Source: Paraglaciecola polaris LMG 21857
GTDB lineage: Bacteria > Pseudomonadota > Gammaproteobacteria > Enterobacterales > Alteromonadaceae
DNA length: 64,000 nt
Reading direction: 5' to 3'
Assembly: GCF_000315055.1 (NCBI RefSeq)
Contig: NZ_BAER01000033.1
Location: 1-64,000 of the forward strand
The notes beneath the pieces are model-generated. The model saw nothing but the letters and a program-made list of their open reading frames with translations. It did not search any database and was not told where the DNA came from. The position numbers and the translations under genes were made by a program. Position 1 is the stretch's first letter. Every line of letters begins with the position of its first letter. Positions 1 to 64,000 of this stretch are shown one piece after another.

Positions 1-142
1 AATTTGCCACTACAATAGAATGGCACGGGATAGTCGAGTCTCGCGATTGAGCCCGGACGCTGAAAAATGGCGGAGTGTGTAGACAAGCCTTTTTAGCCGT
101 TTTTGCAAACGCTGAAGGTTAAGTGGAGAAGGGGTAAAAGTG
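1..142. other. Left edge, no confident gene
   Basis: On the + strand one frame is open from position 2 to a TAG at 80-82, so the end of a gene that starts outside the window is possible. The 26 readable residues match no family I recognise. The remainder up to the arfA stem-loop shows no feature. Confidence 0.2.
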
Positions 143-187
143 TTATTTAATAGCGGCTATAAAAGCACTTAGGCCGCTATTAAATAA
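143..187 (-). promoter_or_regulatory. arfA 3' stem-loop enclosing the stop codon
   Basis: A perfect 15-bp inverted repeat (143-157 with 173-187) surrounds a 15-nt loop, and the arfA TAA (169-171) sits in that loop just after the 5' arm. In E. coli and Haemophilus a hairpin at this place is cut by RNase III or stops transcription, giving a non-stop arfA mRNA whose product is tagged and destroyed by tmRNA. The same control is inferred here. Confidence 0.85.
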
Positions 188-372
188 GACTCTTGTCTTA
201 TATTTTTTGCTTTGCGCTGGTAAGAACCTTTGCCTTTTTTGGCCTTCACTACCTGCATCTTATAAAGCTTTGAGGTCACTAGCGCGGCTAAAAAATTGTC
301 TTTAATTTTGCCTCGCCCTAACTCCGTTTCACTCACTTGCGTTTTCCTTATTGTGTTTTTCTGCTTACTCAT
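169..372 (-). CDS. arfA: Alternative ribosome-rescue factor ArfA
   Basis: ArfA enters ribosomes stalled on mRNAs lacking a stop codon and recruits RF2 to release the peptide; it is the backup to tmRNA trans-translation. The central segment GKIKDN...KAKKGKGSYQRK matches the conserved ArfA core (E. coli: GQIKDN...KNKKGKGSYMRK). I chose the second ATG of an ATGATG pair (372) because AAAGGA lies six bases upstream; this gives 67 aa, against 72 aa in E. coli. An in-frame upstream ATG would add 13 residues but has no better ribosome site. The last codons run into a perfect stem whose loop holds the stop codon (separate entry), the known signature of tmRNA-controlled arfA. It lies downstream of and co-directional with the aldo/keto reductase gene. 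Confidence 0.9.
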   Translation of the reverse strand: MSKQKNTIRKTQVSETELGRGKIKDNFLAALVTSKLYKMQVVKAKKGKGSYQRKAKNIRQESYLIAA

Positions 373-523
373 CATTTTTCCTTTCAGGTTGTTTATATAT
401 TTGCCTAGCAATGATTACTTATCCTATCACTGGCTGGTTCATCCAGGATAACGGTGTTACAAGGATGTGGATGTTCAGCCGTTATCGTGAATGTGTCACT
501 TTTTCAGTCTAGTGTTAACGGTC

Positions 524-1408
524 TTAATCCGGCACTTGCATCTTCATATTGCCTTCGTAGGCAGTATCAGGATCGCCTCCGTATCTGTGATCACGGTTAA
601 GTTGGTCGATTGCACTTAACTGCTCAGCACTAAGTTCAAACGAGTCCAGCTCAAGATTAGCCTTGATGTTTTTGTCACTCTCGGCTTTGGGAATAGCGAT
701 ACGGCCCTGCTGTAAATCCCATTTTAGGATCACCTGCCCTGCACTGACACCATGTTTTTCAGCTATGCCAAGGACCACGGCATCCGCTATCGGTTTTTCA
801 TTGGTGGGTACACCGCTCCAGGTACCAGAGCCAAGAGGCGACCAGCAAGATACATAAATATCATGTTTATCACACACGTCACATAACGCCCGTTGGGTTA
901 GATACGGATGAAGCTCTAGTTGATTGTAAATAGGTTTCACCTTTGCAAAACTCAACAACTGCTCTATGTCTGATGGTCTAAAATTCGACAAGCCCAACTG
1001 ACGTACCTGACCTTGTGCATGAAGGTGTTCTAACGCTTGCCAAGTGGCCTGGGTTTTAGCGGGATTTGGCCAATGCACTAAATACAGGTCAATATAATCC
1101 ATGTCTAAGCGTTTCAAGCTCGCATCAAAGGCGTTAAGGGTTTCATCGTAACCCTGCTCGGTATCCCACACTTTACTGACCACAAAAAATGCTTCTCTAG
1201 GTATCCCCGACGCTTTAATGGCTTTACCCACACTGCGCTCGTTGCCATAGAGCGAGGCAGTATCTATGTGTCGATATCCTGCTTTGATGGCTTTGAGTAT
1301 GGTGTCGACAACATAGTCGTCATCTTGCTGCCAGTCGCCAATAGCGCAAGTGCCAAAGCCCAGTGCGGGAAAGCGAGTGCCGTCTTTTAATACGATTTCG
1401 TGTTGCAT
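524..1408 (-). CDS. Aldo/keto reductase
   Basis: NADPH-dependent cytosolic reductase of aldehydes and ketones, AKR superfamily (AKR5-like, related to 2,5-diketo-gluconate reductases). The catalytic tetrad is visible: Asp49 and Tyr54 (HIDTASLYGNE), Lys79 (VVSKVW) and His112 (LVHWPNP). The C-terminal cofactor segment IPKAESDKNI is also typical. Length is 294 aa from ATG 1408, chosen because AGGAG lies about seven bases upstream; the longer reading to 1450 lacks such a site. It is a monocistronic-looking gene upstream of arfA with about 150 bp between them. Substrate cannot be told from sequence. Confidence 0.9.
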   Translation of the reverse strand: MQHEIVLKDGTRFPALGFGTCAIGDWQQDDDYVVDTILKAIKAGYRHIDTASLYGNERSVGKAIKASGIPREAFFVVSKVWDTEQGYDETLNAFDASLKRLDMDYIDLYLVHWPNPAKTQATWQALEHLHAQGQVRQLGLSNFRPSDIEQLLSFAKVKPIYNQLELHPYLTQRALCDVCDKHDIYVSCWSPLGSGTWSGVPTNEKPIADAVVLGIAEKHGVSAGQVILKWDLQQGRIAIPKAESDKNIKANLELDSFELSAEQLSAIDQLNRDHRYGGDPDTAYEGNMKMQVPD

Positions 1409-1640
1409 CAAATATTCTCCTGTAGTGGCAATAGATATGCGCCCATCCACTTTCTATTCAAGCTATTTAAAATAAAAATTAACGTCCCGTGCCATATATT
1501 TGATTTGCAAATTTGCGTCACAATACGAGGACGTATTGAAAGCGGCACAAAGCATTGAAAAGTATGTCTAACAGCTGGAGAACCAGCCTATATAGCACAT
1601 TAATTAAGGTCACATGGATGGCAGGCTTGTATCTTAGAAT

Positions 1641-1700
1641 AAAAAAGGAGTCACCAAAAAGCGGCAGAGGAATATTGCCTTTGGTAGGTTGGGTGACTCC
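1641..1700 (-). terminator. Terminator downstream of the yqj-like operon
   Basis: A 9-bp perfect inverted repeat (1647-1655 with 1692-1700) enclosing a smaller hairpin is followed on the minus strand by six T (1646-1641). It ends transcription coming from 2862-1782. The rest of the 1409-1781 gap shows no credible gene. Confidence 0.7.
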
Positions 1701-1781
1701 TAAAAACTGTTGTAAACTGCCTGCGCTTGAAGCGCTGACAATAGGCTAAAAGGCTAAATTTAACCGATAAATTGGTCGACT

Positions 1782-2048
1782 CTAGAAGAGTCTCGCCATG
1801 GTAACAATACGCATAATAAGTGGCATCGCAGACGGCTTACTGTCATTGAGCACGCCTGCGGCACTGCCCGCAGCAAATGCGGCTATTGGGGTCAGTGGTT
1901 GCCTACATAATTCTTTTGTGGCACTGGTAATCTGCGCTCGGCGGGCCAAAATCATCTCTTGATTGGTGTGTGCTTGGCGCTCAACACCTTCAACATCCGT
2001 TAAACGCTGGCTAAGCAAAGCTCGACTAAAAAATTGTCCATTTAACAT
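1782..2048 (-). CDS. YqjK-like small protein
   Basis: Third gene behind yqjD-like and yqjE-like genes, the same place as yqjK in the E. coli yqjCDEK cluster. 88 aa from ATG 2048, with GAGGAG seven bases upstream. It has a basic, helical N-terminal part (residues 10-50) and an Ala-rich middle (AAFAAGSAAGVL) that may touch a membrane. Identification rests mostly on gene order and general character; sequence similarity to YqjK is weak by eye. Function unknown. Confidence 0.6.
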   Translation of the reverse strand: MLNGQFFSRALLSQRLTDVEGVERQAHTNQEMILARRAQITSATKELCRQPLTPIAAFAAGSAAGVLNDSKPSAMPLIMRIVTMARLF

Positions 2049-2075
2049 CAAATCACTCCTCTCGCGGTAACACCC

Positions 2076-2546
2076 TTACTTCTGAGCGTTATCAGGGGAT
2101 TGTGCGGATGTGGAATTGTCAGCTGGTAGTTGAGTGGACAAAGTCAACGCATTCCATGTGCGACTAAGGCTGATATGTTTTAACAGCGCTCTGATCGTAG
2201 CAACAAGTCCCCACAGAACCAAACTGTTTAACAGTATTATTCCGCTTCCTACCCACATCCAATGCAATCCGAGTTGAATTAACCCAGTCGCTAGCATGGC
2301 ATTTAACGTGACCCAGAGGGTCGCGCCAACCGCACTAATTGACAGTATCCCCACCAGCACCAGTAACAGTGCGCGAGCGGATAATTTCCACTCTCGCCCC
2401 GCTAGTGTGCGCGCCAACGTTAGTTGACGCTGATATCGTTTGCCTGCATCCGTCGCGGCCCCAAAAATTTCCTTAATAAGATCAGTATGCTGGGTTAACG
2501 GGTCGTCACTTTGGGCATTTGACTGATCTGGGTTAGGCACAGGCAT
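2076..2546 (-). CDS. YqjE-like membrane protein (DUF1469/phage-holin superfamily III type)
   Basis: 156 aa. A soluble N-terminal helix region (residues 1-52) is followed by two hydrophobic helices, about 54-80 (LSARALLLVLVGILSISAVG) and 90-120 (GLIQLGLHWMWVGSGIILL), then a short cytosolic tail. This is the architecture of YqjE/DUF1469 inner-membrane proteins that accompany YqjD. It starts four bases after the yqjD-like gene, so the two are co-translated. Function unknown; the family is associated with stationary phase and envelope. Confidence 0.75.
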   Translation of the reverse strand: MPVPNPDQSNAQSDDPLTQHTDLIKEIFGAATDAGKRYQRQLTLARTLAGREWKLSARALLLVLVGILSISAVGATLWVTLNAMLATGLIQLGLHWMWVGSGIILLNSLVLWGLVATIRALLKHISLSRTWNALTLSTQLPADNSTSAQSPDNAQK

Positions 2547-2550
2547 CGAC

Positions 2551-2862
2551 TTAACGCTTACGCAATAATGAAGTCAGTAACATGCCCGCCGTGAACGCGA
2601 TACCCACCGTGGCAACCGGATTTTCTGTGGCGAAACGACGCACCTGCGAACCGTTCCATTGTTTGAGTACCTTTTCTTGGGTTTCCCCCAAAGACTCAGC
2701 AGATCTATGCGCGGTATCACGTACCGAACGCTCCGCTCTAGCGGCCTTATCAGCCACTGCGTCTACAGAATCATGTAACGCGTCTTGCGCCTTTTTAGAG
2801 ATAGGTGAATCTGTTTTAGCAGTGTTTTTTGATGTTGATGTGGCTGTTTTCGCATTTTCCAT
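2551..2862 (-). CDS. YqjD/ElaB family protein (DUF883)
   Basis: 103 aa. The N-terminal two thirds is a charged amphipathic helix (KDALHDSVDAVADKAARAER), and the C-terminal end carries the family's ENPVATVGIAFTAGMLL membrane anchor followed by RKR. E. coli YqjD, ElaB and YgaM are stationary-phase inner-membrane proteins that bind ribosomes. AAGGGG lies upstream of the start. First gene of a three-gene operon (yqjD-yqjE-yqjK-like), as in enterobacteria. Confidence 0.85.
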   Translation of the reverse strand: MENAKTATSTSKNTAKTDSPISKKAQDALHDSVDAVADKAARAERSVRDTAHRSAESLGETQEKVLKQWNGSQVRRFATENPVATVGIAFTAGMLLTSLLRKR

Positions 2863-3072
2863 GATAGTCCCCTTACAAATTTAAGATGCTGCTTCAATAA
2901 TATTGTCGCTGAGCACCTAGTTAACTAAAATGCGCTGGCATCCTGAGAAACAATTCTCGTTAATGCACATTGCATCTGTTTTTTCATACTTGTATTGGTA
3001 AAAGCAATGCCTGTGCCAAAGTACTGCTAACGGCGCAATCCCATATTCCGCGTAATCTACAAGGGATATAAA

Positions 3073-3273
3073 ATGTGTGATTTTACAGGAGAGAAACCCA
3101 TTAACGGGTATATATTGCAACGGCTGTGCAATTATTACGAACTGACTTTGTTTATGGATTACCATCAAAAATGTCTGGGTTTATCGGCACCGCCGGTAAA
3201 CCAAGATGCATTCAATTATGGTTGGGGCGGGTTTAACCTGACTTGCTTTTGCGCCGGGGGCCATCGCTTTTAG
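3073..3273 (+). CDS. Possible small ORF, unidentified
   Basis: 66 codons with a good AAGGGA site six bases before the ATG, in a 370-bp gap. It holds several Cys and aromatic residues and no recognised motif. Its last 41 bases overlap the 3' end of the convergent DUF502 gene, which argues against it. The opposite strand (2917-3168) is also open. The rest of 2863-3232 shows nothing else I can support. Confidence 0.25.
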   Translation: MCDFTGEKPINGYILQRLCNYYELTLFMDYHQKCLGLSAPPVNQDAFNYGWGGFNLTCFCAGGHRF

Positions 3274-3832
3274 TTTGACTGCCACCGGTCAATGCAATGC
3301 GCATGGCCGTTTCAACATCGATATCCAATGCCGTCACCTTGCTTCGGTCGATATATAAGGTATAGCCACCTATTTGATAACTCAGTGGCACGTACACGCC
3401 AATTTTCTGCTCATCATTAAACAAGACTTTTCCGCCTTCGGCGTTTGTTACAAAGCCGATCAAATCAATACTGTCGCTGATTTGAACTGACACCACGCTT
3501 TGCATCTTTTGTTGCTTGCCGACGTTGATTAAATTGACCGCATCTTGGATCGCTCCATAAAAGGTTTTCACCAGGGGAATACGTTCAAATATCAGCTCTC
3601 CCCAATGCAACAACACTTTAATTACATAAGCATTCACCAATAAACCGGCAAAAAATAACAGCACGATCCCGGTGACTACTCCCATTCCGGGGAAATACCA
3701 CTGCTGGGGTATGATAGGCGTTAGCGCCATTTCCACTGAGGTCACAAGCCAATATAAGGCGTATAAGGTCAATGTTATCGGGACCACGGCAAGTAAGCCC
3801 TGAACTACCAAGAGCGTTATTTTTTTAAGCAT
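3233..3832 (-). CDS. DUF502 family membrane protein
   Basis: 199 aa. Two transmembrane helices (about residues 6-32 and 50-75) are followed by the conserved soluble part beginning IPLVKTFYGAIQDAVNL and containing VSVQISDSIDLIGFVTN, GKVLFNDEQKIGVYVPLSY and GGYTLYIDRSKV, all hallmarks of DUF502. A basic tail closes the protein. The family is widespread in bacteria, chloroplasts and archaea; its role is not established. It stands alone between a chemoreceptor gene and the yqj-like operon. Confidence 0.85.
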   Translation of the reverse strand: MLKKITLLVVQGLLAVVPITLTLYALYWLVTSVEMALTPIIPQQWYFPGMGVVTGIVLLFFAGLLVNAYVIKVLLHWGELIFERIPLVKTFYGAIQDAVNLINVGKQQKMQSVVSVQISDSIDLIGFVTNAEGGKVLFNDEQKIGVYVPLSYQIGGYTLYIDRSKVTALDIDVETAMRIALTGGSQTKSDGPRRKSKSG

Positions 3833-3918
3833 GTTTGTATCTCGATCTAGAAAAGAAGCCGTCCGCTAAGCAAGCAGCAATAATCATTTGATTTGGCGGG
3901 ATTTTATCACGTTTTACT

Positions 3919-3943
3919 CAAAAATTAGCGACTAGGCGCTAAT
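3919..3943 (-). terminator. Terminator after the 3986-5611 chemoreceptor
   Basis: A 7-bp perfect inverted repeat ATTAGCG/CGCTAAT (3924-3930 with 3937-3943), followed on the minus strand by a run of T, lies 40 bases beyond the chemoreceptor stop. Confidence 0.6.
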
Positions 3944-3985
3944 GCAGCACCGGCGAGCGTTCCGAGACTCGCTGGTGACACTGGA

Positions 3986-5611
3986 TTACTGAACGAATTT
4001 TTGGATGATACTCGCCATTCGATCTTTAACATCCATTAACGTCAGATTGTCTTCGTCACACGACTGGGCATGCTCACCGTTTAGTTTGGCAATTTGGCTT
4101 AACTCATTCAAATGCTGCAAGATTTGTTCAGTGACACTGGTTTGATGAGCAATCGCATTTACAATCTGCTGGTTCACTCCAGCAATATCCTCAATGGCAT
4201 TGGTCACGATTTTCAAGTTTCCATCGGCTTCCAGTACTTTATCCACACTGAATTTGGTTCCTTCCTGCCCTTGGCTAATGGCATTCACCGCATTGCTGGT
4301 ACCTTTTTGTACGTTAGCGATCATCTGCTTGATCTCTTCCGTTGACTGCTGGGTTTTAGCTGCTAGTGTGCGAACTTCATCCGCTACCACGGCAAAACCC
4401 CGTCCGTGCTCTCCCGCGCGGGCGGCTTCGATAGCAGCATTTAAGGCCAGTAAATTGGTTTGCTCAGCAATACCTTGGATCACATCTAGTACTGAGCCTA
4501 TTTTACGAGCATCCTCATTTAAATCAGAGATGACCTTAGCCGTATCTTCAATTTGCTGTGACGAGCTCGATATGGTCTCAATGGTTTGTTGCATCACATC
4601 GATACTGGTCACCGCTGATTGACTCGCTTGTGTGGCTGAATCTGCGGCTTGGTGAACATACTGAGATATGGTTTGCGCCACGTCGGTTAATTGATGTACG
4701 GCGTTTTGTACACTGGTAGTGCCGTGATTTTGCTCGGTCACACCTTGACTAATAGCCCCTGCGCTGTCGACTAAACTAAAGCAAACCCGGTCTAAATCCT
4801 GTTGCGTAGAACCAAGCCCTGAATGAATTTCGAGTAAATCTATACGCAATGACTCAATTGATTCCGTCATTTGTCCTATCTCATCTTTCCGGTCAGATGA
4901 TAATGGCTCCGCTAACTTGCCTTGACTCACATGGTAGATATGGCGACTAAGTTGGCGCAGTGGTGTGGTCACTAAGGCTTTAATTGCCCACAGTAAAACT
5001 CCCGCGCCTAACACAAGTGCCAACACTAAACCCGTGCTACCCCACCAGAGTGAATTAGCCACCTGATTATTTTGGTATGCATTTTGTTCAATGACATGTT
5101 GACTGATTTGAGCACTGAGTGCTTCAAGTAACTTAGTGGGCGCTCGGTCAATTCCGGTAACGGCATTATCACCGGCGTAGGGATCAAACCCGGCCTGAAC
5201 GAATGTGTCGTACCCCTTTTGATACTGTTTAAGTAAAGCACGGTGTTGAGTAGAAAAAATGCTCAGTTGCTGGCGGACACCTTGGCTCACTTGAATGTTT
5301 TTAAACTCTTCTACCAAGCCTTCTATTTCTTTATGCCGAGCAAGAAAGCTACGCCAATACTTTTCGCGTTTCGCGCTGTCTTTGCCACGCAATAACACGT
5401 TTTTCCATTCTTGAACTTGACGCTTGAAATTCAGGTTCATGCTGTCAATCAGTAACGTTGCTTTCACATCTTGCTCTAACAAATCACTGTATTGGCTCAC
5501 GTGTGAATTGAGACTATTGATGATTAATGCTGCGATCAAAGCAAAAACGGCCACAAACATCATTAATACACTAAATACCTTGGAACTGAGTTTTTTCATA
5601 ATAAACAGCAT
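3986..5611 (-). CDS. Methyl-accepting chemotaxis protein
   Basis: Membrane chemoreceptor that senses a periplasmic ligand and signals to CheA/CheW. 541 aa: TM1 at about 10-30; periplasmic helical sensor about 31-185, with no motif that names the ligand; TM2 about 188-212; HAMP about 213-266; and a cytoplasmic coiled coil with the invariant hairpin tip [20 protein letters not shown] and [18 protein letters not shown]. It has no CheR-binding pentapeptide at the C-terminus (ends IIQKFVQ). AGGA lies just before the start. A start four codons later is also possible. Stands alone. Confidence 0.92.
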
Positions 5612-5932
5612 CTTATCCTATTGTATCAACCTAATATCACGCCGCCAATGCAGTATAAATGGCATAAAGCAACTTAGTCGCTACTAATATATCGTCCTAA
5701 ATCGACATTTAATGAGCTCGTTTGTTGTCAATAAAAGACACTGACAGTGCCGAGTGCTTCTATCCCCCTCGATTAAACTTTGCGACTGTAGAGCAGTTTT
5801 CTTACATAAACATTAAAACATACAACAATTTAGGAAAATGAACTCGTTGTTAATATTGAAATATATGGAGTGGGGCGATATTCAGCGATGAGTATAAATA
5901 AACAGTTATTTTCTTGGTTAAGCATACAATTA
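5612..5932. other. Intergenic region between divergent genes
   Basis: About 400 bp separate the chemoreceptor from the ureohydrolase gene. Apart from the palindrome at 5932-5948 (separate entry) I see no gene or RNA. No sigma-28 promoter with correct spacing was found for the chemoreceptor. Confidence 0.4.
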
Positions 5933-5948
5933 CAAAATTTTATTTTGT
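5932..5948. promoter_or_regulatory. Palindrome upstream of the ureohydrolase gene (site 1)
   Basis: ACAAAAT-TTT-ATTTTGT is a perfect 7-3-7 palindrome 67 bases before the ureohydrolase start. Its core, CAAAAT-N3-ATTTTG, recurs before the TonB receptor (7783-7797) with only one base changed. A/T-centred 15-bp dyads are the usual form of Lrp/AsnC binding sites, and such a regulator is encoded between the two. Confidence 0.6.
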
Positions 5949-6015
5949 GCCTTCGCTATACACTTTTTTGTGACATCGACTGGCGTATTCCTGTCTCCAG
6001 GGCTGCGCGATAAAA

Positions 6016-7164
6016 ATGGATAAATGTATGGCTGATAATATGACCTCCTTGATCGCAAACTTGGAAAACTTACTTTGCCCGCCTGGCAATGGCGTATTCA
6101 CCGTCAATACCGCCAAAGCGCGCAAAGAAAAACTGCATCTTGCTTGTTTTGGCAGCACAGACAACGTGGAGCAGTTATGGCAAGAAAGCTTACGCAACTT
6201 AGCACATGGCTCAGATGCCTTATTGCTCGGCATCGCGTCAGATTGTGGAGGTGGTATATTACGCGGCGCAAACTGGGGGCCCTTATTTGTGCGCAGTACC
6301 CTTAAAGAACATTTTCCTGATAGCGGCTACTTTGACCTTGGTGACGTGCGGGTCATTCCGCACTTGTTGCACGACAAATACTTGAATCAGGCCACTATCG
6401 AGAATTGCAATCGGGCACTGTATCAAACCCAAAGTGGCAAAACCCCAAATGGTCAGGATAGTCGCCAGTACCCAGTTTCGCCCTTATCCATCACCCAAGA
6501 TGTGGCGAGTATGATCTACGCGAGTTTCCCGCAAAAAGGAATTTTCGCCATTGGTGGCGATCACTCCGTTAGTTACCCTTTGGTTAAGGCATATTTACAA
6601 GCCAAAAAAGTTCAAGGTAAGCGGGCAGCAGTCATTCATTTTGACGCCCACACTGATTTGCTCACCGAACGCTTAGGCATTGATTTATGCTTTGGCTCTT
6701 GGTGTACTCATATTTTGCAAGATCTAGTTGACCCAAGCTTATTGGTGCAATTGGGTATCCGCTCTAGCGGCAAACCCAAAGCCTACTGGCAAGACACGTT
6801 TGGTATTACCCAGCACTGGGCAGATGAGATCCAAACCCAAGGTGTTGAGGTCATAACACAAGCAATTATCACGCAACTGACCGCCCATCAGGTAGATGAG
6901 TTGTATGTCAGTTTTGATATTGATGCCATAGACGAACAATACGCTGCGGCTACCGGTACACCGGAAGCAGGCGGCTTACACCCACAAGTAGCGTTAGATA
7001 TTATTCGTATACTTGGTGAACATTTTTCGGTGACCGGAGCAGACATGATGGAAGTTGCACCATTTACCAACAGCACAGAAAACGCCAAAGATGCGCAAGC
7101 AACAACCCTTCAAGTCGCGGGGGAAATATCCGCATTACTGATTGCGCAAATTGCTCGTCCCTAG
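6016..7164 (+). CDS. Ureohydrolase (arginase/agmatinase/formiminoglutamase) superfamily protein
   Basis: Mn-dependent hydrolase of guanidino or formimino C-N bonds. The three metal motifs are intact: GGDHSVSYP (about residue 179), FDAHTD (about 210) and SFDIDAID (about 298), followed by GTPEAGGL. At 382 aa it is longer than typical agmatinase or formiminoglutamase (about 300-320 aa), with an extra N-terminal segment of about 60 residues and an insert around 140-155. Substrate is open: arginase, agmatinase, guanidino-acid hydrolase or HutG-type are all possible. The start is uncertain; ATG 6028 has a slightly better upstream GGA. It overlaps the convergent regulator gene by 4 bp. A shared palindrome upstream suggests control by that regulator. 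Confidence 0.85.
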   Translation: MDKCMADNMTSLIANLENLLCPPGNGVFTVNTAKARKEKLHLACFGSTDNVEQLWQESLRNLAHGSDALLLGIASDCGGGILRGANWGPLFVRSTLKEHFPDSGYFDLGDVRVIPHLLHDKYLNQATIENCNRALYQTQSGKTPNGQDSRQYPVSPLSITQDVASMIYASFPQKGIFAIGGDHSVSYPLVKAYLQAKKVQGKRAAVIHFDAHTDLLTERLGIDLCFGSWCTHILQDLVDPSLLVQLGIRSSGKPKAYWQDTFGITQHWADEIQTQGVEVITQAIITQLTAHQVDELYVSFDIDAIDEQYAAATGTPEAGGLHPQVALDIIRILGEHFSVTGADMMEVAPFTNSTENAKDAQATTLQVAGEISALLIAQIARP

Positions 7165-7670
7165 GGCGCTGAACTATCGTCAATCCACTTAAGATGAGCC
7201 AAGGGGTAACCCAGAAACCATTTGGCTCTGTCTAATACAATGCGGGTTTTAATGTGCTTAATCGATAACGCTGGGTTATCGCTTAGCGCCGTGCAGGCAG
7301 CATTCAATGCTTTAATATCTGGAAAACAACTTAACGAGATGTAATCCACGTCACCGCTAAGCTGCATGCAGTCCATGATATGCGGCATATCTTTGATCAC
7401 CCCAGCAAACCTTCTGCGCATGGCCGCTGTATTGTCATCAAAGGTAAATTCAATATAAGCAAGTACGTGCTCGCAAAGCTGATCCAAGTTGACATCAGCA
7501 TGGGATGCTCTGAAATAACCGGCTTCCTTTAGTGCTTTAACCCTTTGGAAACAGGCGCTAGATGATAAGTTTACTTTTTCAGCCAATTCGATATTGGTTA
7601 AGTCAGCTTGCAGGTGCAACGTGGCTAAGATTTTTCTATTGTAGTTATCAATCTTAATGGTCTTTTTCAT
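7161..7670 (-). CDS. Lrp/AsnC family transcriptional regulator
   Basis: Feast/famine-type regulator, 169 aa from ATG 7670 (AGGTAG upstream; a start seven codons earlier is possible). The N-terminal helix-turn-helix is IDNYNRKILATLHLQADLTN..ELAEKVNLSSSACFQRVKAL, followed by the RAM/effector domain, with the family's GDVDYISLSCFPD segment. It is convergent with the ureohydrolase gene and divergent from the TonB receptor. Two matching 15-bp palindromes in those two promoters are its probable operators. The effector is presumably an amino acid or related compound taken up by the cluster (inference). Confidence 0.9.
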   Translation of the reverse strand: MKKTIKIDNYNRKILATLHLQADLTNIELAEKVNLSSSACFQRVKALKEAGYFRASHADVNLDQLCEHVLAYIEFTFDDNTAAMRRRFAGVIKDMPHIMDCMQLSGDVDYISLSCFPDIKALNAACTALSDNPALSIKHIKTRIVLDRAKWFLGYPLAHLKWIDDSSAP

Positions 7671-7782
7671 ATTTCTACCTAATTGCTTCACCGCGACCTC
7701 ATTATGATGCAGTAAATCCGCACAATAAATGACTGACTCGGCTTGAGGTTCAATAAATTATGTATGTCGCTCAAAGCGATAA

Positions 7783-7797
7783 CAAAATATTATTTTG
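7783..7797. promoter_or_regulatory. Palindrome upstream of the TonB receptor (site 2)
   Basis: CAAAATA-T-TATTTTG is a perfect 15-bp palindrome 20 bases before the receptor start, in the intergenic space shared with the lrp-like gene. It differs in one base from site 1 at 5933-5947. Likely operator of the adjacent Lrp/AsnC regulator. Confidence 0.6.
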
Positions 7798-7817
7798 CCA
7801 AATATATGGAGACTTAA

Positions 7818-10043
7818 ATGACACAAAATATGAACAGGGTTGGAACTGTTCATCATACAAACAAACTCCCATTGAGGCGTATCATGCACAACAAAATAAA
7901 GTTATTTGCTAAATCTACCCTCGCGCTTTGCGTTAGTCTATCCCTTATTCCTGTGGTTCATGCTCAGGAGGATGAGCCCAGTACAAAGACAGGGCAAGCC
8001 AACAGCAAAGACATCGAAATCATCTCTATCTCAGCCCGTGGGCGAACAGAATCAATTCAATCTGTTCCTGACTCGGTCACCGCATTTTCCTCAGACATGA
8101 TTGAAAGTGCTCGTATTAGCAACTTTCAAGATGTTGCTGCCCTTACGCCAAACTTAACCCAGCTCGATAATTTTCGCCCGGGGCTCGCACGTATCTCCAT
8201 TCGTGGATTGATCACGCCCCAAGTGGGCGATCCACCACTTGCGTTTGTGGTAGACGGCGTAACGGCATCAGATCTGGAGTTTATCAATCAAGATCTAGTG
8301 GATGTTGAACGTATAGAAGTCATGCGCGGCGCCCAAGGTGCGTTATATGGTCGCGGAGCTGTGGGCGGCGCCGTTTTGATTACCACTAAACAGCCTATCG
8401 AAGAATTCGAAGGCAGCGTAAAAGGGTCTTATAGCAACGGCAATGCTTATCACCTCAGTGGCGTGTTATCAGGTTCCTTAAATGAAGAAGACACCGCCTA
8501 TTTTAGAGTCGGCGGGTACAGTAAAAGCAGCGACGGCCTTATCGATAACACCTTGTTAAATGATGAAGCTGACGCACTGGACGAAGACTCAATATTTGGT
8601 CAGTTGCAATTTGATTTATTCGACGACACTAGCCTAAATATTAAGGGCCGTTATACCACCAGCACTGCTGGTTTTGCTTACTATCAAGGCGTAACGGAAG
8701 ACAGCATTGAAGACTTTTCAATTCAGACTTCACAAAACATTAAAAATCGCGATGAGCGAGATGTTTACGAGATCAGCGCCAAACTCAGTCAGGATTATGA
8801 CTTAGGCACATTCGATTTTATTACTGCCTATAGCAAATCTGAGAATGAGCATTTCTATGACGGCGATTATTCGGCCGATGCAACATTTATCGATACCGAT
8901 GATTTTTTTCGAGCGCCCTTTGGAACCGCAGGTGAATTAGACGTTGAATCATTCACCGTTGAAAGCCGCTTTACATCCCAAAGCGAACAACCCTTGCGTT
9001 GGGCGGTTTCGTTGTTTTATCAAGACCGCCAGCGGGACAGCGTGGTCAGTTTTCTAGACGACTTTGCGGGCGATACACCGCGCACTCGCAGTGATTTTAG
9101 TGACGACGATATCTATCTTGTGATCGCCGATAACAACAGTAGCAAGGCTTGGGCGGTATCAGGGCAAGTTAACTATGACATCACTGAAAAACTGGAACTG
9201 ACCGGCGCCCTGCGCTTCGATCATGACAAGCGTGAATCGTTTGATCCTAATTTTGCAGATGACACCTTTGCCAAAAAAACCTTTTCCCAATCCCAACCTA
9301 AAGTCACCCTAGCTTATCAAGCCACGCCCAATGTATTGCTGTATTCGAGTTACTCAAAAGGGTTTAGAAGCGGCGGTTTTAACGAGCCAGCAGAAGGCAT
9401 CAGTCGAACATTCAATAAGGAAGTCTCTGATAGTATTGAAGCTGGCTTTAAAACCACCTTATTCGACAATTCAGTCACGTTAAACGGCGCGGTTTTTTCC
9501 ATTGCCCAAGACGATGCCCAGATGACTAAATTCAATGTCAGAACCTTTACCTTAGAAAACCTAGCCATTGATGAAGTTGACACCAAGGGAGCGGAACTGG
9601 AGGTAGCTGTGGCCGCGACAGATAATTTGGATATCCGCTTTAGTGCCGGTTACATTGATTCTGACATCAAGAAATTTGCACGCGATCCCTCTTTAGTTGG
9701 CGAAACCATGTTCTGGGTACCAGAGTACAACCTTACCTTGTCAGCAACCCATCATCATGAGTTAAACGATACTTGGACACTCACCTCAAGAGCATCACTG
9801 CAAGTTGACGGTCCTAAATCGTTTGATATTTCTGCCCCGCAGATACGTTCTTCGCAATATCGCTTCATTAACGCTGGGATCGGTATTAAATCAGAGGAAT
9901 GGACCTTGCAATTATTTGTCAAAAATCTTACTGATGAACGCACCATTGAAGATATATTCTTATTAGACGATGGGGTCACCGAATATGCACGCCAACCAAA
10001 CAAACCGCGCACCTACGGTATTGAAGCGTCATATCGCTTCTAG
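7818..10043 (+). CDS. TonB-dependent outer-membrane receptor
   Basis: Energised outer-membrane uptake channel. Plug domain about residues 65-190 (ESIQSVPDSVTAFSSDMI, RISIRGL, VDVERIEVMRGAQGALYGRG), then a 22-stranded barrel ending in an aromatic residue (GIEASYRF). Siderophore-type CirA/FepA-like in general form, but not necessarily for iron. Two starts have ribosome sites: ATG 7818 (GGAG) and ATG 7884 (GAGG). The second gives a clean signal peptide MHNKIKLFAKSTLALCVSLS..VHA, while the first adds 22 residues before it. A terminator follows. Gene order with a permease and DUF917 suggests a small nitrogenous substrate (inference). Confidence 0.92.
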   Translation: MTQNMNRVGTVHHTNKLPLRRIMHNKIKLFAKSTLALCVSLSLIPVVHAQEDEPSTKTGQANSKDIEIISISARGRTESIQSVPDSVTAFSSDMIESARISNFQDVAALTPNLTQLDNFRPGLARISIRGLITPQVGDPPLAFVVDGVTASDLEFINQDLVDVERIEVMRGAQGALYGRGAVGGAVLITTKQPIEEFEGSVKGSYSNGNAYHLSGVLSGSLNEEDTAYFRVGGYSKSSDGLIDNTLLNDEADALDEDSIFGQLQFDLFDDTSLNIKGRYTTSTAGFAYYQGVTEDSIEDFSIQTSQNIKNRDERDVYEISAKLSQDYDLGTFDFITAYSKSENEHFYDGDYSADATFIDTDDFFRAPFGTAGELDVESFTVESRFTSQSEQPLRWAVSLFYQDRQRDSVVSFLDDFAGDTPRTRSDFSDDDIYLVIADNNSSKAWAVSGQVNYDITEKLELTGALRFDHDKRESFDPNFADDTFAKKTFSQSQPKVTLAYQATPNVLLYSSYSKGFRSGGFNEPAEGISRTFNKEVSDSIEAGFKTTLFDNSVTLNGAVFSIAQDDAQMTKFNVRTFTLENLAIDEVDTKGAELEVAVAATDNLDIRFSAGYIDSDIKKFARDPSLVGETMFWVPEYNLTLSATHHHELNDTWTLTSRASLQVDGPKSFDISAPQIRSSQYRFINAGIGIKSEEWTLQLFVKNLTDERTIEDIFLLDDGVTEYARQPNKPRTYGIEASYRF

Positions 10044-10086
10044 TCCTGCATATATAGTCACCCTGAAATAAGCGATACACCTTTGC

Positions 10087-10110
10087 AGCCCCTTTTTGGG
10101 GCTCTCTTTT
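10087..10110 (+). terminator. Terminator after the TonB receptor
   Basis: AGCCCC-TTTTT-GGGGCT followed by CTCTTTT, 44 bases past the receptor stop and upstream of the permease gene. It may limit read-through rather than separate the genes completely. Confidence 0.7.
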
Positions 10111-10126
10111 ACATAGGCAGTAATAA

Positions 10127-11443
10127 ATGACAGATAAACACGCTCCCTTGCCAAACTCTGCGTTTGATGACTACGCCACTAGCCCTGTTCCGCAAAGTGA
10201 AACCGTCAACGGGATTGGCATCGGCATGATCAATGGCGGACTGGCTTTCGCGGTTCCTGGGCTTATCACTGGCATTCAGTTGGGTGGATCCCTAGGGTTA
10301 GAAAAAAGTATTTTTGCCTTTCTACTGGGTGGCTTTGCCTTGGCAATGCTCGGCACGGTTACCGGTTTAGTCGGCATGCATAACCGCTTTTCTTCTTGCA
10401 TGACGATCAAATTCGTCTTTGGTACCACAGGCGCCAACTTTATTAATCTCGCTTTCGTGGTTTCGTTACTCGGATGGTATGGGGTTAACGTGGATTTATT
10501 CAGCCAGGTCAGCCAACAATTTTTACTTAAATACGCTGGCGGCACACCTGACACTTGGCTGCTAGAGGTATTATTTGGTGTACTCATAACCGCCGTCACC
10601 ATATGGGGGTTTAAGGTTATTGAGCGTATTACCAACTTACTGGTACCCATATTGTTTGCCATCATTGTCTACTTATTGGTGCAAAGTATTGGTTACGCCA
10701 ACAGCCATGAAATTACGGCGATTACGCCGCAGACAATATCTTTGACCTTCGGTGAAGGTGTGTCTGCCGTGGTGGGCAGTTTTATTGTCAGCGTAGTATT
10801 AATGCCCGATTTTAGCCGTTATGCCGCTAAACCCATCGATACCGTTTATGCATCATTTTTACCATTTTTGCTCATCAATTCTTTTGTCTATGTGGTGTCA
10901 GCATTTGCTGGGATTGTGGTGGCAAATAGCGACATTCTTTCCGTCATGTTAGTACTCGGGCTTGGCGGGATGGCCTTTTTTTTATTGCTGGTATCGAGTT
11001 GCGTGACAAACGTCATTAACTTGTACAGCTGTGGTTTAGGGTTAATGGCTGTCTTTCCCAAATTTAAAGAATGGCAATGGATCATCGTCGCTGGGATATT
11101 GGGCGCAGTAGTGGCTTCGTTCAATGTATTGGACAACTTTACGAATTTCTTGTTTGGCTTGTCGATTATCTTTACCCCGGTGGCCGCTATTTACGTCGTT
11201 GATTTTTTCTTGATCAGGCAATCACGTAAGTACCAACTGGCCAGTTTGCAACGGGATCAAAATATCAATTATCGTGCGCTCATTGCTTGGTTAATTGGCA
11301 TATGCACGTCTTTTTTGTCAAATCATGGCTGGTTAACGATCACGACCATAGAAGTCTTCGATGCCATGCTCGTTACCCTGCCAGTTTATTACTTACTATC
11401 GCGTAGCAAAATTCGCCGCAAGCGCCCTGAAGTGGCGAAATAA
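10127..11443 (+). CDS. NCS1 family permease (cytosine permease type)
   Basis: Inner-membrane importer of nucleobases, hydantoins or related heterocycles (CodB/Mhp1/PucI superfamily). 438 aa with about 12 hydrophobic helices. Early glycine-rich helices (GIGIGMINGGLAFAVPGLITG), the conserved SSCMTIKFVFGTTGAN segment of helix 3, and MPDFSRYAAKP near the middle are family features. AGGCAG lies upstream of the ATG. Placed between the TonB receptor and DUF917 genes, it probably carries the same compound across the inner membrane (inference). Confidence 0.85.
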   Translation: MTDKHAPLPNSAFDDYATSPVPQSETVNGIGIGMINGGLAFAVPGLITGIQLGGSLGLEKSIFAFLLGGFALAMLGTVTGLVGMHNRFSSCMTIKFVFGTTGANFINLAFVVSLLGWYGVNVDLFSQVSQQFLLKYAGGTPDTWLLEVLFGVLITAVTIWGFKVIERITNLLVPILFAIIVYLLVQSIGYANSHEITAITPQTISLTFGEGVSAVVGSFIVSVVLMPDFSRYAAKPIDTVYASFLPFLLINSFVYVVSAFAGIVVANSDILSVMLVLGLGGMAFFLLLVSSCVTNVINLYSCGLGLMAVFPKFKEWQWIIVAGILGAVVASFNVLDNFTNFLFGLSIIFTPVAAIYVVDFFLIRQSRKYQLASLQRDQNINYRALIAWLIGICTSFLSNHGWLTITTIEVFDAMLVTLPVYYLLSRSKIRRKRPEVAK

Positions 11444-11599
11444 CATTTTGTGTTTAGCCAAAATTCAAACGTTTGTTCGTCATAACGAAGTATTCGTCCG
11501 TAAATAAATTTTGCGTTGTGGTTAACATTTCAACGACGAATTAAACGCAGTATCCGCTCACTGTTCGACCAGCAGTTGGGATAAAACAAGGTAAAAACG

Positions 11600-12736
11600 A
11601 TGAAAGAGTTAACGCGTGAAGATATATCCGATATTTTATATGGCTGCGCCATTCTTGGTACAGGTGGCGGCGGTGAACTCAGTGAAGGTTTTGGTTATAT
11701 AGATGCAGCCATTGCCGCAGGTAAAACCTTTACTTTAGTCGATTTAGCAGAGGTACCAGCCGGACAAAAACTATGCACCCCTTATATGTTAGGTGCATTA
11801 ACCCCCATTTCAGCAAGCGAAGAACAAGAATACTCAGCCCTGCCCAGAACGAACACAGTTCCTATGCTAGCGGCTTACGAACGCCTTAAAGCACTCACAG
11901 GGGATGACTATTACGGCACCATATGCTGTGAACTCGGCGGCGCAAACACCGCTATTTCGTTCTATCTTGCCGCAATGAGCGGAGGCTTTATTATCGATGC
12001 GGACCCTGCCGGACGCGCCGTACCGGAAATCACTCATTCAACCTATTATTTTAACGGTTTGCCCGCAGCCCCCATAGTGGCCGCCAATGAATTTGGTGAA
12101 TGTTTTGTGTGCGAAAATGTGGTCGATGATTTACGCGCCGAACGTGTAGTGCGCGCGCTTGCGATGGTTAGTCGAAATGACATCGCCGCCATTGATCACG
12201 CATTACCGGTAGAGCAACTTAAAGGTGCAGTCATTCCTGGCACGATCAGCAAGGCGTTGAAAATCGGTCAAACTTATCGCTTAGCCGTTGCCGAAAAGCG
12301 CGATATCGCCGACGCCATCGCCCACAGTGGTAACGGCTACGTCGCTTTTCGCGGTCAGGTTAATCATTTTGATTTTACGACTGAAAATGGCTTTACACTA
12401 GGAACAATAGACATACAAGGAGAAGGACAGTACAGCGGCTCAACTTATGCTATTGAAGTTAAAAATGAAAATTTATTGGCGCGCATCAATGGCGAGATTG
12501 ACGTCACAATTCCGGACCTGATTTGTTGTCTCGATCTTGATGAAAATGTGCCTATCACTAACCCCAATCATAAAATAGGAATGAATATAGCCGTAGTCAT
12601 TTTACCTGCTCCCAAAGAATTCACTGGCGAAAAAGGCCTCGCCGCTTTTGGCCCTGCGTACCTAGGGTTAGCTGATGCATACCGCTGTGCAGTAACTCGC
12701 CACTTTGCTCAGCGGGCTAACACACTAGAAGCCTGA
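11600..12736 (+). CDS. DUF917 (S-methyl-thiohydantoin desulfurase-like) protein
   Basis: 378 aa, cytosolic. The N-terminal GCAILGTGGGGELSEGF, then CCELGGANTAIS, FIIDADPAGRAVPE, and a C-terminal CLDLDENVPITN..IGMNIAVVILPAP are hallmarks of DUF917. A characterised member removes the sulfur substituent from an S-methyl thiohydantoin in S-methyl-ergothioneine breakdown; other members lie beside hydantoinase/oxoprolinase genes. No urocanase-like or hydantoinase gene is in this window, so the substrate here is unknown. AAGG lies before the start. A strong hairpin follows the stop. Confidence 0.8.
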   Translation: MKELTREDISDILYGCAILGTGGGGELSEGFGYIDAAIAAGKTFTLVDLAEVPAGQKLCTPYMLGALTPISASEEQEYSALPRTNTVPMLAAYERLKALTGDDYYGTICCELGGANTAISFYLAAMSGGFIIDADPAGRAVPEITHSTYYFNGLPAAPIVAANEFGECFVCENVVDDLRAERVVRALAMVSRNDIAAIDHALPVEQLKGAVIPGTISKALKIGQTYRLAVAEKRDIADAIAHSGNGYVAFRGQVNHFDFTTENGFTLGTIDIQGEGQYSGSTYAIEVKNENLLARINGEIDVTIPDLICCLDLDENVPITNPNHKIGMNIAVVILPAPKEFTGEKGLAAFGPAYLGLADAYRCAVTRHFAQRANTLEA

Positions 12737-12745
12737 ACCATACAA

Positions 12746-12775
12746 GTCAAAAGCAGCCTTGACGCTGCTTTTGAC
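12746..12775 (+). terminator. Hairpin terminator after the DUF917 gene
   Basis: A 12-bp perfect stem GTCAAAAGCAGC/GCTGCTTTTGAC with a 6-nt loop, 10 bases after the stop. There is no long T run after it. The remainder of the gap to 13081 shows no gene. Confidence 0.6.
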
Positions 12776-13081
12776 CCTTATACCTATTAACAACAGGCAC
12801 CTTTGAACTGCCAAGCAATATTAGTCCACAGTCTAGAATCCTAACCAGACAACCCCAAGAGTGCGAACAAGACATTCTGGTTTGTGCTTTACCCCTAACA
12901 CGTACGCCATTTACCCTTTGATACTTCGCCTAGGCTCAACCCGTCAACATTCTTTAGCAATGAAAACCATTCATTAAGTAAACCTTAATAATCTGCGCGC
13001 ATGCTGCTTTTAACAAAAATGCAACAGTCAAGTTGACAGGGTATTTATGGCCGTCGTAACGAATATAATTAGGTGTACCCA

Positions 13082-14767
13082 ATGGTGAATAAACACGCTT
13101 ATCTAACCCTTACGGGCGTTATCGCACTATTCCCTGGTACATTGGTACATGCAGCCTCAGTGATCCTAGCCGATTGCCCAGCGTTTACCGCCAATGAAAA
13201 TGATGCACAGAAGCAGCTTAAAACGCCGGAACTCATCGCCAGTACGATCAGCATTGATACCCAAGCAATTTTTGATACCCGTGCTCAAGACACGATGGCC
13301 ATACACCGCTTTGCCAATTGGATGCACTATGACACCCGAGAAAGCGTGGTAAAACGCTTGCTGCCCTTTGCACCAGGACAGAAAATTACCGAATACGAAT
13401 TAGCCGAAGCAGAACGCATTCTGCGCAGTGAAAGTTATTTACGGGATGCCAAGGTAACCGCCGAACCAGATTGTGATGGCAATTATCACGTCAAGGTAAC
13501 GACTTGGGATAACTGGTCTTTACTGCCCACTTTTAGTTTTGGCCGCAAGGGCGGAGAAAACAAGCTCGCGCTAGGCTTTGAGGAAGACAACCTATTGGGC
13601 ACAGGAATACGCACCACAGTGCGCTATAAAACAGATGACCAGCGTTCAGGTTATCAAGTTGATTTCAGATCTCCTGTGCCTTATTTATCCCATGCCACTA
13701 TATCCACCCGCTTGATGGATAATGACGACGGCCAGTTGGTTCAACTGATACTGGATGATCCATTTTACCAAAGTTCAACCCAGCATATGTTCAATGTGCA
13801 TTACGAGAGCGATCAGCGCATCGAACGCCTTTACCAAAATGGCGGAACCCGCAACCGATTTGCCCTAGATCATGATTTCAAGCAATTAACCTACGGTTGG
13901 TTGCTGCACAATGACCAACAAAGCGGCCATTACGGCGACGTGCTGCGGTTAACTGCGGGGATCACTCAGGATTCCACCCAGTTTACCTTACCCGAGTTTG
14001 AGCGGGCAGCTTCAGAACCGCTGTTTTTACCCGAAGATAGGGATTACCTATATCCTTGGTTAGGGTTGGAATACCGGCAAGCCGAATTCAAAGTGATGTC
14101 GAATGTCTACCTGATTGAGCAAAATGAGGATCTTAACTTAGGCTGGCATCACAGTGTGCGTGTTGGGGTTGATATGAACACCAATCAAACCGATTCCCGC
14201 CTGTTTCATTTAGACTTTAGCAGCGATAAAGGCTATCAGTGGCAAAATTATTTGCTGTTACTGTCAGTTCAAGGCCAAAGTGTTTTTGATGGCGACCAGC
14301 ATAATCAGTTGAAACTGGCAGCGAGCGCAGAACATTTTTACCGCATAGACGATACGTGGTCATTGTATAGCAAACAAAGTCTGGTGACGTCTGCCCAGCA
14401 GTTTCGCGATCAACCTGTGGTCATAGGGGGCGACACCGGTGCCCGGGGTTATCCTTTGCAATATCAACACGGCGAGCATAGTGCATTGCTCAATGCAGAA
14501 ATACGCGTATACCCCAAATACAATCTATACAAGTTATTCGATGTGGGTATGGTCGCTTTTGCCGATGTAGGCCGAGCGTGGGGCGGACAAGCAGCCATGC
14601 TGAATGAATCTGACTCAATATTATCAAGTGTCGGCATAGGTGCGCGTATTTACGCCAGTCGTTCAAGCCACCGTAATGTTATTCATATTGATATCGCAAA
14701 ACCTTTGCTCAGTTCAGCATTTGTCGACAGTTGGGAGTGGCGCCTACAAGTTAAAAATAGTTTTTAA
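13082..14767 (+). CDS. Omp85 (BamA/TamA) superfamily outer-membrane protein
   Basis: 561 aa from ATG 13082 (AGGTG six bases upstream; a GTG three codons earlier is less likely). Signal peptide about 1-25 (ends GTLVHAA). One POTRA-like domain at about 95-145 (PGQKITEYELAEAERILRSE), then a 16-strand barrel. The Omp85 loop-6 signature appears as GGDTGARGYPLQYQHGE (the VRGY/F motif). Too short and with too few POTRA domains to be BamA or TamA; perhaps a ShlB/patatin-associated-like relative. It may insert or export an outer-membrane or surface protein or lipid. No partner gene is adjacent. Confidence 0.8.
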   Translation: MVNKHAYLTLTGVIALFPGTLVHAASVILADCPAFTANENDAQKQLKTPELIASTISIDTQAIFDTRAQDTMAIHRFANWMHYDTRESVVKRLLPFAPGQKITEYELAEAERILRSESYLRDAKVTAEPDCDGNYHVKVTTWDNWSLLPTFSFGRKGGENKLALGFEEDNLLGTGIRTTVRYKTDDQRSGYQVDFRSPVPYLSHATISTRLMDNDDGQLVQLILDDPFYQSSTQHMFNVHYESDQRIERLYQNGGTRNRFALDHDFKQLTYGWLLHNDQQSGHYGDVLRLTAGITQDSTQFTLPEFERAASEPLFLPEDRDYLYPWLGLEYRQAEFKVMSNVYLIEQNEDLNLGWHHSVRVGVDMNTNQTDSRLFHLDFSSDKGYQWQNYLLLLSVQGQSVFDGDQHNQLKLAASAEHFYRIDDTWSLYSKQSLVTSAQQFRDQPVVIGGDTGARGYPLQYQHGEHSALLNAEIRVYPKYNLYKLFDVGMVAFADVGRAWGGQAAMLNESDSILSSVGIGARIYASRSSHRNVIHIDIAKPLLSSAFVDSWEWRLQVKNSF

Positions 14768-14800
14768 TCGTGCCCAGCCCCGATGCAATGATTATTACCC

Positions 14801-14836
14801 GAATGTTATCCATGTATTCCCATATGGATAACATTC
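14801..14836. terminator. Symmetrical hairpin between convergent genes
   Basis: A 13-bp perfect inverted repeat GAATGTTATCCAT/ATGGATAACATTC with a 10-nt loop between the Omp85 gene and rsuA. It lacks T runs, so it may act as an mRNA 3' end or bidirectional barrier. Confidence 0.5.
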
Positions 14837-14843
14837 CTGTGCA

Positions 14844-15530
14844 CTAAGGGATTAAATTGCGCCATTCACCTTCTGCCAAGTCACCCAGACAATAGGCACC
14901 AAACTCTTCTCTATGCAGGGTATCAACGTAATATCCGCACGCGGCAAACATGCGTCTAACTTGATGGTACTTTCCTTCATTTAGCGTGACGTTAGCCATG
15001 TTTTCGCCGATTATTTCTATCTTTGCCGGTAAACATTGCTCTTCTCCGTCACCTAACATGACACCTTTAGCAAATTCATTGACAATATTTTCCTCCAGCG
15101 GTCTATCCACACTGACCACGTATAACTTATCCACGTGATTTTTAGGCGATGTGAGCTGATGCACTAACTTGGTGTCGTCGGTGACTAATATAAGCCCTGT
15201 GGTATCTTTATCTAGACGACCTACACTCACAACCTTGGGATTGCGCGCCTCCCAGCGACTCGGTAGTAGATCATAAATGCGGCTGCCTTCGTTGTTATCA
15301 TGACTGCAAACATAACCTTCGGGTTTATTAAGCATTACCAAGATCCCGTCTGGCATATCTAACGGTGCACCGTCGACTAAAACATTAGCAGGATCGACTT
15401 TTAGCGAAGCACTTTTTGTAATCTCGCCTGCCACACGTACCCGTTTGTCTTTGAGGAAGTAACGGGCTTCTTTGCGGCTGCAATAACCTAAATTACTCAG
15501 TAGTTGATCGAGACGTTTAAGGGTGGGCAT
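14844..15530 (-). CDS. rsuA: 16S rRNA pseudouridine(516) synthase RsuA
   Basis: Isomerises U516 of 16S rRNA to pseudouridine. 228 aa, family length about 231. N-terminal S4-like RNA-binding domain (RLDQLLSNLGYCSRKEARYF, residues 6-65), then the catalytic domain with LNKPEGYVCSHD and the catalytic-Asp motif GRLDKDTTGLIL. The C-terminal EGKYHQVRRMFAACG is also typical. The close match LNKPxGYVCS and LHRE with E. coli RsuA favours RsuA over RluB/E/F. Convergent with the Omp85 gene. The 265-bp space upstream (15531-15795) contains no gene I can support. Confidence 0.9.
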   Translation of the reverse strand: MPTLKRLDQLLSNLGYCSRKEARYFLKDKRVRVAGEITKSASLKVDPANVLVDGAPLDMPDGILVMLNKPEGYVCSHDNNEGSRIYDLLPSRWEARNPKVVSVGRLDKDTTGLILVTDDTKLVHQLTSPKNHVDKLYVVSVDRPLEENIVNEFAKGVMLGDGEEQCLPAKIEIIGENMANVTLNEGKYHQVRRMFAACGYYVDTLHREEFGAYCLGDLAEGEWRNLIP

Positions 15531-15795
15531 AGTTAGTCCTAATTAGGGTAAAACATGGGTGTGCCAGGGCAGCTGATAACACAAGGTACTGCCGGTAAAA
15601 CAACAAAAATCAGTGAGCGCGAGAGTATGCCATACCGAGGTGGATTTCCAAACCGTGATGATGGAACGTTATACAGAATGTATGACCTGTTAAATTATTT
15701 GTCGGGTCTGTTGGTTTTAATAAACGGGCATAGCTCAGGTCTGTGCGTCACCCGCTAGACAGGATGTGCTAGGAAGTGTTTGCCCCCTGTGAGCA

Positions 15796-17262
15796 CTACT
15801 CTATAATTTGACTTTTACGCCCTAACGCTTTTTCTAATTGGGCCTGGTAAAGCTGTTGATAAAATGCTGCACGGCGGACTTTATAGGGCTCGTTTTGCAA
15901 TAGAATATTTTCTTTATTTTCCTTGTTCCAATCGTTCCACAGTGCGGCAAGTTTGGCTTGTTGCTCGGGCATTTTGCCGTTTAGGTTAGTCGCCTCGTAA
16001 GGGTCAGCTTGCATGTCAAAAAAGCTTTTACCCACACCGGGCAGCGGTTGATTTAGATATTTAAAATCAGGGGTACGAACCGCCCATAAGTCGCTGGCCT
16101 CTTCTAAGCGCCAAAACAAGGCAAGATGCGGTGATTGGAGGTTTTCTCCTCGAATGTAAGGCAGTAAGTTTACCCCATCTAATTTGGCATCATGTACATC
16201 CGCTCCAGCTAAACCAAGGGATGTCGCGGCGATATCAAGGGATGATACTAGGCCATCGAACTGACCCTTGTTGCCAAAACCGGCCGGCCAGTGGGCAATA
16301 AAGGGCACATGCACCCCTCCTTCAGTTAAACTGACTTTACCGCGTCTAAAGGGTTTGTTGCTGGCCCAGTTCGAGTTTGGCATCCAAGATTCAGGATACA
16401 CACCGCCATTGTCGGATAAAAAGAAAATCAGCGTATTTTCAAACTTACCACTTTGCTTTAGGCCGTTAACTAACCTACCTATACCTTGATCCATAGAGTC
16501 AACCATGGCGGCATAGGTCCTACGATTGATATCCTCGATATGTTGATATTTTGCTAAGTCTTTTTGTGTTGCCTCTAAGGGCTGGTGGGGCGCATTATAA
16601 GCTACATACATCATAAACGGCTGGGATGTCGTCATAGCAAACTCGGCTGCTTCTTTACTGATAGCCGTTGTTAAGTACTCGTTTAATTGGGCGGGTTTAC
16701 CATTTCGCGACAAGGGAATACTGTATTCTTCATTACTCACTTTCACCGACTCAGGGAAATAGTCATGCCCACCACCGAGGAAGCCATAAAAATAATCAAA
16801 GCCTCGGTTATTTGGATGGAAATTAGGATGCGAGCCCATATGCCATTTGCCTATTACGGCCGTTTTATAACCCGCTTTTTGCATTCGTTTCGCAAACGTG
16901 GGTTCGTCAACTGGCAAGCCCATGAAGGGATCATCTGGAGAATGTGCGGCGTTAATTTCCATGCCAAAGCGCGCTTGATAACGTCCTGTTAACAAACCTG
17001 CTCGGGACGGCCCGCAATAGGGATGAGTCACGTAAGCATTACTGAACACCACACCCTTGTGTGCCAAGGCATCAATATTAGGCGTTTTGATTTCACGTGA
17101 GCCGGTAAACCCTAAATCGCCATAGCCTAAATCATCAGCCAATATCACTATTATATTTGGTCTGGAGTCTGCTTTAGTTTGGCCAGCATATGCCACGCTG
17201 GTTGCTAACAAAGTGCTTAAACATAAGCACTTTGCTGCGAGAATTAATGCACTGAATTTCAT
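15796..17262 (-). CDS. Sulfatase (S1 family, Cys-type), second of pair
   Basis: Hydrolyses sulfate esters, probably on algal polysaccharide oligomers. 488 aa with a signal peptide (about 1-26, ends SVAYA). Metal site [13 protein letters not shown]; formylglycine motif [12 protein letters not shown] with Cys as the residue to be converted by FGE or anSME (no such enzyme is in the window). Further family motifs are GKWHMG, and [11 protein letters not shown]. The start ATG overlaps the stop of the upstream sulfatase gene (ATGA), so translation is coupled. Substrate is not readable; adjacent GH3 suggests a sulfated glycan containing beta-linked sugars. Confidence 0.92.
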
Positions 17263-18707
17263 TTTTGCTTCATCTCCTGATTGCTAGTGATTCGGTAATT
17301 GTCCATGCGCATCATAGCGTCTCCCTCATATTGTCGTTTGAGTTGCCATAATGGACGTTCAAGGGTTAGTTCCCACTTAAAAAGACGCTCATATAGCTGG
17401 GCTACCCGCTCAGGGTACATATCAGCAAGATCGTGCATCTCTGAAATATCCTTGCTCAGGTCGTAAAGCTCTGCTGGGCGATCAGGAAAGCGCAGTAATT
17501 TCCAATTACCGTCTCTTATCGCCGCTCTGTTTTCTTTTTTCCAATACAGGCGTGAATGAGGTGGGCTGTTATTTTCCTGTTTAATGAATGGCAATAAATC
17601 CACTCCATCGATTGCCGCTAATTGCTGTTCATTCCCACCAGCAGCGCTAAAGAAAGTGGGCAATAAATCTAAGGTACTAATAGGATTAGGGTATTCCCCT
17701 TGAGACACCTTCCCCGCCGGCCAGCGCATAATAAAAGGCACGCGGATCCCGCCTTCCAGATGATTCGCTTTAGTGCCACTCAAAGGCCCATTATTAGATG
17801 CGTTGGTATCCGATGGCCCGCCATTATCATTGGTAAATACCACTAAGGTGTTGTCGCTCAGCCCCAACTCATCAAGCGTATTTAATACCTTGCCTATTTC
17901 CCGGTCCATGGATAGCGTCATAGCAGCCAGTTGTTGTCGCTTACCCTTAAGGTTGGAGAACTGAGCTAAGTCTGCAGGTTTGGCTTCCATAGGGGTGTGC
18001 ACAGCATTAAATGACAAAAAGACGAAAAACGGATGTTTTTGATTTCGTTTAATAAATTCGACGGTTTCAGTCGCCAGCGCTTCCGTTAGATAACGCTTAG
18101 ATTCTTGAAAGTGAGCAAAGCCACGCTCCAACTTATCCTCTGGGTAAGAAACGGGATTTTGAGCACCGAAACCGAAGTAACTTCGCGCACCGCCACGAAA
18201 GCCATAAAACTCATCGAACCCGCGTTTGGTTGGATGAAACCTGTCTGCATTGCCCTGATGCCATTTACCGATTAAGGCTGTTTTGTAGCCACGCTCGCGC
18301 AAATAATCCGCCATGGTTTTCTGATCAAGAGGTAAGCCCATATCGTCACCCGTTAAACCTGACTGACTCATATACCCAGGAACGTTATTTTCTTCATAGC
18401 CAAAGCGCTGCTGATATTTACCGGTTAATATTCCAGCCCTTGATGGGCCACACACCGCCGCACTTACATATGCTTGTGTAAATACCGTGCCTTGTGATGC
18501 CAATTTATCTAGGTTTGGGGTACGCATTACGTCGCTGCCCTGAAAGCCAAAATCCGCATACCCCGCATCGTCTGATAAAATAAATAGAATGTTGGGCGGG
18601 GACGTTTCCTGTTGCTGGCTGGCGTAAGACTGAATAGGCATCACGACGCTCACAGCAAGCATTAACCAGTGATTACGCCAAAATTTTTTCTGTATCAGCT
18701 TAGTCAT
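17259..18707 (-). CDS. Sulfatase (S1 family, Cys-type), first of pair
   Basis: 482 aa from ATG 18707 (GGAG upstream, spacing about 10); this start leaves a signal peptide about residues 1-30 ([18 protein letters not shown]), while the longer reading does not. Motifs: [28 protein letters not shown] (Cys-type formylglycine site), GKWHQG and [10 protein letters not shown]. It is about 35-40% similar by eye to the downstream sulfatase but clearly a different subfamily, so the pair may remove sulfate from different positions. Divergent from the GH3 gene with a shared control region of 229 bp. Confidence 0.92.
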
Positions 18708-18825
18708 AAAAAATTTTCTCCGCTCTATCTTGTAATCTGTTGCAATAACTTCCTCTCTATTGCACGTCTTGAGGCTCCATACCGGCACTTCGAATGTATT
18801 CATCTTCACTATTGATTGTCATTTT

Positions 18826-18851
18826 GTTAACAGTATACAATATACTTTAAC
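18826..18851. promoter_or_regulatory. Candidate operator between sulfatase and GH3 genes
   Basis: Nested inverted repeats: AGTATA-CAA-TATACT (18832-18846) flanked by GTTAA (18826-18830) and TTAAC (18847-18851), with one unpaired base. Its place in the divergent promoter suggests one regulator controls both arms. No regulator gene is adjacent. Confidence 0.45.
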
Positions 18852-18936
18852 CAAATTTACATTCAAAGGCAATTTATCCAGCACACTCTTAAATGGATTA
18901 AATAACGCTTTCGAAAATAGTGAGAAGGAATATTTG

Positions 18937-21132
18937 ATGCTCAAAAAACTGACTGTGTTAGCACTTTTTTTAATAAGCCAATTAACCAATGCCACCGATA
19001 AAAATACAGCGCAACAGGTGTGGTTTGACCCTGACATCAGTTTTGCACAGCGGGCTAACCTCTTAGTTAATGCCATGACAGTGGACGAAAAAATCGCTCA
19101 GTTGTCACACGCCACGCCGGCCATTGCACGGCTTAATGTGCCCCAATACAATTGGTGGAACGAAGCGCTGCACGGTATCGCCCGTAACGGCAAAGCGACG
19201 ATTTTCCCTCAGGCGATTGGCCTAGCTGCCACTTTCGATCCAGACCTAGCACATCAGGTAGCAAGTGCTATCTCAGATGAAGCGCGGGCCAAATATGCCA
19301 TCGCCCAGTCTATCGGTAATCAAGGTCAATATGCCGGGCTGACCTTCTGGACCCCTAACGTCAATATTTTTCGCGACCCCCGCTGGGGGCGCGGACAAGA
19401 AACCTATGGAGAAGATCCCTTCTTGACCGCACAGATGGGTACGGCGTTTGTAAAAGGTCTGCAAGGTGATGATCCGAAATATTTGAAATCTGCCGGGGTG
19501 GCCAAGCATTTCGCGGTGCATTCGGGGCCTGAATCCTTGCGTCATCATTTTGATGTAGAACCCAGCCAAAAAGATTTATACGAGACCTATTTACCTGCCT
19601 TTGAAGCTCTCGTTACCCAAGCAAAGGTAGCTGGGGTGATGTGTGCATATAACGCTGTTAACGGCGAACCCGCCTGCGCCAGTGCCCAATTATTGGATGG
19701 CATTCTAAAAAAGCAATGGGGATTTCACGGCTATATAGTGTCTGACTGCGGCGCCCTAAACGATTTTCAAGCTGGGCATAAGGTCACAAAAAGCGGGCCT
19801 GAATCTGCCGCGCTAGCATTACAATCTGGCGTTAACCTTAATTGTGGCTCTACCTATGAGCATTTCCTAAAAGCTGCACTTGAGCAAAATTTAGTTCCCT
19901 TGGAACTGATTGACCAGCGCCTGACTCAATTACTGATGATCCGCTTTCAGTTAGGCTTCTTTGACCCTGCAGGGCTTAATCCTTACAACGAAGTTACCCC
20001 TGACGTCATTCATAGCCCTGAGCATATTAATCTGTCTCGTGACGTCGCACGTAAATCAATTGTGCTGCTTAAAAATGATAATCACGTATTGCCGCTTTCA
20101 AAAGACATCAAAGTGCCTTATGTAACCGGCCCATTTGCGGCCTCATCAGACATGTTGATTGGTAACTACTATGGTATATCTGACAGTTTAGTCAGTGTTC
20201 TGGAAGGTATTGCCGGTAAAGTGTCCTTGGGCTCTTCTTTAAATTATCGCAGCGGCTCACTGCCGTTTCATAACAATATCAACCCGCTAAATTGGGCGCC
20301 GCAAGTCGCCAAAACCGCAGATGCGGTTATTGCTGTGGTCGGTGTGTCTGCCGATATGGAAGGCGAAGAGGTCGATGCTATTGCCTCCGCTGACAGAGGG
20401 GATCGGGTCGCAATCACCTTGCCACAAAACCAAGTGGATTATGTAAAGCAGTTGGCAGCCCATAAAAAAGGCCCGTTGATACTGGTTGTTGCCGCTGGTA
20501 GTCCGGTTGATATCAGCGATTTAGAGCCCCTGGCTGATGCCATACTGTGGATATGGTACCCGGGGGAGCAAGGCGGTAATGCTGTAGCAGATGTGCTATT
20601 TGGTGATACCAATCCGTCAGGCCATTTACCCCTGACCTTTGTAAAATCGATTGATGATCTGCCGCCTTTTGATGATTACGCGATGACAGGCAGAACCTAT
20701 AAATTCCTCGAAAAAGCGCCCTTGTATCCCTTCGGTTTTGGTCGATCATATACTGAATTTAGCTTCAATGATCTCACTGTTTCTCAAGGCAAAGCGATTG
20801 AAGGCGAAGCCTTGACCTTGAGTGTTGAAGTAGAGAACAGAGGAGACATCGCTGGTGAAACTGTCGTTCAAGCTTACCTGTCACCAATAGCGCGGATGAA
20901 CAACGAGGCAATTAGCAGCCTTAAATCGTTTAAGCGCATCCATCTTGCCCCGAAAGAGACACGCTGGGTTGAGTTAACAATTCAGGGAAAGGATCTGTAC
21001 CAAGTCAATAACGCAGGTGAAACTGTATGGCCACAAGGTCGATATAGCCTAGCGGTAGGCGACTCACTGCCCAGCCCACGCAGTCTTGAATTAGGCGCAG
21101 CGCCTCATCAGCGCCTAGAAATAAAATTTTAA
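18937..21132 (+). CDS. Glycoside hydrolase family 3 (beta-xylosidase-type)
   Basis: Exo-acting beta-glycosidase, secreted to the periplasm or surface. 731 aa from ATG 18937 (AAGGA seven bases upstream; this gives signal peptide MLKKLTVLALFLISQLTNA). N-terminal barrel with GRGQETYGEDP (about 151-161), KHFAVHSGPES (190-200) and nucleophile Asp270 in GYIVSDCGAL; the Cys after the Asp is typical of the xylosidase branch. Then the alpha/beta sandwich (VTGPFAASSDMLIGNYYG, WYPGEQGG, LPLTF) and a fibronectin III-like C-terminal domain (YPFGFGRSYTEF...). Divergent from two sulfatases, it likely acts on the desulfated oligosaccharide (inference). A beta-glucosidase activity cannot be excluded. Confidence 0.9.
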   Translation: MLKKLTVLALFLISQLTNATDKNTAQQVWFDPDISFAQRANLLVNAMTVDEKIAQLSHATPAIARLNVPQYNWWNEALHGIARNGKATIFPQAIGLAATFDPDLAHQVASAISDEARAKYAIAQSIGNQGQYAGLTFWTPNVNIFRDPRWGRGQETYGEDPFLTAQMGTAFVKGLQGDDPKYLKSAGVAKHFAVHSGPESLRHHFDVEPSQKDLYETYLPAFEALVTQAKVAGVMCAYNAVNGEPACASAQLLDGILKKQWGFHGYIVSDCGALNDFQAGHKVTKSGPESAALALQSGVNLNCGSTYEHFLKAALEQNLVPLELIDQRLTQLLMIRFQLGFFDPAGLNPYNEVTPDVIHSPEHINLSRDVARKSIVLLKNDNHVLPLSKDIKVPYVTGPFAASSDMLIGNYYGISDSLVSVLEGIAGKVSLGSSLNYRSGSLPFHNNINPLNWAPQVAKTADAVIAVVGVSADMEGEEVDAIASADRGDRVAITLPQNQVDYVKQLAAHKKGPLILVVAAGSPVDISDLEPLADAILWIWYPGEQGGNAVADVLFGDTNPSGHLPLTFVKSIDDLPPFDDYAMTGRTYKFLEKAPLYPFGFGRSYTEFSFNDLTVSQGKAIEGEALTLSVEVENRGDIAGETVVQAYLSPIARMNNEAISSLKSFKRIHLAPKETRWVELTIQGKDLYQVNNAGETVWPQGRYSLAVGDSLPSPRSLELGAAPHQRLEIKF

Positions 21133-21141
21133 TAACGCTGG

Positions 21142-21169
21142 GATCGCCAGCGTGAATGAGCTGGCGATC
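21142..21169. terminator. Bidirectional hairpin between GH3 and hmp
   Basis: A perfect 10-bp stem GATCGCCAGC/GCTGGCGATC with an 8-nt loop between the convergent gh3 and hmp genes. Confidence 0.55.
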
Positions 21170-21195
21170 GAGTTCGAGACTTTATCCCCGTACTG

Positions 21196-22386
21196 CTATA
21201 AATCGCTATGGGGGCCAAACACTTCATAGTGAATTTGCGCGTCTTTCACGCCTAAATCCAGTAGCTGGTGTTTGATAAACTTCATGAAACCAGTCGGCCC
21301 ACAGATATAGAAATTACCACTGTTTACAGGCAGTTTCTGCGCCAATGGAGCCAATGACATTAATCCGCTAAACACATTATCTTGCTCAGGAGCTTGGCTT
21401 GCATACCAACTATATGCGCTAAGCTCAGGAGTGCTTTTTTCCAGGTCAGCAACGCGCTGAGTAAAGGAATGTTGCTGGGCATTTTCACACGCATGTAAAA
21501 AATGGATAGGCGTTTGAGGGTGGCTATCCACTACCGCTTCAAGCATCGACATCATAGGGGTTAAGCCCACTCCGGCAGAAATGAGTACCGTGGGTAAATG
21601 GCGATGTTGTAAAAAGAAATCTCCAGCAGGCGGTAAAACATCTACCACATCTCCTTGCTCAACCGACTCATGTAAATAGTTCGATACTAGGCCGTGTACG
21701 TCACCCTGTTCACGTTTTACACTGATACGGTAGGTCGCAGAATTAGGTTTGTCTGACAGCGAATATTGGCGCATTTCCACATACTCACAGTGTTTAGGAT
21801 GCACCTTAATACCTAAGTACTGACCCGGTTTATAAGTCACTACCGGTTCACCGTCCACTGGCGCCAACACAAAACTGGTCACCAAAGAGGACTCAGGCGT
21901 TTTACTCAGAACTTTAAACTGTCGTGGCCCCAACCATCCTCCCTCAGCCTGTTCAGTTTGATTATATAAATCCCCTTCACGATTGATAAATATGTTCGCC
22001 AAGGCGCCATAGGCTTCGGTCCAAGCTTGTTCCACGTCAGGAGTGAATGCATCGGGCGCTAATTCACGAAGCGTCTCAATTAGATGATGGCCAACAATAT
22101 CGTAGTGTTCTGGCTGAATAAAAAAGCTGGTGTGTTTATGGGCGACTCGCTCCACGACTTCATTTAATGCCCCCAAGTTGTCGATATTTTTAGCGTAAGC
22201 CGCGATCGCGCTAAAAAGTGCAAACTGCTGACGACCATTGGTTTGATTGGCCATATTAAATATGTTTTTAAGCTCTGGATTCAGGCGAAACATGCGCTGA
22301 TAGAAATGGTCGGTGATCGCCACACCTGCTGATTCCAATAACGGAATAGTGCTTTTCACAGTGGCAATAGTTTGAGCTGATAACAT
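21196..22386 (-). CDS. hmp: Flavohaemoprotein, nitric oxide dioxygenase
   Basis: Converts NO plus O2 to nitrate, using NAD(P)H. 396 aa from ATG 22386 (AGAGG six bases upstream), exactly the length of E. coli Hmp. Globin domain 1-140 with proximal His in VAHKHTSFFIQPEHY; FAD domain with MRQYSLSDKPN; NAD domain with VLISAGVGLTPMMSML and NFYICGPTGFM. Last gene of an operon behind nnrS. Its start lies after the nnrS stop by about 50 bases, so the genes do not truly overlap. Control by NorR and sigma-54 is inferred from sites upstream of the operon. Confidence 0.96.
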   Translation of the reverse strand: MLSAQTIATVKSTIPLLESAGVAITDHFYQRMFRLNPELKNIFNMANQTNGRQQFALFSAIAAYAKNIDNLGALNEVVERVAHKHTSFFIQPEHYDIVGHHLIETLRELAPDAFTPDVEQAWTEAYGALANIFINREGDLYNQTEQAEGGWLGPRQFKVLSKTPESSLVTSFVLAPVDGEPVVTYKPGQYLGIKVHPKHCEYVEMRQYSLSDKPNSATYRISVKREQGDVHGLVSNYLHESVEQGDVVDVLPPAGDFFLQHRHLPTVLISAGVGLTPMMSMLEAVVDSHPQTPIHFLHACENAQQHSFTQRVADLEKSTPELSAYSWYASQAPEQDNVFSGLMSLAPLAQKLPVNSGNFYICGPTGFMKFIKHQLLDLGVKDAQIHYEVFGPHSDL

Positions 22387-22438
22387 AAAAAACCTCTTAA
22401 TAGGTGATGGTGAAAGTATCGATTGTTTATCGACAAAA

Positions 22439-23674
22439 TTAATCGGGCTTAGCGTCAATACGAGCCCGAGTGAGAATGGGCAGGTAGTGCCACAAGAACA
22501 AGCTAAACGCTGCTAGCCAAAAGCAGGCGCTCAACTGCCAATAGAAAAGAACATGTTCAGTTAACCCAGAAAGTGCCCGTATCAAACCCGCCACTAACAA
22601 CAAAGCGAACGCGCCGTTTAGGCTAACGTTGATTTTTAAGGCACGGCCGGTATGCCCCAATGAGACTCGGGACATCATGCTTAGGATCATCCCAGATACC
22701 GCACTGATGCTGATAAGATGCAGGGCATCTTTTAGGGCTAACAGCGGCGTTAATAAACTCAGTCCAGCAAGCAGTAATCCCAGCGCCATGGCGAGATAGG
22801 ACAAATGCAAAGACCATAACAAGGACTCCTGCCAAATGCCTTTGTGGTACCACTGCCTAAGACGCCACAGATGAGCAATACTCAGCAGTATTAATATGCC
22901 TGCGGCTTGTTGGGTAAAGGCAAAGTAAAATTGTGCGCCAAACACCACGCTTGCAAACAGTGACCCCCAGAAAAGCACGTTATCCAGTAGCGGGTTTTTG
23001 TACTGTTTTTGCCCAAGAGCGCGGGCGGTAAAAAACGGGATCACTCTGCCCCCAATCAGCGTGATCAGCACACAGAACAACACAATCGCGCTTTGCCCCA
23101 TGTACGATGCGGCTGCAAATTCCTGCTTAATGAGTAAAAAAACAAAAAGTGTATTGCACATAAACATGGCGCTCAGGAGTAGGATCTGCACCCGATTGGC
23201 TTGATTTTTTGCCTTAATAATTAAGTAACTGAAGCAAGCAATCACCCCAAGCCACCAGCCAAACTGGGCCACACAAAAAACCGCTAGGCTCCAAGGTCCC
23301 GCATTAATAAGCAAACTCACTCTGGCGATTAACCAAAGTAGCGTTAACGCGATTAAAAACCCACCATGGGCACTGCGTAAGCCGGTCCACGTCTGCACTG
23401 CGGTCAGTAAAAATCCGCTCGCAATCAGAGCCGCAAAACCGAATATCATTTCATGGGCGTGCCAAAGTGTGGGCGGAAATACCCAATTCTCCGTCCATTG
23501 GCCGCTAAACCACAGGGTCCAAATTCCAACAGCCAAAAAGGCCCAAGCGGCGCCAAGTAAGAAAAAAATCCGAAACGCCAAAGAAAAAAGGACCCGCTTA
23601 GAGGCGCTTTTCATCACAGGTTGAACGGCAAGTGGATCTTGCACCTGTCCAGGGCTGATTATCAATTTAGCCAT
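22439..23674 (-). CDS. nnrS: NnrS family haem-copper membrane protein
   Basis: Twelve-helix inner-membrane protein that protects cells during NO stress. 411 aa. The family signatures LWHAHEMIFGFAALIASGFLLTA (N-terminal third) and GGRVIPFFTARAL are present, as are His pairs consistent with haem/copper binding. It starts three bases after the small membrane gene and precedes hmp. Co-occurrence of nnrS, hmp and norR is known from Vibrio NO regulons. Confidence 0.93.
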   Translation of the reverse strand: MAKLIISPGQVQDPLAVQPVMKSASKRVLFSLAFRIFFLLGAAWAFLAVGIWTLWFSGQWTENWVFPPTLWHAHEMIFGFAALIASGFLLTAVQTWTGLRSAHGGFLIALTLLWLIARVSLLINAGPWSLAVFCVAQFGWWLGVIACFSYLIIKAKNQANRVQILLLSAMFMCNTLFVFLLIKQEFAAASYMGQSAIVLFCVLITLIGGRVIPFFTARALGQKQYKNPLLDNVLFWGSLFASVVFGAQFYFAFTQQAAGILILLSIAHLWRLRQWYHKGIWQESLLWSLHLSYLAMALGLLLAGLSLLTPLLALKDALHLISISAVSGMILSMMSRVSLGHTGRALKINVSLNGAFALLLVAGLIRALSGLTEHVLFYWQLSACFWLAAFSLFLWHYLPILTRARIDAKPD

Positions 23675-23677
23675 GAA

Positions 23678-23929
23678 TTAACACACCTGCTTGTGCTGTT
23701 CGTACAGTGCAATGCACCTAGCCACATAGGCCACTTTAAGCACACTGGCGCTGACAATGATCACCACATGGCTGGCAACCTGCTGGCCTAAGGAAAACAA
23801 ATCAGCCAGGGGATAACTAATCGCTATGCTAAGCACTAATAATCCCAACGAGATCCCCAGCGTCGAGTTAGCTACGTTGAATAGGGCGTGGTTGCGATTT
23901 GTGCTTTCTTTGCGTGCCATACTAGCCAT
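23678..23929 (-). CDS. Small membrane protein of the NO operon
   Basis: 83 aa with two hydrophobic helices (about 21-43 and 51-72) and a short tail ending in HKQVC. A very good GGAGGT site precedes the start. It is the first gene of the NorR-controlled operon, ahead of nnrS and hmp. I do not recognise a family. The place suggests a part in NO handling or in NnrS assembly (inference). Confidence 0.75.
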   Translation of the reverse strand: MASMARKESTNRNHALFNVANSTLGISLGLLVLSIAISYPLADLFSLGQQVASHVVIIVSASVLKVAYVARCIALYEQHKQVC

Positions 23930-23994
23930 AATTACCTCCAGTCACTGGGATTAAGTGTGTAAACGAGTTATTTTCTCGTTGATAACTAAGGTAC

Positions 23995-24010
23995 TGCATC
24001 TTTAATGCCA
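23995..24010 (-). promoter_or_regulatory. Sigma-54 promoter of the NO operon
   Basis: On the minus strand TGGCAT-TAAAG-ATGCA has GG and GC ten bases apart, as required for -24/-12 promoters. It points toward the small membrane gene-nnrS-hmp and lies below two NorR-type sites. Confidence 0.7.
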
Positions 24011-24061
24011 ACGAATAAAATAGATTAAAATCAAATGGTTATAAAAATAACTCAAACAAAA

Positions 24062-24076
24062 GAGTCATAATGACTC
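24062..24076. promoter_or_regulatory. NorR-type enhancer site 1
   Basis: Perfect palindrome GAGTCAT-A-ATGACTC, containing the GT-N7-AC core of known NorR sites. Its centre is about 60 bases upstream of the sigma-54 promoter. Confidence 0.7.
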
Positions 24077-24087
24077 ACAAAAAAATA

Positions 24088-24102
24088 GAGTCAATATGAC
24101 TC
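24088..24102. promoter_or_regulatory. NorR-type enhancer site 2
   Basis: GAGTCA-ATA-TGACTC, again with a GT-N7-AC core, centred 26 bp from site 1. A further half-site ATGACT lies at 24115-24120. E. coli norV has three sites of this type. Confidence 0.7.
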
Positions 24103-24209
24103 ATATGGTGTGTTATGACTTTAATTTTTTTTGTGGCATTATGTACCCAACCTAGAGCCATAAAATAACCACAAAGTAAATGGTGCAGGAAACTAACCGC
24201 TGAGATGAC

Positions 24210-25796
24210 ATGCTCGAAATGAACTCAACACTTTTGCTAGAAGTTGCGCTGGATTTAGCCAACAGTATTAACAATGAAGACCGTTTTGACCGACTGTTGT
24301 CGTCTATTCGAAAGGCGATCAACTGTGACGCTGTTGTATTACTGGCTTTTCAGACTGAGCAATTAAAACCGCTGGCGATTCAAGGGCTGGCGCCAGACAC
24401 ATTAGGACGACGCTTTAAGCTGGATGATCATCCTCGCCTTGCGCAAATCTGCTCAGGGAAACATCCAGTGCGTTTTCCATCTGATTCAACCCTACCCGAC
24501 CCCTATGATGGTTTACTGCTTGCTAAAGAAGGCGATCTACCTGTGCATTCTTGTATGGGGTTACCCCTGTACAGTGATAATCAACTGATGGGTGTTGTGA
24601 CCCTCGATAGCCTTCAACCCAATGCATTTAGCGATATTCCTGAGCGCACCTTGCAGTTGATCACTGCCCTGTCTGCGGCAACTCTGAAAACCGCAATACA
24701 GCTTAAAGCGTTAGAGCAACGCGCCCAGCAGGCACAGGAATTAGTACAGGAGTTGACCCATGAAGCCCTCACTAGAGACGGTGGCGAACTCATTGGCAAC
24801 AGCCCTGTCATGCTTGCACTAAAAAGTGATATTCAATTGGTTGCGGGCTCGGATTACAGCGTGTTGATATTGGGAAAGACCGGCACGGGAAAAGAGTTAG
24901 TAGCCCGTACCCTGCACCAATTATCAGCCCGTCGTCAGCAACCTCTAGTGCATATAAACTGTGCATCGATACCGGAAACATTGGCGGAAAGCGAACTGTT
25001 CGGCCATGCAAAGGGAGCGTTTAGCGGAGCGGAGAAAGCGCGTCCCGGTAAATTCCGGTTGGCCGATGGCGGCACCATTTTTCTCGATGAAGTGGGTGAA
25101 CTGCCACTCAGTGTACAAAGTAAGTTATTGCGCGTGTTGCAAAGTGGGGAAATTCAGCCCGTGGGTAAAGACAGCGTCGCTTCAGTCAATGTGCGCGTTA
25201 TCGCTGCGACCAACCGCGATCTGGCTGAAGAAGTTAGATTAGGGCGTTTTCGCGCCGACTTGTATCATCGTTTATCCGTTTACCCCATCAGCGTGCCAGA
25301 ACTTAAAGATCGTGAGCAAGATATCTTATTACTCGCGGGATTCTTTTTAGAAGTCACCGCTCGTAAGCTGGGCATACGCCAGTTAAAGTTGCGTCCAGAC
25401 GCGCAAGCATCGCTACTGGATTATCCTTGGCCAGGCAATGTAAGGGAACTTGAGCATGTGATCAGCCGCGCATCCCTCAAAGCAAGTCGTGGTAGCGAAC
25501 ATCAAGATATTATTTCTCTTTCCGCGCAAGATTTGGATCTCGACCGCCAAGCAGATAATTTTCAGACCCCTGCCACACATTTGGCACCAGCCGAAAATGC
25601 GATGCCACCAGTTGATCTAGAAGGACTGAAAACGATGACAGAAACGTTCCAAAAAAATCACATTATAGCGGCTTTGCAACACAGCAGTGGAAATTGGACT
25701 CTGGCGGCGAAACATCTGGAGTTGGATCGCGCCAACCTGACACGTTTAGCAAAACGATTAGGCATCAGCATTGAGAAGAAGGTCAAACCCCAATGA
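24210..25796 (+). CDS. norR: NO-sensing sigma-54 activator NorR
   Basis: 528 aa. N-terminal GAF domain (1-170) that binds NO through a mononuclear iron; the ligand neighbourhood is conserved with E. coli NorR (HPRL, DPYDGL, VHSCMGLPL, TLDSLQP). AAA+ domain about 190-425 with Walker A GKTGTGKE (222-229) and Walker B FLDEVGE. The sigma-54 contact loop reads GAFSGA (269-274) instead of GAFTGA. A C-terminal Fis-type helix-turn-helix (NWTLAAKHLELDRANLTRLAKRL) follows. Divergent from the NO operon. The stop codon lies within a 9-bp hairpin (25792-25800 with 25815-25823). Confidence 0.95.
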   Translation: MLEMNSTLLLEVALDLANSINNEDRFDRLLSSIRKAINCDAVVLLAFQTEQLKPLAIQGLAPDTLGRRFKLDDHPRLAQICSGKHPVRFPSDSTLPDPYDGLLLAKEGDLPVHSCMGLPLYSDNQLMGVVTLDSLQPNAFSDIPERTLQLITALSAATLKTAIQLKALEQRAQQAQELVQELTHEALTRDGGELIGNSPVMLALKSDIQLVAGSDYSVLILGKTGTGKELVARTLHQLSARRQQPLVHINCASIPETLAESELFGHAKGAFSGAEKARPGKFRLADGGTIFLDEVGELPLSVQSKLLRVLQSGEIQPVGKDSVASVNVRVIAATNRDLAEEVRLGRFRADLYHRLSVYPISVPELKDREQDILLLAGFFLEVTARKLGIRQLKLRPDAQASLLDYPWPGNVRELEHVISRASLKASRGSEHQDIISLSAQDLDLDRQADNFQTPATHLAPAENAMPPVDLEGLKTMTETFQKNHIIAALQHSSGNWTLAAKHLELDRANLTRLAKRLGISIEKKVKPQ

Positions 25797-25823
25797 CGCA
25801 CCCAACAAAGAACTTGCGTCATT
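25792..25823. terminator. Hairpin overlapping the norR stop
   Basis: AATGACGCA/TGCGTCATT, a perfect 9-bp stem with a 14-nt loop, begins inside the last norR codons. No T run; it lies between convergent genes. Confidence 0.45.
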
Positions 25824-25872
25824 TACCCTAAGACTTGTGCAGGTTAGTCTCTAAAACTTATTGCATCCCATC

Positions 25873-26847
25873 CTAGCGCTTTGAACGTAAACGTTGGTAA
25901 TTAGCAGGGATCCATTTAAACCCATTCTGTAATTTAACTAAATGCCCTAACCCTGGAAACGGCAAATGCGCTCCAGCTATCATAGCCTTGCTGTTCGCCG
26001 CTTGCCCAAATATACGGCTACGTTGGGCCAAAGCGAGCTCTGGTGATGCGTCAAAATCAATAGTGACCTCTGGATACGCAAACTGTATTGCTGCCGCATG
26101 TATCAAATCACCTATCACCCACATGGCTTGCCCATCGCTCTCGAGTAAATAACTTGTGTGCCCCGGCGTATGTCCATGTGTGGCATTCGCCTTTATACCT
26201 GGCAAGATTTGCTGACTACCATCAAAAGCAACGACTTTTTGCGCGTTGACATAGGGATTAAGAGACGCCATCGCACCTTGGAAAAAACCTTTATTCTCTT
26301 CAGGCGCTTTATTCATTTCAGCTTCACTTAACCAGTAATCAAGGTCACGCTGATCAGCGTGTATCATGGCACTAGAGAATACGCGCTCACCGTCTTGCGC
26401 TAAACCGCCAACGTGATCAGGATGCAGATGGGTGAGTAAGATATGATCCACATCGCTTGGTTTATAACCGGCGGCGCGTAAACTGATGACGATGTTGCCC
26501 AAGGTTGGGCCAAACAAACTGCCTGCACCGGTATCGACCAACACCAGCTCTTCACCTGTATTAATTAAATAACCATTGACTGACGTTTCGGTTGGGGTGG
26601 CTAAAAAGACTCCTGCCAACTGAGCCTTGGTTTTATCCGCGTCTTGCTGCAATAATTTATCCATGGGCAAGTCCACAGTGCCGTCACTCAAAGCAGTCAC
26701 TTCAAATTCACCGAGCTGAAGCCGATAAAATCCAGAGGACGATAACTTAGCCATACTTTCAGTCCCGTTCGCCTGAGAAGTCAGAGACAAGCCACACACC
26801 ACAACAGGATAAAGAAGACAAATTCGTATTAGGTTAAATATTTTCAT
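25873..26847 (-). CDS. Exported metallo-beta-lactamase-fold hydrolase, methyl parathion hydrolase-like
   Basis: 324 aa with a signal peptide (about 1-26, ends SLTSQA). Binuclear metal site: HLHPDHVGG (HxHxDH), later His in HTPGHTSYL, and GDLIH. The order FEVTALSDGTVDLPMDKLL, TSVNGYLINTG, VDTGAGSLFGPTLG and NKGFFQGAMASL follows methyl parathion hydrolase (MPH) strikingly along its length. Relatives hydrolyse lactones and aryl esters, so the natural substrate may be an ester or lactone such as an acyl-homoserine lactone. GGAAG lies upstream. Monocistronic. Confidence 0.88.
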   Translation of the reverse strand: MKIFNLIRICLLYPVVVCGLSLTSQANGTESMAKLSSSGFYRLQLGEFEVTALSDGTVDLPMDKLLQQDADKTKAQLAGVFLATPTETSVNGYLINTGEELVLVDTGAGSLFGPTLGNIVISLRAAGYKPSDVDHILLTHLHPDHVGGLAQDGERVFSSAMIHADQRDLDYWLSEAEMNKAPEENKGFFQGAMASLNPYVNAQKVVAFDGSQQILPGIKANATHGHTPGHTSYLLESDGQAMWVIGDLIHAAAIQFAYPEVTIDFDASPELALAQRSRIFGQAANSKAMIAGAHLPFPGLGHLVKLQNGFKWIPANYQRLRSKR

Positions 26848-27157
26848 TTACTCAGCTTCCTTAAAAATATTAAGCATACACAATCATTTTTCTACTGGCT
26901 ATCAGCAACAATTAAGCGCCTTGCCCCATATTCTACTCGCATAAAAAACTAGTTTACCCCCATATATAAGGCGAATAGGGCAACGTTCAATCGCCAGAAA
27001 AGAACAAATCACCATATTTATCAAGAGCCTCTACTAAGTCAACAAAGCCCGCATTAAAAACTGCTGTATTAATATACTATGTCGAAATTCCATCACTAAT
27101 ATTGATGGGTAAATTATTTTCCATTTATATGAATGATAGATAATGAGGTACAGAACC
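26848..27157. other. Intergenic region between divergent genes
   Basis: 310 bp, A+T rich. A short dyad CCATCA/TGATGG (27090-27110) lies upstream of the chemoreceptor; nothing else stands out. Confidence 0.35.
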
Positions 27158-28459
27158 ATGTTTTTTTCACGTACTAGTACAAAACCAGATGCGCCTACTG
27201 TCGTAAGTTTTGAATCATCTTTTATTCGCTCTCTTGAGAACCATTGTGCGACTATTTCATTTACCCCTGATGGTCAAATACTCGAGGCAAATCCGTTATT
27301 TTTAGCCACCGTGGGTTATACCTTGGCCGAAATAAAAGGCCAACATCACCGCATATTTTGTGCGACTGAAGAATCTGGTTCAAGCAGTTATCGCGCGTTT
27401 TGGGGGAGTCTCGCCAAAGGCGAGAGTTCCAGCGGTACATTTTTGCGTAAACGAAAAGATAATACGGATCTATGGCTTGAAGCGACCTACTTCCCCGTTG
27501 AGCAAAACGGTGACGTTGTCAGGATAATCAAAATAGCCAACGATATCACAGTTGAAAAAGAACGTCTGGACAGCCAAACAGCCATATTTCAAGCGCTAGA
27601 TCGTGCAAATGCGCTGATAGAATTCACCCCATCGGGAGAGGTGTTAAACGCTAACGCGAATTTTATTAAAGCCATGGGCTATGCAAATTTAAATGACATA
27701 GTAGGTAAGCACCACAGATTGTTTTGCAACGACGATTTCTATCAAGAGAACCCGAATTTTTGGGCTGAGCTCGCCAGAGGAGAATTTAAAGGCGGGCAAT
27801 TTAATCGGGTGACCCGTAGCGGCAAAACCATTTGGCTCGAAGCCACCTACAACCCCGTACTCAATAGCCAGGGGCGAGTCATAAAAGTGGTCAAAATAGC
27901 GTCGAATATTACCACACGAATAGAGCAGCAATTAGCCACTCAAGAAGCGGCTGAAATTGCTTATAGCACATCAATACAAACGGCTAAAATATCTCAAGAT
28001 GGTGCAGTAATTTTACAGCGCAGTGTGGATACCTCCCATGCCATAGTTACCAGCACATTGACCTCTACCGACTTAATTGAGCAGCTTAACAAACGTTCAG
28101 AAGAAATTTCCAAAATTGTGACGACTATCAGTGGCATCGCCGACCAAACGAACTTACTTGCCCTCAACGCGGCAATTGAAGCCGCACGTGCAGGTGAATA
28201 TGGCCGAGGATTTGCCGTTGTTGCGGATGAAGTGCGCACGCTAGCCGCGAGAACCGTCAGTTCAACCGCAGGCATTGAGCAATTAGTCACCAGCAACAGC
28301 GCATTAACGCAAAAAGCCAAAGACAGTATCGCCAGCATTCACCAACAATCGCGAGAAAGTGCCACCCAGGTTGAAGAAGCGGCAACAATTATCGAAGAAG
28401 TGCTAACTGGCGCCAGATACGTGAGTGAAACAGTAGATCGTCTGCGCAAAGAAGGTTAA
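27158..28459 (+). CDS. Soluble double-PAS chemoreceptor (Aer-like MCP)
   Basis: 433 aa from ATG 27158 (GAGGT upstream; an ATG five codons earlier overlaps that site). No membrane segment. Two PAS domains (about 20-140 and 141-265), each with a [15 protein letters not shown]-type start, GKHHRLFC-like loop and a PAC end; then a short MCP signalling part with [20 protein letters not shown] and [17 protein letters not shown]. Such PAS-PAS-MCP proteins sense redox or oxygen through flavin or haem. The signalling helices are short, ending about 100 residues after the tip. Confidence 0.9.
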
Positions 28460-28464
28460 CTGGC

Positions 28465-28493
28465 TAGCTGGTTGCCCTTAAAGCAACCAGCTA
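28465..28493. terminator. Bidirectional hairpin between MCP and cynS
   Basis: Perfect 11-bp stem TAGCTGGTTGC/GCAACCAGCTA with a 7-nt loop, between convergent genes. Confidence 0.55.
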
Positions 28494-28506
28494 ACTGTAA
28501 CCCAGC

Positions 28507-28953
28507 TTAATAAGATTTATACGGCAAAAATTTACCTGACAAACCAATACTGACGCGATCACCGGCGCTATTTTCCTCGCGCTTAATATCCATGGAAAAA
28601 TCAATTGCGCTCATGATACCGTCACCAAATTCTTCGTGGATCAACGATTTGATCGTCGAGCCATACACATTGATCATTTCGTATAAACGGTAAAGTAGCG
28701 GGTCACTCGGCACACTTTCAGTGAAAGAACCTTTATAGGGTACAACTTGCAACCAAGCTTCTGCGTTTTCGTCTAAATTAAACAGTTGGGCCACAACTTT
28801 CGCTTGTGGTGCATCGAAGGTCATTTGCCCCAAACACCCTGCGGTTGTCCATTCCTTCGACTGACCAACGGCATCCGCAACCTGTTGCCAGGTGATACCT
28901 TTTTGTACTTTCGCCAGCACAATCGCTTGGGTAACTTGCTCTCTGGTTTGCAT
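28507..28953 (-). CDS. cynS: Cyanate hydratase (cyanase)
   Basis: Converts cyanate and bicarbonate to ammonia and CO2 (via carbamate). 148 aa from ATG 28953 (GAGGAG upstream). N-terminal helical domain, then the catalytic domain with Arg89 and Glu92 (LLYRLYEMI) and Ser115 (DGIMSAIDF), equivalent to R96, E99 and S122 of E. coli CynS. It is last in a line of three co-directional genes behind the PP2C/kinase and formate/nitrite channel genes, 31 bases after the kinase stop. No cynR or cynT neighbour is present. Confidence 0.95.
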   Translation of the reverse strand: MQTREQVTQAIVLAKVQKGITWQQVADAVGQSKEWTTAGCLGQMTFDAPQAKVVAQLFNLDENAEAWLQVVPYKGSFTESVPSDPLLYRLYEMINVYGSTIKSLIHEEFGDGIMSAIDFSMDIKREENSAGDRVSIGLSGKFLPYKSY

Positions 28954-28984
28954 GAATTCACTCCTCAATAAAATGGCTTTAGGA

Positions 28985-30727
28985 TTAGGTTAAAAATAGA
29001 TATATAAAATATACATTGCTGATAAGTAGGGCACTGGCAACACACTGCCAAAATGCCACAGGATTGCGTTCCATAATGGGTGGTTTTGATTTACGTACAA
29101 AATCGGCATTGGGGTGACGTAAGTCATGTATAAATTCTGATAACTGTGCATAGCGTTTAAATGGATCGACTCTTAACGCCTTATGCAGAGTCGCATCCAG
29201 CCATGCCGGTAACACACTGTCATCATCTCTAACAGACTGGTAAATAAGCCTGTTTTGCTGAGATCGAGTGCGGGTCTTGGAGACATGGGTTTCATATGGA
29301 AAACGTCCAGTCAGCATGTGATAGGCCAGCACCGCCAAGGAAAACAGATCCGAACTGGGTGTGCCCACCTCGCCCAAGAAGTACTCCGGTGCCATGTAAA
29401 GTGCCGTACCAAGCAATTCATTATTGCCACAGCCTTGCCCGACTTCCTGTAGACCAGCGACCGTGGTAGAACCAAAATCAATGATTTTTACTGTGCCGTG
29501 TAAGTCAATCATGATGTTCTCAGGACGAATATCTTGATGTAGCATGTCTAAACGATGAAACGCCTGTAACCCTTTACCTATTTGCTCGATGATGTTTCTT
29601 ACTGCTTCCAGTTCAGGTTTGGGATTATCGGTCATCCATTGACGTAATGACTGGCCTTGAACATATTCAGCCACCGAATATATAAACTGTTTGGGGCGCG
29701 AACTAGCAGGCACATTTAGCACATGAGGATTGTGCATACGCCGCCCTATCCATTCCTCTAAACAAAAACGCTCTAAGTATTCATCGCTGTCAGATAAATC
29801 GACTGAGGGGGTTTTCAACACCCATTGTTGCTGGTTGGTTTGATCTTCGACAAGGTACACATGGCTGCGGGCAGACACATGTAATGAACGAATAACATGA
29901 TAACCGTCAAACGTTTGGCCAGCCTGTAACATAGGAGGTAAAGGCAAAGCTGTGAGCGCTTCAGTAATCGGTTTACCTTGCGGCTTGATCAGCTCTGTGA
30001 CCTTAACGACTTGTAAGCTGAGGTTGTCGTCACTGCCGTTAGCCAGCGCTTGTTGTACCAAGCCCTCAGCAAGCAAGTTAGCTGATGCATTACCTTCAAC
30101 GGCAGTCCCAGTTGTTACATTGTGCAACATGTCACTAGGCGATAGATATTCATGTACACCATCCGTGCACAGGATAAAGATATCGTCTTGGCATATTGGC
30201 AATGTTACATAATCGATATCAAGCTGAGTGTGCATGCCAAGCGCGCGGCTCAAGTAACTCTGACCTTGCGCAGCATATTGGCGATGATCGTTGGAAAGTT
30301 GCTCTAACCCCCCTTGACGTAATAGATAAACCCTAGCATCGCCTACATGAAAAATATGCGCTGTGCTTCCTTTTATAATCAAGGCACTAAAGGTACACAC
30401 ATAGCCCTTTTCAAGATCGTAACGAAACTCACTTTGCTTAGTATAACCGTGCAACCAAGCGTTAATGGACTGCATCACTCGAGTGGCAGATGTTTCAACC
30501 GACCATGCGTCAGACGTTGCATAGTAGTCTTGTAAGAAACTATTGACGGCAGCTTTACTCGCAACCTGACTTACAGTGCTGCTGCCAATTCCATCGGCGA
30601 TTACCAACACTTGCCCCTTCAAGCGTCCTTGACTATCAATAGGACAGCAACTGCCACAATAGTCTTGATTAACCGATTTAAGGCCAGCAATACTATGCTG
30701 GCCAACATTCAACTTAGCGAGTTGCAT
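28985..30727 (-). CDS. PP2C phosphatase - Ser/Thr kinase fusion protein
   Basis: 580 aa. N-terminal PPM/PP2C phosphatase (about 1-240) with KSVNQDYCG, VIADGIGSS, IFHVGDARVYLLR, FILCTDGVHEYL and SDDNLSLQ, giving the metal-binding Asp residues. C-terminal Hanks-type kinase (about 270-545) with WVLKTP (Lys), catalytic loop HQDIRPENIM and IDFGST. The glycine-rich loop is degenerate and the HRD Arg is Gln. A single TM helix lies at about 558-579. Its start overlaps the stop of the upstream channel gene by 14 bases. Similar fusions sit in nitrate/nitrite assimilation loci of Pseudomonas and others. Targets unknown. Confidence 0.9.
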   Translation of the reverse strand: MQLAKLNVGQHSIAGLKSVNQDYCGSCCPIDSQGRLKGQVLVIADGIGSSTVSQVASKAAVNSFLQDYYATSDAWSVETSATRVMQSINAWLHGYTKQSEFRYDLEKGYVCTFSALIIKGSTAHIFHVGDARVYLLRQGGLEQLSNDHRQYAAQGQSYLSRALGMHTQLDIDYVTLPICQDDIFILCTDGVHEYLSPSDMLHNVTTGTAVEGNASANLLAEGLVQQALANGSDDNLSLQVVKVTELIKPQGKPITEALTALPLPPMLQAGQTFDGYHVIRSLHVSARSHVYLVEDQTNQQQWVLKTPSVDLSDSDEYLERFCLEEWIGRRMHNPHVLNVPASSRPKQFIYSVAEYVQGQSLRQWMTDNPKPELEAVRNIIEQIGKGLQAFHRLDMLHQDIRPENIMIDLHGTVKIIDFGSTTVAGLQEVGQGCGNNELLGTALYMAPEYFLGEVGTPSSDLFSLAVLAYHMLTGRFPYETHVSKTRTRSQQNRLIYQSVRDDDSVLPAWLDATLHKALRVDPFKRYAQLSEFIHDLRHPNADFVRKSKPPIMERNPVAFWQCVASALLISNVYFIYLFLT

Positions 30728-31646
30728 GCTCAGCGACTGAGCTTGGGGCTAAATCAGCCGGTTTTGAATAAGGCAGGTTACGCTTAGGTGCAGTGCGTAC
30801 ATGAGTGCTGTACAAGGTTAAACCGGTAAAGGCTAAGCCGCCTACCAGATTACCCAACGCGGTAGGAATTTCATTCCATACCAAGTAATCCATGACTGAG
30901 AACTCCCCGCCTAAAATCAGGCTAAATGGGAACAAAAACATGTTAACCACTGAATGCTCAAATCCCATAAAGAAAAATAGGAAGATAGGCATCCACATAG
31001 CAATCACCTTACCGCTCACATGCGTAGAGATCATCGCACCGACCACACCCAACGACACCATCCAGTTACACAACATGCCGCGAATAAAAATCGTAAACCA
31101 ACCAGCGGTGCCATATTCCGCGTATCCTAATGTACGCGCTTCGCCTATCGAAGCCACTTTCTTGCCTATGGCCCCCGGGTCAGTGTTAAAGCCATAAGTA
31201 AATATAAAGGCCATCATGATAGCCACCGTTAACGCGCCGCCGAAATTACCTAAAAAAACTAAACCCCAATTACGTAAAACCCCTTTGACGGTCACGCCAG
31301 GACGTTTATCGATAAGGGCTAATGGCGTCAGTACAAACACACCAGTGAGCAAGTCGAAGCCCATAAGATACAACATACAAAAACCCACAGGGAATAAAAT
31401 AGCACCGAGTAAAAACATCCCAGTTTGCACTGCTATCGTAATAGCAAAAACAGCCGCCAGTGCCAAAATGGCTCCCGCCATATACCCCCGGATCAGGGTA
31501 TCTCGTGTGGACATGAATACTTTTGATTCCCCTGCATCAACCATTTTGGTGACAAACTCTGCCGGTAATAAATAAGCCATAAATAACCCCGTTAAATTTA
31601 GTATGTTGAACCTAATTTGTTGTGTTAGCCCGGATAAATCAGTCAT
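30714..31646 (-). CDS. Formate/nitrite transporter (FNT) family channel
   Basis: Pentameric inner-membrane channel for small monovalent anions. 310 aa with six hydrophobic helices, and the pore motif with the conserved His in FMGFEHSVVNMFLFP; LCNWMVSLGV is the second half-helix region. FocA, NirC and other types cannot be told apart by eye. AAAGG lies before ATG 31646. First gene of the operon leading to the PP2C/kinase and cyanase, so nitrite or perhaps cyanate is a likely cargo (inference). A terminator lies in its leader. Confidence 0.88.
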   Translation of the reverse strand: MTDLSGLTQQIRFNILNLTGLFMAYLLPAEFVTKMVDAGESKVFMSTRDTLIRGYMAGAILALAAVFAITIAVQTGMFLLGAILFPVGFCMLYLMGFDLLTGVFVLTPLALIDKRPGVTVKGVLRNWGLVFLGNFGGALTVAIMMAFIFTYGFNTDPGAIGKKVASIGEARTLGYAEYGTAGWFTIFIRGMLCNWMVSLGVVGAMISTHVSGKVIAMWMPIFLFFFMGFEHSVVNMFLFPFSLILGGEFSVMDYLVWNEIPTALGNLVGGLAFTGLTLYSTHVRTAPKRNLPYSKPADLAPSSVAEHATR

Positions 31647-31674
31647 TTCTGCCTTTCAAAAAAAACAAAAAAAC

Positions 31675-31726
31675 AAAAAAAACGGTGTCAGTTAACCCGC
31701 TAAAAAGCAGATAAACTAGACACCGT
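31675..31726 (-). terminator. Leader terminator (attenuator) before the FNT gene
   Basis: On the minus strand ACGGTGTC and GACACCGT (31719-31726 with 31682-31689) form an 8-bp stem directly followed by seven T, then two more T tracts, and only then the AAAGG and ATG. An alternative short hairpin TAGAC-GACGGT-GTCTA uses the same 5' arm, so the two folds exclude each other. This is the layout of a transcription attenuator. Confidence 0.7.
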
Positions 31727-31779
31727 CGTCTAAATAATTTATTTGAAAGGGCAAAAAACCCGAACCTTACTATTGCGGT

Positions 31780-31795
31780 TACAAGTCTTATGCCA
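31780..31795 (-). promoter_or_regulatory. Possible sigma-54 promoter of the FNT operon
   Basis: Minus strand TGGCAT-AAGAC-TTGTA resembles -24/-12 elements but has GT instead of the usual GC at -12. It would start a leader of about 120 nt including the attenuator. Confidence 0.35.
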
Positions 31796-32068
31796 ATAGA
31801 ATAAAATTAATATTTTCAATTAGTTAACCAAAATACTCAATATCACTCTGATACAAGTTGGTGCATAAAAAGTCTAATGGGTGCACCCAGTGCAACATTT
31901 TAGCGCAGCGCATATCAGCATTCGCGCAAAGCAATACCATGCATTTAAAAAATAGGTCAGATAACAACAGAGCGAAGCTTGGACAGTAAATAATCCTGTA
32001 TATAAAACAGTATTAAATGAAAACCTGACTGACGAGCAAAATCGGAATAGGGGACCATATTAGTAGCT
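31796..32068. other. Intergenic, mostly unexplained
   Basis: No gene seen. TGCAC-type half-sites cluster at 31861-31895 upstream of the FNT promoter (GTGCATAAA, GGGTGCACCC, GTGCAAC) but their spacing does not match the NtrC consensus. Confidence 0.3.
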
Positions 32069-32471
32069 GTCATAACCGTGTTACGGTCGACGCTCGATCG
32101 CGACGGGTCGCTTGCACAATAGAATATTGATTTGAAATTTGACTGAAACATCGAAATTGGAGCGAGAAACGAGGCTCGTAACCGGCAACCGCGTTACGGT
32201 CGACGCTCGATCGCGATTAATCGCTTGCACAATAGAATACTGATTTAAAATTTGACTGAAACGTCGAAATTGGAGCGGGAAACGAGACTCGTAACCGGCA
32301 ACCGCGTTGTCGTGACCCCTTGGGGTCGCATACTGAGTAACAATATTCCTTGCTCTGAACGCTTTAAATTTGCAGCGGGAAACGAGACTCGTAACCGGCA
32401 ACCGCGTTGTCGTGACCCCTTGGGGTCGCATACTGAGTAACAATATTCCGTTGCTCTGAACGCTTTAAATT
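32069..32471 (-). repeat. Tandem repeats carrying damaged tRNA-Gly 3' ends
   Basis: Reading down from the tRNA on the minus strand: unit A (32471-32372) and unit B (32371-32272), about 100 bp, almost identical to each other; unit C (32271-32159), 113 bp; and unit D (32158-32069), which is partial and like C. Units A, B and C each end in the same about 37-nt piece: AACGCGGTTGCCGGTTACGA then GTCTCGTTTCCCGCTCC or a close variant. This resembles the tRNA's T-arm and acceptor end with the TTCGAA loop deleted. A and B also hold a GACCCC/GGGGTC hairpin. Confidence 0.85.
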
Positions 32472-32546
32472 TGGAGCGGGAAACGAGATTCGAACTCGCG
32501 ACCCCAACCTTGGCAAGGTTGTGCTCTACCACTGAGCTATTCCCGC
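32472..32546 (-). tRNA. tRNA-Gly (anticodon GCC), CCA encoded
   Basis: 75 nt including CCA. Acceptor GCGGGAA/TTCCCGC, D-arm GCTC-AGTGGTA-GAGC, anticodon arm CAACC-TTGCCAA-GGTTG with anticodon GCC, T-arm GCGAG-TTCGAAT-CTCGT, discriminator T then CCA. Nearly identical to E. coli glycine tRNA. Damaged 3'-end copies follow downstream. Confidence 0.97.
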
Positions 32547-32757
32547 ATAATAATGCTGTGCTTCGCAACCACTTTATGGTCATTGCTCAGTTCCTGAGCT
32601 ATTACAAAATCACCCACTGTCATCAACAGCGGGTGCGCATTTTACAAAAACTAGCTGAGGACGCAAGCCCTAAATTGCATTTATATGTGTTTGTTGCTGT
32701 TAAATGCTTAGATTCTCAACATAGAGGCGAAGAAAAACACAACAAAAGCATTTTAAA

Positions 32758-33303
32758 TTAGATATTGAATATGTGCTGGCGGTAAAACACCAGTTCTGCA
32801 ATTGACTCACGAATATCATCTAAGGCTAAATGCACGCCTTTTTTAGTAAAACCTTCAAGCACTTCTGGTTTCCAGCGTTTCACTAACTCTTTTAACGTGC
32901 TCACATCAATATTGCGATAGTGAAAATATTCTTCTAGTTCAGGCATGTACTTCACCATAAAGCGGCGATCTTGGCCTATGGTATTACCACATAAAGGGGA
33001 TGCTCCCTTAGGAACGTATTTTTCAAGAAAGCGTATTGTTTCAGCCACTGCCGTTTGTTCGTTAATCGTGCTTTTCTGACAACGTTCTGTTAATCCCGAT
33101 TGACCATGGGTGTCAATGCACCATTGGTTCATGTTGTGCAAAACATCGTCAGATTGATGAATGGCCAGCACCGGGCCCTCTGCCAATATATTCAAATTAG
33201 CGTCAGTCACTATAGTGGCAATTTCAAGCACTACATCTACTTCTGGGTGCAACCCCGTCATTTCCAAATCAATCCAAACAAGGTTTTGTGCATCCACCGC
33301 CAT
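32758..33303 (-). CDS. orn: Oligoribonuclease
   Basis: 3'-5' exonuclease that degrades RNA dinucleotides, including pGpG from cyclic-di-GMP breakdown. 181 aa, the family length. DEDDh motifs: Exo[14 protein letters not shown], Exo[13 protein letters not shown] with the Asp, and ExoIII with [11 protein letters not shown]. Divergent from rsgA with a 112-bp shared promoter region, the usual gammaproteobacterial arrangement. Confidence 0.97.
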
Positions 33304-33415
33304 GGTTTCTCCTAATGTCGCGCTAAATTAAGTTGGTGAAAGGAATTGCTATAATTCCGTTGTTGCTAACGTTACCATAATACTAGTTATTAGAATCAAA
33401 TATAGATATTCCCCC

Positions 33416-34444
33416 GTGGCGAAAAAACCAAAACTTACCCATAAGCAACGTCGACAAGTCTCGCACAATCGCACAAAGCGTTTGGCCGAGCCCGTGACAA
33501 CGCCAAGCGACGATTTATTAGAAGAGCAACAACCGGGGCGCGTCATCGGTCGCTTTGGTAAACACGCCGATGTAGAAGACAGCGAAGGCCACATTCACCG
33601 TTGCCATATTCGTCGTACTGTTATCAGCGTCGTCTGTGGAGACGAGGTATTATTCCGTCCAGGTAAAGATGGCACTGAAAATATCAGTGGTGTCATAGAG
33701 ATTGTGCATGATCGTAAAACAGTGCTCACTCGTCCTGATTTTTATGATGGTGTTAAACCTGTTGCAGCCAATATCGATCAAATCATCATTGTCAGCTCCG
33801 TAATCCCTGCATTGTCCCTGAACATTATTGACCGCTATTTAGTCGCGTCAGAAGACGTAGGCATCGAACCTGTCATATTGCTCAACAAAGTGGAGTTGCT
33901 TAACGACAGTGAGCGCGAGGATGTTGAAAAACAATTACACATTTATCACGACATTGGTTATCGGGTGGTTTATACAAGTTGCAAAACACAAACTGGGATC
34001 AGCGATCTTGCCCTGTGCTTAAAAGATAAGATCAGTGTATTTGTAGGCCAATCAGGTGTGGGTAAGTCGAGTATCATTAATGAACTACTGCCCGACGCCA
34101 AAGAGATCACAAATGAAGTGTCAGATAACTCTGGTCTAGGTCAACACACCACTACTACGGCCAAGTTATTACATTTCCCGCAAGGTGGTGACTTAATTGA
34201 TTCCCCTGGTGTGCGTGAATTTGCCCTGTGGCATATGCAAATGGAGCGTCTTACCTGGGGTTTTAAAGAATTCAGAGATTATATAGGCGGCTGCAAATTC
34301 CGTGACTGTACTCATGCCGATGATCCTGGTTGTATCATTCGAGCTGCGGCAGAAAAAGGCGATATTAGTATGTTACGCTACCAAAGCTACCATAAGATAT
34401 TGTCGAATTTAGACGAACTACGCCCGTCGCACAGTAAGGTTTAA
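33416..34444 (+). CDS. rsgA: Ribosome small subunit-dependent GTPase RsgA
   Basis: Circularly permuted GTPase that assists late 30S maturation. 342 aa. Basic N-terminus (KKPKLTHKQRRQVSHNR) and OB fold; G4 LLNKVEL precedes G1 GQSGVGKSSIIN and G3 DSPGVREF, showing the permuted order. C-terminal zinc site CKFRDCTHADDPGC. The start is GTG 33416, giving the typical MAKKPKLTxxQ start of the family. A 12-bp hairpin follows the stop (34448-34486). Confidence 0.97.
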   Translation: MAKKPKLTHKQRRQVSHNRTKRLAEPVTTPSDDLLEEQQPGRVIGRFGKHADVEDSEGHIHRCHIRRTVISVVCGDEVLFRPGKDGTENISGVIEIVHDRKTVLTRPDFYDGVKPVAANIDQIIIVSSVIPALSLNIIDRYLVASEDVGIEPVILLNKVELLNDSEREDVEKQLHIYHDIGYRVVYTSCKTQTGISDLALCLKDKISVFVGQSGVGKSSIINELLPDAKEITNEVSDNSGLGQHTTTTAKLLHFPQGGDLIDSPGVREFALWHMQMERLTWGFKEFRDYIGGCKFRDCTHADDPGCIIRAAAEKGDISMLRYQSYHKILSNLDELRPSHSKV

Positions 34445-34447
34445 ATG

Positions 34448-34486
34448 TATTCTGGTGATGATGTTTGAACTTTAATCACCAGAATA
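34448..34486 (+). terminator. Hairpin after rsgA
   Basis: Perfect 12-bp stem TATTCTGGTGAT/ATCACCAGAATA with a 15-nt loop just past the rsgA stop. No T run. Confidence 0.5.
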
Positions 34487-34586
34487 AACTAGCATATAGC
34501 CCATAGTGCTTATCATCCTTCCCACAAAATAAAATATTGCTGTACAATCACCTACGGTAAAAACTTTTCGTTTTAGGATTCTCATT

Positions 34587-35447
34587 TTGTTCGATTCGGT
34601 AAAAATTGCATTGCAATACATCACCCCTAAGCACTTGATTTCAAGACTAGTTGGTAAATTAGCTGCTGCTGAAGCTGGCGGATTAACGACCGCGTTAATC
34701 AAATTATTTATCAAGCAATATAAGGTTAATATGGCGGAAGCTGAGCGCGAAGATCCTGCTGATTATGCCTCATTCAACGAATTTTTCACTCGAGCACTAA
34801 AAAGCGATGCTCGGGTTATTTGTCCTAACGAGCAAGACGTCGCCATGCCTGTTGACGGCGCCGTGAGTCAGCTAGGTGATATTGAGCAAGACAGTATTTT
34901 TCAAGCGAAAGGTCACGATTACAGCTTAACCACATTACTCGGTGGCAAGCCCGAATTGGCCGCAGCCTTTAAAAACGGTAAATTCGCCACTGTATATTTA
35001 TCCCCAAAAGATTATCACCGCATTCATATGCCCATTGATGGACAGCTAACCGACATGGTGTATGTACCAGGTGATTTATTTTCAGTCAGCCCATTAACGG
35101 CAGCCCGTGTACCTGGCTTATTTGCCCGTAACGAGCGTGTAGTTGCTATTTTTGATACCCCAAAAGGCAAAATGGCTATGGTCTTAGTGGGAGCAACAAT
35201 TGTCGCAAGCATTGAAACAGTCTGGGCAGGCACAGTATCACCACCAGCTGGGCAAAATGTCGTGCATTGGCAATACGCTAACACAGGCGAAGAAGCGGTT
35301 TTCCTTAAAAAAGGCGATGAATTAGGTCGCTTCAAATTAGGCTCCACCATAGTCGCCTGTTTTGAACCAAACATGGTCGACTTTGCTGACTATAACGCTG
35401 GAGATGAAACACGCCTCGGTGATGTTTTCGCAACTTTGACGCAATAG
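34587..35447 (+). CDS. psd: Phosphatidylserine decarboxylase
   Basis: Makes phosphatidylethanolamine at the inner membrane; cleaves itself to alpha and beta chains to form a pyruvoyl group. 286 aa. The autocleavage motif FKLGSTIV (Gly-Ser) is near residue 256; [13 protein letters not shown] carries the catalytic His. The start is TTG at 34587 with AGGA eight bases upstream; the resulting [11 protein letters not shown] aligns with E. coli MLNSFKLSLQY, whereas no in-frame ATG does. Two bases before the next gene. Confidence 0.96.
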
Positions 35448-35449
35448 TC

Positions 35450-36316
35450 ATGGATCCCGTTAAAAAAAGTCTGTGGTCTCTACACCTCACGGTTATTTTG
35501 TTGGGGGCGACGGCTTTATTTTCTAAAGTCATTCCCCTTTCAGCCACCGATATTACCTTTGGCCGTTCTATTATTGCCTGCCTAATGCTGTTTTCATTGG
35601 TAAAAATGAACGGAGGGAAGCTTAACTTAGCGCGTAGAAAAGATTACTTCATCGGGATTGGTTTAGGTTTATTGATGGCTGCCCACTGGGTAAGTTATTT
35701 TGCCGCCATGCAATACTCTAGCGTCTCTGTAGGTATGATTGCGCTTTTTACTTTCCCGGTCATTACCGTTTTAATTGAGCCCTTCTTTGAAGGTATACGC
35801 TTAGTGTGGCAAGACATTCTCAGTGCCGTCGTCGTGCTATTTGGCATATTTTTGATTGTGCCAGAGGTATCTATCGATAACGATGTCACCTTAGGTATTG
35901 TGGTCGGTATAGGCTCAGCAGTACTGTATGCGCTGCGCAATCTGTGCCACAGAAAATATTTTTCTCACTATAGCGGTTCGTTAGCTATGGCGTATCAAAC
36001 TTTAGTTATTTTCTTTTGTTTAAGCTTTTTTATTACACCTGAATTATTCCAAGCGAGTGGCCAAACCTACCTATACTTAGCACTGCTGGGCACCTTTTTC
36101 ACAGCGGTTCCCCATGCGCTTATCGCCACGAGTTTACAGCACCTACGGGCAAAAACCTTTTCTCTGGTCGCCTGTATGCAACCCTTATATGGGGTGATTT
36201 TGGCGATATTGGTACTCGATGAACAGCCTAGCTGGCAAACTTATGTCGGCGGATTATTGGTTATTTCAGCGGCTTTATACGAAACTGTTAACACTCAGAA
36301 ATTACACAAGAAATAG
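35450..36316 (+). CDS. EamA/DMT family transporter
   Basis: Ten-helix inner-membrane carrier, 288 aa, formed by two EamA repeats of about 140 residues (the second begins near VGIGSAVLYALRNL). It opens with WSLHLTVILLGATALFSKVIP. Substrate unknown; members export metabolites or amino acids. Begins two bases after psd and nine before the GDPD gene, so the three are probably one transcript. Confidence 0.88.
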   Translation: MDPVKKSLWSLHLTVILLGATALFSKVIPLSATDITFGRSIIACLMLFSLVKMNGGKLNLARRKDYFIGIGLGLLMAAHWVSYFAAMQYSSVSVGMIALFTFPVITVLIEPFFEGIRLVWQDILSAVVVLFGIFLIVPEVSIDNDVTLGIVVGIGSAVLYALRNLCHRKYFSHYSGSLAMAYQTLVIFFCLSFFITPELFQASGQTYLYLALLGTFFTAVPHALIATSLQHLRAKTFSLVACMQPLYGVILAILVLDEQPSWQTYVGGLLVISAALYETVNTQKLHKK

Positions 36317-36325
36317 GCCGCTTTT

Positions 36326-37018
36326 ATGCTTGTTTTTGCCCATCGCGGCGCCAGCGCCGATGCTCCTGAAAATACGCTTTTAGCTATCAATAAAGCCTTA
36401 GAACAAGGTTGCGATGGTATCGAAATAGATGTGCATCAGCATGGTCACCAATTACTGGTCATTCATGATCACTGGCTGCATCGCACCACAAACGGCACCG
36501 GTCAACTTAAAGAATATAGCTTTGAGCAACTGCAAGCTCTCGATGCGGGTTTAGGTGAGCGCATTCCCACGCTTTGGCAGGTAATGGAGTGTATCGCTGG
36601 GCGTTGCATGTTAAACATTGAAATTAAAGGCGTTAAAGATGTGCAACTGGTACTCGACAACATTGAAAAAGCTCAACATGCACTTAATTTCACCTTAGAT
36701 CACTTTATTGTTTCATCGTTTGATCATCATTTACTGCGTGCTATCAAAGAACACACGCCAGATTTAAAAATTGGCGCCCTAACGGCCTGTAATCCAATCG
36801 GTTACGCACGTTTCGCTGAAGAGTTAAGCGCTTATTCGGTCAACGTCGATGTCAGTTTTATGGATGAAGCTTTTGTGCTCGATGCTAAGCGCAGAGGATT
36901 GAAGATATTTGCATACACGGTTGACCAACAAGCTGATCTTGCTCGGCTGGAAGATTGGCAGGTTGATGGTGTTTTTAGTAATGGGCCAGGAAAGGCAAAA
37001 GCATTTTTAGCTGCCTAG
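36326..37018 (+). CDS. Glycerophosphodiester phosphodiesterase
   Basis: Hydrolyses glycerophosphodiesters to glycerol-3-phosphate and alcohol. 230 aa, cytosolic form (no signal peptide), UgpQ-like. Motifs HRGASADAPENT, GCDGIEIDVHQ and LLVIHDHWLHRTTNGTG supply the catalytic His pair and metal-binding Glu/Asp. Linked with psd, it fits phospholipid turnover. A hairpin ATTTAGCC/GGCTAAAT (37035-37065) follows. Confidence 0.93.
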   Translation: MLVFAHRGASADAPENTLLAINKALEQGCDGIEIDVHQHGHQLLVIHDHWLHRTTNGTGQLKEYSFEQLQALDAGLGERIPTLWQVMECIAGRCMLNIEIKGVKDVQLVLDNIEKAQHALNFTLDHFIVSSFDHHLLRAIKEHTPDLKIGALTACNPIGYARFAEELSAYSVNVDVSFMDEAFVLDAKRRGLKIFAYTVDQQADLARLEDWQVDGVFSNGPGKAKAFLAA

Positions 37019-37034
37019 TATAGATTTTAGCTGT

Positions 37035-37065
37035 ATTTAGCCCTGGGTGACTGACAAGGCTAAAT
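37035..37065. terminator. Hairpin between convergent GDPD and MerC-like genes
   Basis: Perfect 8-bp stem ATTTAGCC/GGCTAAAT with a 15-nt loop. Confidence 0.45.
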
Positions 37066-37070
37066 GCGCT

Positions 37071-37481
37071 TTAATCGGCAGAACAACTAGTTTCAACCTC
37101 ACAGCTATGGCAACTTTGACACAATTTCAAATTTACTACGTGAGCCCCCACAATCAACATTGCACCAATAGCAATAGTAAACGGCTCATAGCTTTCGCCG
37201 AACATATTTTTATTCCAATAGATTATCCCGCCTAGTACTAAGCTATACAGAGGGTAAATCTGACGGTGATAACGAAAGAAACCCGATAACAAAGCCCAGA
37301 ATCCAACGATCATGGATAACGATAAAATCGTACGTTCGAACCAGTCTTGTGCAAAGAAGCTTGCGCCTACTAAAGGTAACAAGGGGATTAAGATCGGCAA
37401 CGCCAGACAATGGACCGCACATAAACTCGAGGCCCAAATGCCAAGTCGGTCTAATAGCGATTTATCTTCTGTTATTTGCAT
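37071..37481 (-). CDS. MerC-like four-helix membrane protein
   Basis: 136 aa with four hydrophobic helices. The first helix holds the family's cysteine pair in SSLCAVHCLALPILIPLLP; a Cys-rich C-terminal tail (CQSCHSCEVETSC) adds possible soft-metal ligands. MerC proteins carry Hg(II) in mercury operons, but no mer gene is nearby and a Zur-type box lies immediately upstream, so zinc is the more likely metal here (inference). The start has GAGG 11 bases upstream. Confidence 0.85.
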   Translation of the reverse strand: MQITEDKSLLDRLGIWASSLCAVHCLALPILIPLLPLVGASFFAQDWFERTILSLSMIVGFWALLSGFFRYHRQIYPLYSLVLGGIIYWNKNMFGESYEPFTIAIGAMLIVGAHVVNLKLCQSCHSCEVETSCSAD

Positions 37482-37507
37482 TGCTAGTCAATCCTCAATA
37501 AGTTGAA

Positions 37508-37522
37508 TGTTATAATATAACA
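37508..37522 (-). promoter_or_regulatory. Zur-type box upstream of the MerC-like gene
   Basis: TGTTATA-A-TATAACA is a perfect 15-bp palindrome equal to the core of the gammaproteobacterial Zur consensus (GTTATANTATAAC). It lies 27 bases before the start codon, where binding would block transcription. Confidence 0.8.
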
Positions 37523-37967
37523 AATTTTTGTTATTGCAAAATTATTTCAAGATTATTTTGATCAATTAACCGGCAAATTAGCACTAGCTTATGCCGAAAT
37601 TATCGCAAGCCAACAGTGAGCCTATTCGCGCATTCACGTAAGCAATAACGCGAGAGCTGTTGTAATCTCGCCTATATGAAATTGCGAAGTCGCAAATTCT
37701 CTGGGCCTTAACTGAGATTTGCGCTCGTTGTTCCCAACGCACAAGACGTTAGCCAAACACGCCACACAAACAGCAAAACGAATTAGGCCAAGACACAGCC
37801 CTCAGCCGCTTTTGATGCGAAAAACGAGCTTAGTAATGTCAGGTGAAATATTGTGGCGCCTGCCCATGGCACTTCTTCGTCATGGGTTAAATTCCTTACA
37901 GTTAAATTCTTTCAATTTTGCCAACTGCCTATATCTCACCGACCTTTTGTAATAATGTTGTGGGCAA
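37523..37967. other. Intergenic region upstream of the M24 peptidase
   Basis: 445 bp. Two small dyads: GCGAGA/TCTCGC near 37650-37670 and TTGCGA-AG-TCGCAA near 37683-37697. An open frame at 37719-37952 has no ribosome site and unlikely composition. No gene supported. Confidence 0.35.
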
Positions 37968-39344
37968 GTGTCATATGGAATGAACCTGATGAATATAACC
38001 AAAAGAGCTTTTATCAAAGCCAGTGCTGCTGCAGCTGTTACTTTCCCCCTCGCACAATCTGTATTGGCGGCGAGCCCATCACCATCAATAACCTCATCGC
38101 CAAGGGATAAATCGTTCCTAAAAAACCTTACCCGTGATAGTCAAGCCATCAGCAAAAACGAACGTCTAGGACGGATAAAAAAAGCTCAACAATTGATGAG
38201 GCAATTTAATATTGCGGCAATGGTGCTAGAGCCGGGCGCCACCATGGATTACTTTAGTGGTATTCAATGGTGGCGCAGTGAACGGTTAACCGCAGTCGTT
38301 ATACCAAGAGAAGGTGACATAGCCGTGCTTTGCCCCTTCTTTGAACAGCCCAGTATTCGCGAGTCTCTTAAAGTGGGTGATGATGTGCGCGTGTGGCAGG
38401 AACATGAAAGTCCCTTCTTGTTAATACAACAGATACTGAAAGATCGCGGCATTCAAAAAGGCCAACTCGCATTTGAGCAATCAGTACGTTACTTCGTATT
38501 GCAAGGCGTGATGGCATTGATGAGCAATATGCAGCACACTTCTGCTGACCCTATTACTCAGGGTTGCCGCATGATTAAGAGTCCCCATGAAATAGCCCTA
38601 ATGCACAAAGCGAATGAGATAACTTTGGCCGCTTATGCCCATGTGCACGCTAATCTTGCCATTGGTATGAGCCAGCAAGACGTCAATCAGTTGATGAACA
38701 GCGCTCAAGCGCAACTAGGTGGCACCAGTATCTGGACGATGGCACTTTTCAACGAAGCCAGTGCATATCCCCATGGCAGTAAACAAGCACAAACCATTCA
38801 AGCCGGCTCTACGGTATTGATGGATTGTGGCTGCGCGGTGCATGGATATCAGTCTGATATCAGCCGCACATTTGTGTTTGGTGAGCCCAGTAAAAAACAA
38901 CTTAAAATTTGGCAAACAGTGCGCCAAGGTCAACAAATCGCCTTTGAAAAAGCCCAACTTGGTACCCCTGCTGGTGCGGTTGATGATGCGGTGCGTGCTT
39001 ACTATCAAACACAAGGTTTAGGGCCTGACTATCAGTTGCCCGGCCTATCTCATCGCACGGGCCACGGTATTGGCATGGAAGGCCATGAACCCGTGAATTT
39101 TGTACACAACGAAGCAACCCAACTGCAAGTGGGTATGTGTTTTTCAGATGAGCCTGGCATTTATATCCCGGAGGAATTTGGCGTACGGCTAGAAGACTGC
39201 ATTTATATGACAAAAGAAGGTCCCCACTGGTTCACCACACCGCCAGATAATCTCGAGTCGCCCATAGGTAGGTTAAGCCCTCTGGACTCGAACTTATCAG
39301 CTCTGCTCCCTTCCCTCTTATCGACCAAAGAAGAAACCATTTAA
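37968..39344 (+). CDS. Exported M24 family peptidase (Xaa-Pro aminopeptidase-like)
   Basis: Pita-bread-fold metallopeptidase, 458 aa. The five metal ligands are present in order: Asp in LMDCGCAVHGYQSDISRTF (two Asp), His in HRTGHGIGMEGHEP, Glu in DEPGIYIP and Glu in RLEDCIYM. The N-terminus holds a Tat-like signal with Lys-Arg rather than Arg-Arg (TKRAFIKASAAAAVTF...VLAAS). Three in-frame ATGs (37968, 37980, 37989) are possible starts; the last gives the most normal signal peptide. The next gene's ATG overlaps its stop (TAATG). Confidence 0.9.
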   Translation: MSYGMNLMNITKRAFIKASAAAAVTFPLAQSVLAASPSPSITSSPRDKSFLKNLTRDSQAISKNERLGRIKKAQQLMRQFNIAAMVLEPGATMDYFSGIQWWRSERLTAVVIPREGDIAVLCPFFEQPSIRESLKVGDDVRVWQEHESPFLLIQQILKDRGIQKGQLAFEQSVRYFVLQGVMALMSNMQHTSADPITQGCRMIKSPHEIALMHKANEITLAAYAHVHANLAIGMSQQDVNQLMNSAQAQLGGTSIWTMALFNEASAYPHGSKQAQTIQAGSTVLMDCGCAVHGYQSDISRTFVFGEPSKKQLKIWQTVRQGQQIAFEKAQLGTPAGAVDDAVRAYYQTQGLGPDYQLPGLSHRTGHGIGMEGHEPVNFVHNEATQLQVGMCFSDEPGIYIPEEFGVRLEDCIYMTKEGPHWFTTPPDNLESPIGRLSPLDSNLSALLPSLLSTKEETI

Positions 39345-41110
39345 TGAAGCACTCTACATTATTGGCGCGTACATCTAGCGCGCTGGCTAAAACATTACGC
39401 ACCCTGACTTTGCTAACCATCAGTTCAGCAGCGTGGGCTGGCGCTAACGAAGATTTTTCGGCCTTGCTGGACACCCATTGGCAAGCAGCAAAAAAGGAAA
39501 AAATATTTTTTCGTACCGACCCTGACGGCTGGAAACCCCAAGGCAAACTCGCCGACTTTAGTCCACAGGGCTTTGCCCGCCGTGAAGCGTTTAATCAACG
39601 CATGCTCGACGCATTGAATGCCATCGACATGACGCAGTTAGGTACAGAGCAACAAGTGAGCTATCGTTTGTTCAAATACGAACGAGAAACAGAAGCGAAC
39701 AGTTATCAATTTCAAGACCGTTATTTCCCGATCAATTTTTTAAGTGGTTGGCATACCTATTTTGCTGAAGCGCCAGCCAATATGGCATTTCAGAACTCAC
39801 AAGATTACGATCAATACCTAGTCAGTCTTGCCGATTATCCTCGCTTCAATCAAGAGAATATCGACTTACTTGCACAAGGCGTTAAAAACGGTTTTGTACA
39901 ACACTGCGAAACCTTCAAAAATTATCAACAAAGTATCGCTACGCACATAGTCGATACGCCCGAAGACAGCGCGTTATACGAACCTTTCACCCGCTTTCCT
40001 GGCCAATTTAGCCCGGCACAAAAAGCCCAATATGCTAAAAAAGGGGCTGAACTGATTAAACAAGCTGTAGTGCCAGCCTATGTTCATTTTTACGATTATT
40101 TTGTCAATGATTACATGACTCATTGCCGCAAAGAACCAGGCATAAGTAGTGTAAAAGGCGGAGCCGAGTATTACGCCTATGCCGTTAATTACTACACCAC
40201 GACAGAGCTAACGCCAAAGCAAATTCATCAACTTGGTTTAGATGAAGTAGAGCGCATCGATAAGGAAATGCAAGCCAATATCAAACAAGTTGGCTTCGAT
40301 GGCAGTAACAGCGAATTTCTGCAGTTTTTAGCTACAGATCCGCAATTTTACGCCCAAGATCGTCAAGATGTTATGGAAAAAACGGCCTTCATCACGCAAA
40401 AAATGTACGGCAAATTACCGAGCTTTTTTGCAACTTTGCCACGTAATACCTTCACAATAAACGGCTCGGCCTCCAGGGGGGCATTTTATATGCCGCCACC
40501 GGATACTCGCACACCGGGCACTTACTTTTTAACATCAGATCCTGCCCAGCAGCCCCTTTATAACCTTGAAGCCCTTAGTTTACATGAGGCGGTACCTGGA
40601 CATCATTTGCAGAATACTATTGCTATGGAGCTGGATGTACCTGAGTTTCGCCGTACCTTGAGTCATTCTGCCTTCACCGAAGGATGGGGATTATACTCCG
40701 AACGCTTAGGCAAAGAAGCCGGATTTTATCAGGATCCCTACAGTGACTTTGGCCGCTTAGGTTATGAAATGTGGCGTGCCGTGCGCCTAGTAGTAGATAC
40801 AGGCATTCACGCTTTTGGCTGGAGTCGTCAGCAAGCCATTGATTATTTGGGCTCTCACACCGCACTAACGGAGAAGTCCACAGCTGATCAAATTGATCGT
40901 TACATATCTTGGCCAGGGCAAGCATTATCATACAAAATTGGCGAGCTTAAAATACGAGAGCTACGCAGCAAAGCGGAGCACAGCCTCAATGATAAATTCG
41001 ACATACGCCAGTTTCATGATGTGATCTTAGGGCAAGGGTCTTTGCCAATGGACGTGTTAGAAGACACAGTGAATCTATGGATTGAAACACAGCAAAAACA
41101 CGACGAATAA
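39344..41110 (+). CDS. DUF885 family protein, exported
   Basis: 588 aa. Sec-type signal peptide (about 1-32, ends SSAAWA). Mostly helical, with the family metal-site motif LHEAVPGHHLQN and FTEGWGLYSERL further on, like M3/M32-type gluzincins (HExxxHH). Family role is unproven; members are annotated as putative peptidases or hydrolases. Translationally coupled to the M24 peptidase, it may take part in periplasmic peptide breakdown (inference). A 9-bp hairpin follows. Confidence 0.88.
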   Translation: MKHSTLLARTSSALAKTLRTLTLLTISSAAWAGANEDFSALLDTHWQAAKKEKIFFRTDPDGWKPQGKLADFSPQGFARREAFNQRMLDALNAIDMTQLGTEQQVSYRLFKYERETEANSYQFQDRYFPINFLSGWHTYFAEAPANMAFQNSQDYDQYLVSLADYPRFNQENIDLLAQGVKNGFVQHCETFKNYQQSIATHIVDTPEDSALYEPFTRFPGQFSPAQKAQYAKKGAELIKQAVVPAYVHFYDYFVNDYMTHCRKEPGISSVKGGAEYYAYAVNYYTTTELTPKQIHQLGLDEVERIDKEMQANIKQVGFDGSNSEFLQFLATDPQFYAQDRQDVMEKTAFITQKMYGKLPSFFATLPRNTFTINGSASRGAFYMPPPDTRTPGTYFLTSDPAQQPLYNLEALSLHEAVPGHHLQNTIAMELDVPEFRRTLSHSAFTEGWGLYSERLGKEAGFYQDPYSDFGRLGYEMWRAVRLVVDTGIHAFGWSRQQAIDYLGSHTALTEKSTADQIDRYISWPGQALSYKIGELKIRELRSKAEHSLNDKFDIRQFHDVILGQGSLPMDVLEDTVNLWIETQQKHDE

Positions 41111-41154
41111 CCGTCTGTTACCGCTTGTTACGTATTAGTCATAAATAAGTAAAT

Positions 41155-41192
41155 AAAGAGTAATTCACCGACTTGAGTGCCTTTTACTCTTT
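41155..41192 (+). terminator. Hairpin after the DUF885 gene
   Basis: AAAGAGTAA/TTACTCTTT, perfect 9-bp stem, separates the peptidase pair from the TldD operon. Confidence 0.5.
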
Positions 41193-41216
41193 ACCCTACA
41201 CTAGCTAACGTAAATA

Positions 41217-41247
41217 TAGACTTCTTAGAAAGTTGTAAAAATATAAT
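41217..41247 (+). promoter_or_regulatory. Probable promoter of the TldD operon
   Basis: A perfect -10 hexamer TATAAT (41242-41247) lies 32 bases before the tldD start; the -35 (TAGACT, 41217-41222) is weak and 19 bp away. Confidence 0.45.
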
Positions 41248-41279
41248 CATAACAACACCTAACCCAGGGGACAGAGCAA

Positions 41280-42908
41280 ATGGAACGACGCGACTTTATT
41301 AAATTAGGGAGTGCCGGCATGGGCACCCTTATGCTACCCATTTCGGGGGCGGCTATATCCGCCGATCAACTACTTGATAAACCAATGGACGTAGCTTATA
41401 AAAAGAAGCTTGCTGATATCGCATTAAACGCTGCAAAGGCAAAAGGGGCAACGTATGCCGATGCGCGTATTGGCCGTTACTTAAATCAATTCGTGACGAC
41501 TCGCGAAACCCGTGTTGATAACATAGTTAATACCGAATCTGCAGGCATTGGCGTACGCGTGATTGCGAACGGCACCTGGGGATTTGCATCTACCTCAAAT
41601 ATGACACCTGACAGCGTGGCTAAAACGGCTGAACAAGCCGTTGCTGTGGCCATAGCTAACTCTAAATTTCAAACCACGCCTGTGCAACTTGCCCCTGTTA
41701 AAGGTGTAGGTGATGTAAGCTGGCAAACGCCCATCGTCAAAAACGCCATGGAAGTGCCCATTAAAGACAAGGTCGATTTGTTGTTATCCGTAAACGATGC
41801 GGCTATGAAAAACGGCGCCAACTTCATCACCTCAACGTTATTCTTAGTCAACGAGCAAAAGTACTTTGCTTCTACTGATGGTTCCTATATCGACCAGGAT
41901 ATTCACCGATTATGGGCCCCGTTTACAGCCACTGCTATCGGCGATGACGGCTTTAAGCAGCGCGCAGCGCTGGGTAATCCTGTTGGCATGGGATACGAAT
42001 ATTTAGACGGTCTAGAAAAGGACAAAGTACGCATTCAAGGTGCTAACGTAGGTTACAACAACTCCTACGATATGGTTGAAGATGCCGCTGCTGCTGGTAA
42101 ACAACTACAAGCGAAGCTTAACGCCAAATCAGTTGAACCAGGTAAGTACGACCTGGTATTGGATCCTGCGCATTTAATGCTGACCATTCACGAGTCTGTG
42201 GGCCACCCGTTGGAACTTGACCGCGTACTTGGCTATGAAGCCAACTATGCAGGTACCAGCTTTGCTACTTTAGATAAATGGCAAAGTGGTAAATTCCAAT
42301 ACGGCTCGGATATCGTCAATTTATACGCCGATAAAAATCAGCCTCACACCCTAGGTAACGTAGCCTACGATGATGAAGGGGTGAAAACCAAAGAGTGGGA
42401 TCTGATTAAAGACGGGATTTTAGTCAACTATCAAGCGACCCGAGACCAAGTACACATGCTAGGCCAAAAAGAGTCCCACGGGTGTAGTTACTCACAAAGC
42501 TGGCGCGACGTGCAGTTTCAGCGTATGTCTAATGTCTCCCTTCGCCCTAACGACAAAGACTTATCCGCAGATGATGTTATCAAAGACGTGGAAAAGGGCA
42601 TTTACATTGCCGGTCGTGGATCGTATTCAATCGACCAGCAACGCTATAACTTCCAGTTTGGCGGGCAATTATTCTATGAAATCAAAGAAGGTAAAATCGT
42701 CGATCAAATTGAAGATGTGGCTTATCAGTCAAACACCCAAGAATTTTGGAATAGCTGTACTCAGTTAGCCGGGAAATCAGATTATAGAGTGGGTGGTTCG
42801 TTCTTTGATGGCAAAGGCCAGCCTTCACAAGTGAGCGCAGTTTCTCATGGTTGCCCAACCACGAGATTCGACAACATCAACGTTATTAACACTGCGCGCA
42901 ACGTGTAA
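41280..42908 (+). CDS. TldD/PmbA family metalloprotease with Tat signal
   Basis: 542 aa. The N-terminus is a twin-arginine signal (MERRDFIKLGSAGMGTLMLP, then an AISA cleavage region), so the folded, metal-loaded protein should be exported. The catalytic motif TIHESVGHPLELDR keeps H-E-x-x-x-H of TldD, and a C-terminal Cys in AVSHGCPTTRFD could be the third zinc ligand. The TldD/TldE pair of E. coli is cytosolic and trims microcin B17 precursor and CcdA. The gene heads an operon of eight; the tldE-like gene follows after 26 bases. Longer than E. coli TldD (481 aa), mainly by the signal and an insert. Confidence 0.9.
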   Translation: MERRDFIKLGSAGMGTLMLPISGAAISADQLLDKPMDVAYKKKLADIALNAAKAKGATYADARIGRYLNQFVTTRETRVDNIVNTESAGIGVRVIANGTWGFASTSNMTPDSVAKTAEQAVAVAIANSKFQTTPVQLAPVKGVGDVSWQTPIVKNAMEVPIKDKVDLLLSVNDAAMKNGANFITSTLFLVNEQKYFASTDGSYIDQDIHRLWAPFTATAIGDDGFKQRAALGNPVGMGYEYLDGLEKDKVRIQGANVGYNNSYDMVEDAAAAGKQLQAKLNAKSVEPGKYDLVLDPAHLMLTIHESVGHPLELDRVLGYEANYAGTSFATLDKWQSGKFQYGSDIVNLYADKNQPHTLGNVAYDDEGVKTKEWDLIKDGILVNYQATRDQVHMLGQKESHGCSYSQSWRDVQFQRMSNVSLRPNDKDLSADDVIKDVEKGIYIAGRGSYSIDQQRYNFQFGGQLFYEIKEGKIVDQIEDVAYQSNTQEFWNSCTQLAGKSDYRVGGSFFDGKGQPSQVSAVSHGCPTTRFDNINVINTARNV

Positions 42909-42934
42909 GCGGCTCACTAAGAAGGAATATAATC

Positions 42935-44269
42935 ATGACAATCATTACAGAAAAACACGCAAAAGAGCTGCTGAGTAAGGTTTTAAAGTTATCAAAAGCC
43001 GATGAGTGTGAATGCAATTTGGAAAGTAAAGTGGGCGGTAATATTCGCTATGCCCGCAACACTGTTTCTACCTCAGGCCAGGAAAGCGACTTAGTGCTTA
43101 TTGTACAATCAACCTTTGGCAAGCGCACAGGCACAGCCACTATTAATGAGTTTGATAATGCCTCGTTAGAGAAAGTTGTACTGCGTTCTGAGGAGTTGGC
43201 CAAACTTGCTCCGGAAAATGAAGAATACATGCCGATATTTGGCAAACAACGTTACTTGAAAGCCAATACGTATTTTGACACTACCGCCAACGTCACCCCT
43301 GAATATCGTGCTCAAGCCGCATTTGACAGTATTGACCCCTCTAAGAAAAACAAGCTCATAGCAGCAGGCTTCTTAGAAGACGAAGTGCTCATGAGCGCCA
43401 TTATGAACAGCAAGGGCTTGTTCGCTTATAACACCTCAACCAATGTGGACTTCTCAGTCACTATACGGACAGAAGATGGTAAAGGTTCTGGTTGGTCATC
43501 AGGCAATTACAGTGACGTAAAACTTTTAGATACCGCAAAATTGTCATCCATTGCCATCCAAAAGTCTAAAGGTTCCGCTGATGCCAAAGAAATGGAGCCG
43601 GGGAAATACACCGTCATTCTTGAACCTGCAGCCAGTGTCGACCTATTGCAAAACATGATGCGTGCTTTCGATCAGCGCTCTGCCGATGAAGGCCGCAGCT
43701 TTTTGAGCAATAAAGTTGCGAAAGGTCAAGAAGGTGCCAAAAACAAACTGGGCCAGAAGATGTTCGACGAACGCGTGCATGTATACTCTGACCCGCAACA
43801 TCCGATCGCTCCCAGCGCGCCTTTTGCAAGTAACGGATACCCGTTGAATAAAATCGACTGGATTAAAGACGGCACCATTAAAAATATGCCGAACTCTCCC
43901 TATTGGGCGAAGCATACAAAAAGTGAATATATTCCGAGCAATCGCAACATCATTATGACAGGTGGCGATCAATCCCTAGCCCAAATGATCAAAAGCACCC
44001 GACGTGGTGTGTTGGTAACACGATTGTGGTATATCCGCAGTCTGGATCCGCAAAGCTTGTTATACACAGGGTTAACCCGCGACGGCACGTTTTACATCGA
44101 GAACGGAAAAATCAAATACCCGATTAAAAACTTCCGCTTCAACGAAAGCCCGATTGTGATGCTAAATAACATTGAAGCCTTAGGTGAACCACAGCGGATT
44201 GACGGTAACATGATCCCGCCAATGAAAATTCGTGACTTTACCTTTAGCAGCTTATCTGACGCGGTCTAA
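42935..44269 (+). CDS. TldE (PmbA)-like partner protein
   Basis: 444 aa, near the 450 aa of E. coli TldE/PmbA. TldD/E fold without a HExxxH motif, as expected for the non-catalytic partner. It opens with the typical KHAKELLSKVLKLSKADECE, with VRYARN-like strand (GGNIRYARNTVSTSG), and has C-terminal GVLVTRLWYIRSLDPQSLLYTGLTRDG (split here by function, not by sequence). It has no signal peptide. If it forms the usual heterodimer with the Tat-tagged TldD, it could be exported bound to it (inference). AAGGA lies upstream. Confidence 0.88.
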   Translation: MTIITEKHAKELLSKVLKLSKADECECNLESKVGGNIRYARNTVSTSGQESDLVLIVQSTFGKRTGTATINEFDNASLEKVVLRSEELAKLAPENEEYMPIFGKQRYLKANTYFDTTANVTPEYRAQAAFDSIDPSKKNKLIAAGFLEDEVLMSAIMNSKGLFAYNTSTNVDFSVTIRTEDGKGSGWSSGNYSDVKLLDTAKLSSIAIQKSKGSADAKEMEPGKYTVILEPAASVDLLQNMMRAFDQRSADEGRSFLSNKVAKGQEGAKNKLGQKMFDERVHVYSDPQHPIAPSAPFASNGYPLNKIDWIKDGTIKNMPNSPYWAKHTKSEYIPSNRNIIMTGGDQSLAQMIKSTRRGVLVTRLWYIRSLDPQSLLYTGLTRDGTFYIENGKIKYPIKNFRFNESPIVMLNNIEALGEPQRIDGNMIPPMKIRDFTFSSLSDAV

Positions 44270-44277
44270 CATCCGCC

Positions 44278-44305
44278 TATCTCAGGCTCATTTGAGCCTG
44301 AGATA
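44278..44305 (+). promoter_or_regulatory. Hairpin inside the TldD operon
   Basis: A perfect 12-bp stem TATCTCAGGCTC/GAGCCTGAGATA with a 4-nt loop, nine bases after the tldE-like stop, with no T run. It may stabilise or separate the upstream tldDE mRNA part. Confidence 0.5.
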
Positions 44306-44341
44306 ATTGCTATTGGGCTGATTTAATACGGGTTGTAATCT

Positions 44342-45052
44342 ATGGCTATTAATCGTCGACGTTTTATTCAAAGTTCTTGCGTGGCAATTGCGGCGCAAGC
44401 CCTAACCCGGGGCTCTTATTCATGGGCACAAAGCAGTCATTTTGATTTCTATTTTACCCGCCTCAGTTATGAGTCCGGGGATTGGGAAGTTGACGAGCGT
44501 ATGCCAGCGAATATGCTCAACTCACTGATTGAATACACCAGCTTACGGGTCGACATTAAAGAGCGCATCGTGCCCCTATCAGACCCGACTATGTTAAACG
44601 CGCCGTTTTGTTATATGGCCGGACACAGGTTAGTTCAGTTTAGTGATGCCGAAGCACAGAATTTTAAACACTATGTAGAAAACGGCGGGTTTGTTTTTGT
44701 AGATGATTGCAATCATGATATCGACGGTATGTTCGCTAAAACGTTTGAGGCACAAATGGGCACCATGTTTGGCGAAGATGCATTGCAAAAGATCCCAAAT
44801 GATCACCCTATCTATAGCGCCTTCTTTACCTTCGACGGGCCACCGCGCACTTCTATCGAGCTTAATGGTTGGGGCGACGATCTGGTCCATAACTACCTAA
44901 AAGCTATAGTCATCAAGGGTAAAATAGCCGTTTTGTACAGTAATAAAGATTTGGGCTGCGAGTGGGATTACGATTTTCGTAATAAGCGCTGGCTCAAAGA
45001 AGACAACACTAAATTTGCGGTGAATATCGTGCTCTACGCCATGACAGCTTAG
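44342..45052 (+). CDS. DUF4159 protein with Tat signal
   Basis: 236 aa. Twin-arginine signal INRRRFIQSSCVAIAAQA. The rest is a Rossmann-like DUF4159 domain: FYFTRLSYESGDWEVDERMP, FRYVENGGFVFVDDCNHD-type segment (here HYVENGGFVFVDDCNHDIDG), and a C-terminal LGCEWDYDFRNKRWLKEDN. DUF4159 is usually found next to MoxR, DUF58 and BatA-like genes, or fused to the latter, as here. Biochemical role unknown. Confidence 0.85.
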   Translation: MAINRRRFIQSSCVAIAAQALTRGSYSWAQSSHFDFYFTRLSYESGDWEVDERMPANMLNSLIEYTSLRVDIKERIVPLSDPTMLNAPFCYMAGHRLVQFSDAEAQNFKHYVENGGFVFVDDCNHDIDGMFAKTFEAQMGTMFGEDALQKIPNDHPIYSAFFTFDGPPRTSIELNGWGDDLVHNYLKAIVIKGKIAVLYSNKDLGCEWDYDFRNKRWLKEDNTKFAVNIVLYAMTA

Positions 45053-45124
45053 TATTTCGATTGGTATAACCAACTCGAAATAATCCATAACTCAGCGAAC
45101 ACGTTTCCCCATTTATAAGGCAGT

Positions 45125-46198
45125 ATGACCATGAGCAGCACTGAAAGCTTACAAGTATCGACGCAAGCCCCAGCCCTAACCGAGCAAGACATTTTACAGT
45201 TACTTGCCAAACTGACCTCTGTGACAGAAGAGCTCGGGCGAGTCATAGTCGGCCAACGCGATGTCGTTCAACAATTATTAGTCGCCATGCTGGCAGGCGG
45301 TCATTGCTTACTTGAAGGCGCCCCGGGTTTGGCAAAAACGCTTATGGTGAGTTCACTGGCCAAAACCTTAGAGCTTGATTATAAGCGTATTCAATTTACC
45401 CCAGACTTAATGCCCAGTGACATTATAGGCACTGAAATTCTGGAGACTGATCATGACAGCGGCGAACGCTTTTTTAAATTCAAGCAAGGTCCGGTGTTCA
45501 CCAATATTCTATTAGCGGATGAAATCAACCGTACACCACCTAAAACACAAGCCGCTCTGCTCGAAGCTATGCAAGAGCGCACGATTAGTTACGCTGGTAG
45601 TATTTATCCGCTGCCTAAACCTTTTTTTGTACTGGCCACGCAAAACCCTGTTGAGCAGTCAGGTACTTATGCATTACCTGAGGCTCAGTTAGACCGATTT
45701 TTAATGTTTGTGCGTGTGGGATATCCAAGCGCAGCAGAAGAAGTTGAAATACTCAAGCGCACCACAGGTACACAAAGCGTGACGTTAAAAGAAGTCCTGC
45801 ACACACAAGACATTCTTACCCTGCAAGGTTTAGTGCGCCAAGTGGATATATCTGCGGTTCTGCTCGAATATATCAGTGTGTTAACCCGCAATACTCGACC
45901 TGACGGCAGTGACAATACACAAGTTGCAGACTTCGTAAGATGGGGCGCAGGCCCGCGCGCTGGGCAAGCGCTAGTATTATGTGCCAAGGCCAATGCGCTA
46001 TTAAATGAGCGCTTCGCGGTGACACTAACGGACATTCATAAAGTTGCCCACGGTGTGCTGCGTCACCGTATTTTGCTCAACTTTCAGGCTGAAGCACAAA
46101 ACGTTGACACTGACACCGTAATTGACCATTTACTCAAGCACACTCCATTACCAAAAAGTCCGCTGACGTCATCTACCTCCGCCGGTAACTTAAGCTAA
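45125..46198 (+). CDS. MoxR family AAA+ ATPase
   Basis: 357 aa, cytosolic. Walker A EGAPGLAKT, Walker B LLADEINRTPPKTQAALLEAMQ (first part LLADEINR is diagnostic), sensor 1 LATQNPVEQ, and the family's PLPKPFFVLATQNP. MoxR ATPases work with vWA-domain partners as chaperones for folding or metal insertion. AAGG precedes the ATG; a second ATG two codons later is possible. The DUF58 gene follows after two bases. Confidence 0.95.
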   Translation: MTMSSTESLQVSTQAPALTEQDILQLLAKLTSVTEELGRVIVGQRDVVQQLLVAMLAGGHCLLEGAPGLAKTLMVSSLAKTLELDYKRIQFTPDLMPSDIIGTEILETDHDSGERFFKFKQGPVFTNILLADEINRTPPKTQAALLEAMQERTISYAGSIYPLPKPFFVLATQNPVEQSGTYALPEAQLDRFLMFVRVGYPSAAEEVEILKRTTGTQSVTLKEVLHTQDILTLQGLVRQVDISAVLLEYISVLTRNTRPDGSDNTQVADFVRWGAGPRAGQALVLCAKANALLNERFAVTLTDIHKVAHGVLRHRILLNFQAEAQNVDTDTVIDHLLKHTPLPKSPLTSSTSAGNLS

Positions 46199-46200
46199 TT

Positions 46201-47103
46201 ATGCAGCAATGGATCGATCCCCTTACGCTTTCGCGGATAAAAGACATGCCACTAGTAGCCAAAACTGTGGCGGAAGGTGTATTACATGGTCAACACACGA
46301 GCGTGCAGAAAGGTTCAGGGATCGAATTTAGTCAGTATCGAAGCTATGAGCCTGGCGATGGGCTAGGCAAAGTAGACTGGAAACTATTTGCTCGCTCAGA
46401 CCGCTATTTTGTGCGCGAAGCTGAACGTGAAAGTGACACTCATATTTGGTTGGTGCTGGATGCTAGCCAATCTATGTTACAGCAATCCGTCGCCAGTAAG
46501 GCGCAAAACGGTTGGCATAAACTCGATTACGCACGTTATTTTTTAGCCACCATTGCCTATATTGCACAGCAACAAGGTGATGCAGTCGGCCTGTTGGGAT
46601 TGTCCGACACGCATATTGATTACCTGCCTTGTGGCACAGGACAACGACATTGGCATAAGCTGATGCTCAAATTAAGCCAACTAAAAGTAGGTGAGAAATT
46701 TCCTACTCACGAAAACCTACAAAGGCAGCTTGGTAATATACGCCCCCAAGGATTGATCTTCGTTTTAAGTGACTTCATTGAACATAATCACGAAATATTG
46801 GAATTCATGCAGCCGTTGAATCACAGTAAAAATGAACTCGTTGCTATGCAGTTGGTGTGTGATGACGAGCTGAAATTTCCATATAAAGGCGCGATAAGAG
46901 TCGAAAACCCGGAAACACAACAACAAATACTGGTTTCAAGTAAAGACATAAAGGCCCCATATCTTGCAGCTTATCAGCGGTTTCAAATGGGTTTACAAGA
47001 CCATTTAAGCGTGCAGAACGTTAATCTGTTTACGGCTAATATCGACCTTCCTTTGGATGAAAGCGTACATGCTTATCTCGCGTCGCGCAGGAAGGTCAGA
47101 TAA
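46201..47103 (+). CDS. DUF58 (vWA-like) protein
   Basis: 300 aa. Diagnostic DUF58 stretch FSQYRSYEPGDGLGKVDWK followed by LFARSDRYFVREAERE; a MIDAS-type DASQS in WLVLDASQSMLQQ gives the vWA-like metal site. It is the expected partner of the preceding MoxR ATPase. No membrane helix is obvious. Separated by two bases on either side from its neighbours, so translation is probably coupled. Confidence 0.92.
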   Translation: MQQWIDPLTLSRIKDMPLVAKTVAEGVLHGQHTSVQKGSGIEFSQYRSYEPGDGLGKVDWKLFARSDRYFVREAERESDTHIWLVLDASQSMLQQSVASKAQNGWHKLDYARYFLATIAYIAQQQGDAVGLLGLSDTHIDYLPCGTGQRHWHKLMLKLSQLKVGEKFPTHENLQRQLGNIRPQGLIFVLSDFIEHNHEILEFMQPLNHSKNELVAMQLVCDDELKFPYKGAIRVENPETQQQILVSSKDIKAPYLAAYQRFQMGLQDHLSVQNVNLFTANIDLPLDESVHAYLASRRKVR

Positions 47104-47105
47104 CC

Positions 47106-48650
47106 GTGTCGAGCATCATCAATACCCTAGCTAACTTTTGGCTATCGCCCCTATGGCTACTCGGCTTATTAGCGGTGACGATACCGCTGGTCATTCATTT
47201 ATTCAGTAAAAGCAAAGCCCCGCTTATTTCCTTTGCACAATTTGCCCTTATCCCAATTCAACAGAGCAGGGTAGCAAATGCGATGCGGATCCGTCAGTGG
47301 CTCTTATTAGCATTACGGGTATTCATTTTGATAATGTTGAGTTTGTTACTCGCCCAGTGTGCCAAACCTGCAAAAGACAACAGCAAAGTCGAATACTTAC
47401 TCGTCAGCAATGATTGGCTTGCGACCAGCAATCAACAACAAAAGCAAACCTTGCTGAATAGGTTTAATCAGACCTCTGATACGTCTGAAAGACGATTAGT
47501 ACGGTTGGGATTGAACAAGCTTAATACCGTCATCAAGGGAACAAATAATGATGATTATATCTCGAGCGAACAGGGCCTATTAACACTTAGCGTGTTAAAT
47601 CCAGATAAGGTAACGAAGCAGCATTCTGTAAGACCGCAGCTTACGATCTGGCAGCAGGTCGCCGACTTTTACGCCACACACACCACAATAACTCCGGCAA
47701 ATATTCAGGTATTTACCACCGACCGCCTTGCGCTATTCGATAACGAACAAGTGGCCGTGCCAGCTCAAATAAAATGGCATATCTTGAAAAAGGAAAATGC
47801 GGCAAAAAACAGTTTAAAATCGACGATATTGCTGCTATTAACGCAAAAAAACCAAGAACAGGCAGATTATATACGCGCAGCATTAAGTGCCATTAACACC
47901 CAGCGCGAGCATAAAATACAATTTGACTTAGCCCAGCTTGCAACCTTTTCAGCTTGGGCTGAATTGTCACGATATGACTGGATATTTTACCTAGCGAATG
48001 GACAACCGAGCACTGAATCACGCACTCGCTTAAGTCAATATGTTCAAGGTGGAGGGCAACTTTTGTTAGTCGCAGCCGATGCCCTCGAACAAGGCAATTG
48101 GCAGGTTAGTAGCAATATTAGCAGCCCCGCAAACAGTGATATTAAGCTAACGCAAATGGGTGAGCCGCCAAAGGTGTTACTAGCCAAAAAAGATAGAGGG
48201 GCAGATACACAAAAAAAAGAAGTCACCAAGGTAATATGGCAAACCGATGAGGGACAAACCGTATTAGACTCCGTCACAGATAGTCACTCAGAGACACCTG
48301 GGCAAGTCTTACGTTTTCACAGCCGTTTTGAGCCTAATTGGAGCAATTGGGTCACCCAATTGGACTTTCCTTTTACCCTAGACAGTATCCTGAATCGACA
48401 GGCTTATCGTGATGAATTTTCGACCAATGCGCGCTTACATACAACGCAAATTACTGCTGGCGCTAGTCAAGCCCAATTGCCACCGATTTCCCAGAACATA
48501 CGTCTAAGCAAAGCGTTAAACCGTCAGCGTGAAAAGAGCAATCATCATTGGTTACTCATTATGTTAGTCGGCGCATTTTGTCTTGAGCGAGTGTGGGCTG
48601 AGTTTGGCGTTAAAACAAGCCGCGTTGACGGACGAACCAATGAAGGGTAA
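47106..48650 (+). CDS. BatA-like membrane protein
   Basis: 514 aa, GTG start at 47106. N-terminal BatA domain: LSPLWLLGLLAVTIPLVIHLF helix (15-36), SFAQFALIPIQQS, then a second helix WLLLALRVFILIMLSLLLAQC (61-81). The large middle region is probably periplasmic and has no recognised enzyme motif (GQLLLVAADALEQG resembles a glutamine-amidotransferase-like fold). A third helix lies near the C-terminus (WLLIMLVGAFCLERV). Works with the MoxR/DUF58 genes in this operon type. Confidence 0.85.
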   Translation: MSSIINTLANFWLSPLWLLGLLAVTIPLVIHLFSKSKAPLISFAQFALIPIQQSRVANAMRIRQWLLLALRVFILIMLSLLLAQCAKPAKDNSKVEYLLVSNDWLATSNQQQKQTLLNRFNQTSDTSERRLVRLGLNKLNTVIKGTNNDDYISSEQGLLTLSVLNPDKVTKQHSVRPQLTIWQQVADFYATHTTITPANIQVFTTDRLALFDNEQVAVPAQIKWHILKKENAAKNSLKSTILLLLTQKNQEQADYIRAALSAINTQREHKIQFDLAQLATFSAWAELSRYDWIFYLANGQPSTESRTRLSQYVQGGGQLLLVAADALEQGNWQVSSNISSPANSDIKLTQMGEPPKVLLAKKDRGADTQKKEVTKVIWQTDEGQTVLDSVTDSHSETPGQVLRFHSRFEPNWSNWVTQLDFPFTLDSILNRQAYRDEFSTNARLHTTQITAGASQAQLPPISQNIRLSKALNRQREKSNHHWLLIMLVGAFCLERVWAEFGVKTSRVDGRTNEG

Positions 48651-51009
48651 ACCTCTATTGCCCGCTCAACGATTGCATGCGTTAAAGCGCGCTTTACAAA
48701 AAAGTAAACAGCGTCAACTGTTCCAGCATATGTTGCAATGCAACCCTTTGTTGTTTGTACTTGCGTTGCTGTCTTGTCTGTTATTGTCTCAGGTCTATTC
48801 TCAGTGGCCAATTTACGCGCAATACACCTTGCTGCTATGCGCGCCAGTGTTTATTTTTGTCTTGGGTTTTGTGCGCCCGTCTTATCGACAAATAACCTAC
48901 GCTAATTTAGCAAAAGATCTTAACAGGCGCTTTTCAACTCTTGAAGAAAGCTGTGCATTGCTGTTCATGGTTGAAGATAACACTAGTAGCTTAGGTCTAA
49001 CGCCCGAGCAATCGCTCACAAGTCTTCAGCGCTTGCAGTTCAATCGCAGCGCAAATGCGTTAGATAACTTAATCCATACCAAGGATGTTGACTTAGCGGC
49101 ACGCTATCCACTTAAAGTGCCTATTTTCATCAATATAGCCACAGGATTAGTGTGTTTCATCTTATGGTATTTTGTTGCTGGTAACCCACAGTCTTGGATA
49201 GGACAAAGTGAACATGCCAGCCTCAACGGTCAAGCTAACAGCACCAGCGTTAAAGCAGACCGTTTGGCCAGCATAATAACCGCGCAACTGGATGTCACAC
49301 CGCCTCCATATGCCCTTGGCATTAACGGATACACCACTCATCAGACACATGCTTTAGATGCGCAAGTACTTGCTGGTAGCCAAGCAACTTGGCGCATCGA
49401 CTTATCTGCCCGTCAATCACAGTACAGCCTTAAATTTAGTGATAATGACAGCCTTGCGTTAACTCAAAATGCGGACGGCATTTTCACTGGGTCTAAGGTT
49501 ATTCATCGTTCATCGGTTTACCAAGTCCTCGATGAAAAACAAAGGGTTGTAGCGGTACACACCTTAATGGTCACTGCAGATGAAGCTCCCAAAATAACCT
49601 TCATTGCGCCACAAGCCACGATCACTGAAATACCTAGCTATGCTGAGGGAACGAAGCCTGTGGTATACACCCAAGCCCTCATAAAGGATGATTTTGCGCT
49701 AGGTAAAGTAGAAATAATTGCCTCAGTTGCCAAAGGCTCAGGAGAGTCTGTTAAGTTTCGCGACAGCGTATTTACCTTCGATACCGTTCAAAGCATTGCA
49801 GGCGAGCAGGTGTATAACAAATCATGGGATTTAGTTGCCCTTGGAATGGCACCAGGAGATGAGCTGTATTTTAGTATCAGAGCATGGGATAACCGTCAGC
49901 CGGATCCTCAACTGAGCCGTTCTTCGAGCAAAATTGTGCGTTGGTTAGACGAAGACACCGAAACGGTGTTCAGTGAGGGCACCTTAGTCGACAACATGCC
50001 TGCTTATTTTAAAAGCCAGCGTCAGATTATCATAGATACCAAAGCACTGATTGCGAATGAAGCGATATTAAATGACCCCGAGTTTAAACAGACCTCTGGA
50101 GAACTGGGCATCGCTCAAGCCGATTTAAAACACAAATACGGCCAATTTGTAGGAGATGAAATAAGTGGCATAGTGCACACCATGGAAGGCGGAGCAAACA
50201 CTGAGCAATTCGACCAAGACAACCATGAAGAACATGCTGATGACGAGAAAGAGGATGAACACAAGGAACACAGCGCACATTCAAAACCTGACGCAATGGA
50301 TAAGTCAGGCTACCAAACGGCAATAGAACAGTTTGGTCACGCTCACGGCGAAACCGACGTAGCGATATTTAAAACCCAAGACACAATAGAACAAAACCCT
50401 CGGGTCATGATGAAGCGCGCCATTGGATATATGTGGCAAGCGGAAAGCCAATTGAGATTAAATCGTCCGCAAGATGCCCTTCCCCATGAAGAGCAAGCCT
50501 TGTTATGGTTAAATCGCGCTAAAAAAGCCGAGCGGATTTACGTGAAACGGCTTGGATTTGAGCCCCCGCCCGTGAGCGAGAAGCGTCGTTATCAAGGCAA
50601 GTTAGATGATATTGAAAATAACGTGCAACAGCATCCCACCGTTCAAAATGACAGCAACATACAAGCACTGCAACGCCTCATTGCGTTACTCAATGCTCCA
50701 ATGCAATCGACCATGCCTTTTAATAACGACGAACTCGCAATACTGCAAGATGCAAACTCACGGTTACAGAACATGTTAGATGAGGATCCCAATGTCATTC
50801 GGATACTTGCTTTGCTAGCACAAATTGAAAGCGCCAAGCAACGCCACCCAACATCATGTGAATTGTGCGCCGAGCGTTTGCAAGCACAGTTGTGGCAGCT
50901 TTTACCACCAGCACAAAGTAGCCCTGCCCAACTGCGTCGCCCATATAGCAATACCCAACCTGCCATTAAACATTACGCGGAGTTTTTGCGCATCAAGGAA
51001 CACCCATGA
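48640..51009 (+). CDS. DUF4175-like membrane protein
   Basis: 789 aa from ATG 48640, which overlaps the previous gene by 11 bases (a TTG at 48583 would lengthen it with unlikely residues). Two N-terminal helices (about 36-75, LLFVLALLSCLLLSQVYSQW and YTLLLCAPVFIFVLGFV) and a third at about 163-185; then a periplasmic beta-rich part (to about 450) and a helical C-terminal part. A His/Glu/Asp-rich stretch (about 525-552, NHEEHADDEKEDEHKEHSAH) and a late CELC could bind metal. Family call is by gene order and layout, not a firm motif. Confidence 0.7.
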   Translation: MKGKPLLPAQRLHALKRALQKSKQRQLFQHMLQCNPLLFVLALLSCLLLSQVYSQWPIYAQYTLLLCAPVFIFVLGFVRPSYRQITYANLAKDLNRRFSTLEESCALLFMVEDNTSSLGLTPEQSLTSLQRLQFNRSANALDNLIHTKDVDLAARYPLKVPIFINIATGLVCFILWYFVAGNPQSWIGQSEHASLNGQANSTSVKADRLASIITAQLDVTPPPYALGINGYTTHQTHALDAQVLAGSQATWRIDLSARQSQYSLKFSDNDSLALTQNADGIFTGSKVIHRSSVYQVLDEKQRVVAVHTLMVTADEAPKITFIAPQATITEIPSYAEGTKPVVYTQALIKDDFALGKVEIIASVAKGSGESVKFRDSVFTFDTVQSIAGEQVYNKSWDLVALGMAPGDELYFSIRAWDNRQPDPQLSRSSSKIVRWLDEDTETVFSEGTLVDNMPAYFKSQRQIIIDTKALIANEAILNDPEFKQTSGELGIAQADLKHKYGQFVGDEISGIVHTMEGGANTEQFDQDNHEEHADDEKEDEHKEHSAHSKPDAMDKSGYQTAIEQFGHAHGETDVAIFKTQDTIEQNPRVMMKRAIGYMWQAESQLRLNRPQDALPHEEQALLWLNRAKKAERIYVKRLGFEPPPVSEKRRYQGKLDDIENNVQQHPTVQNDSNIQALQRLIALLNAPMQSTMPFNNDELAILQDANSRLQNMLDEDPNVIRILALLAQIESAKQRHPTSCELCAERLQAQLWQLLPPAQSSPAQLRRPYSNTQPAIKHYAEFLRIKEHP

Positions 51010-53051
51010 GCTGGCACGTCGCACAAATAGGCGCATATTCATTAACCACGCCGCAGAATATGTCGTTAGGGCAGTGCACGGTACTGGGCATACTGCTGCT
51101 AGGAGCATGGCTATTTAGCAATCTGTTGATTTATCGCCGTTTATTCAAACCTCGACGGTATATTTGCGCGCTTCTGTTAAGCCTCAATACCTTAGCCTTC
51201 ATGGCTTTTTTAGGCACGGTATTAGATACCAGGTATTCCCATACTCACACCAAGCAAGCCATATTGGTTACATCAGGCGTAAGCCAAGAAAAACTCGCAG
51301 CCTTAGGCAGGGATAAATCCGGTTATAACACGGTATTCACGTTGGATAACAATATCGATTTGTCTGGCGCAACCTATTTAGCCTCGCCATCTCTGCTCGT
51401 TCATGCCATGCCTGATGTTGATACAATATCCGTGTTAGGGGATGGCTTAAGCTCTGAACAGTGGCGAACATTGCTCGCCACTCAAGCACATAGGGACGGT
51501 GTTTATACTAACAGTATCGCTGTCACGTTTAGCCCCAGCATTAAAAGTACCGGCTTGGTAGATATGCGCTGGAATAGACAAATCACCTTAGGTGAGCAGC
51601 TTGATATTACTGGGATCGTGCAAGCCCCAACTACAGTAGACAAGGCAAATAGTCACGACACGACTCAATATTTATTACAGCTACAAACGCCAAGCGGTTC
51701 AGTAGAACAAGAGGTGCATCTCGTCGCCGGACAATCATTCCATTTAAGTACACAACCCAAATCGGCTGGTCAATGGTTATATACATTGAAATTGCTAACG
51801 TTAAGCAGCCAACAGGTACTTGAGCAAAGTCAGTTAGCGGTATCCATTGAGCAGCCGCCTACGCTGCGTGTGGCGATTTGGCAATCTGCCCCATCTTTTG
51901 AAACCAAACACCTAAAAGACTGGGCTAGCAAAACAGGCAGTCAGATAAAAGTTGTTACGCAAATCAGTCAACAGGCCTATTTGCGCCAAACTATCAATCA
52001 AGCCCCCCTCGCAACAGGTTCAGTTGCTCCCAAGGGTAAACAATTTTTCAGCCCACAAGCCTTAAATGACAGCGACATTTTACTCATGGATGGGCGCGGA
52101 TTAGTGCAGCTATCTGTTGATGAGCGAGACCGCTTGGGGGAAGCGGTCGAGTCTGGGATGGGCTTATTGGTTTTTGCTGATAACGATTTAGCCGATAGTA
52201 ATTTGTTCAATGGTGCGCCGCAAAAAAAGAAACTGAATATGCCTAGGGTACAAGTAGATAAGCAAGCAGAAGATGAATTAGCGATTATCTACCCACAGAG
52301 GCCCGTAACGAAAAACGCTAAAGCCATGACCAGTCAATTGCTTGCGGTATCGCCCTTACGTTTTAGCAATGAGCAAGGCGATGTATTGCTTAACGCCCCT
52401 AACCAACGTCCTCTGGTCAAACGTATCCATCAGGGGTTAGGGCAAGTCGCCATGACCTTAATACCACGCAGCTATGTGTGGAAAATCAACGATAATCAAC
52501 AAGCGTATGGGCGCTTATGGCATTATTTGTTTAAACAAATTGCCCGCAATACGCTGCACACGTACTGGCAACCAGAGAAACAAGACCAATTGACCTTGTT
52601 ACATGCCCAGTTGAATGCCTGTTTAACCCTAGGCAATGATAAATTTACTGTGTCCCGCTACCAAGCATTTAGCCAGTACATGGATAACCAACTGCGCATA
52701 GAACAACCCTTGGTGTTGAATCAACAACCTGAGCAACCTATTTGGTGGTGCACACATTATTGGCCACAAACGTCTGGTTGGCACCGCCTTTATCTCGCTA
52801 ACACGACTACCGCTAATCAAGCTGAAACATCGCTAAATAAACCTGCCGCCTCGCAATACCGGTACGTGTATTCCCCTGATACATGGCCTAGTTGGCAGCA
52901 ATCAAATAAACACGCCGCCAGCAAAGAAATGGCTGCGTTAAGCCCTCAAAAAACGAGCAACATACACCAGGAAATTTTACATAAAGGATGGTTTTACGGT
53001 CTGCTTTTGTTAATGCTGACACTGTTGTGGTTGGCGCGCCGCTTGCTCTGA
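51006..53051 (+). CDS. Membrane protein of the MoxR operon, unknown function
   Basis: 681 aa; the start overlaps the previous stop (ATGA). Two N-terminal helices (about 22-42 and 51-73), a long periplasmic region and a last helix (FYGLLLLMLTLLWLARRLL). The middle contains ALNDSDILLMDGRGLVQLS and AVESGMGLLVFADND, like the glutamine-amidotransferase-like domains found in membrane proteins of MoxR/vWA operons. No catalytic Cys triad was seen. Last gene of the operon; convergent with the marC gene. Confidence 0.8.
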   Translation: MSWHVAQIGAYSLTTPQNMSLGQCTVLGILLLGAWLFSNLLIYRRLFKPRRYICALLLSLNTLAFMAFLGTVLDTRYSHTHTKQAILVTSGVSQEKLAALGRDKSGYNTVFTLDNNIDLSGATYLASPSLLVHAMPDVDTISVLGDGLSSEQWRTLLATQAHRDGVYTNSIAVTFSPSIKSTGLVDMRWNRQITLGEQLDITGIVQAPTTVDKANSHDTTQYLLQLQTPSGSVEQEVHLVAGQSFHLSTQPKSAGQWLYTLKLLTLSSQQVLEQSQLAVSIEQPPTLRVAIWQSAPSFETKHLKDWASKTGSQIKVVTQISQQAYLRQTINQAPLATGSVAPKGKQFFSPQALNDSDILLMDGRGLVQLSVDERDRLGEAVESGMGLLVFADNDLADSNLFNGAPQKKKLNMPRVQVDKQAEDELAIIYPQRPVTKNAKAMTSQLLAVSPLRFSNEQGDVLLNAPNQRPLVKRIHQGLGQVAMTLIPRSYVWKINDNQQAYGRLWHYLFKQIARNTLHTYWQPEKQDQLTLLHAQLNACLTLGNDKFTVSRYQAFSQYMDNQLRIEQPLVLNQQPEQPIWWCTHYWPQTSGWHRLYLANTTTANQAETSLNKPAASQYRYVYSPDTWPSWQQSNKHAASKEMAALSPQKTSNIHQEILHKGWFYGLLLLMLTLLWLARRLL

Positions 53052-53097
53052 AATTGAGCAAGGGCGACAATATAACAGCGATTATTGACCGAATAGC

Positions 53098-53706
53098 TTA
53101 TAACGCGAAATACGTTTTAATTCCCTCAAGAATACTGGCTGTCGCCACAGAGGCAAGGATTAATCCCATGACTCTACTGACAATATTTGCACCACCGTTG
53201 CCAATGATTTTGTGAATAGGCCCTGCCGTCATGAGCAGAATAAGCGTGATCAACAGCACTGATAGCATGATACCCGCCGTTGTTGCTTGCTCCTCTAAGG
53301 TATAACGGGCATTTTCCGTGAGCATAACCGCAGCAAGCATAGCTCCGGGGCTAGCAATGGACGGCACCGCCAATGGAAAAATAGCGGTTTCAGTAACCGA
53401 CTTGGCCATGCGTAACTCGCTTTTAGCCTTGCCCTCACCAAATATCATGGTTAACGCAAAAAGAAATAATACGATCCCGCCAGCAATTTCAAAGGCAGAA
53501 AGTGGGATCCCCATAGCTGACAGTAAGTACTCACCGGCAACAATGAAAAACAACAAGATACCCGTTGCGGCAATAATGGCCTTATAAGCAATATGGCGTT
53601 TGGCTTTGGCATCAAAACCAGTGGTAGTCGCAATAAAAACAGGCACACTACCGATAGGGTCGATGACGGCAAAGAAGAAAATAAAAATCGGGATTAATTC
53701 GCTCAT
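53098..53706 (-). CDS. MarC family integral membrane protein
   Basis: 202 aa with six helices in two repeats. Family motifs IFFFAVIDPIGSVPVF at the N-terminus and FPLAVPSIASPGAMLAAVML (end of first half into second). Despite the name, MarC proteins have no shown role in drug resistance; transport of amino acids or other small solutes was suggested. AGGAG precedes the start. The 273-bp gap to ybaK shows no gene. Confidence 0.92.
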   Translation of the reverse strand: MSELIPIFIFFFAVIDPIGSVPVFIATTTGFDAKAKRHIAYKAIIAATGILLFFIVAGEYLLSAMGIPLSAFEIAGGIVLFLFALTMIFGEGKAKSELRMAKSVTETAIFPLAVPSIASPGAMLAAVMLTENARYTLEEQATTAGIMLSVLLITLILLMTAGPIHKIIGNGGANIVSRVMGLILASVATASILEGIKTYFAL

Positions 53707-53979
53707 ATGGCTCCTACGGAAGAAAAGTCATGGAGTAAGGGGATAAATATTACCCTAACAAAGTGATGTGTGTTACTAAAATAATAGGTGGGATTAATGC
53801 TCCTTATTAAAGATAATACCGAATAGCCAATATTAGTTGCCAATATACAAGAGACAAATATAACATAAACACGGCTATCTAATCGACATTAAAAATGTCA
53901 CTTAATGTATCCAGAAGTCACGAAATGAGTAGAGTGCGTGATTAAAATACGAGATCGTCGGCAAAATGAAAAATGGATC

Positions 53980-54447
53980 TCACTGGCAAATCGCAGCAAA
54001 CCTAGCATTTAAAATCGACGCCAAATCATCCGGGGTGAGCGCTATTTCTAGTCCTCTTTTACCAGCACTGACGTAAAATGTCTGTAGTTCCCGCGCGGAG
54101 GTATCTATGATTGTCATTAGACGTTTCTTTTGCCCTAGTGGACTCACGCCGCCAAGTACATAACCTGTCACTCGCTCCACTTCTGCTTTATCTGCCATCT
54201 GGGCTTTTTTTGCCCCCACTGCTTTGGCTAGCAATTTCATACTAAGCATGCGTTCGACAGGCAATATAGCGACGCATAACGTCTGGGTGTCTAACTTAAC
54301 AACGAGTGTTTTAAACACCACATTGGCGGCTAAACTTAGTTTCTGAGCCGCTTCTAAACCAAATGATTCAGCTTGTGCATCATGTTCATATTGCAGCACT
54401 TGGTGAGCAATTTTACTTTTAAGCAATAAATTAATAGCCGGTGTCAT
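53980..54447 (-). CDS. ybaK: Cys-tRNA(Pro) deacylase YbaK
   Basis: Hydrolyses cysteine wrongly attached to tRNA-Pro. 155 aa, family length about 159. INS/YbaK fold with Lys in NVVFKTLVV, the GGVSPLG loop, and FVSAGKRGLEIAL-type C-terminal motif (here FYVSAGKRGLEIALTPDDL). It follows ubiI by 24 bases and may be in the same transcript. Confidence 0.94.
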   Translation of the reverse strand: MTPAINLLLKSKIAHQVLQYEHDAQAESFGLEAAQKLSLAANVVFKTLVVKLDTQTLCVAILPVERMLSMKLLAKAVGAKKAQMADKAEVERVTGYVLGGVSPLGQKKRLMTIIDTSARELQTFYVSAGKRGLEIALTPDDLASILNARFAAICQ

Positions 54448-54471
54448 TTTGCACCCTTCCTTGCACAGGAA

Positions 54472-55692
54472 TTAACCCTGTCGCTGTTCACCCATGGCCA
54501 AAGCAGGCAGCTCGCCACTTAAACCAATGGCGTGGCGCACAATATTTTGCTTCGCCCTCGGTAATTGGTCCATTGCTGATAAGCCGATATCCCGAACGAA
54601 TTTTTGCACCGGATTGGCCCCATCAAACAAGCGTTTAAACGACTCCATGGTGGCGATCATTTTTACCGCTTCCGTTTTACGCCAGCGCTCATAAGGGCGC
54701 AAATTTTTGCTTAAACCAATATCTTTACCCTGCTCTGATATTTTAATGACCTGCTCAGCCAATGCCACTGCGTCCATGATCCCAAGATTTGCCCCCTGAC
54801 CTGCCAACGGGTGCACCGTATGGGCCGCATCACCCACCAAGGCAACACGATCCGTTACCCATTGCCTGGCGTAACGCATTTTAAGGGGAAAACTGTGACG
54901 CTCACTTACCACCTCACATATGCCTAATCGCATATCAAAGGTCGCCATTAATGCTTTAGCAAATGCGGCGTTATCTAACGCCAGTAATTGTTTCGCTATG
55001 GGCTCTTGTTGCGACCAAACGATTGAGCAATGGTGCTGATCCCAAAGGGGTAAAAACGCAAGTGGCCCATGAGCGGTAAAGACCTGACGAGCCGTGTTGT
55101 CGTGGGGTAAGCTTGTTTTGATCGTCGCGACAATCGAATGATGTTCGTAGTCCCAAAATGTCAGGGGTAAATTCGCTTTTTGTCGCACCATAGAATTGGC
55201 GCCATCGGCACCGACCACCAAACGAGCGGTGAGCATATTTTCGTCATCAAGGGTGAGAAAACTTTCTTGTTGACCAAATACCATCTTGCTCACTTTTTTC
55301 GGCGCAATAAGACTAATATGTTTGCTTTGCTGTGCTTTTAACCATAGAGCGCGGCGCAAATTTTGATTTTCAACCACGTGCCCCAAATATGGCTGTTGCA
55401 CATCTTCATGGGAAAACCCGATATTTGCGAAGCTGTCTTGATCCCATACGGACATATGCTGATAAGCACACAAACGCTCTTGGTCAAGTAACGGCCACAC
55501 ACCCAGCTTTTCCATCACAGTTTGGGTGGCTAGCGTGAAAGTACTCACTCTCAATTGAGGCGCGGCGTCGAGGGACTGGTCACCAACTTGTGCATCAATT
55601 ACGGCAACATTGAGCTCACTTGTGGCTAAAGTAAGTGCCACCGTTAGACCAACGACACCTCCTCCGATGACGACCACATCATAACTTTGCAT
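54472..55692 (-). CDS. ubiI: FAD-dependent ubiquinone hydroxylase UbiI
   Basis: C5-hydroxylase of ubiquinone biosynthesis (formerly VisC). 406 aa from ATG 55692 (AGGAA upstream). FAD-binding DVVVIGGGVVGLTVAL; family motif RLVVGADGANSMVRQKA; and second FAD motif DRVALVGDAAHTVHPLAGQG. Along its length it follows E. coli UbiI (PQLRVST, YxHMSVWDQDSF, LTFWDYEHHSIVATI) more closely than UbiH. Downstream of pepP; the ubiH gene that normally lies between them is absent. Confidence 0.92.
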   Translation of the reverse strand: MQSYDVVVIGGGVVGLTVALTLATSELNVAVIDAQVGDQSLDAAPQLRVSTFTLATQTVMEKLGVWPLLDQERLCAYQHMSVWDQDSFANIGFSHEDVQQPYLGHVVENQNLRRALWLKAQQSKHISLIAPKKVSKMVFGQQESFLTLDDENMLTARLVVGADGANSMVRQKANLPLTFWDYEHHSIVATIKTSLPHDNTARQVFTAHGPLAFLPLWDQHHCSIVWSQQEPIAKQLLALDNAAFAKALMATFDMRLGICEVVSERHSFPLKMRYARQWVTDRVALVGDAAHTVHPLAGQGANLGIMDAVALAEQVIKISEQGKDIGLSKNLRPYERWRKTEAVKMIATMESFKRLFDGANPVQKFVRDIGLSAMDQLPRAKQNIVRHAIGLSGELPALAMGEQRQG

Positions 55693-55732
55693 CAATTACG
55701 TTCCTATTTAAGGTTAGGTTTCATTGTTGAAT

Positions 55733-57067
55733 TTATTTTTCGGGTTGGCCTTTTGCCATAAGCGCTTCGATATGTGCCATGTCTTTAGGAACATCTTGCG
55801 TTAACACTTCATGCCCCTGTGCTGTCACTAACAGGTTATCCTCTATTCGAATACCGATACCTCGCCAACGCGACGCAACAGGGGCGTCTGCAGCAATATA
55901 AATACCTGGCTCTACGGTTAACACCATCCCCGGTTCGAAGGGTCGGTCATTGCCGTCAATTTTATAATTTCCCACATCGTGCACATCAAGTCCTAACCAA
56001 TGACTCAAGCCATGCATAAAAAAGGCTTTGTAGTGTTGCTGCTCAACATTTTCAGCCAAAGTGCCTTGCAACAAGCCTAACGTAAGCAAACCTCGGGTTA
56101 TCACCTCGATGGCCACTTGCGTCGCCTGACCGACTGTGTTGCCTGGTTTAATACAAGCAAATGCAGCCAACTGGGCGTCTAAAACCAGTTGATACAATTG
56201 AGCTTGCTCCAATGAAAATTGACCGGATACCGGAAAGGTACGAGTAATATCTGCCGCGTAGCCTTGTAGTTCACACCCAGCATCAATCAGTACCAGCTGG
56301 CCAGCTTTTAGTTCGGCGCTATTTTCGGTGTAATGCAAAATACAGGCATTGTCGCCGCTACCGACAATGGTGCTATAGGCTGGGTGTTTGGCACCTTGCA
56401 TAGCAAATTCGTGATGCAATACAGCTTCTAATTGATATTCGAATCGTCCGTGCTGGGCAAACTGCATGGCTTTAATGTGCGCTTGGGCACTTATTTTTGC
56501 AGCCTGGCGCATTATGTCTATTTCAAAGGCCGATTTAAACAATCGCATTTCGTCCAGTAATATTCGACTGTCAAGGATACTACTAGGTGCAGTTTGGCTC
56601 TGCTTCGGAGCCCCGCGCAACTGGGCTAAGCAATCCAGTAGTAATGCTTCCGTTTCAGGGTGATCACCTGATGCAAAATAAAGCTGATCGTGTCCATCGA
56701 CTAGCTCAAGCACTCGGTCTTCAAATTCATCGCTGTCAAAGGCAAGGTCAACACCATATGCACGTTTTGCCTCACGCGGACCGATGCGTCTGCCCTGCCA
56801 CATTTCAATATTGGGATCTTTCCCTTGGCAAAACAGCACGCATAATCCTTGCGGATAGGCTGGCGCATTCGACAAAATTAACCAGGCATCGGGTTCAGGA
56901 AAACCACACAGATAATGAAAATAACTGTCTTGACGGAAGGCAAATTCAGTGTCGCGGCTGCGTGTGTGTAGTGACGCGCTTGGCACAACACATATGCTGT
57001 TGCTGTGCATATTGCTAAGCAGCTGTTGACGCCGCTCGATAAAAGCACTGTTTTCAAATTCTATCAT
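55733..57067 (-). CDS. pepP: Xaa-Pro aminopeptidase PepP
   Basis: Removes the N-terminal residue before proline; Mn-dependent M24 enzyme, 444 aa (E. coli 441). N-terminal domain with DTEFAFRQDSYFHYLCGFPEP; metal ligands Asp/Asp in LIDAGCELQGYAADITRTF, His in FMHGLSHWLGLDVHDVG, Glu in VLTVEPGIY and Glu in GIGIRIEDN. Thirteen bases after ygfB, as in enterobacteria. Cytosolic, unlike the exported M24 enzyme at 37968. Confidence 0.96.
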   Translation of the reverse strand: MIEFENSAFIERRQQLLSNMHSNSICVVPSASLHTRSRDTEFAFRQDSYFHYLCGFPEPDAWLILSNAPAYPQGLCVLFCQGKDPNIEMWQGRRIGPREAKRAYGVDLAFDSDEFEDRVLELVDGHDQLYFASGDHPETEALLLDCLAQLRGAPKQSQTAPSSILDSRILLDEMRLFKSAFEIDIMRQAAKISAQAHIKAMQFAQHGRFEYQLEAVLHHEFAMQGAKHPAYSTIVGSGDNACILHYTENSAELKAGQLVLIDAGCELQGYAADITRTFPVSGQFSLEQAQLYQLVLDAQLAAFACIKPGNTVGQATQVAIEVITRGLLTLGLLQGTLAENVEQQHYKAFFMHGLSHWLGLDVHDVGNYKIDGNDRPFEPGMVLTVEPGIYIAADAPVASRWRGIGIRIEDNLLVTAQGHEVLTQDVPKDMAHIEALMAKGQPEK

Positions 57068-57079
57068 GGGAATAGTGAC

Positions 57080-57649
57080 TTAATGGACTGTCTTAGGTTG
57101 ACTTTGCTGCTCTTCAGGCGATTTACCCAACTCGTTGAAACACAACATAGCACTGACTCTCACGTACTCGACCACCTCGAATAACGCCTGTTCGAATTCT
57201 TCGCCTTCAGCCATCTCTTCATCCATACGGGCAATTTCAGCAAAATCTTCAAGAGCCTCTTTGACATCTGCTGAGCATTGGGTCAGGTCGTCCTGATGCA
57301 AACCAAAACCAAGCATAAAACCTTGAACCCATTCCAACAACGCTTGACCCCGTTCATTAATTGGCGCGGCATCATCCGGCAAACATAAAACCAACGCAAA
57401 ATCAGTTTCGACTAATTGTTGACAGGTTTCGTTGTATAATTCGGTTAATTGCAGCTCAATCTCTTTGACTAATGGCTCACCTTGATTCACAAAGTCTGCG
57501 ATTGCTTCAATCCAGTCCTGTGATTCAAGTGGCATACCACCACCTAGCATCCCGCAAAAGACACCTTGAATTTCTGCTGCACTGGCTAAGATATTTTCGC
57601 GCTGAAGCGCTGCGGATATCAGTTCGTAGTTCTGTTGTTGTGTATTCAA
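57080..57649 (-). CDS. ygfB: UPF0149 family protein YgfB
   Basis: 189 aa (E. coli 192). All-helical family marked by GVFCGMLGGGMP, LVLCLPDDAAPINERGQAL, WVQGFMLGFGL and an acidic end. The start appears to be TTG 57649, giving MNTQQQNYELIS with GGGG upstream. First gene of the ygfB-pepP-ubiI block. Divergent from 6S RNA. In Pseudomonas a YgfB homologue acts on ampicillin-resistance regulation; role here unknown. Confidence 0.93.
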   Translation of the reverse strand: MNTQQQNYELISAALQRENILASAAEIQGVFCGMLGGGMPLESQDWIEAIADFVNQGEPLVKEIELQLTELYNETCQQLVETDFALVLCLPDDAAPINERGQALLEWVQGFMLGFGLHQDDLTQCSADVKEALEDFAEIARMDEEMAEGEEFEQALFEVVEYVRVSAMLCFNELGKSPEEQQSQPKTVH

Positions 57650-57856
57650 AGCATTGCCCCATATTGTTAATGAGTCAATTCTAACACTATGGTCAGATCA
57701 GGTCATGCCCAGCTCATGAGTAATTCACCGATAAGTGAAATGAGATTGGAAAGTTAACCCAAGAACATACTATAATGGCGCCGAATTCGCGGTTTTAATT
57801 ACCTTAGATGTAAAAGCAAACGGTTTTCGTACAAAACATGTTCAACAATGACCATG

Positions 57857-57862
57857 TACTAT
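57857..57862 (+). promoter_or_regulatory. Probable -10 element of 6S RNA
   Basis: TG-TACTAT (extended -10) ends a few bases before the 6S RNA 5' end. Confidence 0.4.
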
Positions 57863-57863
57863 G

Positions 57864-58044
57864 TTTCCTGGAATGTTTGCCAGTTCAGTAATGTCCCTGG
57901 CCGATGCTTTTTACCTAGGAAGTTGATTCCATCGCTATTGTGCAAGCTCGGCTCGTATCGAGACGCCTACGGCAATGATGATACTTCCGCCCTGAACTTT
58001 CGGTTCACGGGCGTACACCGAACAGCGGCATTTCGGGAGACACC
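57864..58044 (+). ncRNA. ssrS: 6S RNA
   Basis: Binds the sigma-70 RNA polymerase holoenzyme in stationary phase. About 180 nt. The ends pair as a closing stem (GTTTCCTGGAATG at 57863-57875 with CATTTCGGGAGAC at 58029-58041). Segments match E. coli 6S in order: GTCCCTGGCCGAT near the 5' side, GCTCGGCTCGTATCGAGACG at the apical arm, and CCTGAACTTTCGGTTCACGG followed by AGCGGCATTTCGGGAGA near the 3' end. It lies beside ygfB and upstream of fau, as usual, but about 3 kb from fau. Confidence 0.92.
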
Positions 58045-58139
58045 TTTCATTTTACGAACTCGATAAGATATATTATTTTGTCGCCTTGCTGCATGATGAC
58101 TTCACGGATGAAAAAGATGCACTTCAATCACGTTTACAA

Positions 58140-58559
58140 ATGGCTAATATGAATCAAGAAACAATAATACGCCAACGCGGCGCCGTTATCGTAGATGCTC
58201 TTAATGGCGTGGTAAAATGGAAATACGATGATTTTAACCGTTCACTATTAGCTGAGTTTTCGGTAGATAAAGCCCCTCTAGTTAACGACATTATACTTCA
58301 GAATTTTCCGATTGAATGGCACATCAATAACATTAAGCAAGCCCCAGAGCTGATGAAACACTTGGCCGGTAAATATGCCCGTTTAAGCAAAAAACAGAAA
58401 CTTTATTACGCTCAACAAGAAGACAGACCCGAAGTCATGCTTGCTTGGTGGCCTTGGGGACATGGGGCAACAGTATCAATTAGGCTATTCATGGTCAGCC
58501 AAGAACCATTTGTTTCAACAAAACCCTTCCTGAAACGAATTTTCTCCTTTCTAAAGTAA
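58140..58559 (+). CDS. Hypothetical protein
   Basis: 139 aa from ATG 58140; the frame is open back to a TTG at 58086 and no ribosome site decides. It has no recognised domain. The C-terminal half is rich in aromatic and basic residues (WWPWGHGATVSIRLF, ending KRIFSFLK). It lies between 6S RNA and the ribokinase gene where zapA or fau would be expected; it is neither. Confidence 0.55.
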   Translation: MANMNQETIIRQRGAVIVDALNGVVKWKYDDFNRSLLAEFSVDKAPLVNDIILQNFPIEWHINNIKQAPELMKHLAGKYARLSKKQKLYYAQQEDRPEVMLAWWPWGHGATVSIRLFMVSQEPFVSTKPFLKRIFSFLK

Positions 58560-58653
58560 AAAAGACGGTTTTTTTAATACTTATTTGCGACATATAAGCA
58601 AATACTCGGTTAGAATAACGCCAAAATGATATTAACTTTCGGAATTATTCTCT

Positions 58654-59550
58654 ATGGCCGTTATTAACTTTGGTTCTATTAATGTGGACCATGTTTATCA
58701 GGTTGAGCACTTCGTACATCCTGGTGAAACGTTAGCCTCAACGCATTATCAATGTTTACTTGGTGGCAAAGGAGCGAACCAATCAATCGCGCTTGCTAAG
58801 GCTGGCGCAGATGTACGGCACGTTGGTCGCATCAATGAGTCTGATGCCAACTTCAAACAAATCATGATCAAGCACAACATCAATTGTAAATTTGTCGCCT
58901 GTACCGAAAGCCCATCTGGCCATGCTATTATTCAAGTCACTCCTTCCGGCGAAAATGCCATTGTATTGTTCGGTGGTGCCAACCATGAAATCACCGCAAA
59001 GGATGTGATGGCTGCGCTTGACGACGTTAAGTCCAATGACTGGGTGTTAACCCAAAATGAAACCAGCGCCATTGATGAAGTGCTAAAACAAGCTAAAGAA
59101 AAAGGCTTAAAAGTAGCATTCAACCCAGCTCCTATGACCGAATCGGTTAAACAATTACCGGTAGACTGTATCGACTTATTGATTGTCAATGAAGTTGAAG
59201 CCCAAGAAATTTCTGGCCACAGCGATATTGATAGCATGGAACAGTACTTCCGTACTCACTGGTCACATAGCGAAATAATTATCACCTTAGGTAAAGCTGG
59301 GGTGTGTATGCTGAAAAAAGATCGCAGAATTGAAGTTGACGCCTTTGTCGTTGACGCAGTCGATACGACTGCCGCAGGGGATACCTTTATCGGTTTCTTT
59401 TTGTCGGCATATAGTCAACATACAGATGCAAAATCAGCACTTACTCGTGCCTGTGCGGCATCAGCGCTTGCTGTCACCCAAGTGGGGGCCGCCCAATCTA
59501 TTCCAGATGAAGAGCAAGTAAACCGTTTTCTTGCTAAACATCACAGTTAA
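58654..59550 (+). CDS. rbsK: Ribokinase (PfkB family)
   Basis: Phosphorylates ribose to ribose-5-phosphate. 298 aa. N-terminal VNFGSINVDHVY-type start (here INFGSINVDHVYQ), GGKGANQSIALAKAGA, and the C-terminal anion-hole/catalytic Asp motif DTTAAGDTFIGFF. Twenty-one bases before a nucleoside hydrolase gene: the pair releases ribose from nucleosides and activates it; rpiA further downstream uses the product. Confidence 0.92.
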   Translation: MAVINFGSINVDHVYQVEHFVHPGETLASTHYQCLLGGKGANQSIALAKAGADVRHVGRINESDANFKQIMIKHNINCKFVACTESPSGHAIIQVTPSGENAIVLFGGANHEITAKDVMAALDDVKSNDWVLTQNETSAIDEVLKQAKEKGLKVAFNPAPMTESVKQLPVDCIDLLIVNEVEAQEISGHSDIDSMEQYFRTHWSHSEIIITLGKAGVCMLKKDRRIEVDAFVVDAVDTTAAGDTFIGFFLSAYSQHTDAKSALTRACAASALAVTQVGAAQSIPDEEQVNRFLAKHHS

Positions 59551-59571
59551 CCTACATTTCACGAGGATCTT

Positions 59572-60507
59572 ATGAGTCATAAAATAATTCTTGATACCGA
59601 TCCGGGTATCGACGATGCCATGGCGATTTTTTTCGCATTTCAATCTCCAGACATTGAGGTACTCGGTCTTACCACCGTTTATGGCAACGTTCCCGTTGAA
59701 ATGGCGGCGCAAAACGCGCTGACCCTGTGCGAAATAGCAGGTAAAGATATACCGGTATGCAAAGGTGTAGGCATGCCTTGGGTAGGCCCTCAGTCTAAGT
59801 ATGCTCACTTCGTACACGGTGATGATGGTTTTGGTAATATCTACCCTGAACCCTCAAAGCGTGAACTTGATCCTCGTAGCTCAGCTCAATTTATTATTGA
59901 TATGGCACGCCAGCACCCTGGCGAGATTACAGTAGTAGCTATTGGTCCTCTGGGTAACCTTGCCCTTGCCCTGCGCCTTGAACCTGAATTGCCTAAGTTA
60001 TTAAAAGGTGTGTCTATCATGGGCGGCGCGGCATTTGTACCTGGCAATGTCACTCCCGTGGCGGAAGCCAATATCTGGAACGATGCGTTTGCAGCTGAAA
60101 TCGTGTTTGCTGCCGATTGGAACTTGACCATGTTTGGTTTAGACGTAACGAACTCATTGCCTTTCCAACCTGTGTTTTTGGAAACCTTGCGTGCCAATAA
60201 CGCTAAATTAGGCGGTTTCGTCCACGATGCGGCGCAGTTTTACATGGATTTTTATTCACAAAATCGTGAAGACCGCGTGTGCTTTTTCCACGATGCCATG
60301 CCGATTGCGCACCTTGTTGACCCAACTTTATTTGAAATTACCCGTGGCCATGCGCGTGTATCAACAGATCCGTTGAACATTGGTCAAACAACCATAGCGC
60401 CAAAAAACACCACGGCGAGTCCTCACTGGCTTGAAGCGCAACAGATTGATGTAGCGGTTAAAGTTGACAAAGAAAGACTTACCCAGTTATACCTCGATAC
60501 CTACTAA
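59572..60507 (+). CDS. Nucleoside hydrolase (IunH family)
   Basis: Splits ribonucleosides into base and ribose. 311 aa. Calcium-binding motif DTDPGIDDAMAI at the N-terminus, VAIGPLGNLALAL, SIMGGAAFVPGNVTPVAEAN (the NVT/EAN region) and a late HDAMPIAHLVDP supplying the active-site His and Asp. Base specificity cannot be read. ACGAGG lies before the ATG. A 9-bp hairpin (60522-60558) follows. Confidence 0.94.
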   Translation: MSHKIILDTDPGIDDAMAIFFAFQSPDIEVLGLTTVYGNVPVEMAAQNALTLCEIAGKDIPVCKGVGMPWVGPQSKYAHFVHGDDGFGNIYPEPSKRELDPRSSAQFIIDMARQHPGEITVVAIGPLGNLALALRLEPELPKLLKGVSIMGGAAFVPGNVTPVAEANIWNDAFAAEIVFAADWNLTMFGLDVTNSLPFQPVFLETLRANNAKLGGFVHDAAQFYMDFYSQNREDRVCFFHDAMPIAHLVDPTLFEITRGHARVSTDPLNIGQTTIAPKNTTASPHWLEAQQIDVAVKVDKERLTQLYLDTY

Positions 60508-60521
60508 ATCTATGTAGATAT

Positions 60522-60558
60522 ACCGACACCCTGTTTCTTTTGAAGCCACGGTGTCGGT
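60522..60558 (+). terminator. Hairpin after the nucleoside hydrolase gene
   Basis: ACCGACACC/GGTGTCGGT, perfect 9-bp stem with a 19-nt loop, 14 bases past the stop. Confidence 0.55.
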
Positions 60559-60570
60559 AACATTTATTGA

Positions 60571-61106
60571 ATGCTAATAGCTCCTGGGACTCCAGATGAA
60601 ACAGCACGCTTACTTGCTTTATCCAAATACCACATCCTGAATACAGGAAGTGAAAAAGTCTTCGACGATCTGACTGCCCTAGCCCCGGAAATTTAACAAA
60701 CACCCATAGCGCTCTTCAGCCTAGTAGATGAAAGGCGAAGATACCCGTGATCGAAGATAATGTAATTAATCGGGAAGTCAGACTCACCATGTTTGAATCC
60801 TTGTCCCTTGATATTGCTATTGCAGCGACTGGAGAAGAAGCGTTGCAGTGCAGCGCGCAGACACAAAATGACATTATTTTCATGGGCATCCATTTACCCG
60901 GTATAGATGGACTTGAAACCAGTCAATACATTAAACAATACGCGCCCAATTTACCGATTATTGGCTTCTTTGTGGATACCTTTGAACTGGAATTGTTTCT
61001 TAATCCGCCCAGCGAAGGCCACACACTAGATGATTATCTGACTAAACCGGTGGATAATCATAAAATCATCAATGTGTTCAATCGATATTTTTGTGCGTTA
61101 AATTAA
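60571..61106 (+). pseudogene. Decayed GAF - response-regulator (REC) signalling gene
   Basis: Frame from ATG 60571 reads as the start of a GAF domain (PDETARLLALSKYHILNTGS, then FDDLTALAPEI), is cut by TAA at 60694-60696, resumes in frame as TPIALFSLVDERR, and ends at TGA 60748-60750. In another frame 60747-61106 is a receiver domain (IEDNVINREVRLTMFESL ... DYLTKPVDNHKI). There the phospho-acceptor Asp is lost: FMGIHLPGIDG instead of MDIxMPxMDG. The kinase part expected between them is missing. Probably the remains of a hybrid sensor kinase. Confidence 0.75.
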
Positions 61107-61126
61107 GGGCTAAGTAGTTAATCAAT

Positions 61127-61723
61127 ATGCTTCCAACTGAATCAAGATCGACACTACGCAAATATTTTCGCCAACAACGCAATGCACTTAGCAACGCACA
61201 ACAGCAACTTGCCAGCGTACAACTACTTAAGCAATGCAAGAGCCTTGGCATATATCAACAAGCAAAAACAATCGCTTGTTACCTAGCCCAGGACGGTGAA
61301 TTATCACTGACTCCATTAATTGAAGATGCATGGCATCGAGGCAAAGACGTATGCTTACCAGTGCTTCACCCATTTGCAAAGGGTTACCTGCTATTCGTGC
61401 GCTACCATCCTAACAGCACGCTGCAAGCTAATCGCTTTGGCATTCCTGAACCTGTTATTAACTTACCTGACATAATACCACTGGAGGAAGTTAATTTGAT
61501 TTTTGCGCCGTTAGTGGCATTTGATGAGCAGAGTCGGCGTTTGGGTATGGGGGGCGGATTTTACGACCGCACGTTAGCACCTGTACTAAAAAACGCACTG
61601 GAAACACATATTTGCGGTGTTGCCCATGATTGCCAGAAGGTGGAAACCGGTTTAAAAAGTGATCGCTGGGATATTCCCATGCAACAGATTATTACCCCAT
61701 CAAAAATCTACCGTGCTTCATAG
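61127..61723 (+). CDS. fau: 5-formyltetrahydrofolate cyclo-ligase
   Basis: Converts 5-formyl-THF to 5,10-methenyl-THF with ATP. 198 aa. Motifs LRKYFRQQRNALS (substrate), and the C-terminal LIFAPLVAFDEQSRRLGMGG followed by GFYDRTLA. Normally directly behind 6S RNA (ygfA in E. coli), here separated from it by four genes. rpiA follows after 85 bases. Confidence 0.95.
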   Translation: MLPTESRSTLRKYFRQQRNALSNAQQQLASVQLLKQCKSLGIYQQAKTIACYLAQDGELSLTPLIEDAWHRGKDVCLPVLHPFAKGYLLFVRYHPNSTLQANRFGIPEPVINLPDIIPLEEVNLIFAPLVAFDEQSRRLGMGGGFYDRTLAPVLKNALETHICGVAHDCQKVETGLKSDRWDIPMQQIITPSKIYRAS

Positions 61724-61808
61724 AGCCGGAGATAAATTATATTTACAGCGTATATTTTGTTAACGCCTTGGGTATACTTTAACCATTACAGACTCATAGA
61801 AGAATACA

Positions 61809-62465
61809 ATGAATCAAGACGATAAAAAGAAAGCCGTTGCTCAGGCTGCCATACGATATGTTGAAAAAGGTTCAATAATCGGTGTAGGCACGGGTTCTAC
61901 CGTTAATTACTTTATAGAAGCACTTGCACCATTAAAAAATGACATAGTCGGCGCAGTGTCCAGCTCAGACGCGTCAACTGAGCGTTTAAAGGCGTTAGGT
62001 ATAGAGATATTTGATTTGAACTCTGTGGATCAGTTATCTGTGTATGTTGATGGCGCAGATGAGATCACAGAGCACCGCCATATGATAAAAGGTGGTGGCG
62101 CTGCGCTGACCCGCGAAAAAATTGTAGCCGCGGTAGCCCAAAAGTTCGTGTGCATCATAGATGACACGAAAAACGTCGGGGTACTCGGTGCATTTCCGTT
62201 GCCCGTTGAAGTCATCCCTATGGCACGCTCTTATGTGGCAAGGGAAATTGTCAAGTTGGGCGGCGATCCGGTATATCGACAAGGCGTGGTCACCGACAAT
62301 GGCAATGTGATCTTAGATGTACATAATCTAACAATACTCAATCCAGTAGAGTTGGAGCGTCAGTTGAATAATATTGTTGGGGTTGTCACCAATGGCTTGT
62401 TTGCTATGCGTGGCGCTGATGTTGTATTAACAGGCAGTGAAAATGGCGTTGAAGTGAACGAATAA
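61809..62465 (+). CDS. rpiA: Ribose-5-phosphate isomerase A
   Basis: Interconverts ribose-5-phosphate and ribulose-5-phosphate. 218 aa (E. coli 219). Motifs [30 protein letters not shown] (catalytic Asp), [14 protein letters not shown] and the final [17 protein letters not shown]. With ribokinase and nucleoside hydrolase nearby it completes a route from nucleosides to the pentose-phosphate pathway. A strong terminator follows. Confidence 0.97.
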
Positions 62466-62485
62466 ATAACGTCATAATGCCCCAA

Positions 62486-62529
62486 AAAACCCAGTAAAAC
62501 CGCCTATTCAGGCGGTTTTACTGGGTTTT
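62486..62529. terminator. Strong bidirectional terminator after rpiA
   Basis: Perfect 19-bp stem (62486-62504 with 62511-62529), 6-nt loop, A4 at one end and T4 at the other. Confidence 0.9.
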
Positions 62530-62611
62530 ATACTGCATATTCATTTGGACACAAAATCGTCATAAAGCAATGTCAGACTGATTAACTGCTCTCCTACCCA
62601 GTGATGCTTTT

Positions 62612-63040
62612 GTGTTAATGCATTTGGATTCATTAACCCCCTTGCTGGTCATTACCAACGTCTGTGTGATGGGAATGTTGTTACTTGTGGGCCGTCAAAT
62701 CCATTACACTCAAAAGTTGTTCGGCCTGAACAACAAAAATAAATCCCTACTGCGCTTAATCAACAGATGGAAGCTCATTCCTCATCCTATTATGCCAACG
62801 CAATCCCCCTACTCACCCGGTACCAGCAACAATTTATGCAATTAGGCCATGCTGATCGCCATATCGGGTTAAATCACGAGAGTGAACTACAAGGCCGTTT
62901 CGCTATCAAGGGCATCTAGTTGGACAAAATGTATTGGCCCTGGAGCTCCGACTGCAAATTAACGGGGCACAACGCTGCGTGGAAATGACCAGTGTCTTGA
63001 TAATGCTAAGCAATTCTGATTGTGTTATTGGTGCGTAGTT
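62612..63040 (+). pseudogene. Probable decayed gene, unidentified
   Basis: A GTG-started frame gives a membrane helix (LTPLLVITNVCVMGMLLLVG) and loses sense after about 50 codons. A second frame then continues with a helical stretch (ALNQQMEAHSSSYYANAIPL ... IKGI stop near 62920), and a third open stretch reads LALELRLQINGAQR to a TAG near 63038. This pattern suggests frameshifts in a single-helix, coiled-coil protein (DUF2802-like layout), but I cannot name it. The rest up to 63223 holds nothing seen. Confidence 0.4.
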
Positions 63041-63223
63041 TTCTGACGCTGCAATGCGCCTTCAGCGACTTCGTGATGTTCTTTTATCGCTGTAAGCGGG
63101 AATATCAACATATGGATAAAATAAGCCGTTTAAAACATCTTAAATTTGGCGATTAGGCACAAAGACTAAATACATCGCTATAAATAAGTAAATAACAATT
63201 TTTAATTTTACCTACTGAGTGCT

Positions 63224-63619
63224 TTAAAACGAAAAATCGGCTTGTAGTTTTTCAACTATCGCTACATTTGCCGCAGGGAATTCGTACTCGTTTAACTGAG
63301 CGATATCAACCCAACGACTCGTTTGCCCTTCTTGGTGCTGTGGCTCACCGGAAAAATCTGTCACCAACTGAATATGTAAACGCACGTGTTTATCGCCATA
63401 ATCATGCTCTATAAGCATATAGGTATGCTGCGCAGTGACTCGTATACCAATTTCTTCTTGTAGCTCTCTGGACAGTGCTTGCTCAACAGATTCACCGGTC
63501 TCATGCTTGCCTCCGGGGAATTCCCATTTTCCACCCTGGTGCAACTGGTCTGCCCGTTTACTGATATAAATCAGCTGTTCACGTTTTATCACACCTACTG
63601 CTACATCAACGACTTTCAC
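63224..63619 (-). CDS. mutT: 8-oxo-dGTP diphosphatase MutT
   Basis: Nudix hydrolase that removes oxidised dGTP from the nucleotide pool. 131 aa (E. coli 129), GTG start with GAGGAAA upstream. Nudix box GGKHETGESVEQALSRELQE with EIG; N-terminal VDVAVGVIKREQLIYISKR and W/F-rich end as in MutT. It follows secA as in E. coli, with a terminator between. Confidence 0.95.
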   Translation of the reverse strand: MKVVDVAVGVIKREQLIYISKRADQLHQGGKWEFPGGKHETGESVEQALSRELQEEIGIRVTAQHTYMLIEHDYGDKHVRLHIQLVTDFSGEPQHQEGQTSRWVDIAQLNEYEFPAANVAIVEKLQADFSF

Positions 63620-63641
63620 TGTATTTCCTCAGTTATTAGGC

Positions 63642-63678
63642 AAAAAAAACGGGCCAATTCGATTAGGAACAGCCCGTT
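63642..63678 (-). terminator. Terminator between secA and mutT
   Basis: Minus-strand AACGGGC/GCCCGTT (63672-63678 with 63648-63654) followed by a run of T to 63642. Confidence 0.8.
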
Positions 63679-63713
63679 GTTATGTCACATTGTTATGTGC
63701 TAACTAGAGTAGC

Positions 63714-64000
63714 CTAGCTCAATTTACCGTGACACTGTTTATACTTTTGACCTGAACCACATGGACAGGGATCATTTCGACCCACCTTAGGTCCATCACG
63801 CAAAGTGTTACTTGGCCGTGCTGGCGGCGCAACCTGTTCGGGGGCTGGTTCTGGAGCTTGCGTAGCGCTGGCAGATTCATGCTCATACTGTTTAGGTTGC
63901 TCACCTGCTTGACGGCGCTTTTCTTCAACCGCCTCAACATCAGACTCCGCCTTAACCTGTACTTTACTGAGCACCGTGACTACTTCCACCTTCAGTGCTT
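63714..64000 (-). CDS. secA: Preprotein translocase ATPase SecA, C-terminal part
   Basis: Only the last 95 codons are in the window; the gene continues beyond 64000. The reading ([20 protein letters not shown], then [10 protein letters not shown]) matches the SecA helical end, followed by a variable Ala/Pro/Glu linker and the zinc motif [18 protein letters not shown] (CxCxnCH) that binds SecB and lipids. SecA drives Sec-dependent export. Confidence 0.96.

Follow-up and report, generated by a model that had tools for sequence, protein, structure and literature searches.

Hairpin-interrupted copies of tRNA-Gly form a tandem array behind tRNA-Gly(GCC) in Paraglaciecola polaris and recur beside tRNA-Gly(GCC) in related bacteria

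Introduction

Directly behind the only tRNA gene in a 64,000-nucleotide stretch of the Paraglaciecola polaris LMG 21857 genome (the whole stretch analyzed, hereafter the window) lies a series of short tandem repeats that carry pieces of the tRNA. What are these repeats, do they have relatives elsewhere, and could they be RNA rather than junk? To our knowledge, tandem repeats of tRNA ends have so far rested largely on one locus, the tyrT/tyrV tail of Escherichia coli, where one repeat is annotated rttR (rtT RNA; tpr reading frame) and where rtT RNA biology and Rho-dependent termination form the background. An earlier note on this DNA had likened the P. polaris layout to tyrT, and the likeness was borne out, since the 178-bp repeats behind tyrV each end in the last bases of the tRNA. 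We report here that the P. polaris repeats are a real array of hairpin-interrupted tRNA-Gly copies and belong to a wider family; no description of units of the Paraglaciecola type was found in the open-licence literature.

Results

The array behind tRNA-Gly(GCC)

ARAGORN found a single tRNA in the window, tRNA-Gly(GCC) on the minus strand (Table 1). Its upstream neighbor is a reading frame (32758-33303, minus) that we take to be orn; the best-matching named relatives of Orn are those of Paraglaciecola sp. 20A4 (95%, L104) and P. chathamensis (94%, L105), a genus that NCBI assigns to the Alteromonadaceae. Tandem Repeats Finder detected 2.1 copies of 113 bp at 32074-32308 (91% matches, score 400) and 2.2 copies of 100 bp at 32270-32492 (96% matches, score 425), which confirmed the two flavors of 100- to 113-bp repeats described earlier. 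On the minus strand, 3' of tRNA-Gly, the array comprises three complete units (u1 to u3) and a truncated fourth (u4), and the three tRNA 3' fragments reported before were confirmed with ends at 32371, 32271 and 32158. The acceptor 3' strand of u1 terminates in GCTGCA. With our two unit models, R1 and R2, u1 scored 61.4 bits (R2) and u2 85.2 (R1) and 68.2 bits (R2), u2 itself being part of both models. ARAGORN and Rfam RF00005 recognized the intact gene alone at this locus, and the units were not matched as functional tRNAs. RF00005 was also the only Rfam family above its gathering score in positions 31500-33000 of the window and in 13 loci, and the two ORFs tested over the repeats (64 and 120 aa) had no Pfam match. 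The array is not an artefact of draft assembly, because similar arrays occur in three genomes of one or two contigs each (G001, G007 and G012).

Upstream of the tRNA, a probable promoter was recognized by eye: TTGCGT (32661-32666), a 16-nt spacer and TAAAAT (32639-32644), followed by GCGCACCC. It fell below the cut-off of a consensus promoter scan and is absent from the list of that scan. In G001, G002, G008, G012 and G020 this tRNA likewise has TAAAAT or TAGAAT upstream, with GCGC after it. The interval from orn to tRNA-Gly also contains a terminator-like hairpin (32611-32635, minus), which coincides with the probable transcription start of the tRNA or follows it closely. By eye, the sequence AATAGCTCAGGAACTGAGCAATGACCATAAAGTGG upstream of the intact gene (32569-32603, minus) resembles a further remnant of a tRNA-Gly 5' half, and G008 has a longer version that perfect hairpins break up (L078, ~1720-1855). 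The window also contains a short AT-rich tandem repeat with a period of ~26 bp at 24044-24103.

Table 1. Coordinates of the tRNA-Gly gene, the repeat units and the candidate promoter within the window
Feature	Position	Strand	Remarks
Intact tRNA-Gly(GCC) gene, CCA encoded	32472..32546	-	ARAGORN; Rfam RF00005, 71.9 bits
u1: variable 5' half, H2 GCGACCCCAAGGGGTC, interrupted T stem, altered T loop	32371..32471	-	
u1 inserted 14-mer CAACGCGGTTGCCG	32396-32409	-	in T stem
u2: built as u1	32271..32370	-	terminates in GCTCCA
u2 inserted 14-mer CAACGCGGTTGCCG	32296-32309	-	
u3: second flavor	32158..32270	-	terminates in CTCGTTTCTCGCTCCA; R2 39.7 bits
u3 tandem hairpin 14-mer TCGAGCGTCGACCG	32197-32210	-	
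u3 tandem hairpin 14-mer TAACGCGGTTGCCG	32183-32196	-	
u4: truncated, without T loop and without acceptor fragment after its hairpins	32074..32157	-	
Probable promoter of tRNA-Gly transcript	32639..32666	-	by eye

A hairpin interrupts the T stem of the units

Family alignments revealed a unit core of RCGA, a hairpin of ~14 nt and GTTACGA[AG]TCTCGTTTCCCGCTCCA, where the intact tRNA has GCGAGTTCGAATCTCGTTTCCCGCTCCA. Of the tRNA, a complete unit still has the T stem and the 3' acceptor strand, and its T loop is altered. The hairpin, designated H3, sits within the 5' strand of the T stem after its fourth base and has a stem of 4-5 bp and a loop of usually 3-4 nt; the interrupted T stem pairs RCGA with TCGT in the Paraglaciecola and Alteromonas units of our alignments A1 and A3. 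The earlier description of these fragments as having lost a TTCGAA loop is better replaced by that of an insertion, which the family alignments show. The H3 stems include CAAC/GTTG, CCAC/GTGG, CAGC/GCTG, CCGA/TCGG, CCGG/CCGG and TCGA/TCGA, among others, and in two other families GCCGA/TCGGC, GCCAA/TTGGC, GCTGG/CCAGC and GCCGG/CCGGC. A second hairpin, H2 (GCGACCCC-AA-GGGGTC and variants), is common to the units, whose end is TTTCCCGCTCCA. The full end was present in 69 of 96 units and the intact T-loop motif in 2 of 96. Units that lack H3 also exist (L075, L077 and the second unit of L067), and H3 14-mers were found in tandem runs as well. We hold this anatomy with high confidence.

Pairing was assessed in two overlapping alignments. 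For A1, a regex gave 46 matches, one of which, in G019, was false and was removed; 26 of the 44 distinct unit ends of 70 nt were used, and the 18 left out were multi-H3 and acceptor-insert units, three H3-less units of the glyW-like locus, near-duplicates, the near-full L113:5154 and two from L121. A3 contained 38 hand-picked matches (36 distinct), without multi-H3 matches and further copies from the same arrays, so that H3-less, truncated (u4) and multi-H3 units lie outside both. Since the rows are related and chosen, the figures show a pattern rather than independent events: in A3, H3 was paired in 95.8% of cells and the T stem in 95.7%, as counted in the aligned register and not from the first four-pair hairpin met. 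Two-sided changes were found at all four H3 pairs, with ~4% broken cells. The covariation score of H3 was 0.408 (slid structures, 0.053-0.076; shuffles, 0.160), while two of five measures in A3 were not clearly above shuffles, namely the pairs with two-sided changes (15/500) and the further pair types (449/500). H2 was weaker than H3 (70.8% paired in A1). RNAalifold on A1 predicted H3 and two H2 pairs and did not predict the T stem, and folding of single units was weak, with z-scores of -0.5 to -1.75 for the units of P. polaris and -3.9 to +0.35 for four others. We rejected a closing stem between the 3' acceptor strand and the 5' part of the same unit, of the kind seen in rttR and suggested by one fold of L111: such pairing reached p<0.05 in 1 of 77 units, with a median p of 0.475.

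Units recur beside tRNA-Gly(GCC) in other genomes

Forty stretches from 21 genomes of the same genus were surveyed along with the two loci of P. polaris, an extra 3' fragment being accepted with up to 4 mismatches in 18. Of the 19 Paraglaciecola genomes that could be assessed, 10 had extra fragments after the orn-side tRNA-Gly (G000, G001, G002, G006, G007, G008, G012, G015, G016 and G020; the orn side of G015 is deduced, as its contig ends before orn) and 9 had none; G005, G011 and G017 fall outside the 19. Each such locus held one to six, and in G002, G007 and G012 fragment-bearing units lie between two intact tRNA-Gly genes. At the glyW-like locus, extra fragments were seen in 8 of 21 genomes. 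Units of the same type recur at tRNA-Gly among these relatives, and their presence is patchy.

Searches with R1 and R2 reached further. R1 over 196 genomes of the family gave at least 42 matches above the 37.4 bits of intact tRNA-Gly, in at least 15 genomes and five genera, and R2 over 394 genomes of the order gave at least 43 matches above 38 bits in at least 11 genomes of the families f1, f15 and f7. Intact tRNA-Gly reached at most 36.9 bits under R2, both ceilings being read from the result tables. The counts are lower bounds because 27 (R1), 15 (R2, order) and 16 (R2, class) candidates per genome were scored and the filters were strict. Among the matches listed above intact tRNA-Gly, all lay beside tRNA-Gly(GCC), one of them (G049:C4) placed only by its position ~50 bases from a tRNA-Gly match. 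R2 over 369 genomes of the class, at an E-value of 2e-8 and with 16 candidates scored per genome, matched two genomes (G000 and G068), both from the family of P. polaris and none from outside it. In 44 loci read closely, all 96 matches above 38 bits were downstream of a tRNA-Gly on the same strand, at a median distance of 84 and a maximum of 980 bases; those loci were chosen for tRNA-Gly, so that the independent evidence is that of the R1 and R2 searches. The units thus recur beside tRNA-Gly(GCC) in Alteromonadaceae and two further families.

We also found tRNA-Gly copies in Vibrio loci (L140, L142-L145, L167 and L170) in which a hairpin-like insert replaces the T loop. A pattern of 14-40 nt between GGTCRYG and YCTCGT occurred in 18 of 394 genomes; in seven of these the match is an intact tRNA that happens to have CTCGT further downstream, and in the other 11 the tRNA-Gly copy is genuinely interrupted, by inserts like CCTAAGCCTTGAAGATCGGGAA. 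The 11 genomes all belong to family f21 (33 f21 genomes among those listed); as this insert is also found in L142, from V. chagasii, we take f21 to be Vibrionaceae. The D and anticodon arms are complete in several of these copies, and interrupted copies of Vibrio still scored 41-44 bits with RF00005. They resemble the Paraglaciecola units in being tRNA-Gly with a hairpin-like T-arm insert and an intact 3' end, but their insert, of the CCTTTTTGTT..AGGG type, takes the place of the T loop and has no sequence relation to H3. They are a parallel T-arm-interrupted form, whose insert may or may not share ancestry with H3. In tRNA-Gly/tRNA-Met clusters of this type (L142-L145, L170 and L242-L260) we read up to three interrupted copies per cluster, and annotation pipelines may miscount tRNAs there. 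A non-exhaustive literature search found no paper on these Vibrio copies.

A second locus suggests that units are transcribed

P. polaris carries a second unit (C103, locus L002) in the order tRNA-Gly, unit, tRNA-Cys, tRNA-Leu, and the draft genome gave no match to tRNA-Cys other than the one in this cluster. A scan of the coding strand placed a promoter-like sequence (TTGACA, 16 nt, TAGAAT; 11/12) before tRNA-Gly only and a terminator-like hairpin after tRNA-Leu only, with neither type of site in between; as the scan yields about as many sites in shuffles, this result is no more than supportive. Because the unit stands between tRNA-Gly and the sole tRNA-Cys found, it is probably transcribed: if tRNA-Cys is made from this operon, so is the unit. 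The transcript beyond tRNA-Gly envisaged by the earlier note is accordingly one that we infer from sequence, and transcription of the units in general appears likely. In two genomes of family f15 (L289 and L290; G299 and G266), terminator-like hairpins with T runs, recognized by eye and by folding, precede the units. These units may depend on read-through or on promoters of their own.

Near-complete intermediates and the identity of T stem and H3

Twelve of 89 distinct units had a tRNA-Gly-like 5' part at p<0.01 (alignment to tRNA-Gly, 400 shuffles, uncorrected p), where about one would be expected by chance. Six were from L269, two each from L113 (Alteromonas halophila) and L121 (Salinimonas profundi), and one each from L115 (A. 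genovensis) and L288, the last being weak (p=0.0075); a unit of G006 had p=0.001. The L115 copy ending at 5358 retains a complete tRNA-Gly 5' half and is changed only in the T arm and a few bases of the 3' strand. The other 77 units, those of the window included, had no tRNA-like 5' half at this threshold, and aligning the window's 5' halves directly to tRNA-Gly gave no significant support for a tRNA origin (u1, p=0.36). The ancestry claim therefore rests on the intermediates (L113, L115, L121, L269 and G006), which indicate descent of the units from complete tRNA-Gly genes or recombination with them.

The 3' ends of the units mostly follow the allele of the host tRNA. Judged by the bases before TCTCG, the 75 units in AA hosts had AA in 57, CA in 9, AG in 2 and GA in 1 (6 unread), and the 21 units in AG hosts had AG in 20 and GG in 1. 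Together with the tRNA-like 5' halves, this on the whole supports the earlier proposal that the array changes by recombination. The window itself fits less well, as its u1 and u2 are the sole two AG units in an AA host.

With one hand-chosen unit per genome from 7 genomes, five close-clade units compared with those of G001/G020 were 90% identical in T stem plus H3, 96% in the 3' fragment and 40% in the 5' half, against 47% for a control of 60-nt leaders (four close-clade leaders versus G001/G020). Within the close clade, T stem plus H3 was 89% identical, the 5' half 75% and the leader 57%, so the unit 5' half is itself more alike than the leader. The tRNA has no H3, so the identity of H3 cannot stem from conversion by the tRNA. 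Selection on RNA would be the simpler reading, although recent spread or hairpin turnover may lie behind it; on balance we regard selection on the T-arm/H3 domain as about an even prospect.

Discussion

The earlier reading of this DNA did not include the T-arm hairpin insertion or its covariation, the second locus, or the occurrence of such units in several genera and families. Our best explanation, which we favor without regarding it as secure, is that the array consists of degenerate tandem copies of tRNA-Gly(GCC) from an old, shared, T-arm-interrupted lineage whose T-arm/H3 RNA would be under selection. Copy number would change by recombination between identical 3' ends. The units would be co-transcribed with tRNA-Gly as its 3' trailer or as an internal spacer, and would be excised by the maturation of tRNA 3' ends, with RNase E cutting in the A/U-rich stretch after each CCA and exonucleases following. 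The predicted products are RNAs of ~100 nt with a T-arm-like domain, unable to act in translation. The weakest step is that selection may maintain this domain as RNA. It might act as a decoy or sponge that binds a small RNA or a factor of tRNA processing, a role that we consider doubtful. An extended form of the proposal, which we put forward only tentatively, is a new, conserved class of small RNA: a 'half-tRNA' made of the tRNA-Gly 3' half with a side hairpin on its T stem, retained next to tRNA-Gly(GCC) genes in several families, tandemly amplified, released during tRNA maturation and possibly titrating a tRNA-binding factor or small RNA. If this were true, the dose of the RNA would follow tRNA-Gly transcription.

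The main rival shares the anatomy and differs in the selection step. It holds that the array is neutral: surplus tRNA-Gly genes decay, unequal exchange amplifies them, conversion keeps their 3' ends, and H3 is replaced as whole hairpins by slippage or template switching, with no selected product. We consider this a serious possibility, somewhat short of even. It would explain why most 3' ends match the host tRNA allele, why copy number and presence vary between genomes, why truncated and H3-less units and tandem runs of H3 14-mers occur, why a tRNA-Gly copy of G008 (L078) is split by perfect hairpins of another kind, and why the folding z-scores are weak. It is harder to reconcile with the across-species identity of T stem and H3 next to unit 5' halves that have diverged, given that H3 does not come from the tRNA, and with pairing that survives two-sided changes with so few broken cells.

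Another reading makes the units counterparts of rttR, with the transcribed repeats serving as both tail and terminator of the tRNA operon. The layouts are alike: tandem repeats stand directly behind the tRNA, each with the tRNA 3' bases and CCA, and by eye several hairpins precede the 3' fragment, although u4 lacks that end. The E. coli locus differs in its tRNA (tRNA-Tyr) and in its period of 178 bp, and no T-arm hairpin of the H3 type was demonstrated there. Furthermore, the 3' fragment of rttR pairs inside the repeat (GGGGAAGGAT/ATCCTTCCCC, p=0.002), as was seen in only 1 of 77 units here. Since units also lie between tRNA-Gly genes and inside the glyW-like operon, they cannot be terminators only, and we judge this reading unlikely. 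An origin of rttR as a decayed tRNA-Tyr was tried and dropped, with p=0.02 only and an alignment that was not the expected one.

Two other known systems bear comparison. 3'ETS-leuZ is located after leuZ and is not known to be a tRNA copy. The units would resemble it and the tRNA-precursor spacers of E. coli and Salmonella as probable spacer RNA of a polycistronic tRNA transcript, and here too an operon like glyW-cysT-leuZ bears a unit. RNase E is reported to generate the 5' end of leuZ-3'ETS (PMC5222698), which is described as a sponge of RyhB and RybB (PMC8166272). In Bacillus cereus, the pseudo-tRNA tRNA-Other, reported as possibly acting within a larger RNA (PMC3399842), is likewise a tRNA-like element without a role in translation; it differs in being single, beside a pathogenicity island and from a Firmicute, and the abstract of that report mentions no tandem units.

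A mobile origin of H3 also deserves consideration, since four Paraglaciecola genomes have RAYT-like genes close to tRNA-Gly loci, and it may apply. In the full form of this reading, a RAYT-type transposase would have spread the hairpins as REP-like mobile palindromes that landed by chance in tRNA copies, which we think very unlikely. A RAYT-like gene directly follows the tail in G007 (L076 2055-3062, L203) and G008 (L078) (NCBIfam 37.6 bits, against a cut-off of 80), and one lies beside the glyW-like cluster in G001 (L065) and G004 (G004:C1:2798440-2798769). H3-type 14-mers are dispersed in at least six Paraglaciecola genomes (G001, G002, G006, G007, G008 and G016; L184-L202), and a REP survey marks both rttR and 3'ETS-leuZ as REP-containing (PMC12306157). 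On the other hand, G002, G006, G007 and G012 have arrays and no Y1_Tnp match (Pfam), and the Alteromonas-type 19-mer had all 16 of its matches at tRNA-Gly arrays (7/8 genomes), a count biased towards arrays as the 19-mer includes five flanking T-arm bases. Membership of the P. polaris hairpins in such a system was rejected, since the exact 14-mer is confined to the array (3 of 3 among the matches listed) and the single Y1_Tnp of the genome is unlinked to it. In G001 and G016 the dispersed 14-mers sit inside a larger repeat, AACGACAACGCGGTTGGCGCCC. Beyond the RAYT-like gene of G007 there is an isolated acceptor fragment that carries a 14-mer insert.

Least probable is that the fragments are scars of repeated phage or island integration, as the earlier note had allowed: tRNA 3' ends are common integration sites and the fragment length is typical, but u1-u3 had no match in 50,697 phage and 72,556 plasmid records, an 18-mer was found in one viral contig (for which chance suffices) and a 20-mer in none, and neither the 100- to 113-bp period nor a T-arm hairpin common to several genera fits.

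The array may be RNA rather than junk, and the family to which it belongs offers a second, comparative system beside the E. coli locus. It spans many species, has two loci in a genome, and includes both near-complete intermediates and a hairpin that covaries. The question of junk or RNA in tRNA tails thereby becomes directly testable. For annotators it carries a warning, as one unit lies within the operon that holds the sole tRNA-Cys found in the genome. More broadly, these units suggest a path from surplus tRNA genes to structured spacer RNAs.
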